In this document: piece after piece, positions 1 through 64,000 of the stretch
How positions within the stretch are numbered: position 1 is the first letter of the stretch
Layout: every line of letters starts with the position of its first letter
Assembly (NCBI RefSeq): GCF_003287495.1
Contig: NZ_PRLE01000003.1
Location: forward strand, 310,001 to 374,000
Origin: Faecalibacterium prausnitzii
Lineage (GTDB): Bacteria > Bacillota > Clostridia > Oscillospirales > Ruminococcaceae
Length of the DNA stretch: 64,000 nt
Direction: 5' to 3'
Notes under the pieces: model-generated
Database searches by the model: none
Seen by the model: the letters and a program-made list of their open reading frames with translations, nothing else
Told to the model about the DNA's origin: nothing
Position numbers and translations under genes: made by a program

Positions 1-268
1 CCATGATGATATTCATTTCCTCATCCGAAGCAGTCAGGAACAGAATCGGCACGTTGGATGTGCGCCGCACCTTCTGGCAGAAATCGAAGCCAGAGCCATC
101 CGGCAGGGAAACATCCAGCACCAGCAGGTCATATTTTCTGTCTGACCACAGCACCTCGGCTTCTGCCAGCGTCCGGGCTGTATCCAGTGCAAAACCCTGT
201 TTCTTGAATGCAAAGGTCAGCCCACTGATCAGGCTCAGATCATCTTCCAAAAGGAACAGTTTTCTCAT
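1..268 (-). CDS. Response regulator receiver domain, OmpR-type (partial, 3' end outside window)
   Basis: Only the first 89 codons are present; the gene runs off the left edge. The product starts MRKLFLLEDD, giving the acidic pair of a receiver domain; LLVLDVSLPDG carries the phospho-acceptor aspartate at about residue 54, and FLTAS the conserved Thr/Ser switch residue near 80. This is the N-terminal half of a two-component response regulator; the output domain is not visible, so OmpR-type is a guess from the receiver sequence. The ATG at 268 follows an AGAGAGGGA ribosome-binding site. A good promoter (316-344) lies upstream on the same strand. Whether it belongs to the adjacent mobile element or to the chromosome cannot be decided here. 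Confidence 0.85.
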   Translation of the reverse strand, partial: MRKLFLLEDDLSLISGLTFAFKKQGFALDTARTLAEAEVLWSDRKYDLLVLDVSLPDGSGFDFCQKVRRTSNVPILFLTASDEEMNIIM

Positions 269-315
269 GATTCCCTCTCTTTTCTGCATTTTGTGTGTCC
301 TACAGGTTCAAAAGC

Positions 316-344
316 ATTATAAGTTTTTTCTGCGAACATTACAA
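316..344 (-). promoter_or_regulatory. Sigma-A-type promoter of the response regulator gene
   Basis: On the minus strand TTGTAA (339-344) and TATAAT (316-321) are separated by 17 bases, about 50 bases upstream of the response-regulator ATG. Confidence 0.6.
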
Positions 345-670
345 TGTGCGAAACGGAAATTGTTTCTTGCCGTGTGTTAAATATAAGTCCTACTATCACC
401 GCTTTACTGCAATAAAATTTGCAAAACCATCTTGACGCGCTCCGCAATCCATGATACCCTTTATCGCAAATCCCACCAATTTTGTAGAAAAGTACAGAAC
501 GGCGAGGATTTATTCCCCATGAAGATTTTTACCGCCCCGCAACACACCCGATCTATTTTGCCGCCGTTTCACCCGACAAAATCATCGCTGCGCTGCGTGG
601 GCGGTATTTTTCTTTTTCACAAATAAAATCTTATGTAGTTGTTCAATCTTCCAAAATTTATTTTTGGTTG
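345..670. other. AT-rich intergenic stretch, no gene recognised
   Basis: No open frame here has a ribosome-binding site or a recognisable product. A hairpin with arms GGTTGT and ACAACC (666-684) overlaps the promoter at the right end. The left end of the mobile element may lie in or left of this stretch, but no copy of the tRNA-Arg 3' end was found in it. Confidence 0.4.
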
Positions 671-699
671 TTGACCGCACAACCGCAAAGTGTTATTCT
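671..699 (+). promoter_or_regulatory. Promoter reading into the mobilization region
   Basis: TTGACC (671-676) and TATTCT (694-699) are 17 bases apart and point toward the small frame at 724 and the mob genes. The -35 lies inside a GGTTGT/ACAACC inverted repeat, a possible operator. Confidence 0.5.
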
Positions 700-723
700 T
701 GTGCTTGAAAGAAGCAGGTTGTA

Positions 724-873
724 GTGTCCACACTGCGTCCGGCTTTCTTCATACTGTACCTTGAATCTTACATAAGCCGTCTGAACGAGATACTGCGCCA
801 TGACCTCACACTTTCTGTGGGCGAGCCGGACAACGCCGCTGCAAAACAGGGGCAGGAACTGCGTTCGGTGTGA
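724..873 (+). CDS. Small hypothetical protein or gene remnant
   Basis: A 49-codon frame from GTG to TGA downstream of a plausible promoter. The product contains YLESYISRLNEILRHDLT, then GEPDNAAAKQGQELRSV, compatible with an amphipathic helix. No ribosome-binding site is obvious, and no family is recognised. It may be a short protein of the mobile element or the remnant of a longer gene. Codon use looks like coding sequence, which is the main reason for listing it. Confidence 0.3.
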   Translation: MSTLRPAFFILYLESYISRLNEILRHDLTLSVGEPDNAAAKQGQELRSV

Positions 874-1053
874 ACGGTGACCATGAGCAGAGGCTTTGCC
901 TTTTCACACGTTTTGCTCTGCAAAATTTTCAACGTGCATTGCGGTTCGACTTCTGAAATTTTCAGTGTTGCACGGAAAGGGCGAAAGCAAGTATCGACCT
1001 GTGGCCACAAATTTTCAATGCTTGAAAAATTGCTGTCCACTCAGTCATCCTTG

Positions 1054-1121
1054 TTGGGGAGTGCCTTCCCCAAACCCTGCTCCAGCTTCGCACCGTTGGT
1101 GCGAATGCGGCGTGTCGCATT
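1054..1121 (+). other. oriT: Candidate origin of transfer (oriT), three nested hairpins
   Basis: Three strong inverted repeats lie in 68 bases directly upstream of the mob genes: TTGGGGA/TCCCCAA (1054-1073), TTCGCACC/GGTGCGAA with a 3-base loop (1087-1105), and AATGCG/CGCATT (1104-1121). Clustered inverted repeats just before a MobC-like gene and relaxase are typical of oriT; the nick would be expected near 1121-1135. The rest of the gap 874-1176 holds another weak palindrome (about 1010-1030) and no gene. Confidence 0.5.
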
Positions 1122-1176
1122 ACATAGCCCTCTCCATCCCGGAGCGGGCATTTATCATTTTCACAGGAGGTCGAAT

Positions 1177-1623
1177 ATGGCTGAAATGAAAAGTCCGAAC
1201 GCACACGCACGAGAGAACCGCAATGACACGCCGCGAAAACGAAAGACACACATCATCAAAGTCAGGGTGACCGCAGAAGAAAAACTGCGGATCGCATACG
1301 CCTGCAAAGAACTCCACCTCACCCAGTCCGAACTCGTCCGCCGTGTCCTGTACGGCGTGAACGTCAAGCACACCGTTGTGGTAGCGCAGGGCGGCGAGGA
1401 TGCACTGGCGGCGCTTGCCGCCTTGTCTGCCCAGTGCAGCAAGGTGGGCAGCAACCTCAACCAGCTTGCACGGCACTTCAACTCCGGCGGCAAAGACACC
1501 GAGCAGCTCCGGGCGCAAATTCTGGAGGAACTGTCCGCACTCACGAACTTTCGGCTGAAAGCCGAAGAAACGGTTGGTGAACTGTATGGCAACCATCAAG
1601 CATTTAAGCTCGAAGAACTCTAA
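1177..1623 (+). CDS. mobC: MobC-like plasmid mobilization relaxosome protein
   Basis: A 148-residue protein starting MAEMKSPNAH, preceded by AGGAGG seven bases upstream; the frame stays open to 877, but only this start has a good site. After a basic tail (PRKRKTH) comes a ribbon-helix-helix-like segment (IKVRVTAEEKLRIAY) and a helical core with LTQSELVRRVLYG and GSNLNQLARHFN, the last matching the C-terminal motif of MobC accessory proteins. Such proteins bind oriT and help the relaxase open the nick site. The end overlaps the relaxase start by 38 bases, implying translational coupling. The candidate oriT lies directly upstream. Confidence 0.85.
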   Translation: MAEMKSPNAHARENRNDTPRKRKTHIIKVRVTAEEKLRIAYACKELHLTQSELVRRVLYGVNVKHTVVVAQGGEDALAALAALSAQCSKVGSNLNQLARHFNSGGKDTEQLRAQILEELSALTNFRLKAEETVGELYGNHQAFKLEEL

Positions 1624-3148
1624 CTATGCCGCCGCCGAAAGCTATCTCACCTTTCAGCACAACGAGTACACCGGTCTGCCCATTCTGGACGAGAAGGGCA
1701 GACCCAAGCTGCGGGATTCGTACCTGCTCGACACCCTTGAGTGCGGCGAATCTTCGTTTGCTATGGCCTGCCTGATTGCCAACCGCAAGTACGGCAAGAA
1801 TGGCAGGCGGGAGGACGTGAAGACCCACCATTATATTATCAGCTTCGACCCGAAGGACGCAGTAGAGAACGGCCTGACCATGGAACGGGCGCAAGCCCTC
1901 GGCTTGCAGTTCTGCAAGGACAACTTCCCCGGTCATCCCGCCATCGTCTGCACCCACCCGGACGGTCACAACAGTGCAGGGAACATCCACGTCCACATCG
2001 TCATCGGCAGCTTGCGTGTCCGCACCGTGGAACGGCAGCCTTTCATGGACAAGCCGTGCGACTGGGAAGCGGGCAAGAAGCACCGCTGCACTTCTGCCAT
2101 GCTCCGGCACCTTCGTGTCGCTGTCATGGAGATGTGCGAGCAAGCCGACCTGAACCAGATCAATCTGCTGGAAGCCCAAGGCGACCATGTTTCGGAGCGC
2201 GAGTATTGGGCGCAGCGGCGCGGACAACGCCGTCTAGACCATGCCAACGCCAAACTTGCCGCCGAAGGGCAGCAGCCCACCCAGACCGTCTACCAGACCG
2301 AGCTGGACAAGCTGCGAAAGCAGATCTACGCTGTGCTGAACAAGACCACCACCTTCGAGGAATTTTCTGCATTGCTCATGCAGGAACACGGCATCGCCGT
2401 GAAGGAGAGCCGAGGCCGGTTGAGTTACTGCCCACCCGGTCGGACAAAGTTCATCACCGCCAAGAAACTGAGCAAGAAGCTGGAAAAGGAGCAGGTGCTG
2501 ACCGCCCTCTCCCAGAACATCCAGCTTGCAACCGCCATCCAGCCCAGCAGCGAGAAGAAGCCGGATAAGATCAGGAAACTGGTTGACATTCAGGCGAACG
2601 TTGCTGCGGGCAAGGGCATCGGCTATGAGCGTTGGGCGAAAAAGTTCAACCTTAAACGCTGGTCGCAGACCTTGTGTCTCCTGCAGGAGAAGAAGCTGCT
2701 CAGCGAAGATGCCCTGCACCAGCGCATTGCCGAACTGCAAACCCAGCACGACGATGCACTGGCGGTGGTCAAAGACATGGATGCCCGCATGGTCTCCCTC
2801 AAGGAGCTGCGCGGGCATCTTGTGGTCTATCGGCAGTACAAGCCTCTTGCACAGAAGCTCCAGACTGTGCGGAACCCCGCCAAGTTCAAGGAGCAGCATC
2901 GTGCAGAGTTTGCTGTGTACGAGGCCGCTTGCGCCTATTTCAAGGCCAACGGGCTTCGGACGCTGCCGGACCTTAAAAAGCTGGATGCCGAATATCAGAC
3001 CCTTTCCTCGGAGAAAAACGGGTTCTATACCCGCTACAAGAAAGCGCAGATCGAACTGCGTGAACTCCGCACCGCACAACAGAACGTGGAAGCCTTCTTC
3101 CGCAAGGAAGAGCGCAACCACGCCGTACCGCAGCAGGAGGTCAAATGA
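1586..3148 (+). CDS. Relaxase/mobilization nuclease
   Basis: 520 residues. The N-terminal third is a relaxase domain: Tyr14/Tyr20 are candidate catalytic tyrosines, HHYIISF (81-87) is a core strand, and the metal-binding histidine cluster runs from His124 and His128 to NIHVHIVIGS (His135, His137). The C-terminal half is charged and helical, probably coiled coil (about 330-510). It would nick oriT and pilot the strand during transfer, using another element's mating apparatus, since no type IV secretion genes are seen. ATG 1586 (MATIKHL) was preferred over TTG 1574 and GTG 1577 because relaxases of this type start at that motif. The gene ends in ATGA, overlapping a short frame that leads into the primase gene. 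Confidence 0.9.
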   Translation: MATIKHLSSKNSNYAAAESYLTFQHNEYTGLPILDEKGRPKLRDSYLLDTLECGESSFAMACLIANRKYGKNGRREDVKTHHYIISFDPKDAVENGLTMERAQALGLQFCKDNFPGHPAIVCTHPDGHNSAGNIHVHIVIGSLRVRTVERQPFMDKPCDWEAGKKHRCTSAMLRHLRVAVMEMCEQADLNQINLLEAQGDHVSEREYWAQRRGQRRLDHANAKLAAEGQQPTQTVYQTELDKLRKQIYAVLNKTTTFEEFSALLMQEHGIAVKESRGRLSYCPPGRTKFITAKKLSKKLEKEQVLTALSQNIQLATAIQPSSEKKPDKIRKLVDIQANVAAGKGIGYERWAKKFNLKRWSQTLCLLQEKKLLSEDALHQRIAELQTQHDDALAVVKDMDARMVSLKELRGHLVVYRQYKPLAQKLQTVRNPAKFKEQHRAEFAVYEAACAYFKANGLRTLPDLKKLDAEYQTLSSEKNGFYTRYKKAQIELRELRTAQQNVEAFFRKEERNHAVPQQEVK

Positions 3149-3337
3149 ACAACACTCTGACGGATCGATGTGTGAATAAACCCAACCTCACCCACGCCCC
3201 TCACCGGGCTTCGTCCTTTCGCCTGCACCCCACCCATTGGGACGGAGGGTAGCACCTCTGTCTTTTCGGACGTAAAAAACGCCATCTCGACCCGGCAGGC
3301 AGCGGAGCTGTACGGCTTCGCCGTAAACCGGAACGGC

Positions 3338-3793
3338 ATGATGTGCTGTCCCTTCCACGGGGATAAACACCCCAGCATGAAAGTGGACAGCCGTTTCCAC
3401 TGTTTCGCCTGTCAGGCAGATGGCGATGTGATCGATTTTGTCGGCAGACTTTTTCAACTTTCTCCCTATAAGGCTGTGGAAAAGTTGAAGGAGGACTTCG
3501 GCATGGCACTTGCCGACGGCAAGGTGCGGCTTGCTCCCCGCAGACCGCCCACCGTCCGGCAGCAGCTGCTGGACTATTACCGCTGTCTGCAGCGTTGGCG
3601 GGTCCGATATGCACCGCAGTCACCCACAGAAGAACTTCACCCCTGCTTTCTTGAAGCGATAAAGAACCTTGACATCGTTGAATATTATCTGGACTGTTCG
3701 GTGCTCCCAGACCCGCAGACCGAAAACGAGCTACGGAAGTATTGGGAGGGATTGCATGAGCGACTGGAAAAAGAGGAACGAAGATTGGCGTGA
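3338..3793 (+). CDS. CHC2 zinc-finger, DnaG-like primase N-domain protein
   Basis: The product is a CHC2 zinc-ribbon protein: CCPFHGDKHPS, then FHCFACQADGDVIDFV, giving the Cys-His-Cys-Cys zinc site and GD[VI]I[DE]F signature of bacterial and phage primases. It is 151 residues from the first ATG and has no TOPRIM domain, so it probably primes or loads together with the helicase encoded next. Conserved family sequence (VKNAISTRQAAELYGFAVNRNG) lies upstream of that ATG in the same frame, which is open back to 3176 but has no ATG, GTG or TTG. The true start is therefore uncertain: a rare codon such as ATT 3236, or a 5' frameshift. GGAGGG sits at 3243-3248. The 3' end overlaps the helicase gene by 38 bases. 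Confidence 0.8.
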   Translation: MMCCPFHGDKHPSMKVDSRFHCFACQADGDVIDFVGRLFQLSPYKAVEKLKEDFGMALADGKVRLAPRRPPTVRQQLLDYYRCLQRWRVRYAPQSPTEELHPCFLEAIKNLDIVEYYLDCSVLPDPQTENELRKYWEGLHERLEKEERRLA

Positions 3794-5102
3794 TGAGGAC
3801 GAACTGGAAGAAGAGGAAGAATGCGAATGCCCTTGGGTAGACAGTAAGGGCAAAGTGCGTGAAACCGCTTACTGCCAGTACCTTTTAGAGAAGCACCCCA
3901 TGATGTGCCTGAAACAGAAGCTGTTCGACCAGAACGGCGAGGTAGACGAGGACGCACTGCTCTACGAAGTCCACAGCGACCTCCGTGACTTTGTGCCCGA
4001 CAACCTTGCCAAGAAGGAAAAGCAGGTTCTGGACGCACTCCGTATCGAAACCTATACCCCTGAATGGAAACCCCAGCTTGACCGCATCCATCTCCAGAAC
4101 GGAACCTACTTTCTGGACGAGCGGGGATTTGTGCCGGAAAAGGAACTCTGCCTGAACCGGCTCCCCGTGGAATACCAGCCCGATGCCCCTGCACCGACCA
4201 AGTGGCTGGAATTTCTGGACGGTCTGCTGATCCCGGAGGACATTCTGACCTTGCAGGAATACCTTGGCTATCTCCTGATCCCGTCTACCAAGGCGCAGAA
4301 GATGCTGGTCATGACCGGCAAGGGCGGCGAGGGAAAATCCCGCATCGGCTTGCTGCTGAAGAAGCTGTTCGGGGAAGCCTCTCACTCCGAATCCATCCTC
4401 CGCATCGAAACGAACCGCTTTGCCAGTGCAAATCTGGAGTACAAGCTGGTCATGGTCGATGACGACCTGAACATGGTGGCTTTGCCCGAAACACGGAATA
4501 TCAAGTCCATCGTCACCGCTGAAGACCGTTTGTGCATCGAGCGGAAAAACAAGCAGGCTGTCCAAGGCCTGCTGTACGTTCGTTTCATCTGCTTCGGCAA
4601 TGGCAACCTTGTGGCTGCTCACGATGACAGCGACGGCTTCTGGCGCAGACAGATCCTCATCACGGTGAAAGACCGTGACCCTGCCCGGGTGGATAACCCG
4701 TTCCTTATCGAAGAGCTGTCCGAGGAGCGTCCCGGCATCCTGCTGTGGATGCTGGAAGGGTTGCACCGTCTGCTGGCGAACCGCTATCAGTTTACCATCA
4801 GCGAGCGCTCCATCCAGAACCTCGAAGCAGCCATGGCGGACAGCGACAACCTGACCCAGTTCATGCAGGCAACGGCGTATGTCCGCTTCAAGCCCGACAC
4901 CGAGGAACGCTCCACCTATCTCTACCGCGCCTACACCAAGTGGTGCGAGGATAATCTGGAATCGCCTGTTCCGCAAAAGAAGTTCAGCCAGTTCCTGCTG
5001 AAAAATGCAGGGAAGTATGGCCTGACCTTCTCCAAGCACATCGAGGGAAAGTACCGCGGCTTCCGGGGCGTATGCGTCCACCCCGCCTTTGCTGCGGCAT
5101 AA
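3756..5102 (+). CDS. D5-family/SF3 primase-helicase of the mobile element
   Basis: 448 residues from ATG 3756, which has GGGAGGG ideally spaced; an upstream in-frame start at 3669 lies inside the preceding gene and lacks a site. After an acidic N-terminus (DELEEEEECE) comes a D5_N-like region, then an SF3 helicase core with Walker A TGKGGEGKS (about residues 188-196), Walker B-like VMVDDDLN, and a sensor region ending FICFGNGN. The C-terminus resembles a winged-helix primase C-terminal domain (KWCEDN to GKYGLTFSKH). Together with the CHC2 protein it forms a replication module, allowing autonomous replication of the excised circle before transfer. Confidence 0.85.
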   Translation: MSDWKKRNEDWRDEDELEEEEECECPWVDSKGKVRETAYCQYLLEKHPMMCLKQKLFDQNGEVDEDALLYEVHSDLRDFVPDNLAKKEKQVLDALRIETYTPEWKPQLDRIHLQNGTYFLDERGFVPEKELCLNRLPVEYQPDAPAPTKWLEFLDGLLIPEDILTLQEYLGYLLIPSTKAQKMLVMTGKGGEGKSRIGLLLKKLFGEASHSESILRIETNRFASANLEYKLVMVDDDLNMVALPETRNIKSIVTAEDRLCIERKNKQAVQGLLYVRFICFGNGNLVAAHDDSDGFWRRQILITVKDRDPARVDNPFLIEELSEERPGILLWMLEGLHRLLANRYQFTISERSIQNLEAAMADSDNLTQFMQATAYVRFKPDTEERSTYLYRAYTKWCEDNLESPVPQKKFSQFLLKNAGKYGLTFSKHIEGKYRGFRGVCVHPAFAAA

Positions 5103-5479
5103 AACACGCGAAAAGTGAGATTCTCGCGCCCTACGCGCCCCAAATCAGTAGTTTTTACTTGTTATCGCTGTTTTCTCCGGGCGCGTATCTACCCTTTCCG
5201 GGCGGATGTGGGGCGGCAACACGCCCTTCGGGGCGGGAGAGAAGGCAAGATGCGCCCCAAAAGGGCGCATACAATTCAGCCATGCGCCCTGTAAAATCAG
5301 CACAGGAAGGTACTTTTGTGCGGTTTGGGGCGCGTGGGGCGCGTAAATTCAAGTTCTCGCACTTTTTTGGGCTGCTGCTTCGGGTCAGGAGTGGCAGGCC
5401 CTTACATATTTACCGGCCCACAGGGTGCAGCTCAACCGGAGCTGCGCCGGGTCTGGAGAAGTGCAAAGGAGACATGCCT
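5103..5479. other. Intergenic region with GC-rich GGGCGC repeats, candidate element replication origin
   Basis: About 375 bases without a gene. GGGGCGC or its complement recurs at least seven times, including a hairpin with arms ATGCGCCC and GGGCGCAT (about 5249-5270), a further ATGCGCCC at about 5282, and tandem GGGGCGCGT copies near 5327-5345. Placed between the replication module and the excisionase/integrase genes, it could be the replication origin or an operator array. Confidence 0.35.
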
Positions 5480-5779
5480 ATGACGAATGTCCGCAAAAAT
5501 TCCGCCAAACTGACCCGTGAGGACTTGAAAATCGCGCCCGAATCCCCTACAATGAAATTGTCCGAAACCCCTGCCGTAGAACCTTCTGACCAGACCAGCA
5601 AAACTGTCCGACACGCCCCGCTCGTTTACCGGGTGGAGGAGATCGCCCAACTGTTGGCGATCTCCAACCGTGCTGCGTACAATCTGTGCAACACCACGAA
5701 AGATTTCAAGGTGATTCGCCTCGGTACCAGCATCCGGGTAAGCAAGCAGAGCTTTGACGATTGGTTTGCTGCGGTCTGA
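5480..5779 (+). CDS. Excisionase-like helix-turn-helix DNA-binding protein
   Basis: 99 residues starting MTNVRKNSAK. ATG 5480 sits seven bases after AGGAGA; the in-frame ATG at 5474 is too close. The first 50 residues are polar and probably disordered; the rest is a MerR/excisionase-type winged HTH (YRVEEIAQLLAISNRAAYNL to IRLGTSIRVSKQSFDDWF). Location fourteen bases before the integrase gene on the same strand fits an excisionase or directionality factor that bends attachment-site DNA; a regulator role is also possible. Confidence 0.75.
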   Translation: MTNVRKNSAKLTREDLKIAPESPTMKLSETPAVEPSDQTSKTVRHAPLVYRVEEIAQLLAISNRAAYNLCNTTKDFKVIRLGTSIRVSKQSFDDWFAAV

Positions 5780-5793
5780 GGGAGGGAATATCT

Positions 5794-7194
5794 ATGGCAT
5801 CTATTATGAAACGTGGCAACACGTATTCTGTCCGATACAACTACAAAGACCACAATGGCAAGCCCTGCAAGGGCTGGGAGACCTTCAAGACCAAGGCCGA
5901 AGCGCAGGAGCGCAAGATCACGGTCGAAAAGGAACTGCTGGATGGTACATTCCTCGTGCCGGATGCAATGACGGTGGAGGAGATGCTCTACAAGTGGATT
6001 CCCATTCAGTCCAGCAAACACAAGTGGTCTCCCAAGACCTACACCCAATCTGTGGCGATGGTGCAGAACCTCATCGTGCCGTATATCGGAAAGCGGAAGG
6101 TGCAAGACCTCCGCACCTACGACATTGAGCAGTTCTACGCCACCCTGAGCCAGACCCCCTGCGGCCAGTACGTTCACGGCGAGAAGCAGGAGCTGACGGA
6201 AAATCAGAAGAAGCGGCTGTTATCCAGCACGTCCATTCACGAAGTCCACACGCTCTTGAAAACCGCCTTTTCGTATGCCGTTGACTGGGATCTGATTCAC
6301 AAATCGCCTACTCCCCGTGAAGCCCCCAAGATTAACACCGAAGAACGCACCATCTGGGATGAGCGCACCATGCTGGCGGCGTTGCAGACCATTGAGAACC
6401 CCGCCCTCCATCTGGCGGTGCATCTGAGCATGATTCTCTCCCTGCGAGAGGGTGAGATCCTCGGCTTACAGCCGGGAGACCTCGCCTTCGATGCCGCCGA
6501 TGGTCGTGGAGCTATCACGGTGAACAAGGCAATGCAGCGTGCCAACAAAGAAGCCTTGTCCAAGATCGACCCCAGCCAGATCTACCACACCTTCCCGGAC
6601 AGACGGGAGGGGAGCAAGTCCTCGCTGATTCTGAAAAAGACCAAAACCAAGAAGTCCAACCGTGTCCTGTATATGACGAAACCGCTGAAAGAGGAACTTC
6701 TGGCATGGCTCGACAAGATGAAGCAGGACGAACAGAACGCCCCGGAGAAGTACAGCAACTGCGGTCAGCTGTTCCGCTTACCAGACGGCTTACCCATTGC
6801 CCCGGACGTTCTGACCAAGTGGTATCGGCAGTGGCGAGCAGAGCACCCGGAGTTTGAGAAGATCGTGTTTCATGGTCTGCGACACTCCAGTGCCACCTAT
6901 CAGCTGTTGCAGTCTGGCGGTGACTTCAAATCGGTGCAGGGCAACACAGGTCATGCAACTGCTACCGTCCTGATGGACACCTACGCTCACACGCAGGACA
7001 GGCCCCGGTTGGAGCTGGCAAAGAAGATCGAAGCCGACTTCTACCGGCAGGACACAGCAGGAGCAGGGCCGCAGGCGTCCCCGGAAAGCAAAATGCCGGC
7101 GGCAACAAAAATCACAGGCAAAATGATCCTTGAAGCCATCCGGCAGATGGACGCAGAAGAACGCCGCGAGCTGACGCGGGTGCTCTTCGCATAA
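5794..7194 (+). CDS. int: Tyrosine recombinase/integrase of the mobile element
   Basis: 466 residues; ATG 5794 follows GGGAGGG. An Arm-binding-like N-terminus (RYNYKDHNGKPCKGWETF) and SAM-like core-binding domain precede the catalytic domain, which shows SLREGEILGL (first Arg), FHGLRHSSATY (His-x-x-Arg), GNTGHATATVLMDTYAHT (GH and the nucleophilic Tyr). All catalytic positions look intact. The C-terminal tail (about 60 residues) is variable. The gene ends 153 bases from the 3' end of a tRNA-Arg gene, the usual position for an integrase that targets a tRNA 3' end. With the upstream genes it defines a mobilizable island lacking cargo genes. Confidence 0.93.
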   Translation: MASIMKRGNTYSVRYNYKDHNGKPCKGWETFKTKAEAQERKITVEKELLDGTFLVPDAMTVEEMLYKWIPIQSSKHKWSPKTYTQSVAMVQNLIVPYIGKRKVQDLRTYDIEQFYATLSQTPCGQYVHGEKQELTENQKKRLLSSTSIHEVHTLLKTAFSYAVDWDLIHKSPTPREAPKINTEERTIWDERTMLAALQTIENPALHLAVHLSMILSLREGEILGLQPGDLAFDAADGRGAITVNKAMQRANKEALSKIDPSQIYHTFPDRREGSKSSLILKKTKTKKSNRVLYMTKPLKEELLAWLDKMKQDEQNAPEKYSNCGQLFRLPDGLPIAPDVLTKWYRQWRAEHPEFEKIVFHGLRHSSATYQLLQSGGDFKSVQGNTGHATATVLMDTYAHTQDRPRLELAKKIEADFYRQDTAGAGPQASPESKMPAATKITGKMILEAIRQMDAEERRELTRVLFA

Positions 7195-7308
7195 AAATTT
7201 CTTTTTTGTGCAGCGAAATGCACGCTGTGCGAGCAATGCAAAGATAACATGGCTTTTTTGTAAAGTGTGCAGAAAGTGTGCAAGTGTGTGCGACCTCTGC
7301 CAGAAAAA

Positions 7309-7341
7309 CAAAAAAGCCATGAAATCTTTCGATTTCACGGC
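7309..7341 (-). terminator. Rho-independent terminator of tRNA-Arg
   Basis: On the minus strand an 11-bp stem (one A-C mismatch, 7316-7341) with a GAAA loop is followed by a run of Ts, six bases after the CCA end of the tRNA. Confidence 0.8.
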
Positions 7342-7347
7342 ATTTTC

Positions 7348-7424
7348 TGGTGCGATGGAAGGGACTCGAACCCCCGGCCTACTGATTCGTAGTCAGTCAC
7401 TCTATCCAGCTGAGCTACCAACGC
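7348..7424 (-). tRNA. tRNA-Arg (anticodon ACG), CCA encoded
   Basis: Cloverleaf reads GCGTTGG acceptor, TA, D-arm GCTC..GGATAGAGT, anticodon stem ACTGA/TCAGT with loop CTACGAA (anticodon ACG, Arg, CGN codons), T-arm with GTTCGAGTC, acceptor CCATCGC, discriminator A and CCA. The acceptor stem has a U-U mismatch at position 4-69. The 3' end faces the integrase gene, so this is the probable attachment site; the 3' part may have been supplied by the element. Confidence 0.92.
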
Positions 7425-7449
7425 ATACGTTCCGTCCGGAACAAGATGT

Positions 7450-7478
7450 ATTTTATCACTCGTAAAGGGTTTTGTCAA
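7450..7478 (-). promoter_or_regulatory. Promoter of tRNA-Arg
   Basis: Minus strand TTGACA (7473-7478) and TAAAAT (7450-7455) with a 17-base spacer, about 25 bases upstream of the tRNA 5' end. Confidence 0.75.
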
Positions 7479-7690
7479 CAATTTTTTGAAATATTTTTGA
7501 TTTTTTAGAAAAAAAGCGTCTTTTCGTCATTTCGATTTCAGGTATACCGGTACACCGCCTTGATCACGGCTCCCCGGCGAGGCGCCGGGCGATTTTCACG
7601 CCCGTAGAGCCAGCAGGAGCAGGACTACCGGCAAAATGACGTTTGCAGCACTTTTTCTTCTTTTTATTATACCGCTTTTGCCCTACTTGT

Positions 7691-7698
7691 GCTATAAT
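7691..7698 (+). promoter_or_regulatory. Extended -10 promoter of tig
   Basis: TGCTATAAT-type extended -10 element about 55 bases before the trigger-factor ATG; no matching -35. The gap 7479-7690 otherwise shows no gene. Confidence 0.45.
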
Positions 7699-7753
7699 AA
7701 CTTTACTAATGTTTGAAAACGCTCCTTTTGGGGCAGCACGGAGGGTAGAACCT

Positions 7754-9049
7754 ATGAAACTGGTAAGCGTGGAAACTCCCGAAAAGAGTGTCTGCAAAAT
7801 GACGTTCAGCGCTTCTGCTGAGGAACTGGAGGCCGCATCCAACGCCGTGTACGAGCGCACCCGCGCCTCTTACACCATCAAGGGCTTTGCAAAGGGTGAG
7901 GCGGACCGCGCTCAGATCGAGGCGGACCGCGGAGAGCACACGTTCTGGTATGATGCCATCAATGACCTGATGGACAAGGATGTGCCGGCTCTGTATGACG
8001 CCGCCATGAAAGAGCACGGCTTCCGCGCCGTGGACGAGCCCACCTATGATCTGGTCAGCGTGAAGAAAGACGAGGGCTTTGTGGCCACCGCCACCACCGC
8101 CCTGCAGCCCGAGCTGAAGCTGGCCCAGACCTCCGGCTTCAAGGTCGAGTGCGTCACCCCGGCTGTCACGGACAAAGAGATCGACAATGTGCTGGAGCAC
8201 CGCCGTCAGGCCTCTGCCGAGCTGGTGCCCCACAAGGGCCCGGCCGTCAAGGGCAATATCGTCCACATTGACTATGAGGGCCAGATGGACGGCCAGCCGT
8301 TCAAGGGCGGCTCCGCCAAGAACCAGACCCTGCAGCTGGGCAGCAGCCGGATGATCCCCGGATTTGAGGAGGGCATCCTGGGCCACAAGGGCGGCGAGGA
8401 GTTCGACATCTTTGTCACGTTCCCCACCCGCTACCATGTGAAAGACCTGGCCGGCAAGCCCGCCGTCTTCAAGATCAAGCTGATCGACGTCTGTGTCCGC
8501 CAGCTGCCCGCACTGAACAGTGATTTTGCCAAGAAAGCGGGCAAGGTGGACACCATGGAAGAGTTCCGTGAGCAGATCCGCCAGCAGATCCACGATGGCA
8601 AGCACGCCAGCGCCCTGAACCGCGCCAAGGATCAGGTCCTGACCCAGCTGGCCAACGCCGCGGAGGGCGAGATCCCCAGCGTCCTGGTGGAGAGCACCTA
8701 CCAGCGCGAGATGGAGAACATTCAGCAGCAGCTCCAGATGCAGCGCGTCAGCCTGGACCACTACCTGTCCCAGGTGCACCAGACCCGCGAGACCTTTACC
8801 GCAAACGTCCACAAGGCTGCGGAGAACAACACCCGCGCCCGGATGGCTCTGCTGCAGGTGGCACAGCAGGAGAACCTCGTCCCCACCGATGAGGAGATGA
8901 CCGCCAAGATGCAGGAGCGTGCCGACAAGCTCAAGAAGCCTCTGGAAGAGATCATGGCCAAGTCCAACGTGGAGAGCATTCGCCGCAACGAGGCTATCCG
9001 CCGCGCTGCTGACTGGGTGATCGAGCACTCCACCATCGAGGAGAAATAA
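7754..9049 (+). CDS. tig: Trigger factor, ribosome-associated chaperone / peptidyl-prolyl isomerase
   Basis: 431 residues, the usual length. Start ATG 7754 (MKLVSVETPEKS) has GGAGGG upstream; the frame is open back to 7643 without a better start. Order: ribosome-binding N-domain (1-120), FKBP-type PPIase domain (about 150-245, VKGNIVHIDYEGQMDG to GFEEGILGHKGGEEF), then the helical substrate-cradling C-domain. It binds at the exit tunnel (L23) and shields nascent chains. The ribosome-docking loop is unusual: instead of the common GFRKGKAP-type signature the sequence reads GFAKGEADR. A strong terminator follows, so it is monocistronic. Confidence 0.95.
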   Translation: MKLVSVETPEKSVCKMTFSASAEELEAASNAVYERTRASYTIKGFAKGEADRAQIEADRGEHTFWYDAINDLMDKDVPALYDAAMKEHGFRAVDEPTYDLVSVKKDEGFVATATTALQPELKLAQTSGFKVECVTPAVTDKEIDNVLEHRRQASAELVPHKGPAVKGNIVHIDYEGQMDGQPFKGGSAKNQTLQLGSSRMIPGFEEGILGHKGGEEFDIFVTFPTRYHVKDLAGKPAVFKIKLIDVCVRQLPALNSDFAKKAGKVDTMEEFREQIRQQIHDGKHASALNRAKDQVLTQLANAAEGEIPSVLVESTYQREMENIQQQLQMQRVSLDHYLSQVHQTRETFTANVHKAAENNTRARMALLQVAQQENLVPTDEEMTAKMQERADKLKKPLEEIMAKSNVESIRRNEAIRRAADWVIEHSTIEEK

Positions 9050-9061
9050 GCAGTTTTCCAA

Positions 9062-9086
9062 GCCCGTGCCCTGCACGGGCTTTTTT
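9062..9086 (+). terminator. Terminator after tig
   Basis: Perfect 8-bp stem GCCCGTGC/GCACGGGC with a 3-base loop, then six Ts. Confidence 0.9.
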
Positions 9087-9190
9087 GTTGTATTTCTTGA
9101 CTTTTTCTTTGTTTTGCGTTATTTTTATAGTAGAATCTGTAATAAAATTTGGGCACGCCTGTCCAAGTCTCAGATTGGAGGTTTTGAACC

Positions 9191-10093
9191 ATGAAAAAGC
9201 TATTCTGCACACTGTTGTCTGCGGCGGCAGCGGTGGCTCTGCTCTGTGGTTTTACCCCCTCTCCGCAGGAAAACAGCGCGGGAGCGGGGCTCATTACCAA
9301 AACCTATGAAACGGCAGAGGCCATCAGCAGCCTATCCGTCAGCGACAAATACGCCGATGTGACGGTAAAAGCCGATGATGTGGACCATGTGGTGGTGGAG
9401 TACAGCTACAACAGCTCCTACAACGATGCCTTTGGCACGGGCGGAGAGCTGTACAGCTTTACCATTGCGGGCCCGAGCCTGAACATTCAGGGCCTCAAGG
9501 GCGACGCTTCCATGAGCGTGAACAACAGCAAGTGCATCTGCACCATGACCGTCAAGCTGCCCCGCAGGGCGTTTGCAGGCCTCACGGTGGATACCAGCAA
9601 CGGCAATATCACCATCCAGGATATGACGTCTCAGTCCAATACCCTGACCACCACCAACGGCAACGTTTCCATTACCGGCGGCAGTCTGGATAACCTGAAC
9701 GCCACGGCCAACAACGGCAAAGTGGAGGTAAACAACCTGCTCACCCAGACCTTTGCCGCTTCCACCCGGAACGGCCGCATCAGCCTGGCCAACACCTCGG
9801 CTTTGAGCATTACCGCACAGGCCCAGAACGGTGACGTCAAGCTGGACCACACCGCGTCGCCCTATTTCTACTGCACCGCCACCAACGCCAGCGTGGTGGG
9901 CACTGTGACGGGCCGCGGCGCGGAGTATGGCCTGAACCTGACCGCAGGCAGTGGTCGCGTGACCCTTACCGACGCCAACGACGATAGCTTCGCCATCCGC
10001 AGCAGCGCCCCTGTCCAGCAGAATCTTGGCGCTGCCCAGAGCTTTACGGCCAATGCCAGCAACGGCAACGTGAACCTGGAATTTGTGCAGTGA
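9191..10093 (+). CDS. Secreted DUF4097-type beta-helix protein
   Basis: 300 residues from ATG 9191 (GGAGG 10 bases upstream). An N-terminal signal peptide (MKKLFCTLLSAAAAVALLCGF) is followed by a repetitive beta-rich body with many short N-G-N/K turns (SNGNITIQ, TNGNVSIT, NNGKVEV, RNGRISL, QNGDVKL, SNGNVNLEF), the ladder pattern of DUF4097 and related adhesin-like beta-helices. The Cys in the leader is preceded by ALL, a poor lipobox, so secretion or signal-anchor is likelier than a lipoprotein. Function unknown; in some Firmicutes such proteins sit with cell-envelope stress genes, but here the gene stands alone between two terminators. Confidence 0.8.
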   Translation: MKKLFCTLLSAAAAVALLCGFTPSPQENSAGAGLITKTYETAEAISSLSVSDKYADVTVKADDVDHVVVEYSYNSSYNDAFGTGGELYSFTIAGPSLNIQGLKGDASMSVNNSKCICTMTVKLPRRAFAGLTVDTSNGNITIQDMTSQSNTLTTTNGNVSITGGSLDNLNATANNGKVEVNNLLTQTFAASTRNGRISLANTSALSITAQAQNGDVKLDHTASPYFYCTATNASVVGTVTGRGAEYGLNLTAGSGRVTLTDANDDSFAIRSSAPVQQNLGAAQSFTANASNGNVNLEFVQ

Positions 10094-10128
10094 GGCACCT
10101 TTAAAACGACAAACACTCCTCTGTAAAG

Positions 10129-10185
10129 CCAACAGGAGCCTGTGCCGGGAAGCGATTCCCACGCACAGGCTCCTGTTGGTTTTTG
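10129..10185 (+). terminator. Bidirectional terminator between convergent genes
   Basis: A perfect 17-bp stem (CCAACAGGAGCCTGTGC and its complement) with TTTTT on the plus side. It separates the DUF4097 gene from the convergent exporter gene. Confidence 0.9.
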
Positions 10186-10190
10186 TGATT

Positions 10191-10970
10191 TTACTTTGTC
10201 AGCAGGTTGAAGCCCATGACCACGATGCCCAGCACCACCAGCACGATACCGGTCGCGCGGTTGAGGGTCTTGGCGTCCGCCTTATTGGCAAAGACCGCCG
10301 CAATACGGGCCCAGAGCAGGGTAAAGAGGACGCAGAGGGCAAACACGGGCCAGTCCGGGGCCCCGCCGATGGCAAAGTGGGAGACAGCACCCGTCAGGGC
10401 CGTGAACGTCATGATGAAGACGCTGGTGCCCACGGCGGTCTTGAGCTCATAGCCCAGCACGCTGGTGAGGATGAGGAGCATCATCATGCCGCCGCCGGCC
10501 CCCACAAAGCCGCAGATCAGGCCGATGATGACACCGCAGACGATGGACTGGATCGCACGCTTTTTCGCGGAGATCCCCTGCATAGCCTCTTTGGTGGTCA
10601 TGACCGGCTTGACAATGAACTTGATTCCCAGCAGGAACGTCATAAACACCGAGAAGCCGCCCATCGTCCGAGAGGGGACAAGGCTTGCCAGCCAGCTGCC
10701 CACCACCGTGAATCCCAGCACGCTGGCCATCATGATGAGGCCGTTTTTCACGTCCAGATTCTGATTCTTGTGGTAGGTGTAAGCGGACACCGCACTGGCC
10801 AGAACGTCCGACGAAAGGGCGATGCCCACGGCCATGTAGGGGTCCATGCCCAGAAACGTGATGAGCATGGGGCTGATGACCGCCGCCGCACTCATCCCGG
10901 CAAAGCCGGTGCCAAGGCCGGCACCCATGCCGGCAAAAAATGTAACCAGAAGAACATATAAAATATGCAT
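10191..10970 (-). CDS. TauE/SafE family membrane exporter (sulfite/organosulfur or related anion)
   Basis: 259 residues with about eight membrane segments in two halves. Each half has the family's Gly-rich motif: GAGLGTGFAGMSAA near the N-terminus and GLICGFVGAGGGMMM at the middle. TauE/SafE proteins move sulfite, sulfoacetate or similar anions; the substrate cannot be read from sequence. ATG 10970 is chosen over an upstream in-frame start because it lies one base after the regulator's stop codon (TAA-G-ATG) with GGGGGA inside the regulator's end. It is therefore co-transcribed with, and probably controlled by, the MarR gene. Confidence 0.85.
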   Translation of the reverse strand: MHILYVLLVTFFAGMGAGLGTGFAGMSAAAVISPMLITFLGMDPYMAVGIALSSDVLASAVSAYTYHKNQNLDVKNGLIMMASVLGFTVVGSWLASLVPSRTMGGFSVFMTFLLGIKFIVKPVMTTKEAMQGISAKKRAIQSIVCGVIIGLICGFVGAGGGMMMLLILTSVLGYELKTAVGTSVFIMTFTALTGAVSHFAIGGAPDWPVFALCVLFTLLWARIAAVFANKADAKTLNRATGIVLVVLGIVVMGFNLLTK

Positions 10971-10971
10971 C

Positions 10972-11406
10972 TTAATCTTCCCCCTCAATGATGGCATCCA
11001 GATTTTTGCTCATGGTCTCCAGCGTGGCAAAAAACGCCGCCCGCTGGGCTTGGTCCGTGTGGTCCAGCAGCCGCTCCAGAAAACGGTTCTGCACCTCCCG
11101 GCCCCGCTCTACCACGGAGCGGGCCTTTTCCGTCCCGATGAGCAGGGTCTTGCGGCGGTCACCTGCCACGGCCTCCCGCCGGAGGTAGCCCTCCTGCACG
11201 AGGCGGTCCACATTGACCGAGACAAGGTTCGCTTTTAGCTTTCGCACCTCCACGATGTCGCTGGCCGTCTTGTATTCGGGGTTATTGACGAGGAACAGCA
11301 GGATATCCAGCGCCGTCTGCGGCAGCTTGAGCTCTTGACACAGGGGCTTGCAGGCGGCGTTGTAGCCCACCACAAACTTCTGTGAGAATTCCAGGCTGGG
11401 GTTCAT
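10972..11406 (-). CDS. MarR family transcriptional regulator
   Basis: 144 residues. The winged-HTH core is visible: LPQTALDILLFLVNNPEYKTASDIVEVRKLKANLVSVNVDRLVQEGYL, then the wing REAVAGDRRKTLLIGTEKA. N- and C-terminal helices would form the dimer interface. MarR proteins repress until a small ligand binds. It heads a two-gene operon with the TauE/SafE exporter, and its promoter overlaps a perfect TTCAAATTTGAA palindrome, so autoregulation is likely. Confidence 0.9.
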   Translation of the reverse strand: MNPSLEFSQKFVVGYNAACKPLCQELKLPQTALDILLFLVNNPEYKTASDIVEVRKLKANLVSVNVDRLVQEGYLRREAVAGDRRKTLLIGTEKARSVVERGREVQNRFLERLLDHTDQAQRAAFFATLETMSKNLDAIIEGED

Positions 11407-11435
11407 GCAGCTTCACTTCTTTCAATTTTAGATTG

Positions 11436-11479
11436 TTCAAATTTGAAGTGATTATAGCACAGGCCGTTTTCTCTGTCAA
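11436..11479 (-). promoter_or_regulatory. Promoter and MarR operator of the regulator/exporter operon
   Basis: On the minus strand consensus TTGACA (11474-11479), 17-base spacer, TATAAT (11451-11456), then the perfect 12-base palindrome TTCAAATTTGAA (11436-11447) at the start point. A repressor bound there would block initiation. Confidence 0.8.
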
Positions 11480-11484
11480 GGATG

Positions 11485-11513
11485 AAAAAAGCTCTGCCGG
11501 AACCCGACAGAGC
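11485..11513 (-). terminator. Terminator of feoAB
   Basis: Imperfect GC-rich stem closed by GCTCTG/CAGAGC (11491-11513) followed on the minus strand by six Ts; runs of T on both sides allow bidirectional use. Confidence 0.8.
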
Positions 11514-11531
11514 CTTTTTCCTATTTTGCCG

Positions 11532-13874
11532 TTAAATCGCCAGCAGGATCAGCCGCATTACCAGCGCGCAAAGCCACGCGGTGACGCACTGGTTTACCAC
11601 CATGATGGCCGCCCACTTACCGCCAAGCTCACGCTTGACAGAGGCCACTGCAGCAATGCAGGGGGTATACAGCAGACAGAAGACCAGCAGCGGGGCCGCC
11701 TGGGCCGGGGTAAGGGCAGCTGCAAAGGCTGCCGAGGAGCCGAACAGGATGGTCAGGGTGGAAACAACGCTCTCCTTTGCCATAAAGCCGGTGATGAGGG
11801 CCGTGGAGACACGCCAGTCGCCAAAGCCCAGCGGTGCGAACAGCGGTGCGATCCCGCCCGCCAGCAGGGCCAGAATGCTGGTCTGCGGGTCAGATGTCAG
11901 GCGGAGCCGGAGGTCAAAGTTCTGCAGGAACCAAATGACGATGGTGGCGATAAAGATGACCGTAAACGCCCGCTCGAGGAAATCCCGGGCCTTTTCCCAG
12001 AGCAGCTGGGCCACATTTTTCAGGCCCGGCAGGCGATAGTTGGGCAGCTCCATCACAAAGGGCACGGCCTCGCCCTTGAAGATCGTTCCCTTGAGGAGAA
12101 TGGCCATTCCTACGCCCACGAGGATGCCCAGGAAATACAATCCCACCATGACCAACGCGGCCTGACGCGGGAAAAATGCCGCTGCAAACAAGCTGTAAAT
12201 GGGCAGCTTGGCCGAGCAGCTCATAAACGGAGTGAGCAGGATAGTCATTTTTCGGTCACGCTCCGAGGGGAGGGTGCGGCTGGCCATCACGCCGGGCACG
12301 GTACAGCCAAAGCCGATGAGCATAGGCACGATGCTGCGGCCCGAAAGACCGATGCGGCGGAGCAGTTTGTCCATGACGAACGCCACACGGGCCATGTAGC
12401 CGGTATCTTCCAGCAGGGAGAGGAAGAAGAACAGGGTCACAATGATGGGCAGAAAGCTCAGCACGCTGCCCACGCCTGTAAAGATGCCGTCGATGACCAG
12501 TGAGTGCACCGCCGGGTTGACTTCCCATGCCGTAAGGGCGTTATCCGTCAAGGTGGTCAGCCGGTCAATTCCCGCTGCCAGCAGGTCCTGCAGGCCGGAA
12601 CCGATGACGCCGAACGTCAGATAGAACACCAGCGCCATGATGCCCACAAAGGCCGGGATGGCCGTATATTTGCCGGTGAGGATCCGGTCAATGCGATTGC
12701 TGCGGAGCTGCTCCTTGCTCTGATGGGGCTTGACAACGGTCTGAGCCACCAGCTGGTGGATAAAGTGGAACCGCATATCCGCAATGGCAGCGGCCCGGTC
12801 CAGCCCGCGCTCCTGCTCCATCTGGAGGATGATGTGCTCGATCATTTCTTTTTCGTTCTGATCCAGCTGCAGGGCTTCCTCAATGCGGTGGTCGCCCTCC
12901 ACCAGCTTCGTGGCGGCAAAACGCACCGGGATGCCAGCTGTCTTGGCGTGGTCCTCAATGAGATGGATGATGCCATGGATGCAGCGGTGGACCGCACCGC
13001 CGTGGTCGTCCTCGCCACAGAAATCCAGCCGGCCTGGGCGTTCCTGATACTTTGCCACATGGATGGCATGGTCTACCAGCTCATCCACACCCTCGTTCTT
13101 GGCCGCGGAGATGGGCACCACCGGGATGCCCAGCATGGCCTCCATCTGGTTGATGCGGATGGTACCGCCATTTCCGCGCACCTCATCCATCATATTCAGC
13201 GCCAGCACCATGGGGGTATCCAGCTCCATGAGCTGCATCGTTAAGTACAGATTCCGTTCAATGTTGGTGGCATCCACGATGTTGATGATGCCGGTGGGTT
13301 TCTCATTGATGAGGAACTGCCGGGTGACGATTTCCTCGCTGGAATAGGGCGACATGGAGTAAATGCCGGGCAGATCGGTCACTTCGGTCTCCGGGTGGCC
13401 CTTAATCGCACCGCTCTTGCGGTCCACAGTCACGCCCGGGAAATTGCCTACATGCTGGTTGGAGCCGGTAAGCTGGTTGAACAGAGTGGTCTTTCCGCAG
13501 TTCTGGTTGCCCGCCAGTGCAAAGGTGAGGGTCGTGCCGTCCGGCAGCGGATTCTCTCCCTTTTTGGTGTGGTAGCGGCCGCCCTCGCCCAGGCCGGGGT
13601 GCTCTACCACTTTCTGTTCCGGGCAGGCAGCGGGCACCACCCGGACGGTTTTTGCCGGGGAAACGTTGATCTGGGCCGCGTCATCCAACCGGAGGGTCAG
13701 GGCGTAGCCGTGGATCTGCAGCTCCATCGGGTCCCCCATGGGTGCAAACTTGACAAGGGTGACCTTTTCCCCAGGGATCAGGCCCATATCCAGAAAATGC
13801 TGGCGGAGGGCGCCCTGTCCGCCAACCGTCTCAATGACAGCGCTTTCGCCGATGTTCAGTTCTTTCAGTGTCAT
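11532..13874 (-). CDS. feoB: FeoA-FeoB fusion, ferrous iron transporter
   Basis: 780 residues. Residues 1-80 are a FeoA SH3-like domain (LNIGESAVIETVGG, RQHFLDMGLIPGEKV); a linker leads to the FeoB G domain with G1 GNQNCGKTT (122-130), G2 GNFPGVT, G3 DLPG (167-170) and G4 NMMD. The membrane part carries two Gate repeats (GCTVPGVMASRTL, and FMAKESVVSTL with LLYTPCIAA). It imports Fe2+, in an anaerobe the main iron source. G1 has Gln where most FeoB proteins have Pro (GNPNCGKT). ATG 13874 was chosen (AAAGGCGG upstream) over an in-frame ATG at 13898. The FeoA fusion is known in Firmicutes and Bacteroidetes. Confidence 0.95.
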   Translation of the reverse strand: MTLKELNIGESAVIETVGGQGALRQHFLDMGLIPGEKVTLVKFAPMGDPMELQIHGYALTLRLDDAAQINVSPAKTVRVVPAACPEQKVVEHPGLGEGGRYHTKKGENPLPDGTTLTFALAGNQNCGKTTLFNQLTGSNQHVGNFPGVTVDRKSGAIKGHPETEVTDLPGIYSMSPYSSEEIVTRQFLINEKPTGIINIVDATNIERNLYLTMQLMELDTPMVLALNMMDEVRGNGGTIRINQMEAMLGIPVVPISAAKNEGVDELVDHAIHVAKYQERPGRLDFCGEDDHGGAVHRCIHGIIHLIEDHAKTAGIPVRFAATKLVEGDHRIEEALQLDQNEKEMIEHIILQMEQERGLDRAAAIADMRFHFIHQLVAQTVVKPHQSKEQLRSNRIDRILTGKYTAIPAFVGIMALVFYLTFGVIGSGLQDLLAAGIDRLTTLTDNALTAWEVNPAVHSLVIDGIFTGVGSVLSFLPIIVTLFFFLSLLEDTGYMARVAFVMDKLLRRIGLSGRSIVPMLIGFGCTVPGVMASRTLPSERDRKMTILLTPFMSCSAKLPIYSLFAAAFFPRQAALVMVGLYFLGILVGVGMAILLKGTIFKGEAVPFVMELPNYRLPGLKNVAQLLWEKARDFLERAFTVIFIATIVIWFLQNFDLRLRLTSDPQTSILALLAGGIAPLFAPLGFGDWRVSTALITGFMAKESVVSTLTILFGSSAAFAAALTPAQAAPLLVFCLLYTPCIAAVASVKRELGGKWAAIMVVNQCVTAWLCALVMRLILLAI

Positions 13875-13900
13875 GGTTGTCCGCCTTTCTTCGACCATTT

Positions 13901-13951
13901 GTTAGTCTGTATTAACAATGGTACTATAGGCTAACTTTTATCCTTTGTCAA
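13901..13951 (-). promoter_or_regulatory. feoAB promoter with GTTAGYCT metal-box-like elements
   Basis: Minus strand TTGACA (13946-13951), 17-base spacer, TATAGT (13923-13928). GTTAGCCT (complement of 13928-13935) touches the -10, and a second element GTTAGTCT followed by TATTAAC lies downstream at 13901-13916. The octamer resembles the core of DtxR/IdeR boxes (GGTTAGCCTAACC). Confidence 0.65.
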
Positions 13952-14025
13952 GGGATGCCAACGACAAATTTCGTCGCGGACCGCATTTCATAAAATGTTC
14001 TATCGTGAAATGACCTCCGCGATGC

Positions 14026-14060
14026 AAAAACACCCCTGTCTGCCGCGGCAGACGGGGGTG
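14026..14060 (-). terminator. Terminator of galE
   Basis: Stem CACCCCYGTCTGCC with its complement (14031-14060), five Ts on the minus side and four on the plus side. Confidence 0.85.
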
Positions 14061-14097
14061 TTTTCAACATTATGGACAATCGCAGTGGAAAATCCTT

Positions 14098-15123
14098 TTA
14101 TTTTGCAGTGTGGTAGCCGTCGGGGTTCTTCTTCTGCCAGTTCCAGCTGTCGGCGCACATCTCCTCGATGCCGTACTCAGCCACCCAGCCCAGCTCACGC
14201 TTGGCCTTGGAGGGGTCGGCGTAGCACTCGGCGATATCGCCGGGGCGGCGGGCCTCGATGACGTAGGGGAGCTTCTTGCCGCAGGCTTTCTCAAAGGCAT
14301 GGATGACATCCAGCACGCTGTAGCCCTTGCCGGTGCCCAGGTTGCAGATGAAGAGGCCGCAATTGGTCTCCAGCTTGCGGATGGCGCAGACATGGCCGCG
14401 GGCCAGATCCACCACGTGGATGTAATCGCGGACGCCGGTGCCGTCCGGGGTGGGGTAATCGTTGCCGAAGACGTGCACTTTTTCCAGCTTGCCCACAGCG
14501 ACTTTTGCAATGTAGGGCATCAGATTGTTGGGGATCCCGTTGGGGTCCTCACCAATGAGGCCGGACTTGTGGGCACCGATGGGGTTGAAGTAGCGGAGCA
14601 GGGCCACGTTCAGGGTGGGGTCCGCCTTGCAGACATCGGTCAGGATGCGCTCGGTCATGGCCTTGGTGGTGCCGTAGGGGTTGGTGGTGGCACCCACGGG
14701 GAAGTCCTCGGTGATGGGCACACTGGCGGGGTCGCCGTAAACGGTGGCCGAGGAGCTGAAGACAAAGTTCTTGCAGCCGTGGCGGCGCATCACATCCAGG
14801 ATGACCAGGGTGCAGTTGAGGTTGTTATAGTAGTATTCAATGGGCTTGGAGACACTCTCGCCCACAGCCTTGTAGGCTGCAAACTGGATGACCGCGGTGA
14901 TGTCCGGGCACTCGGTGAAGATCTTCTCCACATCCTCATGCTTGGTCATATCGGCCTGATAGAAGCGGAAGTCCTTGCCCGTGATCTGCTTGACCCGCTC
15001 CAGCACCACCGGAGAAGCGTTATAGTAGTTATCGGCCACCACCACATCGTAGCCAGCGTTCAACAGTTCAATGCAGGTGTGGCTGCCAATGTAGCCAGCG
15101 CCGCCGGAAACCAGAATTGCCAT
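14098..15123 (-). CDS. galE: UDP-glucose 4-epimerase
   Basis: 341 residues. Extended short-chain dehydrogenase: NAD-binding GGAGYIGSHTCIELL at the N-terminus, FAAYKAVGES, catalytic FSSSATVYG and the Tyr-x3-Lys pair in NPYGTTK, plus RYFNPIGAH and GVRDYIHVVDLARGH, all typical of GalE. It interconverts UDP-glucose and UDP-galactose in the Leloir pathway. The ATG at 15123 (MAILVSGGAG) follows GAGAGAGG; the frame is open further upstream without a better start. galM lies upstream on the same strand but behind its own terminator, so the two are clustered rather than strictly one operon. Confidence 0.96.
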   Translation of the reverse strand: MAILVSGGAGYIGSHTCIELLNAGYDVVVADNYYNASPVVLERVKQITGKDFRFYQADMTKHEDVEKIFTECPDITAVIQFAAYKAVGESVSKPIEYYYNNLNCTLVILDVMRRHGCKNFVFSSSATVYGDPASVPITEDFPVGATTNPYGTTKAMTERILTDVCKADPTLNVALLRYFNPIGAHKSGLIGEDPNGIPNNLMPYIAKVAVGKLEKVHVFGNDYPTPDGTGVRDYIHVVDLARGHVCAIRKLETNCGLFICNLGTGKGYSVLDVIHAFEKACGKKLPYVIEARRPGDIAECYADPSKAKRELGWVAEYGIEEMCADSWNWQKKNPDGYHTAK

Positions 15124-15352
15124 TGCAAAAACCTCTCTCTCGTCACCATTGTTGCATTCTTTGTAAGGGCCTTGCCCCTGCTGCCTAAAGAATACCGCTT
15201 TTTGCACACGGAATCAAGTACCGCCCATTTTATGCAGCTGGATTCTTGTTGCATCTTTTTCTGCACGATGATGAAACCACAAATTTTTTTACACCCTGCC
15301 CATGGAGGGAAGACGCTTTTTGTGCAAATGAGAGAAAGATCCCCCGAAACAC

Positions 15353-15376
15353 AAAAATGACCGCCCGACCGGGCGG
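15353..15376 (-). terminator. Terminator of galM
   Basis: CCGCCC/GGGCGG stem with a 4-base loop (15361-15376) followed by ATTTTT on the minus strand. Confidence 0.8.
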
Positions 15377-15394
15377 CCATTTCATTCTCTCTTT

Positions 15395-16468
15395 TCAAAG
15401 GCGTCCGCACTGGCGTCCGGTAAAGAAACGCAGCGTGGTGTTGGCGCGGAAGACCTTGCCCGCGCGGAGGATGGTGGTGGGAAACTCCGGGTGCGAGGGA
15501 CTGCAGGGGAAGTGCTGGGTCTCCAGCGCAAAGCCGCTGTATTTCTGCAGCGGCACGCCGCCCTTGCCCGGGGTGGGGCAATCCTGCAAAAAATTGCCCG
15601 TGTAAAGCTGGATGCCCGGCTGGGTGGTGTACATCTTCATGCTGATGCCGCTTTTCTCGCTGGTAGCCCAGGCGCACAGGCTCTGGCTGGAACCGCGGTC
15701 CCGGTCAATGACAAAGCAGTGGTCAAAGCCGCCGCCCACCATGGTGGTCTGGGAAAAGCCCGTGTCGATGTCCCGGCCCAGCGGTTTGCCGGAAGTAAAA
15801 TCCATCGGCGTGCCCGCCACGGGCAGGATGCGCCCGGTGGGGCAGGTCTCGTTGTTGCCCTCCAGATACCGGGACGCGTAGAGCTTGAGCTTCTGGTTCA
15901 GCACATCGCCCTCACCATCCAGATTAAAATAGGTATGGTTGGTGAGGTTCAGCACGGTGTCCGCGTCGGAGGACACCCGGTAGTCCATCCGCAGGGCATT
16001 GTCCTCCGTGAGGATATACCGCACCGAAATTTTCAGATTGCCGGGGAACCCGTCTTCTCCATCCGGGCTCTCCGCCTCCAGTAACAGGGTATCGCCAAAG
16101 GATTTCACCTCGTAGATCTTGCGCGGGAATGTGCCATGCAGATGGTTTTTGCCATTGTTGGCTTCCAGATGGTAGGCCCTGCCGCCTACACTGAACACCG
16201 CGTTCTCGATCCGGTTGGCGTACCGCCCCACAAACGCGCCGCAGCAGGTGCTGCTTTGGGAGTTGAAGTCGTTTTCGTAGTCGGCCAGGGTGTCATGCCC
16301 TATGACCACGTCCACCGGGCCCTTTTTTGTGGGGACAAGGATATTTTTGATCACACAGCCATAGTTCAGCACATGCACTTCCAGTCCGCCGGGGTTGGAG
16401 ATGATGTACTCGTTGACCTTTTCGCCGCTTTTTGTCACGCCAAAAGGCTTGGAACGAAACTGTGCCAT
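15395..16468 (-). CDS. galM: Aldose 1-epimerase (galactose mutarotase)
   Basis: 357 residues. GalM fold signatures: NYGCVIKNILVP, GRYANRIENA, catalytic His in NLTNHTYFNL, and the catalytic Glu region FALETQHFPCSPSHPEFP near the C-terminus. It converts beta- to alpha-galactose and feeds the Leloir pathway with GalE. ATG 16468 lies eight bases after AGGAGG; an in-frame upstream ATG (16531) has no such site. An AT-rich upstream stretch with TATAAT-like sequence around 16537-16550 is a probable promoter. Confidence 0.95.
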   Translation of the reverse strand: MAQFRSKPFGVTKSGEKVNEYIISNPGGLEVHVLNYGCVIKNILVPTKKGPVDVVIGHDTLADYENDFNSQSSTCCGAFVGRYANRIENAVFSVGGRAYHLEANNGKNHLHGTFPRKIYEVKSFGDTLLLEAESPDGEDGFPGNLKISVRYILTEDNALRMDYRVSSDADTVLNLTNHTYFNLDGEGDVLNQKLKLYASRYLEGNNETCPTGRILPVAGTPMDFTSGKPLGRDIDTGFSQTTMVGGGFDHCFVIDRDRGSSQSLCAWATSEKSGISMKMYTTQPGIQLYTGNFLQDCPTPGKGGVPLQKYSGFALETQHFPCSPSHPEFPTTILRAGKVFRANTTLRFFTGRQCGRL

Positions 16469-16621
16469 TGCGCTCGCCTCCTCATCATTTGGTTCACACC
16501 CAGCAGGCGCACTCCTGAGTGTATCTTTCATAATTATGATTATATCATAGTTTCATACGCTTGTGGGCAGAACTTTTTAGAATTAACAGCCAATATTTTG
16601 GGAGATTTTTTGGTGGTTTTG

Positions 16622-16660
16622 CAAAAAGAAAATCCTCATGGAGCGCTCCATGAGGATTTT
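16622..16660 (-). terminator. Terminator of the RND pump gene
   Basis: A perfect palindromic stem AATCCTCATGGAGC/GCTCCATGAGGATT; T-rich tracts lie on both sides, so it can serve galM-side transcription as well. Confidence 0.85.
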
Positions 16661-16677
16661 TTTGTTTGCAGGGGAAT

Positions 16678-19600
16678 TTATGCTTGCGCGTTGGCCTGCG
16701 CCAGGAACTCGGCCGCGTCGTCCGGGATGTCGTCCAGGTCTTCCTCGCTGCCGATATCCACGTTGAGCGGCGGCTTCTTGAAGAGGATGTCGTACATCAG
16801 CGGGACGATGTACAGGGTCATCAGGGTGGCGTAGCTCAGGCCGCAGATGATGACGACGCACATACCGCGCATCAGCTGTCCGGCCATATCGTTGCTCAGG
16901 GCCGTCTGGAGCATGGCCAGCACCGTGGTCAGGGTGGTCATGAGGATGGGGCGCATACGGGTCTTGCCGGTGGCGATGAGGGCCGCGCGGCGCTCCATGC
17001 CGCCCAGACGGAGCTGGTTGGTGTAGTCCACAAAGACGATGCCGTTGTTGACGACGGTACCCATCAGGACGATGAAGCCCATCAGAGAGATCATGGTCAA
17101 CTGCTGGCCCGTGAGCAGCATTCCCAGCAGGCCGCCGGTAAAGGCCAGCGGGATGGTAAACAGCACGATGAACGGGGACAGCAAGCTCTGGAACTGTGCC
17201 ACCATGACCAGATAGACGAACGGCAGGGCCAGTGCCAGCCACTGCACCATCTCATTGGTCATCTTGTTGACGTTGCCGGACTCGCCGCCCACGTCAAAGG
17301 AGCAGCCCTCCGGCATCTCATCGGTCAGGGTGTAGGCGTCCAGCGCCTTCTTGACCTGACGGGCCTGCACGGTGGTATTGTAGCCGGGCAGAGTGTCCGC
17401 CGTGACGGTGACGAACTGGGTCTGGTTCTCGCTGGTCAGGGAGTCGGGGGCCGTGCCCACGGTCCAGGTGGCAATATCGCTGAGCTGACAGGTGCCCGTG
17501 GTGGTGGTGCCATCCGCAGACATGGTGGTGGTCTCAAAGGAAATGCCCATCATGTTTTCCTTGGTGACGGGGTCCAGGTTATCGGTGATCTGGACCGTCA
17601 TGGAAGTGCCGTCCACCACAACGGGGGTCTTGGCGGTGGTGGTGGTGGTCAGGTCCGCCGCGATCTGCTGATACACCTGCGCGACGGTCAGGCCATAAGC
17701 ACGGACCTTATCACGGTCGATCTGCAGCTCAATGGTGGCGTCGCCGTTGCCCAGGCCGGTGGTGGCGTTGGTAAAGCCCTCGGTGTTGTTGACCATCTCC
17801 ACGACCTTGTCGGCCAGCTGGGTGATGGTGGCCGTGTCGGGGCCGTAGACCTTGACGCTGAGGCCGTTGGCCATCATGCTGGTGAGCTCCTGCATTCCGC
17901 TGATCTCCACGGTGCCGGTGCAGTTTTCCACGCTGCCCAGGGCGTCTTCCAGCGCCTGACGGGCGGTTTCGATCTGGGTGGAGGAGAGGCTCTCATCCAG
18001 TTTGACATTGATCTTATAGCTGCCGTAGCTGTTGGCCGCGTTCAGCAGGTCGGTAATGGCCTTGGGAAGGCCCAGCTGGCCAACGTCGATGCCGGCCACG
18101 CTGGTATCGGTGGTGATGCCCACCTCTTCCACATGGTCCACCGCCATCAGGGCTTCCACCACCTGCCCGGCCACATCGTAAGAATCCTCTTTGCTCATAT
18201 CCGCCGTGGTCGAGATCTCCACAATGGCCTCGTTGCTGGTGATCTCCGGCAGCAGGGTGATGCCCATGGAGAAGACCCGCCAGCCGCAGAAAGCCAGCAG
18301 AACGATGGCAGCCCCCAGCGGGATGGCGCGGTGCTGGAAGCACCACTCCAGGCTCTTGCCGTACTTGTCCTGCACTTTCTCAAACCAGGCCAGCTTCTTG
18401 GGCGCGGCCTTTTTCAGCACGGTGGAGGACGCCGCCGGGACAACGGTAATGGCCACGATGAGGGAGGCCATGAGGCAGTAGCCGATGCAGAGAGACATGG
18501 GCTGCATCAGGTTGCGCACCGTCTCGGAGGTGAAGATGACGGGTACGAAGACGCAGACTGAGGTGAGGGTAGAGGCCACAATGGACATGCCCACCTGCTT
18601 TGCGCCCTGCACGGCCGCGCGGGGTGCAGGGACGCCACGGCCCCGCAGACGGTAGATGTTCTCAATGACGACGACCGAGTTATCCACCAGCATACCAATG
18701 CCGAGGGAGAGGCCCGCCAGTGTCATGACGTTGAGGTCCAGCCCGGTGAAGTACATCAGCACGATGGCGAACAGAACGGACAGCGGGATGCTGATGCCGA
18801 CCACGAGGGTGGGCTTGATATCTTTCAGGAAGATGGCCAGCACGATGATGGCCAGGGCGGCACCCACGATCATGCTGGTGAGGATGCTCTTGACAATAAC
18901 GGTAATGTAGTTGCCCTGGTTGGACAGAACGACCACTTTCAAGCCGTCGTACTGGGCTTTCAGCTCCTCGAACGCTTCCAGACAGTTATCCGAAACCGTG
19001 CTGGCGCTGGCCGTGGAGCTCTTGAAAATTTTGAGCACGGCGGCCCGCTCGCCATTCAGACGGGTATAGCTGGCCTCGGCGTTATCAATGACTTCCACAT
19101 CCGCCACATCGGAGAGGCGGACGTCGCCAAAGCCATCCACATGGAGCAGCAGCGCGCCCTCGATATCGGCCACGCTGTCGTACTCCTCGCCAACTTTCAG
19201 CAGCCAGGATTTTCCGCTGGAGTCCTTGACGTAGCCGGCGGGCATGGAGAAGTTCTGGGCGTAGATGAGGGTGGCCAGCGTGTCGATATCCAGCTGCTTG
19301 GCCACATCGGCGCTGGCGAGGGCTTTCTCCTTGGCCGCCTCATACTGGGCGTTGGCCTCGTCGTACTGGGTCTGGTAATTGTTCAGCATCTCGCGGGCTT
19401 CGGTAAACTTCATGTACGCGGAGAGCTGCTGGCTGGAATAGCTGCCCAGCGCCTGGGAGAACGTGTTCATCAGCTCGGGCACATTGTCCATGGCCTTGAT
19501 GGTATCTTCCAGCGTTTTATAGATGGTGCTCATGCTCTGCTGCACTTCCAGGTCGCCCGCCAGATCTCCGGCGGTGCTGCCGTCGGCACCCGTTTCCAGG

Positions 19601-20604
19601 TTCAGGCGGTTCTGCAGCTGCTGCAGGGCAACGGTGAGCTTATCGGTGATATCGCGCAGCTCGCCGATGATGGAAATGAGGGAGTCAATGTCCCGCATTC
19701 CCGTCTCGTTGAACTGGTCCACCACATGCTGCAGGCCATCGCGCACCTCGATCAAAGCCTGCTGGATCTCCGGCTCGTTGACCACGGCGATCAGCTGGTT
19801 CACACTGTCCAGCAGGGCCTGCGCCTTATCCCGGACGGTGGTCACGGCGGCACCCACCTCGGTGCCCATCTGGGCCATCACGGTATCGGAGACCATGTCA
19901 CCGTAGTTTTTCAGCTGTTTTTCGTACTCCTTGCGGCCGGCTTCGATCTGGGCCTGGGCGGCTTCCAGCTGCTCATGGGCCGCCGCCAGCTGGACGTCGA
20001 TGGTCTCCAGCAGCTTCTCGTTGATGACGTCGATCTTGGACTGGCTCAGCTGCACCTGCACCATCTTCTCGATGAGGCCGTTGGCCGAGATGCTGGACAC
20101 GCCGCCCCTGCGCTCCACATAGGGCACCAGCGTGCCGCTGACGAAATCGGAGAGGTCGTAGACATCACTGCCCTCGCGGCTGATGGCAACCGTCATAAAG
20201 GCATTCATGTTCATGCTGTATTCAATGATGGAAGGGGTCAGGCAGCTGCTTGGCAGGCTGGAAACCGTCTGGTCCACCTTGTTGGACACCTTGACCATGG
20301 TGCTGTTCATATCGGTGCCCTCGGAGAACTTCATCAGCAGCAGGCTGTAGTTTTCCGCCGAGGTGGCGGTGATGGTGTCCACACCCGCCACGGTACCCAG
20401 GGCGTTTTCCATCACGTCGGAGACTTCACTCTCCACACGCTCCGGGCTGGCACCGGGGTAAACCGTGACCACCATCAGGTACGGCGTGCTGATGTCCGGC
20501 AGCAGGTTGGTCTGCATGTGGCTGAGGGCCACGAACCCCAGCAGCAGGACCATGACAACCCCAACCAGCACCGTAAACGGTTTTTTGACACTGAATTTTT
20601 CCAT
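16678..20604 (-). CDS. RND family efflux transporter permease with long extracellular coiled-coil insert
   Basis: 1308 residues. TM1 follows the N-terminus (KKPFTVLVGVVMVLLLGF); porter domain starts LPDISTPYLMVVTVYPGASPERVE. The central membrane block has GLSLGIGMLVDNSVVVIENIYR, with the proton-relay Asp typical of HAE-type pumps. The second half repeats the plan and ends after QLTMISLMGFIVLMGTVVNNGIV. Residues about 195-450 form an Ala/Glu/Gln-rich, coiled-coil insert absent from AcrB (about 1,030 residues) but seen in monoderm RND pumps such as SwrC-like proteins. No membrane-fusion protein or outer-membrane channel is encoded nearby, consistent with a single-membrane cell. Substrate unknown: drug, surfactin-like lipopeptide or lipid. 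ATG 20604 follows AGGAAG. Confidence 0.92.
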   Translation of the reverse strand: MEKFSVKKPFTVLVGVVMVLLLGFVALSHMQTNLLPDISTPYLMVVTVYPGASPERVESEVSDVMENALGTVAGVDTITATSAENYSLLLMKFSEGTDMNSTMVKVSNKVDQTVSSLPSSCLTPSIIEYSMNMNAFMTVAISREGSDVYDLSDFVSGTLVPYVERRGGVSSISANGLIEKMVQVQLSQSKIDVINEKLLETIDVQLAAAHEQLEAAQAQIEAGRKEYEKQLKNYGDMVSDTVMAQMGTEVGAAVTTVRDKAQALLDSVNQLIAVVNEPEIQQALIEVRDGLQHVVDQFNETGMRDIDSLISIIGELRDITDKLTVALQQLQNRLNLETGADGSTAGDLAGDLEVQQSMSTIYKTLEDTIKAMDNVPELMNTFSQALGSYSSQQLSAYMKFTEAREMLNNYQTQYDEANAQYEAAKEKALASADVAKQLDIDTLATLIYAQNFSMPAGYVKDSSGKSWLLKVGEEYDSVADIEGALLLHVDGFGDVRLSDVADVEVIDNAEASYTRLNGERAAVLKIFKSSTASASTVSDNCLEAFEELKAQYDGLKVVVLSNQGNYITVIVKSILTSMIVGAALAIIVLAIFLKDIKPTLVVGISIPLSVLFAIVLMYFTGLDLNVMTLAGLSLGIGMLVDNSVVVIENIYRLRGRGVPAPRAAVQGAKQVGMSIVASTLTSVCVFVPVIFTSETVRNLMQPMSLCIGYCLMASLIVAITVVPAASSTVLKKAAPKKLAWFEKVQDKYGKSLEWCFQHRAIPLGAAIVLLAFCGWRVFSMGITLLPEITSNEAIVEISTTADMSKEDSYDVAGQVVEALMAVDHVEEVGITTDTSVAGIDVGQLGLPKAITDLLNAANSYGSYKINVKLDESLSSTQIETARQALEDALGSVENCTGTVEISGMQELTSMMANGLSVKVYGPDTATITQLADKVVEMVNNTEGFTNATTGLGNGDATIELQIDRDKVRAYGLTVAQVYQQIAADLTTTTTAKTPVVVDGTSMTVQITDNLDPVTKENMMGISFETTTMSADGTTTTGTCQLSDIATWTVGTAPDSLTSENQTQFVTVTADTLPGYNTTVQARQVKKALDAYTLTDEMPEGCSFDVGGESGNVNKMTNEMVQWLALALPFVYLVMVAQFQSLLSPFIVLFTIPLAFTGGLLGMLLTGQQLTMISLMGFIVLMGTVVNNGIVFVDYTNQLRLGGMERRAALIATGKTRMRPILMTTLTTVLAMLQTALSNDMAGQLMRGMCVVIICGLSYATLMTLYIVPLMYDILFKKPPLNVDIGSEEDLDDIPDDAAEFLAQANAQA

Positions 20605-20667
20605 TTCTTCCTACCGTTTCTCTTAGGCCCCCCAAGCAGCGGGGCTTAAATTTCCTTTAGTATCCTT

Positions 20668-20695
20668 ATTATACACGAGGGGGAGGGGGTTGCAA
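20668..20695 (-). promoter_or_regulatory. Promoter of the RND pump gene
   Basis: Minus strand TTGCAA (20690-20695), 16-base spacer, TATAAT (20668-20673), about 65 bases before the ATG. Confidence 0.6.
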
Positions 20696-21015
20696 TAGTC
20701 CCTTGGTGAATCTTTTATAAAACTTAAGATACTTTTCCGCAACCGGGGAATTCTCCGCTCGATTCCTCAATTTTTTGACCTGTTTCCAGAATTTTCATGT
20801 CGAAATCAGGTTGTATACGAACGAGCCGGGCCGATCATTGCACCCGCCGCCAAATTTTTGGGGACCCGAACACGGTGCCCGGACGCGGCGATTTTATTTT
20901 TTTCGTGGAAATGTGGTTTTGATTATGGTATACTAACATCAGAATGGAATATCAGGCTCATTTGGAACCCGACTCAGATACAACGAGAACAACAACCACC
21001 CCAAAGAGGAATGCT
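20696..21015. other. Intergenic region between divergent RND and ricT genes
   Basis: No gene seen. An extended -10 (TGGTATACT, ending about 20936) lies about 80 bases before the ricT ATG and probably drives it. The rest is unremarkable. Confidence 0.4.
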
Positions 21016-21954
21016 ATGAAAAAAGTCATCTCTGTCCGTTTTAAGGACAACGGCAAAAGCTATTATTTTGACCCCGCCGATGCTGACATCAAGGCCGGGG
21101 ATTACGTCATTGTGGAAACTGCCCGCGGCATTGAGTGCGGCGAGGTGGTGCAGGGCGTGCGGGAGATCGCCGACACGGCAGTGCCCAAGGCCCTCAAGCC
21201 CATTACCCGGATGGCCGACAGCGTGGATGTGCGCCGGATGCGCCAGAACCGTGAGGACGAGAAACGGGCCTACCGCACCTGCCAGGAGTGCATTGCACGC
21301 CACGGCCTGGAAATGAAGCTGGTGGAGGCCGAGTACACCCTCGATCGCTCCAAGATCATGTTCTACTTCACGGCGGACGGCCGTGTGGACTTCCGGGAGC
21401 TGGTCAAGGACCTGGCCGGCATCTTCCACACCCGCATTGAGCTGCGCCAGATCGGCGTGCGCGACGAGAGCAAGATGATCGGCGGCCTGGGCATCTGCGG
21501 CCAGCCGTTCTGCTGCTCCCGCTTTTTAAAGGACTTCCAGCCTGTTTCGATCAAGATGGCAAAGGAGCAGGGTCTGTCCCTGAACCCCACCAAGATCAGC
21601 GGTGCCTGCGGCCGTCTGATGTGCTGTCTGGCCTACGAGGAGAGCGCCTACGAGTACCTGAACAGCATCATGCCCATGGTGGGCAGCACCGTCCGCACCC
21701 CGGACGGCCTGGGCACCGTGCTGGAAGTCAACCCCGTTTCCGGCTACCTGCGGGTGCGCTGCGGCACCGAGGCCCTCACCCCGCGCTACTACAAGGTGGG
21801 CGTGTGCGAGTACATCAGCGGCGGCAAGCGCGCCCCCCGCCGCCCGGACCCGGACGACGATTATTCCGGCGTGCGCAACCCCGCCCCGGTGGTAGCTTCC
21901 GCCGACGCCGATGGCAGCACGGGTTGCGGAAACTGCCCCAAAAAGGGGAGATAA
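21016..21954 (+). CDS. ricT: RicT/YaaT-like PSP1-domain protein
   Basis: 312 residues. PSP1 fold: VRFKDNGKSYYFDP, GDYVIVETARGIECGEVV, DRSKIMFYFTADGRVDFRELVKDL, then a Cys-rich signature GLGICGQPFCCSRFL and GACGRLMCCLAYE. In Bacillus, RicT with RicA and RicF forms a Fe-S-containing complex that affects RNase Y-dependent mRNA maturation, biofilm and sporulation; the cysteines seen here are the likely ligands. The C-terminal 40 residues are a proline/aspartate-rich tail ending in another CGNCPKKG pair. ATG 21016 follows AAAGAGGA at 5 bases; an in-frame upstream ATG (20944) lacks a site. RicT often neighbours holB, which here is 7 kb away. Confidence 0.88.
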   Translation: MKKVISVRFKDNGKSYYFDPADADIKAGDYVIVETARGIECGEVVQGVREIADTAVPKALKPITRMADSVDVRRMRQNREDEKRAYRTCQECIARHGLEMKLVEAEYTLDRSKIMFYFTADGRVDFRELVKDLAGIFHTRIELRQIGVRDESKMIGGLGICGQPFCCSRFLKDFQPVSIKMAKEQGLSLNPTKISGACGRLMCCLAYEESAYEYLNSIMPMVGSTVRTPDGLGTVLEVNPVSGYLRVRCGTEALTPRYYKVGVCEYISGGKRAPRRPDPDDDYSGVRNPAPVVASADADGSTGCGNCPKKGR

Positions 21955-21983
21955 TTCCCAGAAAAATAGTGGGAATTCACCAA

Positions 21984-22147
21984 GGTTAGTCTGTTAAAAC
22001 TAACCATATTTCGTGATTTTCGCCAAAAAATCTCTTCAATTTCCTCCAGAAGTTAGCCTGTGCTTTTGTGCAACCCAACAAAAAAACGGGTTTTGCATTT
22101 TGCGCAGTACGGTTAGTCTTGCCTTTTTGATTTTGCTTTGCTAGAAT
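21984..22147 (+). promoter_or_regulatory. Ferredoxin promoter with GTTAG-type elements
   Basis: TTGCCT (22119-22124), 17-base spacer, TAGAAT (22142-22147). Upstream lie a perfect hairpin GGTTAGT/ACTAACC (21984-22005), GTTAGCCT (22052-22059) and GTTAGTCT (22112-22119), the last abutting the -35. The same octamer occurs at the feoAB and mntP promoters, suggesting a metal-dependent regulator. Confidence 0.6.
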
Positions 22148-22244
22148 CGTGTCAAGGATAAGATTTCCGAGGGAGCCCGCCACCCGCCGTGCAAGGGCAG
22201 GTTTCTTCATAAATGACCGCACGGGAGATAAGGAGAGTACGATT

Positions 22245-22415
22245 ATGGCACACAAGGTTTCTGACGCATGTGTTGGCTGCGGCGCTTGCGAGGGCGCTTG
22301 CCCGGTTGGTGCAGTCACCATCGAGGGTGGTGTTGCAGTTGTGAACGCAGACGCTTGCATCGATTGCGGCGCTTGCGAGGGTGCTTGCCCCACTGGTGCT
22401 ATCACTGCTGAATAA
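22245..22415 (+). CDS. Clostridial-type 2[4Fe-4S] ferredoxin
   Basis: 56 residues with two perfect C-x2-C-x2-C-x3-CP clusters (CVGCGACEGACP and CIDCGACEGACP), the classical eight-iron ferredoxin. It carries low-potential electrons, for instance from NifJ encoded in this window to hydrogenase or other reductases. ATG 22245 is preceded by AGGAGAG; an upstream in-frame start at 22149 is not needed. The gene has its own promoter and terminator. Confidence 0.96.
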   Translation: MAHKVSDACVGCGACEGACPVGAVTIEGGVAVVNADACIDCGACEGACPTGAITAE

Positions 22416-22442
22416 TTGCAGCGATTCCTGTAAACAGACACA

Positions 22443-22480
22443 AAAAGCGGCGGACCTGTCCAAACGGGTCTGCCGCTTTT
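22443..22480 (+). terminator. Terminator of the ferredoxin gene
   Basis: AAAAGCGGC/GCCGCTTTT stem extended internally by GACC/GGTC, followed by TTTTCTGTTT. Confidence 0.85.
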
Positions 22481-22564
22481 CTGTTTCCGCGCAATTTTCC
22501 CGGCCTGCACAATTTTGTCGGATTTTCGGCCCCGATATTTTGGCAAAGGATTTTGAGCCTGTAT

Positions 22565-23248
22565 ATGGAACATTCAACTGAGATTTTGTATAATAAAACA
22601 GAAGTCTATTGTTCGTCCGTCCACCGCTTTGGCTCGGACGCCTTATTGTTGGCCCGGTTCTGCCCGCCCAAACGCGGCCAGAAAGCAGCCGACCTGTGTT
22701 CGGGCTGCGGCATTGTCAGCCTGGAGTGGCACGACAGCGGCCACCGGGGCCCCTGCACGGCCCTGGAGCTGCAGCCGGAAGCCAGCGCCCTGCTGGCGGA
22801 AGCCGTGGCCGCGCAGGGCCCGGAGCTTGCCCACATCACCCCCGTCCGCGCGGACCTGCGCGCCTACCGGGAGGGGGAGGGCAGTTTTGACCTCTGCGCC
22901 TGCAACCCGCCCTATTTTACGGCGGGCTTCCAGAGCAGCAACGCGGCCCGGGCCACCGCCCGCCACGAGACCGACTGCACGCTGGAAGATGTCTGCGCCT
23001 GCGGGTTCCGCCTGCTGAAAGACGGCGGGCGGCTGGCGCTCTGCCACCGGCCCGAGCGGCTGGCCGAGGTACTGGCCGTGCTGCGGGCCCACCGGCTGGA
23101 GCCCAAGCGGCTGGCGTTTGTGAAAAACAGAGCCGAAAGCGCCCCCTGGCTGTTTCTGGTGGAGGCGCAGAAGAACCGGAAAACGGGCTTGAAGATCGAG
23201 CCGGACATTCTCATTGCAGCCGGTGCTGCAATGTACGGAAAACACTGA
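22565..23248 (+). CDS. TrmN6-like tRNA1(Val) adenine-N6 methyltransferase
   Basis: 227 residues. Class I SAM methyltransferase: motif I DLCSGCGIVSLE, acidic motif ALELQ, and CNPPYF, the NPPY signature of N6-adenine methyltransferases. The short N-terminal ILYNKTEVYCSSVHRFGSDALLL matches the YfiC/TrmN6 family, which modifies A37 of tRNA1(Val). Start uncertain: ATG 22565 is used; TTG 22553 is only two bases from AAAGGA, which is too close. It is followed eleven bases later by rsmI on the same strand, as in many Firmicutes, so an operon of two RNA methyltransferases is likely. Confidence 0.88.
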   Translation: MEHSTEILYNKTEVYCSSVHRFGSDALLLARFCPPKRGQKAADLCSGCGIVSLEWHDSGHRGPCTALELQPEASALLAEAVAAQGPELAHITPVRADLRAYREGEGSFDLCACNPPYFTAGFQSSNAARATARHETDCTLEDVCACGFRLLKDGGRLALCHRPERLAEVLAVLRAHRLEPKRLAFVKNRAESAPWLFLVEAQKNRKTGLKIEPDILIAAGAAMYGKH

Positions 23249-23259
23249 GGAGGGCTGTT

Positions 23260-24096
23260 ATGGCCGGAACATTATACATCGTGGCAACTCCCATCGGCAA
23301 CCTGGAGGACATGCCGCCCCGGGTGGCGGCAACGTTCGGCGCGGCGGATTTCATTGCCGCCGAGGACACCCGCGTGACCATGAAACTGCTCAACTTCCTG
23401 GGCCTGAAAAAACCCATGGTCAGCTACTATGAGCACGCCCTCCAGAAAGGCGAGGGCATCCTCCGCCGCATCGAGGCGGGGGAGAACTGCGCCCTCTGCT
23501 CGGACGCCGGAATGCCCTGCGTCTCCGACCCGGGCGAGGTCATCGTGCGGGACGCGCTGGCCCGGGGCATCAAAGTAGTGCCCGTGCCCGCCGCCTCGGC
23601 CTGCGTCACGGCACTGGCCGTCTCGGGGCAGGACACCTCCCGCTGGGTGTTTGAGGGCTTTCTGCCCGTGAACCGGAAGCAGAAAAAGGAGCGTCTGGCC
23701 GAGCTGCTGGGCGAGAAGCGGACCGTCATCTTTTACGAGGCACCCCACAAACTGCGCACCACGCTGGATGACCTGACCGCCGCCTTTGGCGAGGACCGGA
23801 GCATCACCCTCTGCCGGGAGCTGACCAAGCTCCATGAAGAGATCTGGAAGACCACCCTGGGCGAGGCCGTGGCCCACTACGCCGCCAACGAGCCCCGGGG
23901 CGAGTATGTGCTGGTGATGGCCGGCGCCCCCGCCGCGGAGCCCACCGAGCTGACGCTGGACGAAGCCGCCCAGCGGGCGCTGGAACTGACCCGGCAGGGC
24001 TTTGGCCCCTCGGCAGCCGCCAAAGCCGCGGCCCAGGGCACGCCCTACTCCAAGAGCGAGATCTATAAACAACTGCTGGTGTTGCAGCAGAATTAA
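23260..24096 (+). CDS. rsmI: 16S rRNA (cytidine-1402-2'-O)-methyltransferase
   Basis: 278 residues. Tetrapyrrole-methylase fold: LYIVATPIGNLEDMPPR, FIAAEDTRVTMKLL, CSDAGMPCVSDPGEVIV, VVPVPAASACVTALAVSG and FYEAPHKLRTTL, all diagnostic for RsmI/YraL. It 2'-O-methylates C1402 in the decoding centre. A C-terminal helical extension (LTLDEAAQRALELTRQGFGPSAAAKAAA) is the usual RsmI tail. GAGGAGG precedes ATG 23260. Transcription continues into a palindromic intergenic repeat. Confidence 0.95.
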   Translation: MAGTLYIVATPIGNLEDMPPRVAATFGAADFIAAEDTRVTMKLLNFLGLKKPMVSYYEHALQKGEGILRRIEAGENCALCSDAGMPCVSDPGEVIVRDALARGIKVVPVPAASACVTALAVSGQDTSRWVFEGFLPVNRKQKKERLAELLGEKRTVIFYEAPHKLRTTLDDLTAAFGEDRSITLCRELTKLHEEIWKTTLGEAVAHYAANEPRGEYVLVMAGAPAAEPTELTLDEAAQRALELTRQGFGPSAAAKAAAQGTPYSKSEIYKQLLVLQQN

Positions 24097-24270
24097 AAAC
24101 CTCTCCGTCATTGCTGACGCAATGCCGCCTCCCCTGGCAGGGGAGGCCTTGGCAGTCGATGGAAGCTTTCTCTATTTGCCATGTCAGGAAAGACTCCCCC
24201 GGCCGGGGGAGGTGGCACGAAAGTGCCGAAAGGGGAGTGGCTGTCGAGCGAATGTGAGACTGAGAGGTTT
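24097..24270. repeat. Palindromic intergenic repeat, copy A (full, terminal inverted repeats)
   Basis: Bounded by AAAACCTCTC and GAGAGGTTT terminal inverted repeats. Inside are CTCCCC/GGGGAG, CTCCCCCGGCCGGGGGAG and GGCAC/GTGCC hairpins. The internal segment recurs in inverted orientation at 51.5 kb with one visible base difference. No open frame; size and structure suggest a non-autonomous mobile repeat. Confidence 0.7.
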
Positions 24271-24303
24271 AAGATGTATTAAAATATTGAGGAGGCCCCT
24301 TTC

Positions 24304-24795
24304 GTGACAAAACTTTTGATCCTGAGCGACAGCCATGGCGGCAGCGACGCCATCGCGCGCATCCTGAAAGCAGAACGGGAAAACATCGACGCCCTGATCT
24401 TTCTGGGCGACGGCCTGCGCGATTTAGAACTTGCACTGACCAAATACCCCCGCCTGCGGACCTATGCCGTGGCCGGAAACTGTGATTTTGGTGCGCTGGA
24501 GCCCTACGACGGGCTGGCCGCTTTCGATCAGGTCATCGTTTTCTATACGCACGGGCACATGTACGGCGTAAAATACGATCTGGACACGCTGGCGGACGCC
24601 GCCGCCGCCCGCGGGGCACAGGTGGCGCTGTTTGGCCACACTCACATCCCGCTGGCCGAGACCCGGGGCAGGGTGTTCCTGTTCAACCCGGGCTCCTGCG
24701 GCCGCTGCTACACCGGGGCCGACACCTACGGCATCCTGACACTGGCCGACGGCAAGGTCGTGGGCCATGAGCACAAAGAGGTACCCAAAGCATGA
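24304..24795 (+). CDS. YfcE/MJ0936-type metallophosphoesterase
   Basis: 163 residues beginning with GTG (GGAGG eight bases upstream). Calcineurin-like motifs: LSDSHGG (D-x-H), FLGDGLRDLE (GD), VAGNCDF (GN), FYTHGHMYG and LFGHTHIPL. Binuclear-metal phosphodiesterase of the YfcE family; the physiological substrate is not fixed by sequence. The end overlaps birA by four bases (ATGA), so the two are translationally coupled. Confidence 0.9.
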   Translation: MTKLLILSDSHGGSDAIARILKAERENIDALIFLGDGLRDLELALTKYPRLRTYAVAGNCDFGALEPYDGLAAFDQVIVFYTHGHMYGVKYDLDTLADAAAARGAQVALFGHTHIPLAETRGRVFLFNPGSCGRCYTGADTYGILTLADGKVVGHEHKEVPKA

Positions 24796-25559
24796 GCATC
24801 AATGAGGTGCGCTATCTGCCCGAATGCGGCAGCACCAACGCCTATGTAAAAGAGCATTTTGAAGAGTTTGGCCCCGTGGGGGCCGTGTACACCACCAACC
24901 AGACCGCCGGGCGGGGCCGCCTGGGCCGCACCTGGGTCAACGCCGAGGGCAAGGCCCTGTACTACACCGTGGCCATCCGGGAACCGCTGGCCCAGCCTGC
25001 CACCCTGCCGCTGCTGGCCAGCCTGGCCGTGCGGCGGCAGCTGTCCCTGCGCTACGGCGTGGAGTGCCAGATCAAATGGCCCAACGACCTGCTGCTCAAC
25101 GGCAAAAAGATTGTGGGCATCCTCTGCGAGGGCGTCAGCTACGGCTACCAGCAGCAGGGCCGGGGCATCCTGTGCGGCATTGGCATCAACCTGGCCCAGC
25201 CCCAGAGCTATTTTGACGCCGCCGACCTGCCCCACGGCACCTCGCTGGCGCTGCAGGGGGCAAATGTCAATCTGACCACCGACCCCGAGTGGCTGGCCGA
25301 GGCCCTGACGGATTTCGGCTTTGACCGCCCCATGTACGTCTTCGCGCGGGATGGCTTCGCACCGTTCCGGGAGGAGTACAAAAAGGCCTGTGTCAACATC
25401 GGCCGCCGGGTGACCTTTGACCTGCCCGGCGGCGGCGAGGGCAGCGGCGAGGCCGTGGATATCGACGAAGAGGGCCGCCTTGTTGTCCGCACCGACTCCG
25501 GCGAGGAGCATGTCTTCACCGGCGAAGTCTCGGTGCATGGCATTTATGGCGCGGTATAA
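24792..25559 (+). CDS. birA: Biotin--[acetyl-CoA-carboxylase] ligase, without DNA-binding domain
   Basis: 255 residues. Biotin ligase signatures: ECGSTNAYVKE, TAGRGRLGRTWVN (biotinyl-AMP loop), KWPNDLLLNGKKIVGIL and GIGINLAQ; a small SH3-like C-domain ends EVSVHGIYGAV. It activates biotin and attaches it to carboxylase carrier proteins. The N-terminal HTH of bifunctional BirA is missing, so this is a monofunctional ligase and cannot repress biotin genes itself. Confidence 0.95.
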   Translation: MSINEVRYLPECGSTNAYVKEHFEEFGPVGAVYTTNQTAGRGRLGRTWVNAEGKALYYTVAIREPLAQPATLPLLASLAVRRQLSLRYGVECQIKWPNDLLLNGKKIVGILCEGVSYGYQQQGRGILCGIGINLAQPQSYFDAADLPHGTSLALQGANVNLTTDPEWLAEALTDFGFDRPMYVFARDGFAPFREEYKKACVNIGRRVTFDLPGGGEGSGEAVDIDEEGRLVVRTDSGEEHVFTGEVSVHGIYGAV

Positions 25560-25567
25560 ACCTGTAT

Positions 25568-25686
25568 AAAACCCAAAATCCCCCTCCGGCGCTTGCGGTA
25601 CACCGGAGGGGGATTTTGTTTGGGGTATTGCTTTGGTGTGAGGAGGAATCATGTGCAAGGGAGCGGTTGCGGCCCCGCGCCCTTGT
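25568..25686 (-). ncRNA. Candidate small RNA, copy 1
   Basis: About 119 bases read leftward. TATACT (25693-25698) precedes a 5' hairpin (CAAGGG.GCGG/CCGC.CCCTTG, loop GGCCGCAA), a linker CATGATTCCTCCTCAC containing CCTCCT (anti-Shine-Dalgarno), and a 3' hairpin (11-bp stem CGGAGGGGGAT, loop with ACCGCAAG) followed by a T-rich tract that can act as terminator. A homologous copy lies at 33.0 kb with changed but still paired stems and unchanged loops and linker. Plus strand also offers AGGAGG and a 27-codon frame, but the substitutions follow the RNA structure rather than codons. Confidence 0.65.
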
Positions 25687-25966
25687 GAGGATAGTATACC
25701 CGATTTCCGCACAAAAGTCATTACTTTCTTGTGAAAAATGTGTTAATTACCGAACGAAAATTTTTCGCTTTGTTTTCACACAAAAGTTTCTACCACAAGA
25801 AACCCCGCAGATGGATGCTGTTCCACCTGCGGGGTTGAGAGTTATTTTCTTTTACTGAGCATTGGCCATCCGAATAATCACATCGTAGGTATCTTCCACT
25901 TTCTTAACAGCGATCCCAACATGTGTGCGCCCGCTCGGTCATTTTGACGAGAACGGACGCGGTTTT
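25687..25966. other. Intergenic, sRNA promoter and a short frame fragment
   Basis: Holds the sRNA -10 (25693-25698). On the minus strand 25856-25927 reads HVGIAVKKVEDTYDVIIRMANAQ then stop, with no start codon or site; possibly a gene remnant. No other gene seen. Confidence 0.35.
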
Positions 25967-26488
25967 TCAGGTTCGTGCTTTTTGCGCCTCGGCGTGCGCC
26001 TTGCCCTCTTCCACGTAGCTTGCGGCGTTGGCGCGGTTGTGCTCCAGCTGCTCCGGGGTGATCTTCTTGATGACCCGGGCGGGGATGCCCACAGCCACGG
26101 AATCGTCCGGGATGACCATGCCCTCCGGCACCAGCGCCCCGGCCCCGATGATGCACCGCTTGCCCACCACGCTGTGGTTGAGCAGGGTGGCATGCATCCC
26201 GATGAGGCTGTCATCGCCCACGGTGCAGCCGTGCACCAGCGCGCAGTGGCCCACGGTGACGTTCCTGCCCAGCAGCACTTTCCCGCCCGCGTCGCAGTGG
26301 AGGACGGCATTGTCCTGGATGTTGGTGTTCTCGCCAATCGTCAGGGTACCGCTGTCGCCCCGGAGCACCGCCCCGTACCAGACCGTCGTGCCCGGCTTGA
26401 GGAGCACGTTGCCCTGCACGGTGGCGTTGTCCGCCACAAAGGCCGCCCCCTCGTCCCGGGGGCTTTTTCCACCAAAGGATAGGATCAT
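25967..26488 (-). CDS. Gamma-carbonic-anhydrase family hexapeptide-repeat protein
   Basis: 173 residues. Left-handed beta-helix repeats (NATVQGNVLL, TVWYGAVLRGDSGTLTIGENTNIQDNAVLH) with the metal-binding histidines in NAVLHCD, VTVGHCALVHGC (two His) as in YrdA/PaaY/CamH proteins. The C-terminal helix is LEHNRANAASYVEEGKAHA. Carbonic anhydrase activity is proven only for some members, so transferase-like or metal-binding roles remain possible. ATG 26488 follows AAAGGTGG. Confidence 0.88.
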   Translation of the reverse strand: MILSFGGKSPRDEGAAFVADNATVQGNVLLKPGTTVWYGAVLRGDSGTLTIGENTNIQDNAVLHCDAGGKVLLGRNVTVGHCALVHGCTVGDDSLIGMHATLLNHSVVGKRCIIGAGALVPEGMVIPDDSVAVGIPARVIKKITPEQLEHNRANAASYVEEGKAHAEAQKART

Positions 26489-26585
26489 TGTGAAAAACCA
26501 CCTTTCTCTTTTTCTTCATTTATGGTATTCTTTTATCAGTTACAGTTCAAGAGGAAGCTGAAAACTTCCGGAGGAGTTTTTTCCC

Positions 26586-27545
26586 ATGCACAAGCATTCC
26601 CTTTTTTGCCGGGCGGCGGCGCTGGTGCTCACCCTTGCCCTGACCGCGGCGCTGGCCCTGCCCGGCTTTGCCGCCGCCTACGCCATGCCCATCCAGACAG
26701 CCTATGACGCGGAGGCAGTCTATCTGTTTGACGCCAGCACGGGGGAGGCCCTTGTAGAGCAGAACCCGGATCAGGTGCGGCCCATTGCCAGCCTGACCAA
26801 GATGATGACCGCCCTGCTGGTACTGGAAAGCGGGGCCGACCTGAACGAGAGCATCCCCATCCCGGACAGCCTGACACCGGAGTTCCAAGCCATCCGGGCC
26901 AACCGGGGCCACACCATCGGCCTGCAGGCCGGGGAGAGCGTCCGCCGCCTCGACATGCTCTACGCCATGCTGGTGCCCAGCGCCAACGACGCGGCCAGCG
27001 TGCTGGCCAGCGACGCCGCCGGGGGAGACCTGGCCGCCTTTGCCGCCCGGATGAACGCCCGGGCCAGCCAGCTGGGCTGTACCAACACCCACTTTACCTG
27101 CCCCCACGGCCTGTACGACAACAACAACTACTCTACCGCCCGGGATCTGGCAAAGATCGCGCTGGCCTGCCACGCCAACGGTACTTACATGCAGGTAGCC
27201 AACACGGTGAGCTACACCCTGCCGGCCACCAATCTCCACCCGGCCCGGAACATCTCATCCACCAACCGGCTGCTCAAGCCGGGCAGTGCGTACTACCGCG
27301 GCTACGCGCAGGGGATGAAAACCGGCTTCACCACCCAGGCGGGCCGCTGCTTTGTCACCTTTGCCAGCCAGAACGGCCGGACTTACGGCCTTGTCATCTT
27401 AGGCTCCAACAGCCAGAATATCTTCCGGGAAGCCGCCGAGCTGTTCGACTGGGCATTCTCAAACCCCGACCTGCAGCCCAAGGCGGCGGCCCCCGAAACC
27501 AAAAAGCACTCGCTCTTCTCGTTCTGGCAGAACCTGCTGGGATGA
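26586..27545 (+). CDS. dacA: D-alanyl-D-alanine carboxypeptidase (S11), first of a tandem pair
   Basis: 319 residues with a signal peptide (FCRAAALVLTLALTAALALPGFA). S11 catalytic motifs: S-x-x-K in ASLTKMMT (Ser69, Lys72), S-x-N in PSANDAAS, K-T-G in MKTGFTTQAG. It trims the terminal D-Ala of peptidoglycan stem peptides outside the membrane. It lacks the C-terminal beta domain and membrane anchor present in the next gene, so it may be released or wall-associated. GGAGGAG precedes the ATG. The two genes are separated by only 25 bases and are clearly duplicates (shared YDMPIQT/YAMPIQT, LTKMMTALL, THFTC/TSFTC, LPATNLH). Confidence 0.93.
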   Translation: MHKHSLFCRAAALVLTLALTAALALPGFAAAYAMPIQTAYDAEAVYLFDASTGEALVEQNPDQVRPIASLTKMMTALLVLESGADLNESIPIPDSLTPEFQAIRANRGHTIGLQAGESVRRLDMLYAMLVPSANDAASVLASDAAGGDLAAFAARMNARASQLGCTNTHFTCPHGLYDNNNYSTARDLAKIALACHANGTYMQVANTVSYTLPATNLHPARNISSTNRLLKPGSAYYRGYAQGMKTGFTTQAGRCFVTFASQNGRTYGLVILGSNSQNIFREAAELFDWAFSNPDLQPKAAAPETKKHSLFSFWQNLLG

Positions 27546-27570
27546 TCTGATTCTTTGGGAGGATATGCTC

Positions 27571-28860
27571 ATGCAAACCACATCACTGTTCCGCCGGGCC
27601 GCCGCGCTGGCCCTGACCCTTGTGCTGGCCGTCTCGGCCTCACTGGCGGGCTTTGCCACCTACGACATGCCCATCCAGACCGTGAGCGATACCGAGTCGG
27701 TCTACCTGTTCAATCTGGACACGGGCAAGCCCATCCTGGACCAGAACGCCGGGCAGTCCCGCTACATTGCCAGCCTGACCAAAATGATGACGGCCCTGCT
27801 CTTTTTGGAGAGCGGCAAGGACCTGAACGAGGAGATCACCATTCCCACCAGCCTGACGCAGGAGTTCAAGGACATCCAGAACGCCAACGGCAGCACCATG
27901 AACCTCCGCATCGGGGAGACGGTGCGCCGCATGGACCTGCTGTACGGCCTGCTGGTGGCCAGCGCCAACGACGCGGCCAGCGTCATCGCCAGCGATGTCT
28001 CCGGCGGCAACCTGCCCGCCTTTGTCTCCATGATGAACCAGAAAGCCCAGGAGCTGGGCTGCACCGGCACCAGCTTTACCTGCGTGCACGGCCTGTATGA
28101 TTACGGCAATGTCTCCACGGCGGAAGACCTGGCCAAGATCGCCTCCGCCTGCTACGCCAACGAGACTTACATGCAGGTGGCCAACACCCAGAGCTACACT
28201 CTGCCCGCCACCAACCTGCATCAGAACGAGCGGGCCATCACCTCCACCAACCTCATGCTCAACCCGGAGTACGCCTATTACCGCGATTACATCCGTGGCA
28301 TGAAGACCGGCTTCACCACGCTGGCGGGCCGCTGCTTTGTCACCTTTGCGGAGAAAGACGGCCACACCTACGGCCTCGTCGTCCTGGGCTCTGACCTCGA
28401 TAACATCTACCGCGAGTGCGCGGAAATCCTCGATTGGGCTTTTGCCAGCTTCTCAGACCGCCAGCTGACCGACACCCAGACGGTGCTGACCACGGTGCCC
28501 CTGACCAAGTGCCGCAGTGAGGAAGCCGTGGAGCTCTACGCCGCCGAGCCTGTCAGCGGCTACGGCCACGCGGACGATCCGATCACTTATTCGTTCGAGG
28601 TGCCGGAAAACGTCTCCGCCACCGTGAAAGACAACGCCGTCATCGGCAGTGCCACCGTCTATCTGGACGGCTACGAGATCGGCACCGTGGACCTCGTGAC
28701 CCATCAGGAATATATCTCGGACTTTCGCACCGACCTCAAAACCACGCTGGAGCTTCTGGCGGCCCTCATCCTCATCTTAGCCGTCCTCAGCTTCGCCACC
28801 ATGGTCATGGGTGGAGGCTCGCTGAACCTCAGCCGCCGCCGCAAGACCCGCAGAAGATAA
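27571..28860 (+). CDS. dacA: D-alanyl-D-alanine carboxypeptidase (S11), membrane-anchored, second of a tandem pair
   Basis: 429 residues from ATG 27571, eight bases after GGGAGG; the in-frame ATG at 27565 is too close. Signal peptide, then S-x-x-K in ASLTKMMT, S-x-N in ASANDAAS, K-T-G in MKTGFTTLAG. After the catalytic domain there is a PBP5 C-terminal-like beta region (about 300-385) and a C-terminal hydrophobic helix (LELLAALILILAVLSFATMVM) ending in the basic RRRKTRRR, which would hold the enzyme at the membrane. The pair probably transcribes together and ends at the terminator at 28880. Confidence 0.93.
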   Translation: MQTTSLFRRAAALALTLVLAVSASLAGFATYDMPIQTVSDTESVYLFNLDTGKPILDQNAGQSRYIASLTKMMTALLFLESGKDLNEEITIPTSLTQEFKDIQNANGSTMNLRIGETVRRMDLLYGLLVASANDAASVIASDVSGGNLPAFVSMMNQKAQELGCTGTSFTCVHGLYDYGNVSTAEDLAKIASACYANETYMQVANTQSYTLPATNLHQNERAITSTNLMLNPEYAYYRDYIRGMKTGFTTLAGRCFVTFAEKDGHTYGLVVLGSDLDNIYRECAEILDWAFASFSDRQLTDTQTVLTTVPLTKCRSEEAVELYAAEPVSGYGHADDPITYSFEVPENVSATVKDNAVIGSATVYLDGYEIGTVDLVTHQEYISDFRTDLKTTLELLAALILILAVLSFATMVMGGGSLNLSRRRKTRRR

Positions 28861-28879
28861 TTTCTTTGATACAGCAAAA

Positions 28880-28909
28880 GCTGCCGCAGAAAAACGCGGC
28901 AGCTTTTTT
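28880..28909 (+). terminator. Terminator between dacA pair and holB
   Basis: GCTGCCGC/GCGGCAGC stem with an A-rich loop, then seven Ts; A-rich on the left, so also usable by convergent holB. Confidence 0.88.
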
Positions 28910-28915
28910 GATTTT

Positions 28916-29881
28916 TCAGAGCGTCCGGAACTTTGCGGCCAGCACCGACAGCGTGATCTTGGGGTTCACCTGCGTGGACAGATGCCAGATGGCCGTATCC
29001 GCCAATCCAAGGGCCTTACGGGCCGTTTCGCCCTGCACCGGGGAATGTTTGCTGCCCTGCACGCCGGCGGCCGCGGCGGCCCGGAAATCGGCCAGCAGGG
29101 CGGTGGCACCAGCCTTGTCTTTTTCGTATCCCGCCAGCAGCACGGCGGCGGCATAGCTGTCCCGGGCCTGTGCGGCCTTTGCCAGGGTCAGCGCCTGCTC
29201 CACCAGGGCCCGGCGGTCTTCGTCCCGGGCCGCCGCAAGCACCGTGCCAATGTGGCCGTCAAACAGCTCGCTGTAGAGGGCGGCGTCCTTTTTCTCCACG
29301 CCCCGCGCGGTGCAGTAGCGGGCACAGGCCTCCGGGGAGACCGGGGCCACCGCAAAGCTGATGCAGCGGCTCCGGATGGTGGGCAGCACGCCTGCCAGCG
29401 AATCTGCCGTCATGATAAAAAGCACGCCCTCGGGCGGCTCCTCCATCACCTTGAGCAGGGCGTTGGCCGATTCCTCATTCATCCGCTCCACATGGTAGAG
29501 CAGGACGGCACGGCCCTCCGCCGAGAGGCTGGTGTTGAAGATCTCGGTCCGCATGGCCTTGACCTGGCTGACGAGATACCGCCCGCCGGAGCCCATGCCC
29601 GTAATGGAAATGGCCTCCCGGACGATGCCTGTCTCCACCCGGCCGCTGTCACGGTCGCCGGGCTTGCCCACGGCGCGGCAGCACTCGCCCCGCAGCAGGG
29701 CCTCGGCAGGCGCTCCGCCTGCGGGGTAGAGGTAATCGGCCGCCACGCAGCGGGCCGCAAAGCCCGCGCCCAGCCCCTCTTCGCCCACCAGCAGGAGGCT
29801 GTGGGTCATCCGGCGGCTGTCCAGCATCATGCGGACGCTCTTTTTCAGCTCCGCGTTGCCCTCGATCCGGTCGATCATCAT
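28916..29881 (-). CDS. holB: DNA polymerase III delta-prime subunit
   Basis: 321 residues. Clamp-loader ATPase-like fold: LLLVGEEGLGAGFAAR at the P-loop position, YHVERMNEESANALLKVMEEPPEGVLFIMTAD and PTIRSRC, the SRC motif of delta-prime. The P-loop lacks the GKT/S lysine and the zinc-binding cysteine set is reduced, fitting a non-hydrolysing stator. The ATG overlaps the stop codon of the rhomboid-like gene (ATGATG/TGA), implying coupling. Frames open further upstream are shadows of that gene. Confidence 0.88.
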   Translation of the reverse strand: MMIDRIEGNAELKKSVRMMLDSRRMTHSLLLVGEEGLGAGFAARCVAADYLYPAGGAPAEALLRGECCRAVGKPGDRDSGRVETGIVREAISITGMGSGGRYLVSQVKAMRTEIFNTSLSAEGRAVLLYHVERMNEESANALLKVMEEPPEGVLFIMTADSLAGVLPTIRSRCISFAVAPVSPEACARYCTARGVEKKDAALYSELFDGHIGTVLAAARDEDRRALVEQALTLAKAAQARDSYAAAVLLAGYEKDKAGATALLADFRAAAAAGVQGSKHSPVQGETARKALGLADTAIWHLSTQVNPKITLSVLAAKFRTL

Positions 29882-30516
29882 CGTCTGTTTTTCCTCTTCC
29901 ACTGCTCCCGGCGGATCCATGCCCGGACACTGCGGGCAGCCTGCGGGCCAAAGAACGCCGCAAAGCCCACCATGCAGAGCAGATAATTCAGCTTGCCCAG
30001 CGGGGCAGCCGTCAGGAAGCTGAACACCCAGAGCGCCGCCGCGAACAGGCCAAAATACTTCACCCGCACCGGGATGACGAAAAAGAGCAGCACCTGCACC
30101 TCCGGGTAGAGCATGGCAAAGGCCAGCAGGAGAGAGAGGGAGAGACAGTAGGTGTCTGCCCAACCCGTGCACAGGCAGGCCAGCACCGCCCCCAGCATCC
30201 CCAGCAGGAGATAGAGGTTAAAGCGGAAATCGCCCCACTCTTTTTCCAGTGCCGTGCCGATGAACCAGGTGAAGTAGATGCCCAAAACCACGCTCAGCGG
30301 CCCGCCGCCCGAGAACGGCACAAACATAAACGTGATGACCCGCCAGATCTGGCCCGCCAGCAGAGCGCCACGGTCCAGATTGAGGTAGAACGAAATATAC
30401 TGGTTGACAAACAGCTCCACTGCATAGACCAGGATCTGACCGCCGATCAGAATGGAGATCAGGTTGGGGATGCAATAGCGGCCAAATTTCCGCTCCAGCT
30501 TGGTGATCCAGTTCAT
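29878..30516 (-). CDS. Rhomboid-like polytopic membrane protein
   Basis: 212 residues, about six membrane segments, starting at ATG 30516 after GGAGG. IWRVITFMFVPFS and GTALEKEWGDFRFNLYLL match the L1 and TM2 regions of rhomboids, but at the site of the catalytic G-x-S-G the sequence reads GMLGAVLACL with no serine, and no catalytic His is apparent. It is therefore probably an inactive pseudoprotease or Derlin-like protein. Translationally coupled to holB. Confidence 0.7.
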   Translation of the reverse strand: MNWITKLERKFGRYCIPNLISILIGGQILVYAVELFVNQYISFYLNLDRGALLAGQIWRVITFMFVPFSGGGPLSVVLGIYFTWFIGTALEKEWGDFRFNLYLLLGMLGAVLACLCTGWADTYCLSLSLLLAFAMLYPEVQVLLFFVIPVRVKYFGLFAAALWVFSFLTAAPLGKLNYLLCMVGFAAFFGPQAARSVRAWIRREQWKRKNRR

Positions 30517-30695
30517 AGGCAAACGCCTCCGTGTTTTAAATTTTGCGGCCCGTTTTCTGAGAGCCTTTCTGCACACCATTGTATCATGTTTGCCCACGCC
30601 ATTCAAGAAAATCCCTGCGAGAGTTTGCGGCAGAGAACGGCCCTGCCGCCCGTTTCTTTCCCGCGTTTTATCCCCACTGGAATCATCTTTTAACT

Positions 30696-30780
30696 TTTTC
30701 CACCGGGTTTTCCACTGGATTTGTGAAAAAGAAGCGGGGTTTCCCACAGTGTTTTCCACTTTTTCCACCGAGTTTTCCAC
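30696..30780. repeat. Cluster of TTTTCCAC (DnaA-box-like) octamers
   Basis: Five direct copies of TTTTCCAC (30696, 30708, 30752, 30761, 30773) plus TTTCCCAC at 30740 lie in 85 bases; another copy is at 30964. They differ from the DnaA box TTATCCACA at one or two bases and match motifs around dnaA. The surrounding gene-free stretch 30517-31027 holds no recognised gene. Confidence 0.5.
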
Positions 30781-31027
30781 CGTTTTGGAAGCGTTCCGTT
30801 ATACCTGTTGTATTCTTCCAGGCGGATGCTGGAAGCTTTTGGGGAGAAATGGAGGGATTTTTTCTTTTTTCCAAAAGAAAGTCGAGGGCAAAAATTTATT
30901 TTTCGAGGCTTTCCGCACCGGGGTGTTTTCAGCCTCTCCAATCTGGAATTTTTGAGGCGGCAGTTTTCCACAGGGAAGAAAAGCAAAAACGTCCTGTTGA
31001 AAAGAGAGGGAAAACTCCGGTTTTACC

Positions 31028-31069
31028 AAAAAAAAGAAGCTTCGATGAACCCCACCGAAGCTTCTTTTT
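31028..31069 (-). terminator. Terminator of mgtE
   Basis: GAAGCTTCG/CGAAGCTTC stem with T runs on both sides. Confidence 0.88.
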
Positions 31070-31074
31070 GAGAA

Positions 31075-32646
31075 TCACATCATATTCCTGAACACCAGCT
31101 GTGCGATCTGGAAATACAGGATCAAACTGCACGCATCCACGATGGTGGTGATGAACGGCGTTGCCATAATGGCCGGGTCAGCACCCAGCTTCTTGGCGGC
31201 CAGCGGCAGCATACCGCCCACCAGCTTTGCCAGGATGACGCTGAAGAACAGCGACACGCTGACCACAACGGCATAGCCAAGGACATTCTCGTACTGCCCG
31301 GCGTACAGGAACGTGTACATCAGGTAGATGCGCAGGCCGTTCACGATGCCCAGCACGGCGCCCACAATGGCGGAAACACGCATCTCCTTGCCCAGCACAC
31401 GGAGAAAATCGCTGGGCTCCACTTCGCCCAGCGCCAGTCCGCGGACCATCAGGGTGCTGATCTGGTTGCCGCAGTTGCCGGCGGTGTCCATCAGCATGGG
31501 CATGAACGAGACCAACAGGGGCAGACTGACGAATGCTTCCTCATAATGGGTGGTGACCATGCCGGTAAAGGTTGCCGAAAGCATCAAAATCAGCAGCCAG
31601 GGGATACGCTGCTTGGCGTGGGTCCAGACGCTGGTACCAAAATAAGTCGTGGCATCGTCGTCCGGCAGAATAGCCGCCATCTTCTGCATATCCTCGGTGG
31701 ACTCGTCGGTCAGGACATCGATTGCATCGTCGATGGTGATGATACCCACGAACATCCCCTCGTTGTCCACAACGGGCATGGCGGTAAAGTCGTAGCGCTG
31801 CATCTCACGGGCCACATACTCCTGGTCATCCGTGACTTTCACCGTGACCACGTTGTCGTCCATGATCTCGGTCACCGGGGTTTTGGGTTCTGCCAGCAGC
31901 AGGCTGCGGGCAGACACAACGCCCAGCAGACGGTTCCGCTCGACGACATAGCAGGTGTAAACGGTCTCGGCGCTCTCGCCCTGGGTGCGGATGGCTCCAA
32001 AGGCGTCGTTCACGGTCATATCCTTGCGCAGGCGGACATATTCCGGCGTCATCAGGCTGCCGGCGGAGCTCTCGGGGTAGTTCAGCAGCTTGTTCAGGCT
32101 CTCACGGGTCTGCTTGGAGGATTTCTCCAGCACCCGCTTGACCACGCCGGCCGGCATATCTTCCAGCAGGTCCGCGGCATCGTCCAGGCTCATCTCTTCA
32201 ATGGCGCTGACCAGTTCCACATCCGAGAAGGCGTTGACCAGATCGTCACGGGCCTCATCGGACATATAGGCGAACGCCTCGGTCGCCACCTCTTTTTTCA
32301 GCAGGCGGAACACCACCAGACGGTTGTTCTCATCCAGCTCTTCCAGCAGTTCTGCCAGGTCGGCGGGCTGCTCTTCCTCCGTCACTTCGCGCAGCTTGAC
32401 GTACTGCTTTTTCACCAGCAGCTTGAGCAGGCGGCTCTTGGTCAGCATCTCGGGGTCAGCCTTGACCTCCTCGTCGTTGGCCTCCTCTTTTTCCGCCTCC
32501 CGGATGTCCTGCTTGAGGTCTTCGGTGGCCTCTTCGTTCAGGTCTTCGGCCAGCTTCTGGCGCACCTCCGCGGGGATATCCGCGGGCAGCTCCTGCACCG
32601 GGAGGGATGCTTCCCCCTCCGGAACCGCTTTTTTCTTTTCTTCCAT
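31075..32646 (-). CDS. mgtE: Magnesium transporter MgtE
   Basis: 523 residues. Acidic N-terminal linker (1-70), MgtE N domain (superhelical; LAELLEELDENNRLVVFRLL to LLEDMPAGVVKRVLE), two CBS domains (MTPEYVRLRKDMTV; MDDNVVTVKVTDDQEY, TAMPVVDNEGMFVGIITIDD) and a C-terminal membrane domain with PLLVSFMPMLMDTAGNCGNQ, the selectivity region. The N and CBS domains sense Mg2+ and close the channel. GGAGGAG precedes ATG 32646. A 280-base leader with inverted repeats separates the gene from its promoter. Confidence 0.95.
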   Translation of the reverse strand: MEEKKKAVPEGEASLPVQELPADIPAEVRQKLAEDLNEEATEDLKQDIREAEKEEANDEEVKADPEMLTKSRLLKLLVKKQYVKLREVTEEEQPADLAELLEELDENNRLVVFRLLKKEVATEAFAYMSDEARDDLVNAFSDVELVSAIEEMSLDDAADLLEDMPAGVVKRVLEKSSKQTRESLNKLLNYPESSAGSLMTPEYVRLRKDMTVNDAFGAIRTQGESAETVYTCYVVERNRLLGVVSARSLLLAEPKTPVTEIMDDNVVTVKVTDDQEYVAREMQRYDFTAMPVVDNEGMFVGIITIDDAIDVLTDESTEDMQKMAAILPDDDATTYFGTSVWTHAKQRIPWLLILMLSATFTGMVTTHYEEAFVSLPLLVSFMPMLMDTAGNCGNQISTLMVRGLALGEVEPSDFLRVLGKEMRVSAIVGAVLGIVNGLRIYLMYTFLYAGQYENVLGYAVVVSVSLFFSVILAKLVGGMLPLAAKKLGADPAIMATPFITTIVDACSLILYFQIAQLVFRNMM

Positions 32647-32926
32647 GTTTGCTCCTCCTCTCGTGTTCCAAGGCTGGGGAGGATGCAGCAAACCGCATCA
32701 CAAAAGCGCCGCTCTGGTGCACTGCCGCGCGTAAAAACACGGATCATGCGCACAAAGCCGCGCCCTTTTGCTCCGGAAGCTTCCGCTTACACGGGGTTCC
32801 GGCCCAAAAAGGCGAACGCAGCTGTTTTTGTTCTCCGATCTGCCGCATCGTTCCATCGTCTTCGACTATGATCCGGGTCCATTGTTCTGCGTTCACCTCC
32901 TGGGGCTGCTAAAAAACTTAACTTAC
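32647..32926 (-). promoter_or_regulatory. Long structured 5' leader of mgtE, candidate cis-regulatory RNA
   Basis: Within the leader GTGAACGCAG (32887-32896) pairs with CTGCGTTCGC (32812-32821); nested inside are CCGGATC/GATCGG and a hairpin CATAGTC-GAA-GACGATG (32854-32870). Later a CGGAAGCTTCCG palindrome occurs. It does not fit the M-box consensus known to me. A 31-codon frame (32787-32882) starting MDPDHSRRRW lies inside, 13 bases after AGGAGG; a leader peptide is possible. Confidence 0.45.
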
Positions 32927-32932
32927 AGATTT

Positions 32933-32961
32933 ATTATAGCGCCGTAAAAAAGCAGGGTCAA
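32933..32961 (-). promoter_or_regulatory. Promoter of mgtE
   Basis: Minus strand TTGACC (32956-32961), 17-base spacer, TATAAT (32933-32938). Confidence 0.7.
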
Positions 32962-33000
32962 CCCTAAAAGCGCCGAATTATAAAACGGAAATCCTGTACC

Positions 33001-33120
33001 AAAAAGCAAAACGCCCTTTCCAGCGCTTGCGGTACACTGGAAAAGGCGTTCTGTTTTTGGATATTGCCTTGGTGAGGAGGAATCATGTACAAGGAATCGG
33101 TTGCGGCCCCGGTTCCTTAT
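33001..33120 (-). ncRNA. Candidate small RNA, copy 2
   Basis: About 120 bases read leftward from just after TATACT (33127-33132). 5' hairpin AAGGAACCGG/CCGATTCCTT with loop GGCCGCAA, linker CATGATTCCTCCTCAC, second hairpin (stem ACGCC..TTCCA, loop containing TACCGCAAG) and a TTTTGCTTTTT tail. Aligns along its full length with copy 1; stems differ by paired changes while loops, linker and -10 are retained. Sits between the mgtE promoter and the nifJ side, convergent with nothing. Confidence 0.65.
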
Positions 33121-33132
33121 GACAGCAGTATA

Positions 33133-33649
33133 GCAGGTTTCACATTTGATTTCATGAAGAAGCTATGAAAAAACTGTAAAAAGCGTCTTGCACACTATTT
33201 TTCACATTTTTATCGCATTTTCGCACAAAAATACGCCCCATTCACTGTTGCCAGTGGATGGGGCGCTAAAAACGCAATTGTTTTTACTGCGGCAAGATGC
33301 CTGTTTTCACAGGTCTTATGCAGCAGGCGGAACAAGGTATCTGCAAGCAGACCTTATGCTCCTGACACACGCGGGGTGTGCTTTCAAGGACCCTCGCGGG
33401 CGCTTTGGTATTTCAGACATCCTGCCCTGCACCCTGTTCGCGTACAGCGTGCAGGCGGATGGTTTGAAATCAGATGCTTTGCGACGAACAAAGCGTGCTC
33501 GAGTTTGTACTCAAAATCAAAAGCCGTTTATGCTCAGAGGTTCACAGTTTCGCACTGCTGCGTTGCGCAGTAACCGCCAGTACGGAGCCGCCGCCTTTCG
33601 GACTGAGGGGCCGCTGCAAAAGCTTTGAGCAGGCAGTCCGGCAGAAAGA
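33133..33649. other. Gene-poor stretch downstream of nifJ
   Basis: About 500 bases with only short frames that lack start sites and family resemblance. Local inverted repeats (CAGTGGATGGGGCGC, AGGACCCTCGCGGGCGC area) are weak. No terminator for nifJ is obvious. It may be decayed mobile or coding DNA. Confidence 0.4.
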
Positions 33650-36600
33650 TTACTTGTACAGATCGACCAGGCGAGTCAGGTGCTCGTAACGGTCGTTTGC
33701 AACCTGCTGGTTGCGCTCGAACAGGGTCTTTGCACGATCGGGGAATGCACGAGTCAGGCGGCTGTAACGGGTCTCGTTTGCCAGCAGTGCCTGATACTTC
33801 TCGTTGTCCACAGCCTTGGAGGTCAGAGTGAACGGGTTCTTGCCCTGAGCCTTGTTGGCCGGGTTGAAGGTGAACAGGTTCCAGTAACCAGCCTCAACTG
33901 CCTTCTTCATCTCGTTCTGGCAGTTGGTCATGCCGCCCTTAACACCGTGCAGCTCGCAGGGAGCGTAGCCGATGATCAGAGAGGGGCCGGGATATGCCTC
34001 AGCCTCTGCGATAGCCTTGACAGCCTGGTTCATGTTAGCGCCCAGAGCGATCTGAGCAACATAGATGTAACCATAGGTCATTGCGATCTCAGACAGGCTC
34101 TTCTTGCTGATTTCCTTACCAGCAGCAGCGAACTGGCAGACCTCACCAATGTTGGAAGCCTTGGATGCCTGTCCACCGGTGTTGGAGTACATCTCAGTAT
34201 CGAAGACCATGACGTTGACATCCTCGCCGGAAGCCAGGACGTGGTCCAGACCGCCGAAGCCGATGTCGTATGCCCAGCCGTCACCACCGAAGATCCAGAC
34301 GGACTTCTTGGCGATGAACTCCTTGCTCTTCAGGATCTCAGCGGACTCGGCGCAGCCAGCGGCAGCAGCCTTCTCCAGCTCAGCGATCAGAGCCTTAGCG
34401 GGGGCATCGTTCGCCTTGGTGTTGTTCTTGGTTGCCATGAACTCGTCAAAGGCAGCCTTCAGCTCAGCAGAAGCCTTGTCAGAACCAGCGACCTCAGCGA
34501 TGCGCTTGATCAGGTTCTCACGGACGGTCTTCTGGCCGAGGTACAGGCCCAGGCCGTGCTCAGCGTTATCCTCGAACAGGGAGTTGCACCATGCAGGACC
34601 ATGGCCGCTGTCCTTGTTGACGGTGTACGGAGAGATGGAAGCGGTACCGCCCCAGATAGAGGAGCAGCCGGTAGCGTTGGAGATGTACATCTTCTCACCA
34701 AACAGCTGGGTGATCAGACGTGCATAAGAAGTCTCGGCACAGCCTGCGCAGGAGCCAGAGAACTCCAGCAGCGGCTGGTTGAACTGAGAACCAATGACGG
34801 TATCGTCAGCAAACTTGCTGGGCTTCTTGGAGATGTTGGCGACGCAGTAGTCGAAGACTGCCTGCTGGTCTGCCTGGCTCTCCTGAGGAACCATAGCGAT
34901 AGCCTTGGTGGGGCAGACGGTGACACACTCGCCGCAGCCCATGCAGTCCAGAGGAGACACAGCCATCACAAACTTGTACTCGTTAGCGGGCTTGTTGTCG
35001 CGGCTCTTGGTCTGAGCAGGAGCCGCTGCCAGCTCGTCAGCGGTCAGCTGGAACGGACGGATGGTTGCGTGAGAGCACACGAATGCGCACTGGTTGCAGC
35101 CAACGCACTTGGAAGCATCCCACTCGGGGACATTGACAGCGGTGCCGCGCTTCTCATATGCAGAAGCACCCTGCTCCCACTCGCCGTTTGCATTTGCGAC
35201 GAAAGAGGAGACAGGCAGGCTGTCGCCATCCATACGAGCGATGGGCTCCATGACGTCGCGGATCTGCTTGACCAGATCTGCACGGCCACTCAGAGCCTTG
35301 GGAGCGGGATCGGCCTCGGGGTTGGACCAGGAAGCGGGGACGTCAACCTTGTGGATTGCGTCAACACCAGCATCGATCGCCTTCCAGTTCATCTCAACGA
35401 CGTCCTGGCCCTTCTTGCCGTAGCTCTTCTGAGCTGCCTGCTTCATGAAGTTGACAGCGTCCTCGATGGGCATAACGTCAGCCAGCTTGAAGAAAGCGGA
35501 CTGCAGGATGGTATTGGTGCGCTTGCCCATACCGATCTCGATTGCCTTATCGATTGCGTTGATGGTGTACAGCTGAATGTTGTTGTCAGCAATGTACTTC
35601 TTGGCCTCAGCGTTCAGGTGCTGGCCCAGCTCCTCATCGTTCCACTGGCAGTTGATCATGAACACGCCGCCGGGCTTGACATCCTGGACCATCTTCATGC
35701 CCATGTGGATGTAAGCGGGGTTGTGGCAGGCCACGAAGTCAGCCTGGTTGATGTAGTAGGGGCTGCGGATGGGCTTGTCGCCGAAACGCAGGTGGCTGAT
35801 GGTCACGCCGCCAGTCTTCTTGGAGTCATACTGGAAGTATGCCTGAACATACTTATCCGTGTGGTCGCCAATGATCTTGACGGAGTTCTTGTTCGCACCG
35901 ACAGTACCGTCGCCGCCCAGACCCCAGAACTTGCACTCCTTGGTGCCAGCAGCTGCGGTGATGGGAGCGGGCTTGACTTCCGGCAGAGACAGGAACGTGA
36001 CATCATCGGTGATGCCGAGGGTGAAGCGCTCCTTGGGAGCATCCTTCTCCAGCTCTTTGAACAGAGCGAAGATGGAGGACGGGGGAGTGTCCTTGCTGCC
36101 CAGACCGTAACGGCCGCCGGTCAGGATGACATCATTCTTGCCAGCCTCACGCAGGGTAGCTGCGACATCCAGGTACAGGGGCTCGCCCAGAGAGCCGGGC
36201 TCCTTGGTGCGGTCCAGAACTGCGACCTTCTTAGCGGTAGCAGGCAGGACCTTCAGCAGAGCGGAGGACACCCAGGGACGATACAGGCGGACCTTGATGA
36301 TACCGACCTTCTCGCCCTTAGCGTTCAGGTAGTCGATGACCTCGTCTGCGACATCGCAGACGGAGCCCATGGCCACGATCACGCGGTCAGCATCGGGTGC
36401 GCCGTAGTAGTTGAACAGGTCGTAGTTGGTGCCCAGCTTCTCGTTGATCTTGCCCATGTACTTCTCGACCACTGCGGGCAGAGCGTTGTACACGGAGTTG
36501 CAAGCTTCACGATGCTGGAAGAACACGTCGCCGTTCTCGTGAGAGCCGCGCATCTTGGGGTGCTCGGGGTTCAGAGCCTTGGCACGGAACTCCTCAACAG

Positions 36601-37195
36601 CCTTCATGTTGCACATTTCTTTCAGATCGGCGTAGTCCCACTTCTCGATCTTCTGGTACTCATGAGAAGTACGGAAGCCATCGAAGAAGTTCAGGAACGG
36701 AACCTTGCCCTCGATTGCTGCCAGGTGGGCAACAGGGGACAGGTCCATGACTTCCTGGACGCTGCTCTCGACCAGCATTGCGAAGCCGGTCTGGCGGCAT
36801 GCCATAACGTCGCTGTGATCACCGAAGATGTTCAGGGACTGGGTAGCAACGGTACGTGCAGAAACATCAAACACGCAGGGCAGCTGCTCCGCAGCGATCT
36901 TGTACATGTTGGGGATCATCAGCAGCAGGCCCTGAGATGCGGTGAAGGTGGTGGTAACAGCACCTGCACCCAGAGAGCCGTGCACAGCGCCTGCAGCGCC
37001 GGCCTCGGACTCCATCTCGACGACCTTGACCTGGTTGCCGAAAATGTTCTTCTGGCCAGCTGCGGACCACTGGTCCACGGAGTCAGCCATCGGAGAAGAC
37101 GGGGTAATGGGGTAGATAGCAGCCACGTCCGTGTAGGCATATGCTACATGGGCAGCAGCGGTATTGCCATCCATGGTTTGCTTTGCTCTAGGCAT
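33650..37195 (-). CDS. nifJ: Pyruvate:ferredoxin (flavodoxin) oxidoreductase
   Basis: 1181 residues, one-chain PFOR. N-terminal pyrimidine-binding domain (YTDVAAIYPITPSSPMAD), transketolase-like domain II (IGVRL-type GIIKVRLYRPW), gamma domain (GLGGDGTVGANKNSVKII), two [4Fe-4S] clusters (CVGCNQCAFVCSHATIRPF and CMGCGECVTVCPTKAIAM), then the thiamine-diphosphate domain with SCAGCAETSYARL, GCSSIWG and GGDGWAYDIGFGGLDHVLASG. It cleaves pyruvate to acetyl-CoA and CO2 and reduces ferredoxin, central to butyrate/acetate fermentation. AGGAAG precedes ATG 37195. Codon use is strongly biased, as expected for a highly expressed gene. Confidence 0.97.
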   Translation of the reverse strand: MPRAKQTMDGNTAAAHVAYAYTDVAAIYPITPSSPMADSVDQWSAAGQKNIFGNQVKVVEMESEAGAAGAVHGSLGAGAVTTTFTASQGLLLMIPNMYKIAAEQLPCVFDVSARTVATQSLNIFGDHSDVMACRQTGFAMLVESSVQEVMDLSPVAHLAAIEGKVPFLNFFDGFRTSHEYQKIEKWDYADLKEMCNMKAVEEFRAKALNPEHPKMRGSHENGDVFFQHREACNSVYNALPAVVEKYMGKINEKLGTNYDLFNYYGAPDADRVIVAMGSVCDVADEVIDYLNAKGEKVGIIKVRLYRPWVSSALLKVLPATAKKVAVLDRTKEPGSLGEPLYLDVAATLREAGKNDVILTGGRYGLGSKDTPPSSIFALFKELEKDAPKERFTLGITDDVTFLSLPEVKPAPITAAAGTKECKFWGLGGDGTVGANKNSVKIIGDHTDKYVQAYFQYDSKKTGGVTISHLRFGDKPIRSPYYINQADFVACHNPAYIHMGMKMVQDVKPGGVFMINCQWNDEELGQHLNAEAKKYIADNNIQLYTINAIDKAIEIGMGKRTNTILQSAFFKLADVMPIEDAVNFMKQAAQKSYGKKGQDVVEMNWKAIDAGVDAIHKVDVPASWSNPEADPAPKALSGRADLVKQIRDVMEPIARMDGDSLPVSSFVANANGEWEQGASAYEKRGTAVNVPEWDASKCVGCNQCAFVCSHATIRPFQLTADELAAAPAQTKSRDNKPANEYKFVMAVSPLDCMGCGECVTVCPTKAIAMVPQESQADQQAVFDYCVANISKKPSKFADDTVIGSQFNQPLLEFSGSCAGCAETSYARLITQLFGEKMYISNATGCSSIWGGTASISPYTVNKDSGHGPAWCNSLFEDNAEHGLGLYLGQKTVRENLIKRIAEVAGSDKASAELKAAFDEFMATKNNTKANDAPAKALIAELEKAAAAGCAESAEILKSKEFIAKKSVWIFGGDGWAYDIGFGGLDHVLASGEDVNVMVFDTEMYSNTGGQASKASNIGEVCQFAAAGKEISKKSLSEIAMTYGYIYVAQIALGANMNQAVKAIAEAEAYPGPSLIIGYAPCELHGVKGGMTNCQNEMKKAVEAGYWNLFTFNPANKAQGKNPFTLTSKAVDNEKYQALLANETRYSRLTRAFPDRAKTLFERNQQVANDRYEHLTRLVDLYK

Positions 37196-37473
37196 TTTTC
37201 TTCCTCCATTGTTCAGAATTTGGTACCTTTTGCGCGGGGCAATTGCGCCCCGGCGGGGCCGGAGAACCCCAGAAAGGCACTATTGCTCATATATTATATT
37301 AGCAAATTCCGTCCCAGAAGTAAATGCAAACCAGCTGGCAAAACACAACAAAAATTCAAGATTTTTTTTGGTTGTTTTTGATGGATGTGTCCTTTGTGGA
37401 ATCCAGCAGACTGACATGCTAACGTTTTATTAAGATAACCCCGTGGTTTCTGAACAAATTCTTAATTTTGGAA
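37196..37473. other. Divergent intergenic region nifJ / NUDIX
   Basis: A TATAAT-like element on the minus strand (37293-37298) may belong to a nifJ promoter, but no good -35 matches. No gene seen. Confidence 0.35.
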
Positions 37474-37503
37474 TTGACAAGCCCGTGGCAGTTGCCGTAA
37501 ACT
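37474..37503 (+). promoter_or_regulatory. Promoter of the NUDIX/pseudouridine synthase pair
   Basis: TTGACA (37474-37479), 18-base spacer, TAAACT (37498-37503), about 38 bases before the ATG. Confidence 0.65.
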
Positions 37504-37540
37504 GGACACAGACTACCATGGAAACGGAGAGGAAAAAGCA

Positions 37541-38095
37541 ATGGATTCTGCGGTACATTATGAGAAAACACTTTCCAGTGAAGTGATTTTTGAGGGCCGG
37601 GTCATCACCCTGACCAACGATGTGGCCCTGCTGGAAAACGGCGAGACCGCCGGCCGGGAGGTGGTGCACCACCACGGCGGTGCCTGCATCCTGCCCTACT
37701 TTGAGGATGGCACCATCTGCATGGTGCGGCAGTTCCGCTACGCCATGCAGCAGGAGCTGTGGGAGCTGCCCGCCGGCAAGCTGGAAAAAGGGGAGGACCC
37801 GTTCCTCGCCGCCCAGCGGGAGCTGGAAGAAGAGTGCGGCCTGACCGCCGACCACTACACCTCTCTGGGCCAGTTTTACCCCACCGTGGGCTATGACACG
37901 GAGATCATTTATATGTGGGTGGCAACAGGCCTCCACAAAACGCAGATGCACCTGGACGATGACGAATTCCTGACGCCGGACCGCGTCCCGCTGCAAAAGG
38001 CTTACGAAATGGTCATGAGCGGGGAGATCAAGGACGGCAAGACCATTGCAGGCGTGCTCAAGCTCAAGGCCCTGCTGGATGAGGGCAAGCTGTGA
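37541..38095 (+). CDS. NUDIX hydrolase, ADP-ribose pyrophosphatase type
   Basis: 184 residues. The Nudix box is complete: GKLEKGEDPFLAAQRELEEECG (G-x5-E-x7-RELEEE-x-G). The N-terminal strand region (VIFEGRVITLTNDVALLENG) and VRQFRYAMQQELWELPAG match ADP-ribose pyrophosphatases of the NudF type. It would cleave ADP-ribose to AMP and ribose-5-phosphate. GAGAGGA precedes ATG 37541. Its stop overlaps the next gene's GTG (GTGA), so the two are coupled. Confidence 0.92.
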   Translation: MDSAVHYEKTLSSEVIFEGRVITLTNDVALLENGETAGREVVHHHGGACILPYFEDGTICMVRQFRYAMQQELWELPAGKLEKGEDPFLAAQRELEEECGLTADHYTSLGQFYPTVGYDTEIIYMWVATGLHKTQMHLDDDEFLTPDRVPLQKAYEMVMSGEIKDGKTIAGVLKLKALLDEGKL

Positions 38096-38799
38096 GTTTT
38101 ATCATCTATGAAGACGATGCCCTTGTAGTGCTGGACAAGCCCGCCGGGTGCTCCAGCGAAGAGGGCGTGCCTCAGCGGCTCCGGGAGCAATGGGGGAAGC
38201 CGGACGCTTACGTCGGCGTCATCCACCGTCTGGACACCGGCGTCTCGGGCCTGATGGTCTATGCAAAGACCCCGCAGGCGGCAGCGGCCCTGAGCCGTCA
38301 GGTAACGCGGAGCCAGGAGGCCTATGCCGTGCAGGATGGCCGGGCCGAGGGGACACCCGCCGCTCCCCGTTTTATCAAACAGTACCGGGCTGTGATTGCA
38401 GGCGGCCCGGACGAAGCGCTCCCCGCTGAGGGTACGTTGCGGGATCACCTGTTCAAGGACAGCCGGAAAGGCCGGGTCTTCCCGGTCAGCCGCCCCCGCA
38501 AGGGTGTGAAAGAAGCTGTACTGGAGTATCGCATTGCGGCCACGGCAGAAGATGGAGCGTTCAGTCTGGCGGACATCACCCTCCACACCGGGCGGACCCA
38601 TCAGATCCGGGTGCAGTTTGCCTCCCGGAAGCATCCGCTCTGGGGCGATGGCAAGTACGGCAGCCGCGCCAAGGGGGCCATCGCCCTGCAGAGCGCCCGG
38701 CTGCAGTTCTTCCACCCGGTGAGCGGAGAGAAGATGGAATTCGCGTTGGCCATGCCAGCAGGGGAACCGTGGGATTTGTTCAGAGCGCTGTCCCGGTAA
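38092..38799 (+). CDS. RluA-family pseudouridine synthase
   Basis: 235 residues starting at GTG overlapping the NUDIX stop. Family signatures: VVLDKPAGCSSEEG, catalytic-Asp motif HRLDTGVSGLMVYAKT, and LHTGRTHQIRVQFASRKHPLWGD near the C-terminus. No S4 domain precedes the catalytic domain, so it resembles small RluA/YabO-like enzymes; target uridine (rRNA or tRNA) not determinable. Confidence 0.92.
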   Translation: MSFIIYEDDALVVLDKPAGCSSEEGVPQRLREQWGKPDAYVGVIHRLDTGVSGLMVYAKTPQAAAALSRQVTRSQEAYAVQDGRAEGTPAAPRFIKQYRAVIAGGPDEALPAEGTLRDHLFKDSRKGRVFPVSRPRKGVKEAVLEYRIAATAEDGAFSLADITLHTGRTHQIRVQFASRKHPLWGDGKYGSRAKGAIALQSARLQFFHPVSGEKMEFALAMPAGEPWDLFRALSR

Positions 38800-38800
38800 C

Positions 38801-38860
38801 ACCTCTCAGTCTGCTTCGCAGCCAGCTCCCCTTGAAAGGGGAGCCCTTGGCATATCGGGT
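38801..38860. repeat. Palindromic intergenic repeat, copy B (half-element)
   Basis: ACCTCTCAGTC head followed by CTGCTTCGCAG and CTCCCCTTGAAAGGGGAG hairpins and GCCCTTGGCA. Same head and layout as copies A and F. Confidence 0.6.
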
Positions 38861-38929
38861 AATTTTTTCTTATCGCCTGCGGCTCCAAAGCAGCCGGGCC
38901 CTGCTGTTTTGATTAGAGGGATCATTACT

Positions 38930-39607
38930 ATGGAACAATACAAAACTGATGCTGAAATTTACGAGGTGCTGGAGCGGGAGATCATTGACCTGACCATCCG
39001 GCCGGGCAGCTCCCTGAGCGAGAACCCGCTCTGCGCCCGCTTTGGGGCCCCCCGCACCCTCATCCGGGTGGTGCTGCAAAAATTGCAGGAAAAGGGGCTG
39101 GTGAAGATCGTGCCGTACAAGGGCACTACCGTTACCCGGCTCAACCGGGAGATCGTGGATGAGCTCATCTATGAGCGCACCGCCGTGGAGGCCCGGGTGC
39201 TGCGGGATTTCGCGCCCCACTGCACGCCGGAACAGCGGGCTCTCATCCGCCGCCGGGCCGACGCCTACGCGGCCCTGGCCCAGGCCGAAACGCCGGACTA
39301 TAACCGTCTGTACGAGGCAGACCGCCTGCTCCATGAGACCTGGTTTGCCGCCATGGGCAAAATGTACCTCTTTCGCACGCTGCAGAACGCTCACGCCGAT
39401 TACAGCCGCTTCCGGATGCTGGACACCATCACCAGCGGCGGGCTGGCGGAGGTCATCGCGGACCACCAGAACCTGATCGACGCCATTGAGCGGTGCGACC
39501 TGGCCGCCTTTGAGCCGCTGGTGGAGCGCCATCTCTACGGCGGCATCCGCCGCCTGGGCTCCCGGCTCACGGAAGAATACGCCGATTATTTTGAGCCGGA
39601 AAAATAA
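38930..39607 (+). CDS. GntR family transcriptional regulator (FadR/FCD type)
   Basis: 225 residues from ATG 38930 (AGAGGG nine bases upstream; TTG 38909 rejected). Winged HTH: AEIYEVLEREIIDLTIRPGSSLSENPLCARFGAPRTLIRVVLQKLQEKGLVKIVPYKGTTVT; then an all-helical FCD-type ligand domain (VDELIYERTAVEARVL; LHETWF; H-rich RHLYGG). Effector unknown. Flanked by a repeat upstream and a parS-like site and terminator downstream; neighbours suggest no clear target. Confidence 0.88.
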   Translation: MEQYKTDAEIYEVLEREIIDLTIRPGSSLSENPLCARFGAPRTLIRVVLQKLQEKGLVKIVPYKGTTVTRLNREIVDELIYERTAVEARVLRDFAPHCTPEQRALIRRRADAYAALAQAETPDYNRLYEADRLLHETWFAAMGKMYLFRTLQNAHADYSRFRMLDTITSGGLAEVIADHQNLIDAIERCDLAAFEPLVERHLYGGIRRLGSRLTEEYADYFEPEK

Positions 39608-39616
39608 TGCAGAAAT

Positions 39617-39632
39617 TGTTCCACGGGGAACA
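39617..39632. other. parS: parS-like site 1
   Basis: TGTTCCACGGGGAACA, one base from the palindrome TGTTCCACGTGGAACA, lying ten bases after the GntR gene and before its terminator. Confidence 0.7.
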
Positions 39633-39636
39633 TCAT

Positions 39637-39677
39637 CAAAAGGAGTCCTGTGCGTTCAACCGCACAGGACTCCTTTT
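39637..39677 (+). terminator. Bidirectional terminator between gntR-type gene and mntP
   Basis: Perfect 17-bp stem AAAAGGAGTCCTGTGCG and complement, TTTT after it. Confidence 0.9.
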
Positions 39678-39687
39678 GTATCTGTAT

Positions 39688-40272
39688 TTAGCCGAACACG
39701 CCCGAAATAAAAATCTCCAACCCAATGCCGATGAGGATAACACCACCCAGGATGGAGGCTTTGCCGGAGAGTTCGGTGCCAAACTTTTTGCCAAGGCTCA
39801 AACCTGCCTCACAGAGGAAGAACGTGACCGCTGCCACGATGAGGGAACAGACCAGTGCCATCAGCCAGCCGTACTCCGAGATGGTGAAGCCGACGGAAAG
39901 AGCGTCGATACTGGTGGCCACGCCCTGCATAAAGAGAGCACCGGCGCTCAGCTCGGCGGTTTCCTCGGCTTCCTCGCCCTTGATGCCCTCCAGAAGCATC
40001 TTGCCGCCGATATAGCCCAGCAGGGCCAGCGCGATCCAGGGGATAAACTTTTCAAAGGCCGAGAATAACTCCACGATGGTGTGGACGCAGAGCCAGCCCG
40101 CCATAGGCATAACAGCCTGAAAAACGCCAAAGGTCCCTGCAATGATGGCACCCCGGCGGCGGGACATGTAGGGGTCATGCAGGCCGTTGGCCAGCGAGAC
40201 CGAGAATGCATCCATGGCAAGGCCTACGCCCAACAGGGCGCTGTTGAGGAAAAAGACGAAACTCCACTCCAT
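39688..40272 (-). CDS. mntP: Manganese efflux pump MntP
   Basis: 194 residues, six membrane segments. Two repeats carry the signature acidic motifs: GVGLAMDAFSVSLANGL and GVATSIDALSVGFTISE, as in MntP (YebN, DUF204). Exports Mn2+. ATG 40272 lies nine bases after AGGAGG. The gene is controlled by a yybP-ykoY riboswitch with an intrinsic terminator in a long leader, and a palindromic repeat has inserted between the terminator and the ribosome-binding site. Confidence 0.94.
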   Translation of the reverse strand: MEWSFVFFLNSALLGVGLAMDAFSVSLANGLHDPYMSRRRGAIIAGTFGVFQAVMPMAGWLCVHTIVELFSAFEKFIPWIALALLGYIGGKMLLEGIKGEEAEETAELSAGALFMQGVATSIDALSVGFTISEYGWLMALVCSLIVAAVTFFLCEAGLSLGKKFGTELSGKASILGGVILIGIGLEIFISGVFG

Positions 40273-40321
40273 AAAAATTGCCTCCTGAAATTGACCGGAA
40301 ATCAGTGGTTTTTCTGCGGTT

Positions 40322-40383
40322 GCTCTCTCCGTCATTGCCGCGCAGTGACAGCTCCCCCAGAGGGGTGAGCGTTGCGAGGAACT
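40322..40383. repeat. Palindromic intergenic repeat, copy C (in the mntP leader)
   Basis: Degenerate copy: CTCTCCGTCATTGC head, CAGTGACAGCTCCCCCAGAGGGGTGAGC body. Lies between riboswitch terminator and mntP. Confidence 0.5.
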
Positions 40384-40391
40384 TTGGATCG

Positions 40392-40434
40392 AAAACAAAA
40401 ACCCGGAATTGGCGCGCAACGTCCAATTCCGGGT
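40392..40434 (-). terminator. Riboswitch-controlled intrinsic terminator
   Basis: Perfect ACCCGGAATTGG/CCAATTCCGGGT stem followed by TTTTTGTTTT on the minus strand; sits downstream of the aptamer, 120 bases before mntP. Confidence 0.9.
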
Positions 40435-40479
40435 CATTTTTTTACAAACTGACTCCATGTGCCGGGCGTTGGTACGCGC

Positions 40480-40592
40480 GCCAAAACACATGAGTCTCGC
40501 AAATGAAAGCAAGCCAGACCGCGACCAAGCGGCCATTGTGTTGACTTGCTGCACTCCTGCAAAGTGCCTGCTACTCCCCCATGGGTATTTGT
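40480..40592 (-). promoter_or_regulatory. yybP-ykoY manganese riboswitch aptamer
   Basis: On the minus strand GGGGGAGTAGC, then GTCAACAC with TGG further on, and CGAGACTCATG at the 3' side, the hallmark conserved loops of yybP-ykoY. The class senses Mn2+ and turns on efflux genes; its position upstream of mntP and the following terminator agree. Probable promoter: TAGACT, 17 bases, TAAAAT (40605-40633), with GTTAGCCT (complement of 40633-40640) abutting the -35. Confidence 0.9.
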
Positions 40593-40648
40593 GATTGTTC
40601 GCTCATTTTATCACATTCCCCATGCGAAGTCTAGGCTAACTTCTGCAT

Positions 40649-40760
40649 TCCTCTCTTGGGCTCCCCTGCCAGGACAGACTCCCTCCGGCCGGAGGGAGAT
40701 GTCGCGCCAGCGACAGAGGGAGGATCGCTGGACGCGCCAGAGCGCGGCCTGAGAGGTTTT
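40649..40760. repeat. Palindromic intergenic repeat, copy D
   Basis: CCTCTCTTGGGCTCCCCTGCC at the left, CTCCCTCCGGCCGGAGGGAG palindrome in the middle, GGCCTGAGAGGTTTT at the right. Same terminal sequence as copy A. Confidence 0.6.
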
Positions 40761-40862
40761 ATTTTATCGCAATTTTCATAAATAGTGCCTATCAAAACGG
40801 CATATTTGCGATATGCAGTTTGCGGATGTTGCTTGTGCGTTAAAAACGCAAACTGCTATAAA

Positions 40863-43442
40863 TCATTCTTCGGCGTTATTTTCTGCTTCCGGCACTTCGG
40901 CGGCGGAGGCCTCATCGGCGGCCTCCATGGCGGCCAGCTGCTCCGCGGTGGGCTCATCGCCCTCCTCAGCCTCGATGGTCTCGGTCTGGGCCTCGTCGTC
41001 GTGGTCGGTACGGGCCAGCACCATGACCTTGTCGTTCTCGCCCAGACGCATGACCCGGACACCGGAGCCATAGCGGCTCTGGACGGGGATCTCGTTGGCG
41101 TGCAGGCGGATGATGATGCCCTCCTGGCTGCTCAGCAGCACGTCGTCCACATCGTCCACGATCTTGACGGCGGCGACTTTGTCCTTGGAGACATCGTAGT
41201 TGCGGATGCCCTTGCCGCCGCGCGCGGTAATACGGTAGGTATCGATCTCGGAGCGGCGGCCCTTGCCGTTCTCGGTCACGGTGAGCACCGTGCCGCCTTC
41301 GCGGCAGATGCAGACGCCGATGACTTCATCGCCCTCGGCCAGCTTGATGGCCCGGACGCCATGGCCTCCGCGGCCCATGGGGCGGGCGTCCTCTTCATTG
41401 AAGCGGATGGCCTGGCCGTTGCGGGTGGCAACGATCAGCATATCGTGGCCGGAGGTCAGGCGGGTCCATGCCAGAGAGTCGCCCTCGTTCAGCGCGATGC
41501 CGATGAGGCCGCTCTTGCGGATGTTGGCGTACTGCTCCAGCGGGGTGCGCTTGATGAGGCCCTGCTTGGTGACCATGGTGACGAAACCGCCCTCCTGGTC
41601 TGCATCTGTATGCTGGCAGAGCATGTTGGTAACCTTTTCGCCCTCGGCCAGCTGCAGCAGGTTGACAATGTTGGTGCCCTTGCTGGTACGGCTGCCCTCG
41701 GCGATGGTATAGCCTTTCTGGCGGAAGAGGCGGCCCTTATCGGTGACAAAGAGGACATAATCGTGGGTGGAGCCGACAAACATCTCCTGCACGATATCTT
41801 CTTCCTTGCGGGTCATGCCGGAAATGCCGCGGCCGCCGCGCTTCTGGGCCTGATAGGTGGCCTTGAGCTGGCGCTTGATATAGCCTGCCTCGGTGAGGGT
41901 GTAGACACACTGCTCCTCGGCGATGAGGTCTTCGATGTCCACCTCGCCGCTGACGGTCTCGATCTCGGTGCGGCGCTCGTCGCCAAACCGCTTCTTCATC
42001 TCCAGCAGCTCGTTCTTGACGATCTCCAGCACCCGGGCGTCGTTGGCCAGGATATCTTCCCAATCCTCGATCTTTGCCTGCAGGGCACCCAGCTCTTCCT
42101 CGATCTTTAAAATTTCGAGGCCGGCCAGACGGCCCAGCTGCAGTTTGACGATCGCGTCTGCCTGCGGGTCATCAAAGCCGAACTGCTCCATGATGGCAGC
42201 CTTTGCCTCCGACATGCCGCCCTTGCAGGCGCGGATGGTGGCGATCAGCTCATCCACGATGTCGGTAGCCTTTTTCAGGCCCTCCAGGATATGGGCGCGC
42301 TCCTTGGCCTTTTTCAGGTCATACTGGGTACGGCGGCGGACGATCTCGTCCTGGAACTCGACGTACTTCTGGATCATCTGCTTCAGGGTCAGGACCTTGG
42401 GCACCTTGTGGTCAATGGCCAGCATGATGACACCCACGGTATCCTGCAGCTGGGTATACTGGTACAGCTGGTTCAGCACCACCTGGGGGTTGGCGTCCTT
42501 GCGGACGTCAATGACGATCCGCATTCCCTTGCGGTTGGTCTCATCGTTCAGGTCACTGATGCCCTCAATGCGCTTGTCTTTTACGAGGTCCGCAATGTTC
42601 TCAATGAGGCGCGCCTTGTTGACCATATAGGGGATCTCGGTGACGATGATCTGGGCGCGGCCGTTCTTCTTTTCCTCAATGGTGGCGCGGCCGCGCAGGG
42701 TGATCTTGCCGCGGCCGGTGGCGTAGGCGGCACGGATGCCGCTGCGGCCCATGATAATGCCGGCAGTGGGGAAGTCCGGGCCCTTGATATACTCCATCAG
42801 GCCGGGCAGGTCGATGTCCGGGTTGTCGATATAGGCCACACAGCCGTCAATGACCTCGCCCAGGTTGTGGGGCGGGATGTTGGTGGCCATACCAACCGCA
42901 ATGCCCTGGCTGCCGTTGACCAGCAGGTTGGGGAAGCGGCTGGGCAGGACGCTGGGCTCTTTCTTGGTCTCATCAAAGTTGGGGTCCCAGTCGATGGTGT
43001 CCTTGTCGATATCGGTCAGCATCTCCACGGCCATCCGGCTCATGCGGGCCTCGGTGTAACGGTAAGCAGCCGGGGGGTCGCCATCGACCGAACCAAAATT
43101 ACCCTGGCCATCCACCAGCGGGTAGCGCAGGGAGAAATCCTGTGCCAGACGGACCATTGCGTCGTAGACCGACGCGTCGCCGTGGGGGTGGTAGGAGCCC
43201 AGCACGGCACCAACGGTGTCGGCGGACTTGCGGTAGGGGTGGCCGGGATCATTTCCACGCTCATGCATGGTGTAAAGGATGCGGCGGTGGACCGGCTTCA
43301 GGCCGTCCCGCACGTCCGGCAGGGCACGGGCCACGATGACCGACATGGAGTAATCCAGAAAGGCTGTCTCGATCTCTTTCTTGACATCCCGAATGATCAT
43401 CTTGGTACCGCTGCCCGGTATCATCACATAATCTTCTTCCAT
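40863..43442 (-). CDS. gyrA: DNA gyrase subunit A
   Basis: 859 residues. Winged-helix with the quinolone region [14 protein letters not shown] (the position equal to E. coli Ser83 is Ala, Asp87 is Asp) and the active-site Tyr in [10 protein letters not shown]. Six beta-propeller repeats follow, including the GyrA-box region [12 protein letters not shown], and an acidic C-terminal tail ([23 protein letters not shown]). With GyrB it supercoils DNA. ATG 43442 is 25 bases after the gyrB stop, so the pair is one operon. Confidence 0.98.
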
Positions 43443-43467
43443 TTGTTCCTCCGTGGATTTCTACAGG

Positions 43468-45537
<2,070 letters not shown>

Positions 45538-45549
45538 CTATTTGTATAA

Positions 45550-45834
45550 TCATTTTTTGGCCCGGATGGCTTCCACACCCTCGGGCAGGGGCCGTTCCGC
45601 ACGCCGTTTCAGCGCGGCGGGGGACAGCTCCGAAAGATAGACCGTGTCCACCGGGGCATCGGCCAGCACATAGCTCTGGGGCAGCTCATCCGAGAGGCTG
45701 ACCACCGCCCCATGCTTCTGGGCGTAATTGAGGAACTCCCGCCCCCGGGGAGAGATGGTGGTCGTCTCCAGATTGAAGATGCCGATGACGTCCCGGTCGT
45801 TCAGGACATAATCCCGCCCCAGATGAAGATACAT
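45550..45834 (-). CDS. remB: RemB-like DUF370 protein
   Basis: 94 residues; DUF370 fold (MYLHLGRDYVLNDRDVIGIFNLETT, SLSDELPQSYVL) and position between recF and gyrB match YaaB/RemB of Bacillus. RemA/RemB-type proteins are DNA-binding matrix regulators; RemB function is less clear. A C-terminal arginine-rich helix (PAALKRRAERP) could bind nucleic acid. AAGAGG precedes ATG. Confidence 0.85.
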   Translation of the reverse strand: MYLHLGRDYVLNDRDVIGIFNLETTTISPRGREFLNYAQKHGAVVSLSDELPQSYVLADAPVDTVYLSELSPAALKRRAERPLPEGVEAIRAKK

Positions 45835-45886
45835 ACAAGCCTCTTTTCTGATGCGCCCTCTCAGACGCTGACGCAGGAGCCAGGTC

Positions 45887-47008
45887 TTATGCCTTGCTCA
45901 GGACACCGCCGTTCATCCGGTAGACCTCGCCGTCCGTTTTGAGGAACGCGGTGTCGTCGCAGCTGGTAACGAACGTCTGCTTTTCCCGCATCCGGGTCAG
46001 CAGATACTGCTTGCGGCCATCGTCCAGCTCACTGAGCACATCGTCCAGAAGCAGCACCGGGTGTTCCCCGGTAATGGACGCAGCCGCTGCCGCCTCCGCC
46101 ATTTTCAGACTCAGGACGACGCTCCGCTGCTGTCCCTGGCTGGCAAACACTCTGGCGGGCTGGCCATCCAGCAGCAACTCCAGATCTTCCCGGTGGGGGC
46201 CGCAAAGGCTCTGCCCGGCCCGGAGCTCTTCGGCCTGGCGGGCTTTGAGCAGGGCCGCCAGGCCGCCCGGCTCAAACTGAGCCGCATACCGCAGGGTGAG
46301 CCGTTCGGCTCCCCGGGAAAGCTCCTCATAATTGGCGCAGGCCAGCGGAGCCAGCTTTGCAAGGTACGCCCGCCGCCGCTGCTGGATGGCCTCGCCCTGG
46401 AGGGCAAGCTCCTTGTTCAGCACTTCCAGCAGGGCTGCTTTTTCCGCATAGGGGCGCTCCGGCGCAGTCGAAGAGCGGCGCAGCAGCGCGTTTTTCTGCT
46501 GCAAGACCCGGACATAGCGGCGGTAGATGGTCAGGTAGCCGGGGTAAAGCTGGCAGAGGGCAGCGTCCAGAAATTTTCGCCGCCCCTCCGGCGCGCCCTT
46601 GACCAGGCTCAGATGCCCGGGGTCAAAGACGACAGCCGGAAAACTGCCTGCCAGGCTTGCGGCCCGCTTGGGCGGTGCCCCGTTTACCGAGGCTGTCCGG
46701 CCCGGGCGTGGGGAATCCGGTGTGCCGATGGTCAGGCGGACACGGGTCGGGTCATCCGGCTCCTGTTCGTCTTTTTGTGCACGCTGGGTGGACGCTTCCA
46801 GTACCGCGAACGGTTCGCCCCGGCGTACCAGCTCGGCATCCTTGCCGCCCCGGAAGCTCTTGCCGCCGGTGAGCAGCCAGATGGCCTCCAGCAGGTTCGT
46901 CTTGCCCTGGCCGTTGTTGCCGCAGAGGACGGTCAGCTCCCGGCCGGGGGTAAGGCTGGCGGAAGCGATGTTCCGGTAATTCTGGACTTCAAGTGAGAGC
47001 AGACGCAT
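45887..47008 (-). CDS. recF: DNA replication and repair protein RecF
   Basis: 373 residues. SMC-like ABC ATPase: Walker A GNNGQGKTNLLE (about 30-41), signature-like FASQGQQRSVVLSLKMAE, Walker B PVLLLDDVLSELD. Loads RecA at gaps with RecOR. Its ATG directly follows the TAA of rlbA, so the two are coupled. Confidence 0.96.
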   Translation of the reverse strand: MRLLSLEVQNYRNIASASLTPGRELTVLCGNNGQGKTNLLEAIWLLTGGKSFRGGKDAELVRRGEPFAVLEASTQRAQKDEQEPDDPTRVRLTIGTPDSPRPGRTASVNGAPPKRAASLAGSFPAVVFDPGHLSLVKGAPEGRRKFLDAALCQLYPGYLTIYRRYVRVLQQKNALLRRSSTAPERPYAEKAALLEVLNKELALQGEAIQQRRRAYLAKLAPLACANYEELSRGAERLTLRYAAQFEPGGLAALLKARQAEELRAGQSLCGPHREDLELLLDGQPARVFASQGQQRSVVLSLKMAEAAAAASITGEHPVLLLDDVLSELDDGRKQYLLTRMREKQTFVTSCDDTAFLKTDGEVYRMNGGVLSKA

Positions 47009-47224
47009 TTACTGCCCCTGCCCGACTTCGATACTCTGGCCATCCAGCTCCACCACATCGCCCGCGCGGCATTTTTTGCCCCGCATGGTGCAGACTTCGC
47101 CGTTGACTTTGACGGCCCCGCCCTGCACCAGCTCTTTGGCCTCGCCGCCCGTCTCGCACAGGCCGGCGTATTTCAGCAGGGCGTCCAGCTTGATAAATTC
47201 CGTATGGATGAGAATTTTCTGCAT
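47009..47224 (-). CDS. rlbA: S4-domain RNA-binding protein RlbA/YaaA
   Basis: 71 residues forming a single S4 domain ([36 protein letters not shown]). In Firmicutes this gene sits between dnaN and recF, as here. An RNA-binding role, probably at the ribosome, is inferred from the fold. Confidence 0.9.
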
Positions 47225-47235
47225 AATATTGCCTC

Positions 47236-48342
47236 TTAATCGTTCTTGAAGCGGACGGGCAGGACCAGGTACAGGAAGTCATTGCCCTCAGCAGGCAGGA
47301 CCTTGACCGGGCTCAGGGGGCCGCTGATCTCCATTTTGACCTGCTCGGTCCGGGCGTTGCGGAGCGCGTCCAGCAGGTAACGGTTATTGAAGCCGATCTC
47401 CACCTCTTCGCCCTCGCACTCGGCGCGGAACTCATCGACGACGCGGCCCAGGTTGGTCTGGCAGCGGACGACGACTTTACCATTTGTAAAACTGATGCGG
47501 AGGGGATTTTTTAAACGCTCTGTAATAATCAGAGAGGCGCGCTCGATGGTCTCGATGAACTCTTTTGTGTCCAAAGTCACCCGTGTCCGGCTGCCGGAGG
47601 GGATGACATTGTGGTAGTTGAGGAACTCGCCCTCGATCAGGCGGCTCATGATGGTGTAACCGGCAGCCATGAAGACGACATAGCGGCGGTTGGCGCAGAT
47701 GTGCACCAGCTCCTCGTCGTCGTTGGGCAGCAGGTGGGCCACTTCGGTCATGGTTTTGCTGGGCACGATGATCCGGATGTCCTTGACGGCAGTGACCGGC
47801 CGCTCGACGATGGCCAGGCGGTAGCCGTCCAAAGCCACGACGGTCAGTTTGTCGGGCTCGATCTCAAACAGCTCGCCGGTATGGGCCGGTTTTTTCTCGT
47901 CCTGGCTGACGGCATACAGGGTGCGGTCGATCATGTCCCGCAGCACGCCGGTGGGGATGGTCAGAGTCTCCTCGGCGCCGGTATTGGGAAGCTCGGGGAA
48001 GTCGGTCGCGGCCATGGACTGGATCTCAAACTGGGCAACACCACTCTGGATCGTGGTTTTTCCGTTGTCCGCTGACTGAATAGTGATCTGGCCGGCAGGC
48101 ATCCGGCTGATCATGCTGCTGAGCAGCTTTGCGTTCAGCACGATCTCACCGGGCTCTTTGACGTTCGCTTCAATGGTGGTCACGATGCCCATTTCGAGGT
48201 CGTAGCCGGTCAGAGTCAGCTGGAACCCCTCGGCTTTGAGTAAAATGCCCTCCAGTACGGGAATGGTAGAGCGCAGGGTGACTGCTTTGGAAACGCCGTC
48301 AATGGCCGCGCTCAGGAGGGTCTTGTCGCAGATGATGTTCAA
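47236..48342 (-). CDS. dnaN: DNA polymerase III beta sliding clamp
   Basis: 368 residues. Three clamp domains; typical blocks [39 protein letters not shown], and the C-terminal [22 protein letters not shown]. The family start corresponds to TTG 48342 (LNIICDK), nine bases after AGGAGA; an upstream in-frame ATG at 48390 has no site. Follows dnaA across a 397-base gap. Confidence 0.95.
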
Positions 48343-48739
48343 CTTGGTTTCTCTCCTTTTTTCGGATGGTATCGGAGAAAGCTGCCCCAAAAGCGGTGGA
48401 CATTTTCTCTCGATCTATATTGAACTTGTTGTAGTAACCGTAGTAGGGAGTGGGGAACTTGTGGAAAACTCCGGAATGTCTTGGCGGGATGCCGGGGTTT
48501 CGGTTTCCACGGGTTTGTGAATCGGGTGTGAAAGAAATGTTGAAATGGGGAAGCCGCGGGTTCTTTCCACTTCCCATGTGGAATCTGAGCGTTGAATGTT
48601 GAAAACTCCGTGGAAAGAGTGGAAAGATTCGGCCCAAAACCACTATATCTTGTTCTGTTTTGCACCAATTGTGCGTAAAACTCCCCATATTTTGGGTTTT
48701 ATCCCCCTTAAAAGTCGGACTTTTCAGCCCGCGCGGGTG
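48343..48739. other. dnaA-dnaN intergenic region, part of the origin
   Basis: 397 bases without a gene. Contains TGTGGAAAA (48460-48468, one mismatch to the DnaA box complement) and several weaker GTGGAAAG/TTTCCAC motifs, with AT-rich patches near 48640-48710. Probably one of the two DnaA-box clusters flanking dnaA. Confidence 0.45.
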
Positions 48740-50062
48740 TCAGGCCTTGACGTTTTTGATGATGTCGCTGACCGTCTCCCGCAGGTGCTGGTCGTTCTTC
48801 ATGTCCCGCTCCATGGTCTTGAGGGAGTAGACGATGGTGGAATGATCGCGGCCCGAGAACTCCCGGCCGATCTCCTCCATGCTCATTCCGGTGACTTCGC
48901 GCAGGATGTAGATGGCCACGCGGCGGGCGGAGGCCACGTTGGCGTTCCGCTTGGTGCCCCGGATATCGGCAGGGGAGACGTTGAACGTGCGGGAAACCTC
49001 GCCCACGATCTTCTCGATGGTGACGGGCACGGGCTGGGTCTCGTTGAGGATGTCCTTGATGGCGTTCTGTGCCACGCTGATGACGGGCTGGATGCCCTCC
49101 AGCATGTAATAGGCGTTGAGCTTTTTGACAGCGCCCTCCAGCTGGCGGATGTTGTTTTTCAGGTGGTTGGCGATGAACTCGGCCACGTCCTCGGGCAGAT
49201 CCAGGTGGAGCAGCTCGGCCTTGCGCTTGACGATGGCCACGCGGGTCTCAAAATCCGGCGGCTGGACATCGGCGGTCAGGCCCCACTCAAAGCGGGTGCG
49301 CAGACGCTCTTCCAGGCTCTTGATCTCCTTGGCCGGGCGATCAGAGGCGATGACGATCTGCTTGTGGGCATCGTGCAGGGAATTGAACGTGTGGAAGAAC
49401 TCTTCCTGGGTGGACTCCTTGCCGGCGATGAACTGGATATCGTCCACCAGCAGCAGGTCGGCCACGCGGTATTTCATCCGGAAGTCCTCGGTGCTGCCGG
49501 CGCGGATGGCGGCGATCAGCTCGTTGGTGAACTGCTCGCAGGTGACGTACATGATGACAAAATCGGGGTGGGTGCGCTTGATCTCGGTCTGGATGGCCGT
49601 CAGCAGATGGGTCTTGCCCAGGCCGGAGCCGCCGTAGATGAACAGCGGGTTATAGGCCCCGGAGGGGTTGGCGGCAACCGCCTGCGCCGCAGCAAACGCA
49701 AACTGGTTGGAGGGGCCTTTGATGAAGTTTTCAAACGTGAACTCATAGTTGCCCTGGGGGGAGGCGGGGTTGGCCTCGTACTGCTGGGCAAGCACCACCT
49801 CGTGGGGCGGGGTGCTGGGCACCACCAGCGTGATGTCCACATCAAAGCCCAGCACGGTCTTAAAGGCTTCCTTGAGCAGGCCAAGGTAGCGGTCCGTGAC
49901 GATCTTGCAGATAAAATCGTTCCGCACCGAAAGGGTGATGTGGCTCGAGTCCTCAAAGCTGATGGGCTCGAGGCCGTCGATATAGAGATTATAAGTCGGC
50001 TCGGCCATCTGCGTTTTGCAATAGGCCTGGGCGGCTTCTAAAACGTCCTTGAAAGAATCCAT
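48740..50062 (-). CDS. dnaA: Chromosomal replication initiator DnaA
   Basis: 440 residues. Domain I (1-90), short linker, AAA+ domain with Walker A GGSGLGKTHLL, Walker B LLVDDIQFI, ISM region, and domain IV with GRDHSTIVYSLKTMERD for DnaA-box recognition. Initiates replication at oriC. ATG 50062 follows GGAGTGG. Promoter at 50112-50140. Confidence 0.98.
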   Translation of the reverse strand: MDSFKDVLEAAQAYCKTQMAEPTYNLYIDGLEPISFEDSSHITLSVRNDFICKIVTDRYLGLLKEAFKTVLGFDVDITLVVPSTPPHEVVLAQQYEANPASPQGNYEFTFENFIKGPSNQFAFAAAQAVAANPSGAYNPLFIYGGSGLGKTHLLTAIQTEIKRTHPDFVIMYVTCEQFTNELIAAIRAGSTEDFRMKYRVADLLLVDDIQFIAGKESTQEEFFHTFNSLHDAHKQIVIASDRPAKEIKSLEERLRTRFEWGLTADVQPPDFETRVAIVKRKAELLHLDLPEDVAEFIANHLKNNIRQLEGAVKKLNAYYMLEGIQPVISVAQNAIKDILNETQPVPVTIEKIVGEVSRTFNVSPADIRGTKRNANVASARRVAIYILREVTGMSMEEIGREFSGRDHSTIVYSLKTMERDMKNDQHLRETVSDIIKNVKA

Positions 50063-50331
50063 AAAACATCCACTCCATTGAAGTTTTCAACAATGCTGCT
50101 GATACCAGGTTAGTATACCACAAAAATCTCCCTGCGTCTATATTACTATAAGGTAATTTATAATACATAAGAAAAGACGCATCTGCGCCTTTGTGCGGCC
50201 CTTGTGGGAGTACACGAAAAAGAGCACAAGATGTTGTGGATGAAAAGTTTTCCACGGGAAACGGGTGAAAAAGTTGAAAGATTTTTCACAGCCGTTTTTC
50301 AAAAAAGTTTGCAGGAAAGAGAAAAAAATGC
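50063..50331. other. oriC: oriC candidate between divergent dnaA and rpmH
   Basis: The point where gene orientation switches from leftward to rightward. Includes TGTGGATGA (50235-50243, one mismatch to the box) and TTTTCCACG (50248-50256), with an AT-rich tract (50140-50180) that could unwind. Confidence 0.5.
50112..50140 (-). promoter_or_regulatory. Promoter of dnaA
   Basis: Minus strand TAGACG (50135-50140), 17-base spacer, TATACT (50112-50117). Confidence 0.55.
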
Positions 50332-50361
50332 TTGACAGAATGGGATAGTGTGCGATATACT
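50332..50361 (+). promoter_or_regulatory. Promoter of rpmH
   Basis: TTGACA (50332-50337), 18-base spacer, TATACT (50356-50361), about 80 bases before the ATG. Confidence 0.75.
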
Positions 50362-50443
50362 GTTGAATTGCAAGCCTGTCCCCATTTGGGACTCACAGAA
50401 TGACCCCAATCAGGGGACGAGTTTTTACGGAGGATACAAAACC

Positions 50444-50578
50444 ATGAAGAGAACTTTTCAGCCCAAGAAGCGTCAGCGCAAGGAAGTTCATGGCTTTCTG
50501 ACCCGCATGAGCACCAAGAACGGCCGCAAGGTCATCAATGCTCGTCGTGCAAAGGGCCGCAAGAGCCTGACTGTCTGA
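50444..50578 (+). CDS. rpmH: 50S ribosomal protein L34
   Basis: 44 residues, entirely the L34 sequence ([41 protein letters not shown]). GGAGG precedes the ATG. Classical head of the rpmH-rnpA-yidD-yidC-jag string. Confidence 0.99.
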
Positions 50579-50624
50579 TCTGAGCCCGCGTGGCAATGGG
50601 TCAGCGCAGAACTGAACATGCGCA

Positions 50625-50662
50625 AAAGACCGCTGATATTGAATTGGCGGTCTTCTTTTTTA
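50625..50662 (+). terminator. Terminator after rpmH
   Basis: AAGACCGC/GCGGTCTT stem with CTTTTTT; probably partial, allowing read-through to rnpA. Confidence 0.75.
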
Positions 50663-50817
50663 TCCAATTGTGCGTTTTAACTAAAAAGTTTCGCAAGAAT
50701 TGTACCAGAAAAACGCCCGGACAGACTTTCCTTGCGGGCGTTTTTTTGCTATACTGACAAATGAGCTTTGCCTTTGTGCAGGGCTTGTTTGATTCTCGAA
50801 GAGGGAGGCGCCAACAA

Positions 50818-51216
50818 ATGCGCTATCGTCCCATCCGCCGCAACGCGGAGTTTGGCCGCGTGTATGCCCGCGGCAAGTCTTATGTCAACCCGGCGCTGGT
50901 GCTCTACGTCCTCAAAACACGGGGCAAAAAGACCCGCGTGGGCCTGACGGCCACCAAAAAGATCGGCCACGCCGTCCAGCGCAACCGCGCCCGCCGCGTG
51001 ATGAAAGCCGCCATTGACGAGCATCTGGATTACAACATCGGCGGCTATGACCTCATCTTTGTGGCCCGGGGCATGACCCCCCGCCTCAAGAGCTGGCAGC
51101 TCTCCAGCGTGGTGGCCAAACTGTTTGCCCAGGCCGGCCTGCCGGATAAGGCAAAGCAGCCGGGTGCCAAGCCCCCTGCCACGGTCCCCCCGGCCCGCAG
51201 GCCGGAAAGCGAGTGA
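50818..51216 (+). CDS. rnpA: Ribonuclease P protein component
   Basis: 132 residues from ATG 50818 (GAGGGAGG upstream); a longer in-frame start at 50761 has no site. RnpA features: [25 protein letters not shown] and the RNR motif [18 protein letters not shown]. Forms RNase P with the catalytic RNA (not in this window) to mature tRNA 5' ends. A proline-rich tail is unusual but short. Confidence 0.95.
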
Positions 51217-51515
51217 ACCCGCTCTTGGCATGGTCCCGCCGTGCCCTGTGCGTGCCCATCCGCTGGTATCAGAAGTGGATCAGCCCGGGACTGGGGCGCA
51301 ACTGCCGTTTTACCCCCTCCTGCAGCCAGTATGCCATCGAGGCCATCCAGACCCACGGCTGCATCAAGGGGCTGCTGCTGGCCGCTGCCCGCATTGCCCG
51401 GTGCAACCCGCTGGGCCGCTGGGGCTACGACCCCGTGCCGGAGCCCGGCCGCTGGCGCAACCCGGCCCGGAAGCTTTCTCCGGCCAGACTGTTTTCCACA
51501 AGACACGGAAAATAA
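51213..51515 (+). CDS. yidD: Membrane protein insertion efficiency factor YidD
   Basis: 100 residues starting at GTG that overlaps the rnpA stop. YidD signature: [34 protein letters not shown], with [14 protein letters not shown]. Amphipathic, membrane-associated helper of YidC. Confidence 0.95.
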
Positions 51516-51524
51516 GTGGAAAAC

Positions 51525-51636
51525 AAACCTCTCCGTCACGCCTGCGGCGTGCCACCCGTTCCCCTTTCGGCACTTACGTGCCACCTCCCCCGGCCGGGGG
51601 AGACTTTCCGAACAGGGGAGGGGGAGCCGAAAGGCG
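51525..51636. repeat. Palindromic intergenic repeat, copy E
   Basis: AAACCTCTCCGTC head, then the segment CCCCTTTCGGCAC..GTGCC..CTCCCCCGGCCGGGGGAG, the near-exact reverse complement of the corresponding segment of copy A. Lies between yidD and yidC. Confidence 0.65.
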
Positions 51637-51734
51637 ATTCAAATTTGCTTCTTGTGACGCGCTGCGCTGTGGACAGGCGTCCTTCGATAAAAATAACCGC
51701 TCCGCGCCACAGACGGGGCAGAATGGACGAAGCT

Positions 51735-52808
51735 ATGAACCCTTTATACATCCTCGGCGTGCCACTCGGTTATGTGATGGAGTGGATCTACAAGCTGATC
51801 CCCAACTACGGCTGGGACATCATCCTCTTCACCCTGCTCATCAACATCGTGAAGACCCCCCTCCAGCTCAACCAGCAGAAAAACACCGTCCGGATGTCGG
51901 CATTCCAGCCGATGATCGCGGACATCCAGAAAAAGTACAAGGATAAGCCCGAAAAGCAGAATGAAGAGATCATGAAGCTGCAGCAGGACTTCGGCTACAA
52001 CCCCATGTCCGGCTGTGCTCCCATGCTCATCAACTTCCTGGTCATGTTCGGCGTTATTGAGGTCGTGTACCGCCCGCTGCAGCGCATCTTCCACATCGGT
52101 ACCGCTGCCATGAACGCGGCTGGTGATGCCTTGACGGCCCTGGGCATCGGCTTTACCACTGTTACCCGCGACACCAACATCATCGCGCAGGTCATGGCGG
52201 GCGAGTCCACCGTGACCAGCGCCTTTACCGCCGACCAGGTCAGCACCATCACCGAGTTTGGCCAGCACATGGATTTCTTTGGCATCGACCTGACCCGTGT
52301 GCCTCAGTATAACCTCTCGGCCGATAACCTGCCCCTGCTGATCCTCCCCATCCTGGCCATCGTTACCATGTTCATTTCCACCCACATCAGCATGAAAGCC
52401 TCCGGCCAGCAGATGCAGGGCAGCATGAAAGCGACCATGTATATGATGCCCCTGATGTACCTGTTCTTCTGCTTTACCGTGCCCTGCGCGTTCTCTCTGT
52501 ACTACGTCATTTCCAACGTCATCATGACCGTGCAGACCCAGGTCATGCGCAAGATCTACGACCCCGAAAAGGTCAAGGAAGAGGTCATGGCTGAGATCGC
52601 CGCCCACCGCAAGGAGCAGAAGCGCGGTGTGAAGAGCACTACCCTCAAGGTCAAGGACGAAAAGACCGGTGAGATCGTGGAAAAGAATGTCTCCGCCAGT
52701 GAGATGAACAAGCGCCGCCTGGAGTATGCCCGCCAGCTGGACGAGGAAAAGTACAAGGACGAGCGCACGGTCCCGCTGAGCGAGCTGGAAAACAAAAAGG
52801 AGGACTGA
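51735..52808 (+). CDS. yidC: YidC/Oxa1 membrane protein insertase
   Basis: 357 residues. Core YidC fold: WDIILFTLLINIVKTPLQLNQQK, ADIQKKYKDKPEKQNEEIMKLQQDFGYNPMSGC (cytosolic hairpin with charged patch), LPILAIVTMFISTHISM, MPLMYLFFCFTVPCAFSLYYVISN. No lipobox or cleaved signal, unlike many Firmicute SpoIIIJ proteins. Start choice: ATG 51735 (MNPLYILG, family-like); ATG 51723 would add four residues. The C-terminal 90 residues are highly charged. A 4-base gap plus RBS leads to khpB. Confidence 0.95.
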   Translation: MNPLYILGVPLGYVMEWIYKLIPNYGWDIILFTLLINIVKTPLQLNQQKNTVRMSAFQPMIADIQKKYKDKPEKQNEEIMKLQQDFGYNPMSGCAPMLINFLVMFGVIEVVYRPLQRIFHIGTAAMNAAGDALTALGIGFTTVTRDTNIIAQVMAGESTVTSAFTADQVSTITEFGQHMDFFGIDLTRVPQYNLSADNLPLLILPILAIVTMFISTHISMKASGQQMQGSMKATMYMMPLMYLFFCFTVPCAFSLYYVISNVIMTVQTQVMRKIYDPEKVKEEVMAEIAAHRKEQKRGVKSTTLKVKDEKTGEIVEKNVSASEMNKRRLEYARQLDEEKYKDERTVPLSELENKKED

Positions 52809-52815
52809 CCGTATT

Positions 52816-53961
52816 ATGATCCGTACTCAGGAAGCAACCGGCAAGACGGTTGACGAAGCCCGCGCCAACGCCTGCGCCAAGCTGGGCGTGCAGGCCGACG
52901 ATATCAACGTGAGCTATGAAGTGCTGGAAATGCCCCAGAAGACGGGCTTTCTGGGCCTGAAGCTGACCCCCGCCAAGGTCCGCGTGACCGTGGAGGAGGC
53001 AGACCCCGTTCCCGCGGCACCCGTGGTGGAAGAAAAGGCTGCTCCGGCTCCTGTGGCCGAGGAGCCCAAGGCAGAGGAGAAGACCCCTGTGGAGGAAGCT
53101 CCCGCCGCCCCTGCAGCAGAAGAAGCTCCCGCCGCGCAGCCTGTGGAAGAGGCGGCGGCAGAGGCTGCCCCTGCTGAGGGCGAAGAGGTGGAAGTGCCCA
53201 TCAATATCGAGGAGAACAACAAGGTCAAGGCCGCTGTGGACTATCTGCGTGAGGTCATCGCGCGGATGGGCGTGGAGAACGTGACATTCAGCGCCGTGCA
53301 GAAAGGCGAGGCTACCATCATCCGTCTGGATGGCGAGAAGCTGGGTGCTCTGATCGGCCGCCGCGGCGAGACCATGGAGAGCCTGTCCTATCTGGCAAGC
53401 CTGGTGGCAAACCGCCTGGAGGGCGATTACATCAAGCTGGGCCTGGATGTGGCCGGCTACCGTGATAAGCGCGAGAGCGACCTGACCGCTCTGGCGCAGC
53501 GCATTGGTGCCAAGGTCCGCAAGACCGGCCGCAGCTTTGCCATGGAGCCCATGAACCCCTATGAGCGCCGCATTATCCACTCTGCCATCGGCAAGATGGA
53601 GGGTGTCCGCAGCGAGAGCAAGGGCGAGGGCCGTGACCGCCGTGTGGTCATCTACTCCACCGCTCCCGACGCACAGACCGAGAACACCTACGGCGAGCGC
53701 CGCGGCCGTGGCGGCCGTCCCAATGGCCGTCGTCCGGGCGGCAATCGCGGCGGCTACCGTGGTGGTGACCGCAATGAGCGCGGCGGCCGTTCCGGCGGTT
53801 ATCGCGGAGGCCGCAGCGGCAACCGTGGTCCCCGCGGCTCCAGCGTGCCGGAGCGCACCTATGCACCCCGTGACGCGGAGAGTGCCGCCCCTGTGGCACC
53901 CAAGCGCACCGAGCGCGTGGATGATTTTGCTGATCTGAGCTTCGGCAAGATCGAGCTGTAA
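52816..53961 (+). CDS. khpB: KhpB/Jag RNA-binding protein with RGG-rich C-terminal tail
   Basis: 381 residues. Jag_N domain (1-60, ATGKTVDEARANACAKLGV), an Ala/Glu/Pro linker (62-135), a KH domain with GxxG loop in LIGRRGETMESL (about 175-185), an R3H domain (RKTGRSFAMEPMNPYERRIIHSAI) and an extra 85-residue tail rich in RGG/GYRGG/GGR (RRGRGGRPNGRRPGG, GGYRGG, GGRSG). The KH-R3H plan is standard for KhpB, an RNA chaperone partner of KhpA; the RGG tail is not. Co-transcribed with yidC. Terminator at 53973. Confidence 0.95.
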   Translation: MIRTQEATGKTVDEARANACAKLGVQADDINVSYEVLEMPQKTGFLGLKLTPAKVRVTVEEADPVPAAPVVEEKAAPAPVAEEPKAEEKTPVEEAPAAPAAEEAPAAQPVEEAAAEAAPAEGEEVEVPINIEENNKVKAAVDYLREVIARMGVENVTFSAVQKGEATIIRLDGEKLGALIGRRGETMESLSYLASLVANRLEGDYIKLGLDVAGYRDKRESDLTALAQRIGAKVRKTGRSFAMEPMNPYERRIIHSAIGKMEGVRSESKGEGRDRRVVIYSTAPDAQTENTYGERRGRGGRPNGRRPGGNRGGYRGGDRNERGGRSGGYRGGRSGNRGPRGSSVPERTYAPRDAESAAPVAPKRTERVDDFADLSFGKIEL

Positions 53962-53972
53962 TTTGGATCTTG

Positions 53973-54008
53973 AGAGCCCCTTTCCCGGCCGGGAAAGGGG
54001 CTCTTTTG
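53973..54008 (+). terminator. Terminator of the yidC-khpB operon
   Basis: AGAGCCCCTTTCCC stem and complement around GGCC, then TTTT. Confidence 0.9.
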
Positions 54009-54146
54009 GATGCTTGGGAAACTTGTCTAAATTTGCGGGAGATTTTTCTCCAGGTTGTCCATTGTAAAGAGTCAGACTAAAGCTTTATACTAGGAGCACG
54101 GAGCGCTTTGGAAATTTGAACCCCAAAGCAGAAAAGAGAGGATATT

Positions 54147-55958
54147 ATGCAAGAGAATAAGATTTCCCGCCGCAATTTCCTACGCGTGGCCGGTGCATCG
54201 GCTACGGCTGCTGCCGTGAGCGGTCTGGCCCCCTCGGCTGCTGCCTGTGACATCAAAAACCTGTGGAGCATGGACCTGCAGATCCTTGCTACCAGCGATA
54301 CCCACGGCAAGTTTGACCCCTGGGATTACGCCGCCAACAAGGAAGATGCTTCCGGCAGCGTGGCCCAGCAGGCCACTGCGATCCGGGAAGCCCGCACCAA
54401 GACCACGCTGGTGGTGGACGCGGGCGATACCATCCAGGCAAACTCGGCAGAACTGTTCCTCAATGACGAGATCCACCCGATGATCGCGGCCCAGAACGCC
54501 ATCGGCTACGATGTCTATGTCACCGGCAACCATGAGTACAACTATGGCATGGCCACGCTGGAAAAAGTGCTCTCCCAGCAGAAAGCCAAGGTGCTGACGG
54601 GCAACGTCTACAGCCCGGAGGGCAAGCCTCTGGCCGACGGCTATACCATCATCCACAAGGGCGGCGTCAAGATCGGCGTCATCGGCATGGTCACCCCCAA
54701 CATCACCCGCTGGGACGCCAAGAACCTTGAGGGCTGGACCGTCACCAACCCTGTGGACGAGAGCCGGAAGATCATCGACCAGATCAAGGGCCAGGTGGAT
54801 GTCATCGTTGGCGTTATGCACATGGACGTGGAGAACGAGTATGGTGTTTATGGCTCCGGTGTTACCGACCTGGCCAATGCCTGCCCGGAGTTCGATGTTA
54901 TCGTGGCAGCCCACGGCCACAAGAGCATCCCCAACAAGATGATCAACAACGTGCTGGTGGTGGAGAACAAGAACGCGGGCGCTACCGTGTCTGAGATCCA
55001 CCTCTACCTGCAGCGCGGCCTGGACGGCAAGTGGAAAGTGAAGAACCGCACCTCCGAGAACCTGCTGATCAAGGATTACGCGCCGGACCCCGAGCTTACC
55101 GCTCTGCTGGCCGAGTACGACGCCCGCGCCAAGGAAGACGCCGTGACGCCCATCGGTGAGCTGCGCGGCGGCGACCTGGCCCCGGCCAATGAGATCGACT
55201 GCCTGCCGCAGGCCATGATCCAGGATACCGCTCTGCTGGACTTCATCAACGAAGTGCAGATGTACTATACCGGTGCACAGGTCTCTGCAACGGCTCTGAC
55301 CTCCATGACTTCCCAGATGAAAGAGGGCACCATCCGCAAGTGCGATATGGCCAGCATCTACACCTACCAGAACACCCTGTACAAGCTGCAGATGAACGGC
55401 TTGCAGCTGCGCAAGTTCATGGAGTGGTCGGCTGCGTTCTTCAAGACCTGGGAGCCGCAGGATGTCACCATCGCCTTTGATTCCTCCGTCCGCTACTACC
55501 TGTACGATGCCTTTGCAGGCGTCAAGTATGATCTGGACATCTCCAAGGAGCCGGGCAACCGCATCCGGAACCTGACCTGGATGAACGGCAAGGCCGTGCA
55601 GGATACCGATAGCTTTGTGGTGGCCGTGAACAACTACCGCGCTACCACCCAGCTGCTGGCCTATGCGGATATCTTCGCCGAGGGCGATGAGCTGCCCAAG
55701 CTGCTGGAGATCGACGTCCGTGGCGATGTGGGCGGTGTCCGCGAGCTGCTGGGCGAGTACATCCGCACCGTCAAGGGCGGCGCCATCGAGCCCCATGTGG
55801 ACAATAACTGGAAGATCGTGGGCAACAACTGGAAAGCTGCCGACCACGAAAAGGCTGTCCGCTTGCTGCGTGAGGGCAAGCTGGCACTCAATGAGAACGC
55901 CGACAGCCGCACCCTGCCCGGCAAGGCCATCACCACGGCAGACATTGCCGCGTTCTGA
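54147..55958 (+). CDS. Tat-exported 5'-nucleotidase/2',3'-cyclic phosphodiesterase-like protein
   Basis: 603 residues. The leader reads KISRRNFLRVAGASATAAA, a twin-arginine signal. Metallophosphatase domain: ATSDTHGKF, VDAGDTIQ, VTGNHEYNYG, VMHMDVE, AAHGHKS. The C-terminal half is the 5'-nucleotidase C domain (substrate-binding). Family members (UshA, CpdB) degrade extracellular nucleotides for nucleoside and phosphate uptake. Whether this organism has Tat machinery is not shown in the window. Promoter-like TTGTAA and TATACT lie near 54060-54095. Confidence 0.9.
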   Translation: MQENKISRRNFLRVAGASATAAAVSGLAPSAAACDIKNLWSMDLQILATSDTHGKFDPWDYAANKEDASGSVAQQATAIREARTKTTLVVDAGDTIQANSAELFLNDEIHPMIAAQNAIGYDVYVTGNHEYNYGMATLEKVLSQQKAKVLTGNVYSPEGKPLADGYTIIHKGGVKIGVIGMVTPNITRWDAKNLEGWTVTNPVDESRKIIDQIKGQVDVIVGVMHMDVENEYGVYGSGVTDLANACPEFDVIVAAHGHKSIPNKMINNVLVVENKNAGATVSEIHLYLQRGLDGKWKVKNRTSENLLIKDYAPDPELTALLAEYDARAKEDAVTPIGELRGGDLAPANEIDCLPQAMIQDTALLDFINEVQMYYTGAQVSATALTSMTSQMKEGTIRKCDMASIYTYQNTLYKLQMNGLQLRKFMEWSAAFFKTWEPQDVTIAFDSSVRYYLYDAFAGVKYDLDISKEPGNRIRNLTWMNGKAVQDTDSFVVAVNNYRATTQLLAYADIFAEGDELPKLLEIDVRGDVGGVRELLGEYIRTVKGGAIEPHVDNNWKIVGNNWKAADHEKAVRLLREGKLALNENADSRTLPGKAITTADIAAF

Positions 55959-56000
55959 TGCCTGGTTCCCCGGCAATTGACCCCTTAAAATAAGCGAAAG

Positions 56001-56034
56001 GACGTGCAGCTATGATGGCTGCACGTCTTTTTTT
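56001..56034 (+). terminator. Terminator of the 5'-nucleotidase gene
   Basis: GACGTGCAGC/GCTGCACGTC stem followed by seven Ts. Confidence 0.9.
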
Positions 56035-56207
56035 GTGCAAAGATGGATAAAAATCTTAGCTGATATTCGCCATAATGTGGAAATTTTGGTGGTGGTGGGG
56101 TAAACTTGCGTAAAATCATATCTTTTTGAAACGAAATATTGTATAATAAAGTTAAATATGGATAAGTCCGATGCAAAACAGCAGGCTTGGCTGGAGAGGA
56201 GACCCCG

Positions 56208-57269
56208 ATGCTGGAAAAACTGAAAAAGCTTCTGTTGTATGCCGGGGCAGAGCCAGAAGATTTTGCACGCTGTCAGCTGGATGTGCAGATCGCCAACCGA
56301 CGTCGGCTGACCGCGTTTCTGGGCACGGCTTGTGCCTTTTTTGTGGCGCTGACCCTTGGTTCCTGCATGGTGCCGCTGCTGTATGACCATATCCCGGTTT
56401 TTGCAGCGGCCCTCATTGTCAGCCTGGGACTGCTGGCCGTGGAGCAGATGTTCCCGCAAAAGCTGGGTCTGTTTTTAAACTGGGAGATCTACGCCTTTGG
56501 AGCCATGATCTATGGTCTGGGCATTTACCTGGGCACGGTGCAGACCCCGGACCAGCGCGCTGCCGCCTTTTTTGCGTTTCTGCTCTATGTGCCGATGTTG
56601 TTTATGATGCGGCCCATCCTGCACATTGCCAATGTGCTGCTGTTCGACGGCATTTTTCTGGTCTGCGTCACCCGCTTCAAGGACTGGCGGGTCATCCCCA
56701 TGGATGTCTGCAACGCGTTGGTGTTCGGGGCCATCTCCTGCATTGTGTCCACCTTTGTCATGAGCATGATGTACGGCAACTTTATCACCAGCAGCAAGCT
56801 GACTACCGTGGCGGAAAGCGACCTCAACACCCGGCTGCACAACCGCAATGCCTACGAGAACCGCCTGCGGGATTACCCGCTCCGGTGCAGCAACAGCCTC
56901 ACCTGTATTTACATCGACGTCAACGGCCTCCATGAGCTGAACAACACCTACGGCCACGAGGAGGGAGACAAGATGCTCCGCACCGTGGCCTGCATCCTGC
57001 GGGAGATCTTTGGGGAAGAGGACAGCTACCGCATTGGCGGAGATGAGTTTGTGGCCTTTGCGCTGGACAGCACCAGCACGGAGCTGAACGAAAACATGGA
57101 GCAGTTTGTCCGGCAGGTGGAGGAGGCAGGCTATTCCGTGGCCGTGGGCACTGCCTCCCATAGCGCGGGCGGCATTGACATTGACGCTCTCGTCAAAAAG
57201 GCGGAGCAGCGGATGTATCTGGACAAAAGCAGACATTACGAACAGCTGCGGCGCAGCACCGAAGAATGA
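56208..57269 (+). CDS. Membrane-bound GGDEF domain protein (diguanylate cyclase)
   Basis: 353 residues from ATG 56208 (AGAGGAG upstream; TTG 56187 rejected). About six N-terminal membrane helices (residues 35-190), then a GGDEF domain with DLNTRLHNRNAYENRL, YIDVNGLHELNNTYGHEEGD and the catalytic motif IGGDEFVAFAL. No RxxD inhibitory site before it is apparent. It should make cyclic di-GMP, which in gut Firmicutes is uncommon; no EAL or PilZ gene is in this window. Confidence 0.9.
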   Translation: MLEKLKKLLLYAGAEPEDFARCQLDVQIANRRRLTAFLGTACAFFVALTLGSCMVPLLYDHIPVFAAALIVSLGLLAVEQMFPQKLGLFLNWEIYAFGAMIYGLGIYLGTVQTPDQRAAAFFAFLLYVPMLFMMRPILHIANVLLFDGIFLVCVTRFKDWRVIPMDVCNALVFGAISCIVSTFVMSMMYGNFITSSKLTTVAESDLNTRLHNRNAYENRLRDYPLRCSNSLTCIYIDVNGLHELNNTYGHEEGDKMLRTVACILREIFGEEDSYRIGGDEFVAFALDSTSTELNENMEQFVRQVEEAGYSVAVGTASHSAGGIDIDALVKKAEQRMYLDKSRHYEQLRRSTEE

Positions 57270-57312
57270 GCACAGCGCAGGGAAAACTCCCACAGGCGCT
57301 GTGCTTTTTTGC
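57269..57312 (+). terminator. Terminator of the GGDEF gene
   Basis: AGCACAGCGC/GCGCTGTGCT stem overlapping the stop codon, then six Ts. Confidence 0.85.
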
Positions 57313-57387
57313 GCCCTTATATTTCTTTTTCCGGTGGTTCGTGGTACAATATACTGTAATTGAAATTTTGGAGCGGGAGGGAACCTC

Positions 57388-58758
57388 ATGCAGAATACGA
57401 CCATTGCCGCCATTGCCACGGCACCGGGGGCGGGCGGCATCGCGGTGGTGCGGCTGTCCGGGCCGGAAAGCTATGCCGTGGCCGCGCGGGTGTTCCACCC
57501 GGCCAACCCGAACAAGAACGTGGAGGAGGCCAAAGGCTACACTGCCCTGTTTGGCTCCTTTGTGGAGGGGGACGACGCCTTTGACGAGGGCGTGGCCCTG
57601 TTTTTCCGGGAACCCCACAGCTACACCGGGGAGGACGTGGTGGAGCTTTCCTGCCACGGCGGCAGTGCGGTGGCCCGGCGGCTGGTGGAAGCCTGCATCG
57701 CGGCAGGGGCTGCCCCGGCAGCTCCCGGCGAGTATACCCGCCGCGCGTTCCTCAACGGCAAAATGAACCTGACCCAGGCGGAAGCCGTCATGGACATGAT
57801 TTCGGCAGACGGCAAACAGGGAGCGGCGCTGGCCAACGCGTCCCTCTCCGGCGCGCTGGCGAAAAAGATCGACGCCGAAAAAGAGGCCCTGACCGGCCTG
57901 CAGGCCCATCTGGCTGCCTGGGTGGATTTCCCGGAAGAGGATGTCCCCGAGCTGGACGACGCCCACCTGCACACGGTGCTGGGGCAGGTACAGCAGGAGC
58001 TGGACGGCCTGATAAAAAACTATGACGCCGGGGCCGTGCTCCGGGAGGGCGTGGACTGTGCCATTGTGGGGCGGCCCAATGCGGGCAAATCCACGCTGCT
58101 CAACCTGCTGGCCGGGTTTGACCGGGCCATTGTCACCCCGGTGGCGGGCACGACCCGCGACGTGGTGGAGCAGGCCGTGCAGCTGGGGGATATCCGGCTC
58201 AACCTGTTTGACACCGCAGGCCTGCGCCAGACCGATGACGCCATTGAGGCCGAGGGCATCCGCCGCAGCTGGAAGAAGCTGGACGAGGCCGGGCTGATCC
58301 TGGCCGTCTTTGATGGCTCGGAACCTCTGACCCGGGAAGACCTGGCCCTGGCCCAGCGCTGTGCGGGCCGCCCGGCCATTGCCCTCGTCAACAAGGAGGA
58401 CAAGCCGACTCAGTTTGACGCGGAAATCATCGCGGGCGATTTTGCCATGGTGATTCCGGTCTGCTGCCAGGAAGAGGGGAGCCGGAAAGTCATCGCGGCG
58501 GCAGTGGCCCGTCTGCTGGACACCAACCAGATCGACCCGCACGCCGCTAGCCTTTCCGGCCAGCGGCAGTTGGCCGCCGCCACCCGTGCCCGGGACGCCG
58601 TGGCCGGGGCGCTGGACGCCGTGGAGGGAGGTTTCGGGCTGGATGCCGTTTCCGTCTGTGTGGACGACGCGCTGGATGCCCTCTGTGAGCTGACCGGTGA
58701 AAATGCATCGGAAGCGGTCATCAACGAAGTATTTGAACGTTTTTGTGTGGGAAAGTAG
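57388..58758 (+). CDS. mnmE: tRNA-modifying GTPase MnmE
   Basis: 456 residues. N-terminal tetrahydrofolate-binding domain (TIAAIATAPGAGGIAVVRLSG, LFFREPHSYTGEDVVE), helical domain split by a G domain with GRPNAGKSTLLN, DTAGLR and NKED, and the C-terminal CVGK that ends the protein with the catalytic Cys. With MnmG it installs the aminomethyl group on wobble uridine 34. GGAGGG precedes ATG. Confidence 0.97.
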   Translation: MQNTTIAAIATAPGAGGIAVVRLSGPESYAVAARVFHPANPNKNVEEAKGYTALFGSFVEGDDAFDEGVALFFREPHSYTGEDVVELSCHGGSAVARRLVEACIAAGAAPAAPGEYTRRAFLNGKMNLTQAEAVMDMISADGKQGAALANASLSGALAKKIDAEKEALTGLQAHLAAWVDFPEEDVPELDDAHLHTVLGQVQQELDGLIKNYDAGAVLREGVDCAIVGRPNAGKSTLLNLLAGFDRAIVTPVAGTTRDVVEQAVQLGDIRLNLFDTAGLRQTDDAIEAEGIRRSWKKLDEAGLILAVFDGSEPLTREDLALAQRCAGRPAIALVNKEDKPTQFDAEIIAGDFAMVIPVCCQEEGSRKVIAAAVARLLDTNQIDPHAASLSGQRQLAAATRARDAVAGALDAVEGGFGLDAVSVCVDDALDALCELTGENASEAVINEVFERFCVGK

Positions 58759-58812
58759 AACCTCTCAGCCGTTTTCAGCGGCAGCTCCCCTGACAGGGGA
58801 GCCTTTGGCAAA
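58759..58812. repeat. Palindromic intergenic repeat, copy F
   Basis: AACCTCTCAGCC head, GTTTTCAGCGGC, CTCCCCTGACAGGGGAG hairpin, GCCTTTGGCA tail, directly after the mnmE stop. Confidence 0.65.
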
Positions 58813-58848
58813 GAGGGGAAGTTTATTGGTTTTAAGGGAAAGTTTCAA

Positions 58849-60726
58849 ATGAACCATTTAGGAGATTATGACGTCATCGTCATTGGTGCGGGCCATGCCG
58901 GCATTGAGGCAGCCCACGCCGCCGCCACGCTGGGGGCAAAGACGGCAGTCTTTACCATGAGTCTGGATGCCATCGGCAATATGCCCTGCAACCCCAGCAT
59001 CGGTGGAACTGCAAAAGGTACGTTGGTGCGTGAATTGGACGCTCTTGGCGGTGTGATGGGCCTGGCGGCGGATGCTACTTATCTGCAGAGCCGGATGCTG
59101 AACAAGGGCAAGGGCCCTGCCGTCCACGCCCTGCGTGTCCAGACCGACCGCAAGCGATACCACGAATATATGAAGCACGCGCTGGAGCTGACGCCCGGCC
59201 TTGCCATCCATCAGGCGGAAGTCGTTTCCATCGAGGTGGAGCAGGGGAGAGTCAAGGGCGTGGTGACCCAGCTCAACGGGGAATATGGGGCCAAGTGTGT
59301 TGTCATTGCCACGGGCACCAACCTGGGCGGCAAAATTTTTGTCGGGGATGCGTGGTATGCGTCCGGCCCGGACGGAATGCATGCGGCCAACGCGCTGACC
59401 GAGAGCCTGAAAGCGGCGGGCCTGCCCTTGCGGCGGTTCAAGACCGGCACCCCGGCCCGTGTCCACCGGCGGAGCATTGATTTCTCCCAGCTGGAGTGCC
59501 AGCCCGGCGATCCGGACAGCGAGCTGCAGCCGTTCAGTTTCCTGACAGACACGCCCATGCACAACAAAGTGGAGTGCTGGATCGCCTACACCAATCCCAC
59601 CACCCACAAGATCATTCTGGATAACATCCAGCGCAGCCCCCTTTATGGCGGTATGATCGAGGGCGTCGGCCCCCGGTACTGCCCCTCCATTGAGGATAAG
59701 GTGGTGCGGTTTGCGGGCAAGGAGCGCCACCCCATCTTTGTGGAGCCCTGCGGGGAGAACACCGAGGAAATGTATTTGCAGGGCGCTTCCAGCAGCCTGC
59801 CGGAAGATGTGCAGAACGCGTTTTACCGCAGCATCAAGGGCTTTGAGCACATTGAGATCATGCGCCCGGCCTACGCCATCGAGTACGACTGTGTAGACCC
59901 CACCAGCCTGGAAGCCACACTGGAAAGCAAGCATGTCCGGGGCCTGTACGGTGCCGGGCAGTTCAACGGCACCTCCGGCTACGAGGAAGCAGCCGCGCAG
60001 GGTTTGCTGGCAGGACTGAACGCCGCCCGTAACGCCCTGGGGAAGGAACAGCTCATCCTGCCCCGGCACACCAGCTACCTCGGCACGCTGGTGGATGATC
60101 TGGTCACCAAGGGCGTCATGGACCCCTACCGGATGATGACCAGCCGGAGCGAGTACCGCCTGACCCTGCGGCAGGACAACGCCGACCAGCGCCTGACCCC
60201 CATCGGCCGGGAATACGGCCTGGTGCAGGATGACCGCTGGGCAAAGTACCAGCACACCCAGAACATTCTGGAAGCCGAGCGCCGCCGCCTGCATGAGACG
60301 CACCTCCGCACGGCAGAGCTCCGGGCCGCTATGGAGGAAGCCGGGCTTGCCCCGGCCGCCGAGGGCGGCATTGCCGAAGAGCTGCTCCGCCGCCCGGAAA
60401 TTTCGTACCCGCTGGTGGCAAAGCTCATCGGCTGGGGAGAGGGGATCACCCCCATGCTGGCCGAGCGGCTGGAAACGGAGATCAAATACGCGGGTTATAT
60501 CGCACGGCAGGACCGGATGATCCGGGACGTGGCGCGGCACGAGAAGACGCTCATCCCGGAGGATTTCTGCTACGAGAACCTGACGGGCCTGACGCTGGAA
60601 GCCCGCGAAAAGCTTTCCCGCATCCGCCCCAAGAATCTGGGGCAGGCGGGGCGCATCCCGGGCGTGTCGCCCTCGGATGTGGCACAACTGAGCATTGCAC
60701 TGGCGGCGCGCCCTCTCAGTCGCTGA
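58849..60726 (+). CDS. mnmG: tRNA uridine-5-carboxymethylaminomethyl modification enzyme MnmG
   Basis: 625 residues. FAD-binding VIGAGHAGIEAAHAAATLG, PCNPSIGGTAKGTLVRELDALGG, ATGTNLGGKIF, GLYGAGQFNGTSGYEEAAAQG and helical C-domain. Partner of MnmE. The last residues (RPLSR) and the stop codon lie inside copy G of the palindromic repeat, so the repeat has replaced the original 3' end of the gene. Confidence 0.97.
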   Translation: MNHLGDYDVIVIGAGHAGIEAAHAAATLGAKTAVFTMSLDAIGNMPCNPSIGGTAKGTLVRELDALGGVMGLAADATYLQSRMLNKGKGPAVHALRVQTDRKRYHEYMKHALELTPGLAIHQAEVVSIEVEQGRVKGVVTQLNGEYGAKCVVIATGTNLGGKIFVGDAWYASGPDGMHAANALTESLKAAGLPLRRFKTGTPARVHRRSIDFSQLECQPGDPDSELQPFSFLTDTPMHNKVECWIAYTNPTTHKIILDNIQRSPLYGGMIEGVGPRYCPSIEDKVVRFAGKERHPIFVEPCGENTEEMYLQGASSSLPEDVQNAFYRSIKGFEHIEIMRPAYAIEYDCVDPTSLEATLESKHVRGLYGAGQFNGTSGYEEAAAQGLLAGLNAARNALGKEQLILPRHTSYLGTLVDDLVTKGVMDPYRMMTSRSEYRLTLRQDNADQRLTPIGREYGLVQDDRWAKYQHTQNILEAERRRLHETHLRTAELRAAMEEAGLAPAAEGGIAEELLRRPEISYPLVAKLIGWGEGITPMLAERLETEIKYAGYIARQDRMIRDVARHEKTLIPEDFCYENLTGLTLEAREKLSRIRPKNLGQAGRIPGVSPSDVAQLSIALAARPLSR

Positions 60727-60752
60727 CGCGCCAGTTCCACCAGAGGGGAAAC
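60709..60752. repeat. Palindromic intergenic repeat, copy G (overlaps mnmG end)
   Basis: GCCCTCTCAGTCGCTGACGC head; CAGTTCCACCAGAGGGGAAACC tail. The TGA of mnmG lies in it. Confidence 0.5.
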
Positions 60753-60780
60753 CAAGACTTACTGAAAGGAGGGAGGAACC

Positions 60781-61338
60781 ATGGAACAACTGGTACTGTA
60801 TGAGGGCCGCCCCACGGACTGCACCGGACGGTTGGAAAAAGAAGTCCGCACCTATGATTTTCTGGACAAGCTGGGCATCCATTACTGGCGCACCGACCAT
60901 GCATGGATGAAAGCCGATACCATGGAGGATTGCCATGTCATTGATGCCTGCCTGAACGCGGCGGTCTGCAAAAACTTATTCCTCTGCAACCGCCAGAAGA
61001 CGAACTTCTATCTGCTGATGATGCCGGGAAACAAGCCGTTCAAGACGAAAGAGCTCTCTCATCAGCTGGGCATCGCGCGGCTGAGCTTTGCGTCCCCGGA
61101 GGATATGGAGCAGTATCTGGACTGCACGCCGGGCTCTTCCTCCATCATGGGCCTGATGAACGACCCGGAGAACCATGTGCAGCTGCTGCTGGACAAGGAT
61201 GTGAAAGCAGGGGAGTTCATCGGGTGCCACCCCTGCATCAATACGTCCTCGCTGAAACTGTACACGAAAGATATTTTTGAAAAGTTTCTGCCTGCGGTAC
61301 ATCACGAGCCGATTTTTGTGGAATTGACGGGAGAATAA
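60781..61338 (+). CDS. Prolyl-tRNA editing (YbaK/ProX-type) protein
   Basis: 185 residues. YbaK/ProX editing domain: KNLFLCNRQKTNFYLLMMPGNKPFKTKELS, LSFASPEDMEQYLDCTPGSSSIMGLMN, and GEFIGCHPCINTSSLKLYTKDIF. Free-standing ProX-type domains hydrolyse Ala-tRNA(Pro) to correct prolyl-tRNA synthetase errors. GGAGGAACC precedes ATG. Located between mnmG and rsmG, a local operon of translation-accuracy genes. Confidence 0.9.
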   Translation: MEQLVLYEGRPTDCTGRLEKEVRTYDFLDKLGIHYWRTDHAWMKADTMEDCHVIDACLNAAVCKNLFLCNRQKTNFYLLMMPGNKPFKTKELSHQLGIARLSFASPEDMEQYLDCTPGSSSIMGLMNDPENHVQLLLDKDVKAGEFIGCHPCINTSSLKLYTKDIFEKFLPAVHHEPIFVELTGE

Positions 61339-61342
61339 AGTT

Positions 61343-62050
61343 ATGATCGACAAAGCGAGACTGGAACAGAAATGTTCCATGTGGAACATCGCCCTGACGG
61401 GCACCCAGCTGGACCAGCTGGACGCCTTTGCGCGAATCCTGGTGGACTACAACCAGAAAGTCAACCTGACTGCCATCACCGACCCGGAGGGCATTGAGGA
61501 TAAGCATTTCCTTGACAGCCTGCTCTTTGCCTCCCAGCCGGAAGTGGCAGGGAAGATGGTGGATGTGGGTGCCGGTGCCGGTTTCCCCGGCATTGTGACA
61601 AAAATCTACAAGCCGGAGCTGGAGCTTACCCTGATGGAGCCCACGGGCAAGCGGGTGGAGTTTTTGAAGTATGCCTGCGCCCAGCTGGGCCTCACGGGCG
61701 TGGAGTTTGCCAAGGAGCGCGCTGAGGAAGCCGCCCGCAAGGTGTGGCGGGAGCAGTTTGATCTGGCCTCTGCCCGTGCCGTGGCAGCCCTGCCGATGCT
61801 GGCGGAGTACTGTCTGCCGCTGGTAAAAGTGGGCGGCAGCTTTTTGGCCATGAAAGGCGCTTCCGGAGAGGAAGAGCTGGCGGCCGCCCGGGGAGCCATC
61901 AAAAAGCTGGGCGGCGAGTACAAAGAGACCCGCACCCTGCACCTGCCGGGGGGCGATACCCGCACGCTCATCCTCTGCAAAAAGATTTCGCAAACTCCGA
62001 CAGCCTACCCCAGAAACGGCGGAAAGATCGCAAAAAGTCCGCTGAAATAA
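61343..62050 (+). CDS. rsmG: 16S rRNA (guanine-527-N7)-methyltransferase
   Basis: 235 residues. SAM-binding VDVGAGAGFPGI, EPTGKRVEFLKY, FDLASARAVAALPMLAEY, and HFLDSLLF, typical of RsmG (GidB). Overlapping operon with the gene before (4-base gap). A parS-like site is embedded in codons 11-16 (KCSMWNI). The last 20 residues are a variable tail. Confidence 0.96.
   Translation: MIDKARLEQKCSMWNIALTGTQLDQLDAFARILVDYNQKVNLTAITDPEGIEDKHFLDSLLFASQPEVAGKMVDVGAGAGFPGIVTKIYKPELELTLMEPTGKRVEFLKYACAQLGLTGVEFAKERAEEAARKVWREQFDLASARAVAALPMLAEYCLPLVKVGGSFLAMKGASGEEELAAARGAIKKLGGEYKETRTLHLPGGDTRTLILCKKISQTPTAYPRNGGKIAKSPLK
61373..61388. other. parS: parS-like site 2, inside rsmG
   Basis: TGTTCCATGTGGAACA, a perfect 16-base palindrome of the ParB-site type, within coding sequence. 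Confidence 0.8.
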
Positions 62051-62070
62051 CGCAGAACTGAACAAAATAT

Positions 62071-62114
62071 GCAACGCCCTGCCGAACGAAACTTCTGGCA
62101 GGGCGTTGCTTTTT
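62071..62114 (+). terminator. Terminator of the mnmG-rsmG operon
   Basis: Perfect GCAACGCCCTGCC stem and complement, then TTTTT. Confidence 0.92.
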
Positions 62115-62152
62115 CTGTTACACTGAGTGCAGAACGCCTGTGTTTTCCACGT

Positions 62153-62164
62153 TTTCCCGGGAAA
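62153..62164. promoter_or_regulatory. Noc-binding-site-like palindrome before noc
   Basis: TTTCCCGGGAAA matches the core of the Bacillus Noc site (ATTTCCCGGGAAAT) and lies 43 bases before the noc ATG. Confidence 0.6.
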
Positions 62165-62207
62165 GGGTGGAAAACAAACCTGCAATCACTGCGAAAGGGG
62201 AAGAATT

Positions 62208-63002
62208 ATGTTTGAACGGAAAAAATCAGCGGGAAAAATCCACGCACTGCCCATCGACGCCATCCGGCCCTCGCCATTTCAGGCCCGCACCAGCTTTGAT
62301 GAGCAGGAGCTGGCCGGGCTTGCCCAGAGCATCCGGGAAAACGGCCTGCTCCAGCCCATCTCGGTGCGGAAAACAGCCGATGGCAGCTATGAGCTGGTGG
62401 CGGGGGAGCGGCGGCTCCGTGCCTGCAAGCTGGCAAAGATGCAGACCATCCCGGCCATCCTCTGCAATTACAGCGACGAGCGGACTGCTGCCCTTGGCCT
62501 TTTGGAAAATCTGCAGCGGGAAAACCTGAACCCCTTTGAGCAGGCGCAGGGCCTGCGGGACGTGATGGTGCTGTGGGACTGCACCCAGGCCGAAGCGGCC
62601 AAGCGGCTGGGTATGGCACAGCCCACCCTCGCCAACAAGCTGCGGCTGCTGCAATTGACGGCCGACCAGCGGCAATTTGTGCTGGACAATGGCCTGACGG
62701 AACGCCACGCCCGGGCGGTGCTCCGCCTGCCCGAGAACCGCCGGAGTGAGGCGCTTATCATGATCGCCAAGCGGAAAATGAACGCCCGCGCCACCGACCT
62801 TTACATTGACCAGCTCCTCAACGAGACACCGGGGAAGCACCGTGTCTCCATGGTGAAAGACGTGAGGATCTTCGTCAACACCATCGACCACGCCATCCGT
62901 TTGATGACAGATAACGGGGTTCCGGCTACCTCTCACCGGGAAGAACGGGATGGATATATTGAGTATACGGTGCGCATTCCGACTGCGGCAGCACAGAAAT
63001 AA
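62208..63002 (+). CDS. noc: Nucleoid occlusion protein Noc (ParB family)
   Basis: 264 residues from ATG 62208 (AAAGGGG upstream). ParB/Sulfiredoxin domain with LVAGERRLRACKLAKM, central HTH AAKRLGMAQPTLANKLRLLQL, and ITERHARAVLRLP-like LTERHARAVLRLP. The C-terminal block (VRIFVNTIDHAIRLMTDNGV, YIEYTVRIPTA) is that of Noc rather than Spo0J. Unlike Bacillus Noc, the first residues (MFERKKSAGK) do not form the amphipathic membrane helix, so membrane targeting may be absent or different. Confidence 0.9.
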   Translation: MFERKKSAGKIHALPIDAIRPSPFQARTSFDEQELAGLAQSIRENGLLQPISVRKTADGSYELVAGERRLRACKLAKMQTIPAILCNYSDERTAALGLLENLQRENLNPFEQAQGLRDVMVLWDCTQAEAAKRLGMAQPTLANKLRLLQLTADQRQFVLDNGLTERHARAVLRLPENRRSEALIMIAKRKMNARATDLYIDQLLNETPGKHRVSMVKDVRIFVNTIDHAIRLMTDNGVPATSHREERDGYIEYTVRIPTAAAQK

Positions 63003-63126
63003 GGAGAATTTACACGTTTTTTCTGCTTTTTTCAGCCGAAAGCGGTTCAAAAAGCGGCGCTGATGTGCTATACTAAGCTGTATAGGGGGCCTGCTGCGGG
63101 GAAAACGGCGGGTTCCGGCCTCGTAA

Positions 63127-63142
63127 TGTTCCATGTGGAACA
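63127..63142. other. parS: parS-like site 3, upstream of parA
   Basis: TGTTCCATGTGGAACA identical to site 2; lies 30 bases before the parA start and may allow ParB autoregulation. Confidence 0.8.
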
Positions 63143-63172
63143 AATCTTTTTCCCGGGAGGAATCAAAAGCGC

Positions 63173-64000
63173 GTGGCAAAAATCGTTGCAGTTGCAAACC
63201 AGAAAGGCGGCGTCGGCAAGACAACGACGGCCGTCAACCTTTCGTCCTGCGTGGCAGCACTGGGAAAAAAAGTGCTGATCGTCGATCTGGACCCACAGGG
63301 CAATACCACCACGGGCTACGGCATCCCCAAACGGAGTGTCGAGCTGGGTACTTATGAAATGCTCATCGGGGAGGCGGAGCCCAAAGACGTCATCCGCAAA
63401 ACCGAGTTCCGCACCGATGTCATCGGTTCCAACACCCGTCTGGCGGGCGCTGGCCTGGAAATGATCGACCTGCCCGGCCGAGAGAGCCGCCTGCGCAAGG
63501 CGCTGGCGAAAGTGCAGCAGGATTACGACTTTATCTTCATTGACTGCCCGCCCAGCCTCGACCTGCTCACGCTCAACGGCCTGTGTGCCTGCGACAGCGT
63601 GCTGATCCCCATCCAGTGCGAGTATTATGCGCTGGAGGGCCTGTCGGAGCTCATCAGCACCCTGAAAACCATCCGCAAAAAGTATAACCCGTATCTGGAT
63701 ATCGAGGGCGTGGTCTTCACCATGTTCTCGGAGCGGCTCAACCTGACCATGCAGGTGGTGGACCAGGTCAAAAAATACTTTGGCCACAAAGTTTACAAGA
63801 CCACCATCCCGCGCACCGTCCGTATCTCGGAGGCGCCAAGCTATGGCCAGCCCATCAATTTCTATGAGCCAAAGGGCAGGGGCAGTGAGGCTTATATGGA
63901 TCTCGCCATTGAGTTCGTCAAGAACAACCGCCCGCATGACGCGGCACCCAAGCGCCGCCGCAAGGCGGCCGAGGAGCAGGAGCCGCCCAAAAACGCGCTG
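63173..64000 (+). CDS. parA: Chromosome partitioning ATPase ParA/Soj (partial, runs off right edge)
   Basis: 276 codons visible. Start GTG 63173 gives MAKIVAVANQKGGVGKTTTAVN with the deviant Walker A KGGVGKTT; then VLIVDLDPQGN, FIFIDCPPSLDLLTLN, VFTMFSERLNLTMQVVDQVKKYFG and the C-terminal RISEAPSYGQPINFYEPKGRGSEAY of Soj. GGGAGG lies 12 bases upstream. ParB should follow beyond the window. Confidence 0.95.
   Translation, partial: MAKIVAVANQKGGVGKTTTAVNLSSCVAALGKKVLIVDLDPQGNTTTGYGIPKRSVELGTYEMLIGEAEPKDVIRKTEFRTDVIGSNTRLAGAGLEMIDLPGRESRLRKALAKVQQDYDFIFIDCPPSLDLLTLNGLCACDSVLIPIQCEYYALEGLSELISTLKTIRKKYNPYLDIEGVVFTMFSERLNLTMQVVDQVKKYFGHKVYKTTIPRTVRISEAPSYGQPINFYEPKGRGSEAYMDLAIEFVKNNRPHDAAPKRRRKAAEEQEPPKNAL

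Follow-up and report, generated by a model that had tools for sequence, protein, structure and literature searches.

Given two minus-strand segments of similar layout but different stem sequences in a single stretch of Faecalibacterium DNA (the window, 64,000 nt, whose numbering is used throughout), we wondered whether they belong to a real RNA family and, if so, what such an RNA might do.

Two RNA copies share loops and linker but differ in their stems

Reading both copies directly from the window confirmed that the two minus-strand segments lie where the original prediction had placed them, and that they are built alike, with a box of phased repeats, the hexamer TATACT, a 5′ hairpin, a linker, and a terminator hairpin followed by a T tract:

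25708..25746, minus strand: regulator box of copy A, TTAACA-N5-TTCACA-N5-GTAATG-N5-TGTGCG, 9 bp upstream of the −10 site, last two repeats degenerate
25693..25698, minus strand: −10 site TATACT of copy A, read from the sequence
25656..25685, minus strand: 5′ hairpin (P1) of copy A with loop GGCCGCAA, from covariation and folding
25638..25654, minus strand: linker ACATGATTCCTCCTCAC of copy A, predicted open, antisense of Shine-Dalgarno, AATC and AUG
25568..25617, minus strand: terminator hairpin and T tract of copy A with loop TACCGCAAG, from folding
33142..33180, minus strand: regulator box of copy B, TTTACA-N5-TTCATA-N5-TTCATG-N5-AAATGT, 9 bp upstream of the −10 site, last repeat degenerate
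33127..33132, minus strand: −10 site TATACT of copy B, read from the sequence
33089..33120, minus strand: 5′ hairpin (P1) of copy B with loop GGCCGCAA, from covariation and folding
33072..33088, minus strand: linker ACATGATTCCTCCTCAC of copy B, predicted open, antisense of Shine-Dalgarno, AATC and AUG
33001..33052, minus strand: terminator hairpin and T tract of copy B with loop TACCGCAAG, from folding

As first described, the linker and the two loops (GGCCGCAA and TACCGCAAG) are identical between the copies, the stems differ yet still pair, and a hairpin plus T tract closes each copy (25617-25568 and 33052-33001). Two details needed correction. The full-length match between the copies holds, but copy B is two bases short (CACC for CACACC) at the end of an identical stretch; and the six-base gap reported between TATACT and the first stem is found in copy B (6 nt), whereas it measures 7 nt in copy A. 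Between the 5′ hairpin and the terminator lies the 15-mer linker core CATGATTCCTCCTCA, and the linker is the exact antisense of GUGAGGAGGAAUCAUGU, that is, of a Shine-Dalgarno sequence, the four-base spacer AATC and a start codon. The complementarity to AGGAGG that had been noticed before thus extends to AGGAGG-AATC-AUG. This sharpens the idea that the RNA binds ribosome-binding sites, and the simplest mechanism for such a linker would be to block translation start sites.

The 5′ hairpin covaries and the element shows no coding signature

The two copies fold much more stably than chance would give, with z scores of −7.1 and −6.1 relative to 200 mononucleotide shuffles. In a seed of 19 sequences, picked by hand from those that MAFFT aligned in register, 9 of 11 pairs carry a change on both sides, and 87.1% of the cells pair, compared with 72.2% in shuffled and 35-42% in slid alignments. 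The same holds for 74 distinct homologues in a model-based alignment, which was fitted to the structure and therefore leans in its favor: 89.4% of pair cells are standard (70.4% shuffled, 30-53% slid), and double-change cells number 166 versus 52 in shuffles. A weak measure, how many of the pairs show any double change, gave 10 versus 8.4 and was matched by 36 of 500 shuffles. The 5′ hairpin thus covaries in the seed and in the homologues, as had been claimed for the stems. Over 96 sequences the predicted unpairedness of the linker averages 0.81, which is not above that of a shuffled linker (0.80).

The element might instead be coding, through a small plus-strand frame that starts at GAGGAGGAATC-ATG or a sense-strand frame that starts at ATGATTCCT. 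The plus-strand ATG does have a good ribosome-binding site upstream, and a 27-aa frame, the commonest, occurs in 16 of 89 sequences. Across those 89 sequences, however, the plus-strand frames range from 1 to 432 aa without a constant length, no single frame is kept for the conserved loop (frames 1, 2, and 0 in 48, 21, and 20 sequences), and the sense-strand frame meets no stop within 50 codons in 41, so both a plus-strand small protein and a sense-strand leader peptide were rejected. Changes in the stems preserve pairing, and the regulator box and −10 site are directed to the minus strand, which also argues against this reading. Since plus-strand codon conservation, which the original prediction had named among the findings that would overturn it, was absent from the 89 sequences, the small RNA reading stands, and we regard a coding role as extremely improbable.

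The RNA forms a family confined to one clade

We searched genome sets of the genus and the family for the linker 17-mer, tolerating up to one mismatch. The motif was present in 30 of 31 Faecalibacterium genomes, with exactly two matches in 23 of the 31. The single genome of the genus in which it was missing is 89% complete. At the family level it matched 63 of 396 genomes, or 60 of 396 after the removal of three chance matches (L099, L105, and L107, in G333, G082, and G081), in which the motif is not preceded by CCGCA and the score does not exceed 14.8 bits. The genera named among the matches listed are Faecalibacterium, Gemmiger, Fournierella, Anaerofilum, Pygmaiobacter, Ruthenibacterium, and Subdoligranulum. 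Of the 109 motif places (L001-L110), only these three and a cut-off copy, L028, lack an upstream CCGCA. In the 105 true places that could be judged, both the upstream CCGCA and the exact 15-mer core are present without exception, the latter despite the mismatch allowed in the search. Within the 99 sequences left after identical rows and copies near a contig end had also been removed (the sets of 103 and 89 were obtained in the same way), GCCGCA occurs in the 5′ part of 97 and CCGCA recurs in the terminator part of 89, being absent there in 10.

The covariance-model search proposed earlier, run with the 5′ hairpin and linker, found only the two copies within the window (E ≤ 0.01) and only these two places in the host genome (E ≤ 0.001), and returned 97 places in 96 of the 99 sources, the window's two included. 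The three sources without a match (L050-L052) belong to one genus, have the motif and CCGCA, and were retained as divergent members. With strict filters at the order level, 3 of 295 genomes were matched, all of the genus. Outside the clade, 11 of the 80 stretches listed (118 matched) fall in unrelated groups, and none exceeds the 20.1 bits of the best one (L186, E 0.0067), while members score 36-95 bits. At the curated gathering score, Rfam 15 recognized only a tRNA in the window, and its ten matches at E ≤ 1 in eight loci do not overlap the RNA, in line with the initial remark that no known family was recognized. Taken together, these results make the two minus-strand segments members of a genuine RNA family, and the claim of a small RNA family able to bind ribosome-binding sites is supported by the covariation, the lack of any overlapping Rfam family in the window and the eight loci, and the antisense linker.

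The gene neighborhoods of the two copies differ. Copy A adjoins a biotin ligase gene or its phosphoesterase neighbor (Pfam) in Faecalibacterium; Fournierella, Gemmiger, Anaerofilum, and Ruthenibacterium probably share this setting. Copy B is flanked by the genes for pyruvate:ferredoxin oxidoreductase and mgtE (Pfam), an arrangement seen only in the genus among the loci examined. Copy A therefore looks ancestral and copy B duplicated; the comparison used 11 genes of the window, and 37 loci have none of them nearby. A third type of copy, with linker CATGATTCCTCCTTTAC, is present in G006 and G027, and in several other species there is a copy type ending in CAT.

This pattern of conservation might also be expected if the linker and loops bound a protein rather than mRNA start sites, so that the RNA would sequester the protein as CsrB-type decoys do. 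The counts of CCGCA and GCCGCA given above favor such a decoy, as does a linker invariance exceeding what varied targets would demand. It is difficult to reconcile with a linker that is, letter for letter, the antisense of Shine-Dalgarno, spacer, and AUG, a coincidence unlikely for a protein site, or with the 10 sequences whose terminator part has no second CCGCA. We therefore consider a decoy unlikely, and continue with pairing to start sites as the preferred reading.

Phased repeats in place of the −35 region point to a two-component regulator

The upstream regions of 103 copies carry TTNAYA repeats in 11-bp steps, which replace the −35 region, and the two-repeat pattern TTHAYR-N5-TTHAYR fits 91 of these promoters. 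Among 36 non-redundant sites, repeat 2 reads TTC in 33 and the third base of repeat 1 is T in 23, while conservation drops at repeat 3 and is poor at repeat 4. In 85 patterned copies, repeat 2 lies 31 bp from the −10 site in 67 and 24 bp from it in 3, no −10 site being recognized in the other 15; a spacing of 31 bp places the fourth repeat 9 bp upstream of the −10 site. Phased repeats just before the −10 site are the layout of OmpR-family activators. The original interpretation is therefore supported in part; it had overlooked the phased regulator box, which links the RNA to a two-component system.

A search for the box in 15 genomes returned the RNA promoters and, in addition, tatA (in two Faecalibacterium genomes, one of the tatA genes being named by likeness), a CBS-domain gene, and an hsp20 gene. 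Before these three genes the box lies 9-10 bp from a −10-like site; other matches were judged weak. Among 27 Trans_reg_C matches in two genomes, the box was found at p < 0.02 only before two orthologues of a single regulator. In the host this is an OmpR-type protein of 228 aa, encoded about 8 kb from tatA; after it comes a HAMP-domain histidine kinase of 512 aa. The box precedes 16 of 22 orthologues at p < 0.02 and one more at p 0.022, while the remaining five (G020, G166, G055, G071, and G048) show no significant box (p 0.23-0.79). None of the 25 further genes for OmpR-type regulators has it upstream (lowest p 0.11), although p-values of the two tests are not strictly alike, as upstream regions were taken from match starts with 500 shuffles for the orthologues and from a fixed offset with 300 for the 25-gene control. 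Two paralogues of the regulator likewise have no box upstream.

In 22 of 22 genomes that carry the RNA, the regulator is present at 75-100% identity; in seven genomes without the RNA, the best match at E ≤ 1e-60 is 50-54% identical in six, and there is none in one. This pairing of regulator and RNA tracks a single clade and may be due to common descent alone, and the box is not special to carriers, since it precedes three of the six 50-54% homologues in genomes without the RNA (p < 0.02). On these grounds, the RNA appears to be turned on through a two-component sensor, whose signal, to go by the boxes at tatA and hsp20, may be a stress on the envelope or on protein export.

PhoB/PhoP boxes in Bacillus are also TTNACA repeats at 11 bp, so that the RNA could instead be a phosphate-starvation small RNA under PhoB/PhoP control. 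Along with this resemblance, the frequent T at the third base of repeat 1 would fit, as would the sequence TTTACA-N5-TTTACA in some pstS promoters of these genomes; a crude search window, which overlooked at least the one in L245, showed a box of that kind in 4 of 13 pst loci. In addition, the linker matches the start regions of two Na/Pi cotransporter genes (G166 and G006), and the regulator might be PhoB-like, its best NCBIfam model being PhoB, although at 214.8 bits it stays below the cut-off of 296.2, as it does for every other model among the best 25 of 101. In the RNA promoters, however, the second repeat is predominantly TTC, whereas the pst repeats seen are TTT, the two kinds of box being akin yet distinct, and another OmpR-type regulator of G061, encoded 4 kb from pstS, has no box upstream (L354, p 0.16). 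As judged from these promoter sequences, PhoB control of the RNA is weakened, and we hold it to be unlikely.

Candidate targets vary between genomes, and the carriers tested have no Hfq match

With up to three mismatches allowed, the only further match to the linker in the host genome is at the start of a signal peptidase gene (UUGCGGAGGAAUUAUGU). Across 22 genomes, a limit of one mismatch gave 57 start-like places, of which 28 are RNA copies and 29, all of them read, are not. A reversed-pattern control gave 7 places in the same genomes, but it does not fairly allow for good ribosome-binding sites generally. Besides the Na/Pi cotransporters, the genes named by Pfam include KhpB/Jag (G088), a HAAS protein (G163), DUF308 proteins, and a sigma-70 factor of the host. 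The DUF308 cases (G248, G038, and G042; one of the three scanned by Pfam) have near-identical leaders and may thus be transferred elements. Because predicted targets are not conserved between genomes, no target is claimed. Predicted duplex energies of copy A with ten of eleven chosen start sites range from −19.2 to −28.8 kcal/mol, these sites having been picked by motif, and the best duplex among 35 start-like sites of the window reaches −23.1 kcal/mol; for one of the ten sites (L320), the best of 200 shuffled linkers beat the true linker.

The linker might also act less selectively, as an RNA mimic of the anti-Shine-Dalgarno end of 16S rRNA with an added anti-AUG, competing generally at start sites. 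This would account for the invariance of the linker, as its action would not be limited to a few mRNAs. If true, the RNA would be a stress-released, partial, and sequence-graded brake on translation in bacteria without detectable Hfq, affecting GGAGG-AATC-AUG genes first. We consider general competition of this kind improbable. Hfq was matched in none of 16 genomes with the RNA and was found in three of three without it, and the RNA therefore probably acts without Hfq or with another partner.

Bringing these observations together, we favor as the likely account, though one argued from sequence, that a small RNA induced by a two-component system blocks translation initiation without Hfq, in the manner of the streptococcal csRNAs but without being one of them. 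The kinase would sense a stress, probably at the cell envelope, and the response regulator, whose own gene is preceded by the same repeats, would bind the TTNAYA repeats and turn on a trans-acting RNA, roughly 120 nt long and encoded at two loci of the host genome. Its linker would then pair with the translation start regions of target mRNAs and block ribosome binding without Hfq, and the GCCGCAA loop could provide a second contact, with RNA or with a protein such as the CCGCAA-binding one first suggested. Several observations count against this account: variant copies whose linker end is changed to CCTTTAC, the five regulator promoters with no significant box, the box upstream of homologues in genomes that do not carry the RNA, a linker no more open in prediction than a shuffled one, and predicted targets that differ from genome to genome.

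Comparison with known systems

Among the open-access titles listed, none concerned a small RNA of Faecalibacterium. The present family provides a regulator and an RNA that can be tested concretely as a pair in a leading commensal of the human gut, within a clade where all 16 carriers tested lack an Hfq match. Streptococcus, the source of the closest parallel, is in a different class of Firmicutes from the present hosts.

The csRNAs are described as CiaR-dependent, their two stem-loops enclosing an unpaired linker whose sequence is complementary to both the Shine-Dalgarno sequence and AUG, and CiaR promoters have the same layout of response-regulator repeats before the −10 site (PMC3091779). 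To the extent of that description, the likeness covers the two stem-loops flanking a linker of this complementarity (here predicted open), the presence of several copies, and a direct repeat, its halves separated by N5, some 10 bp upstream of the −10 site; it extends to the lack of Hfq, reported for the streptococcal host (PMC7196914). Nevertheless, neither defining csRNA feature was found: the CiaR box TTTAAG-N5-TTTAAG occurs in 0 of 99 sequences, even with one mismatch per half, and the nonamer [A/C]UCCUAAA[A/C] in 0 of 99 exactly and in 3 of 99 with one mismatch. Membership among the csRNAs was rejected on this basis, which sets the family apart. Moreover, the Faecalibacterium RNA has a conserved GCCGCA loop in addition, and its linker hardly varies, unlike the csRNAs, whose sequences are described as surprisingly diverse (PMC3091779). 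By its sequence features, then, the architecture is like that of csRNAs, yet this is a separate family absent from Rfam.

A second parallel is LhrC of Listeria, described as a multicopy RNA under LisRK two-component control linked to envelope stress, which impedes translation and regulates its target without Hfq (PMC4132741). The Faecalibacterium RNA resembles it, as described there, in being multicopy and in repeating a motif in a loop and in the terminator and, on the account favored here, in answering to a two-component system tied to envelope stress and in hindering translation without Hfq. Target binding by LhrC relies on three redundant CU-rich motifs (PMC4132741), whereas here the loop motif is CCGCA(A) and only the linker is CU-rich; the boxes cannot be compared, as the LhrC paper identifies no LisR consensus (PMC4132741). 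Seen beside csRNAs and LhrC, the present family suggests, by analogy, that two-component systems have on repeated occasions recruited multicopy RNAs as blockers of translation start sites.

Variant copies and gene neighbourhoods of the small RNA

A third type of small RNA copy, distinguished by its linker CATGATTCCTCCTTTAC, was found at two loci, in each case with repeats and a terminator of its own:

L324 1400-1580, third-type copy, linker CATGATTCCTCCTTTAC
L337 695-880, third-type copy, linker CATGATTCCTCCTTTAC

In three divergent loci of one genus (L050, L051 and L052), the linker motif is followed by a GGTCTAA(T/A)GACCC hairpin, which replaces the usual ACACCAAAG stretch.

Copy A adjoins an adjacent gene pair of the D-Ala-D-Ala carboxypeptidase family (Peptidase_S11; window 26586-28860, plus strand), and relatives remain close to copy A in many Faecalibacterium loci. 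Elsewhere in the host genome, the start region of a signal peptidase gene (Peptidase_S26; L003 1514-3016, plus strand, on G000:C12) is almost complementary to the small RNA linker; the long frame downstream of this gene resembles one for a surface protein.

Phased repeats and a further OmpR-type regulator

The window opens within another OmpR-type response-regulator gene, upstream of which the box of phased repeats was not found (p = 0.74):

window 1-289, minus strand, regulator gene extending beyond the window start
G000:C13:309600-309821, domain of this regulator

Phased repeats of the form TCAACA-N5-TTCACA-N5-TTCACA also occur at window 48516-48543 (minus strand), ~125 bp upstream of a DNA polymerase III beta-subunit gene, as named by Pfam. 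No -10 element was recognised at the right distance from them, and in genome G003 similar repeats lie upstream of what appears to be the same gene. Perhaps these repeats are origin-region sequence, and not a box of the small RNA's proposed regulator.
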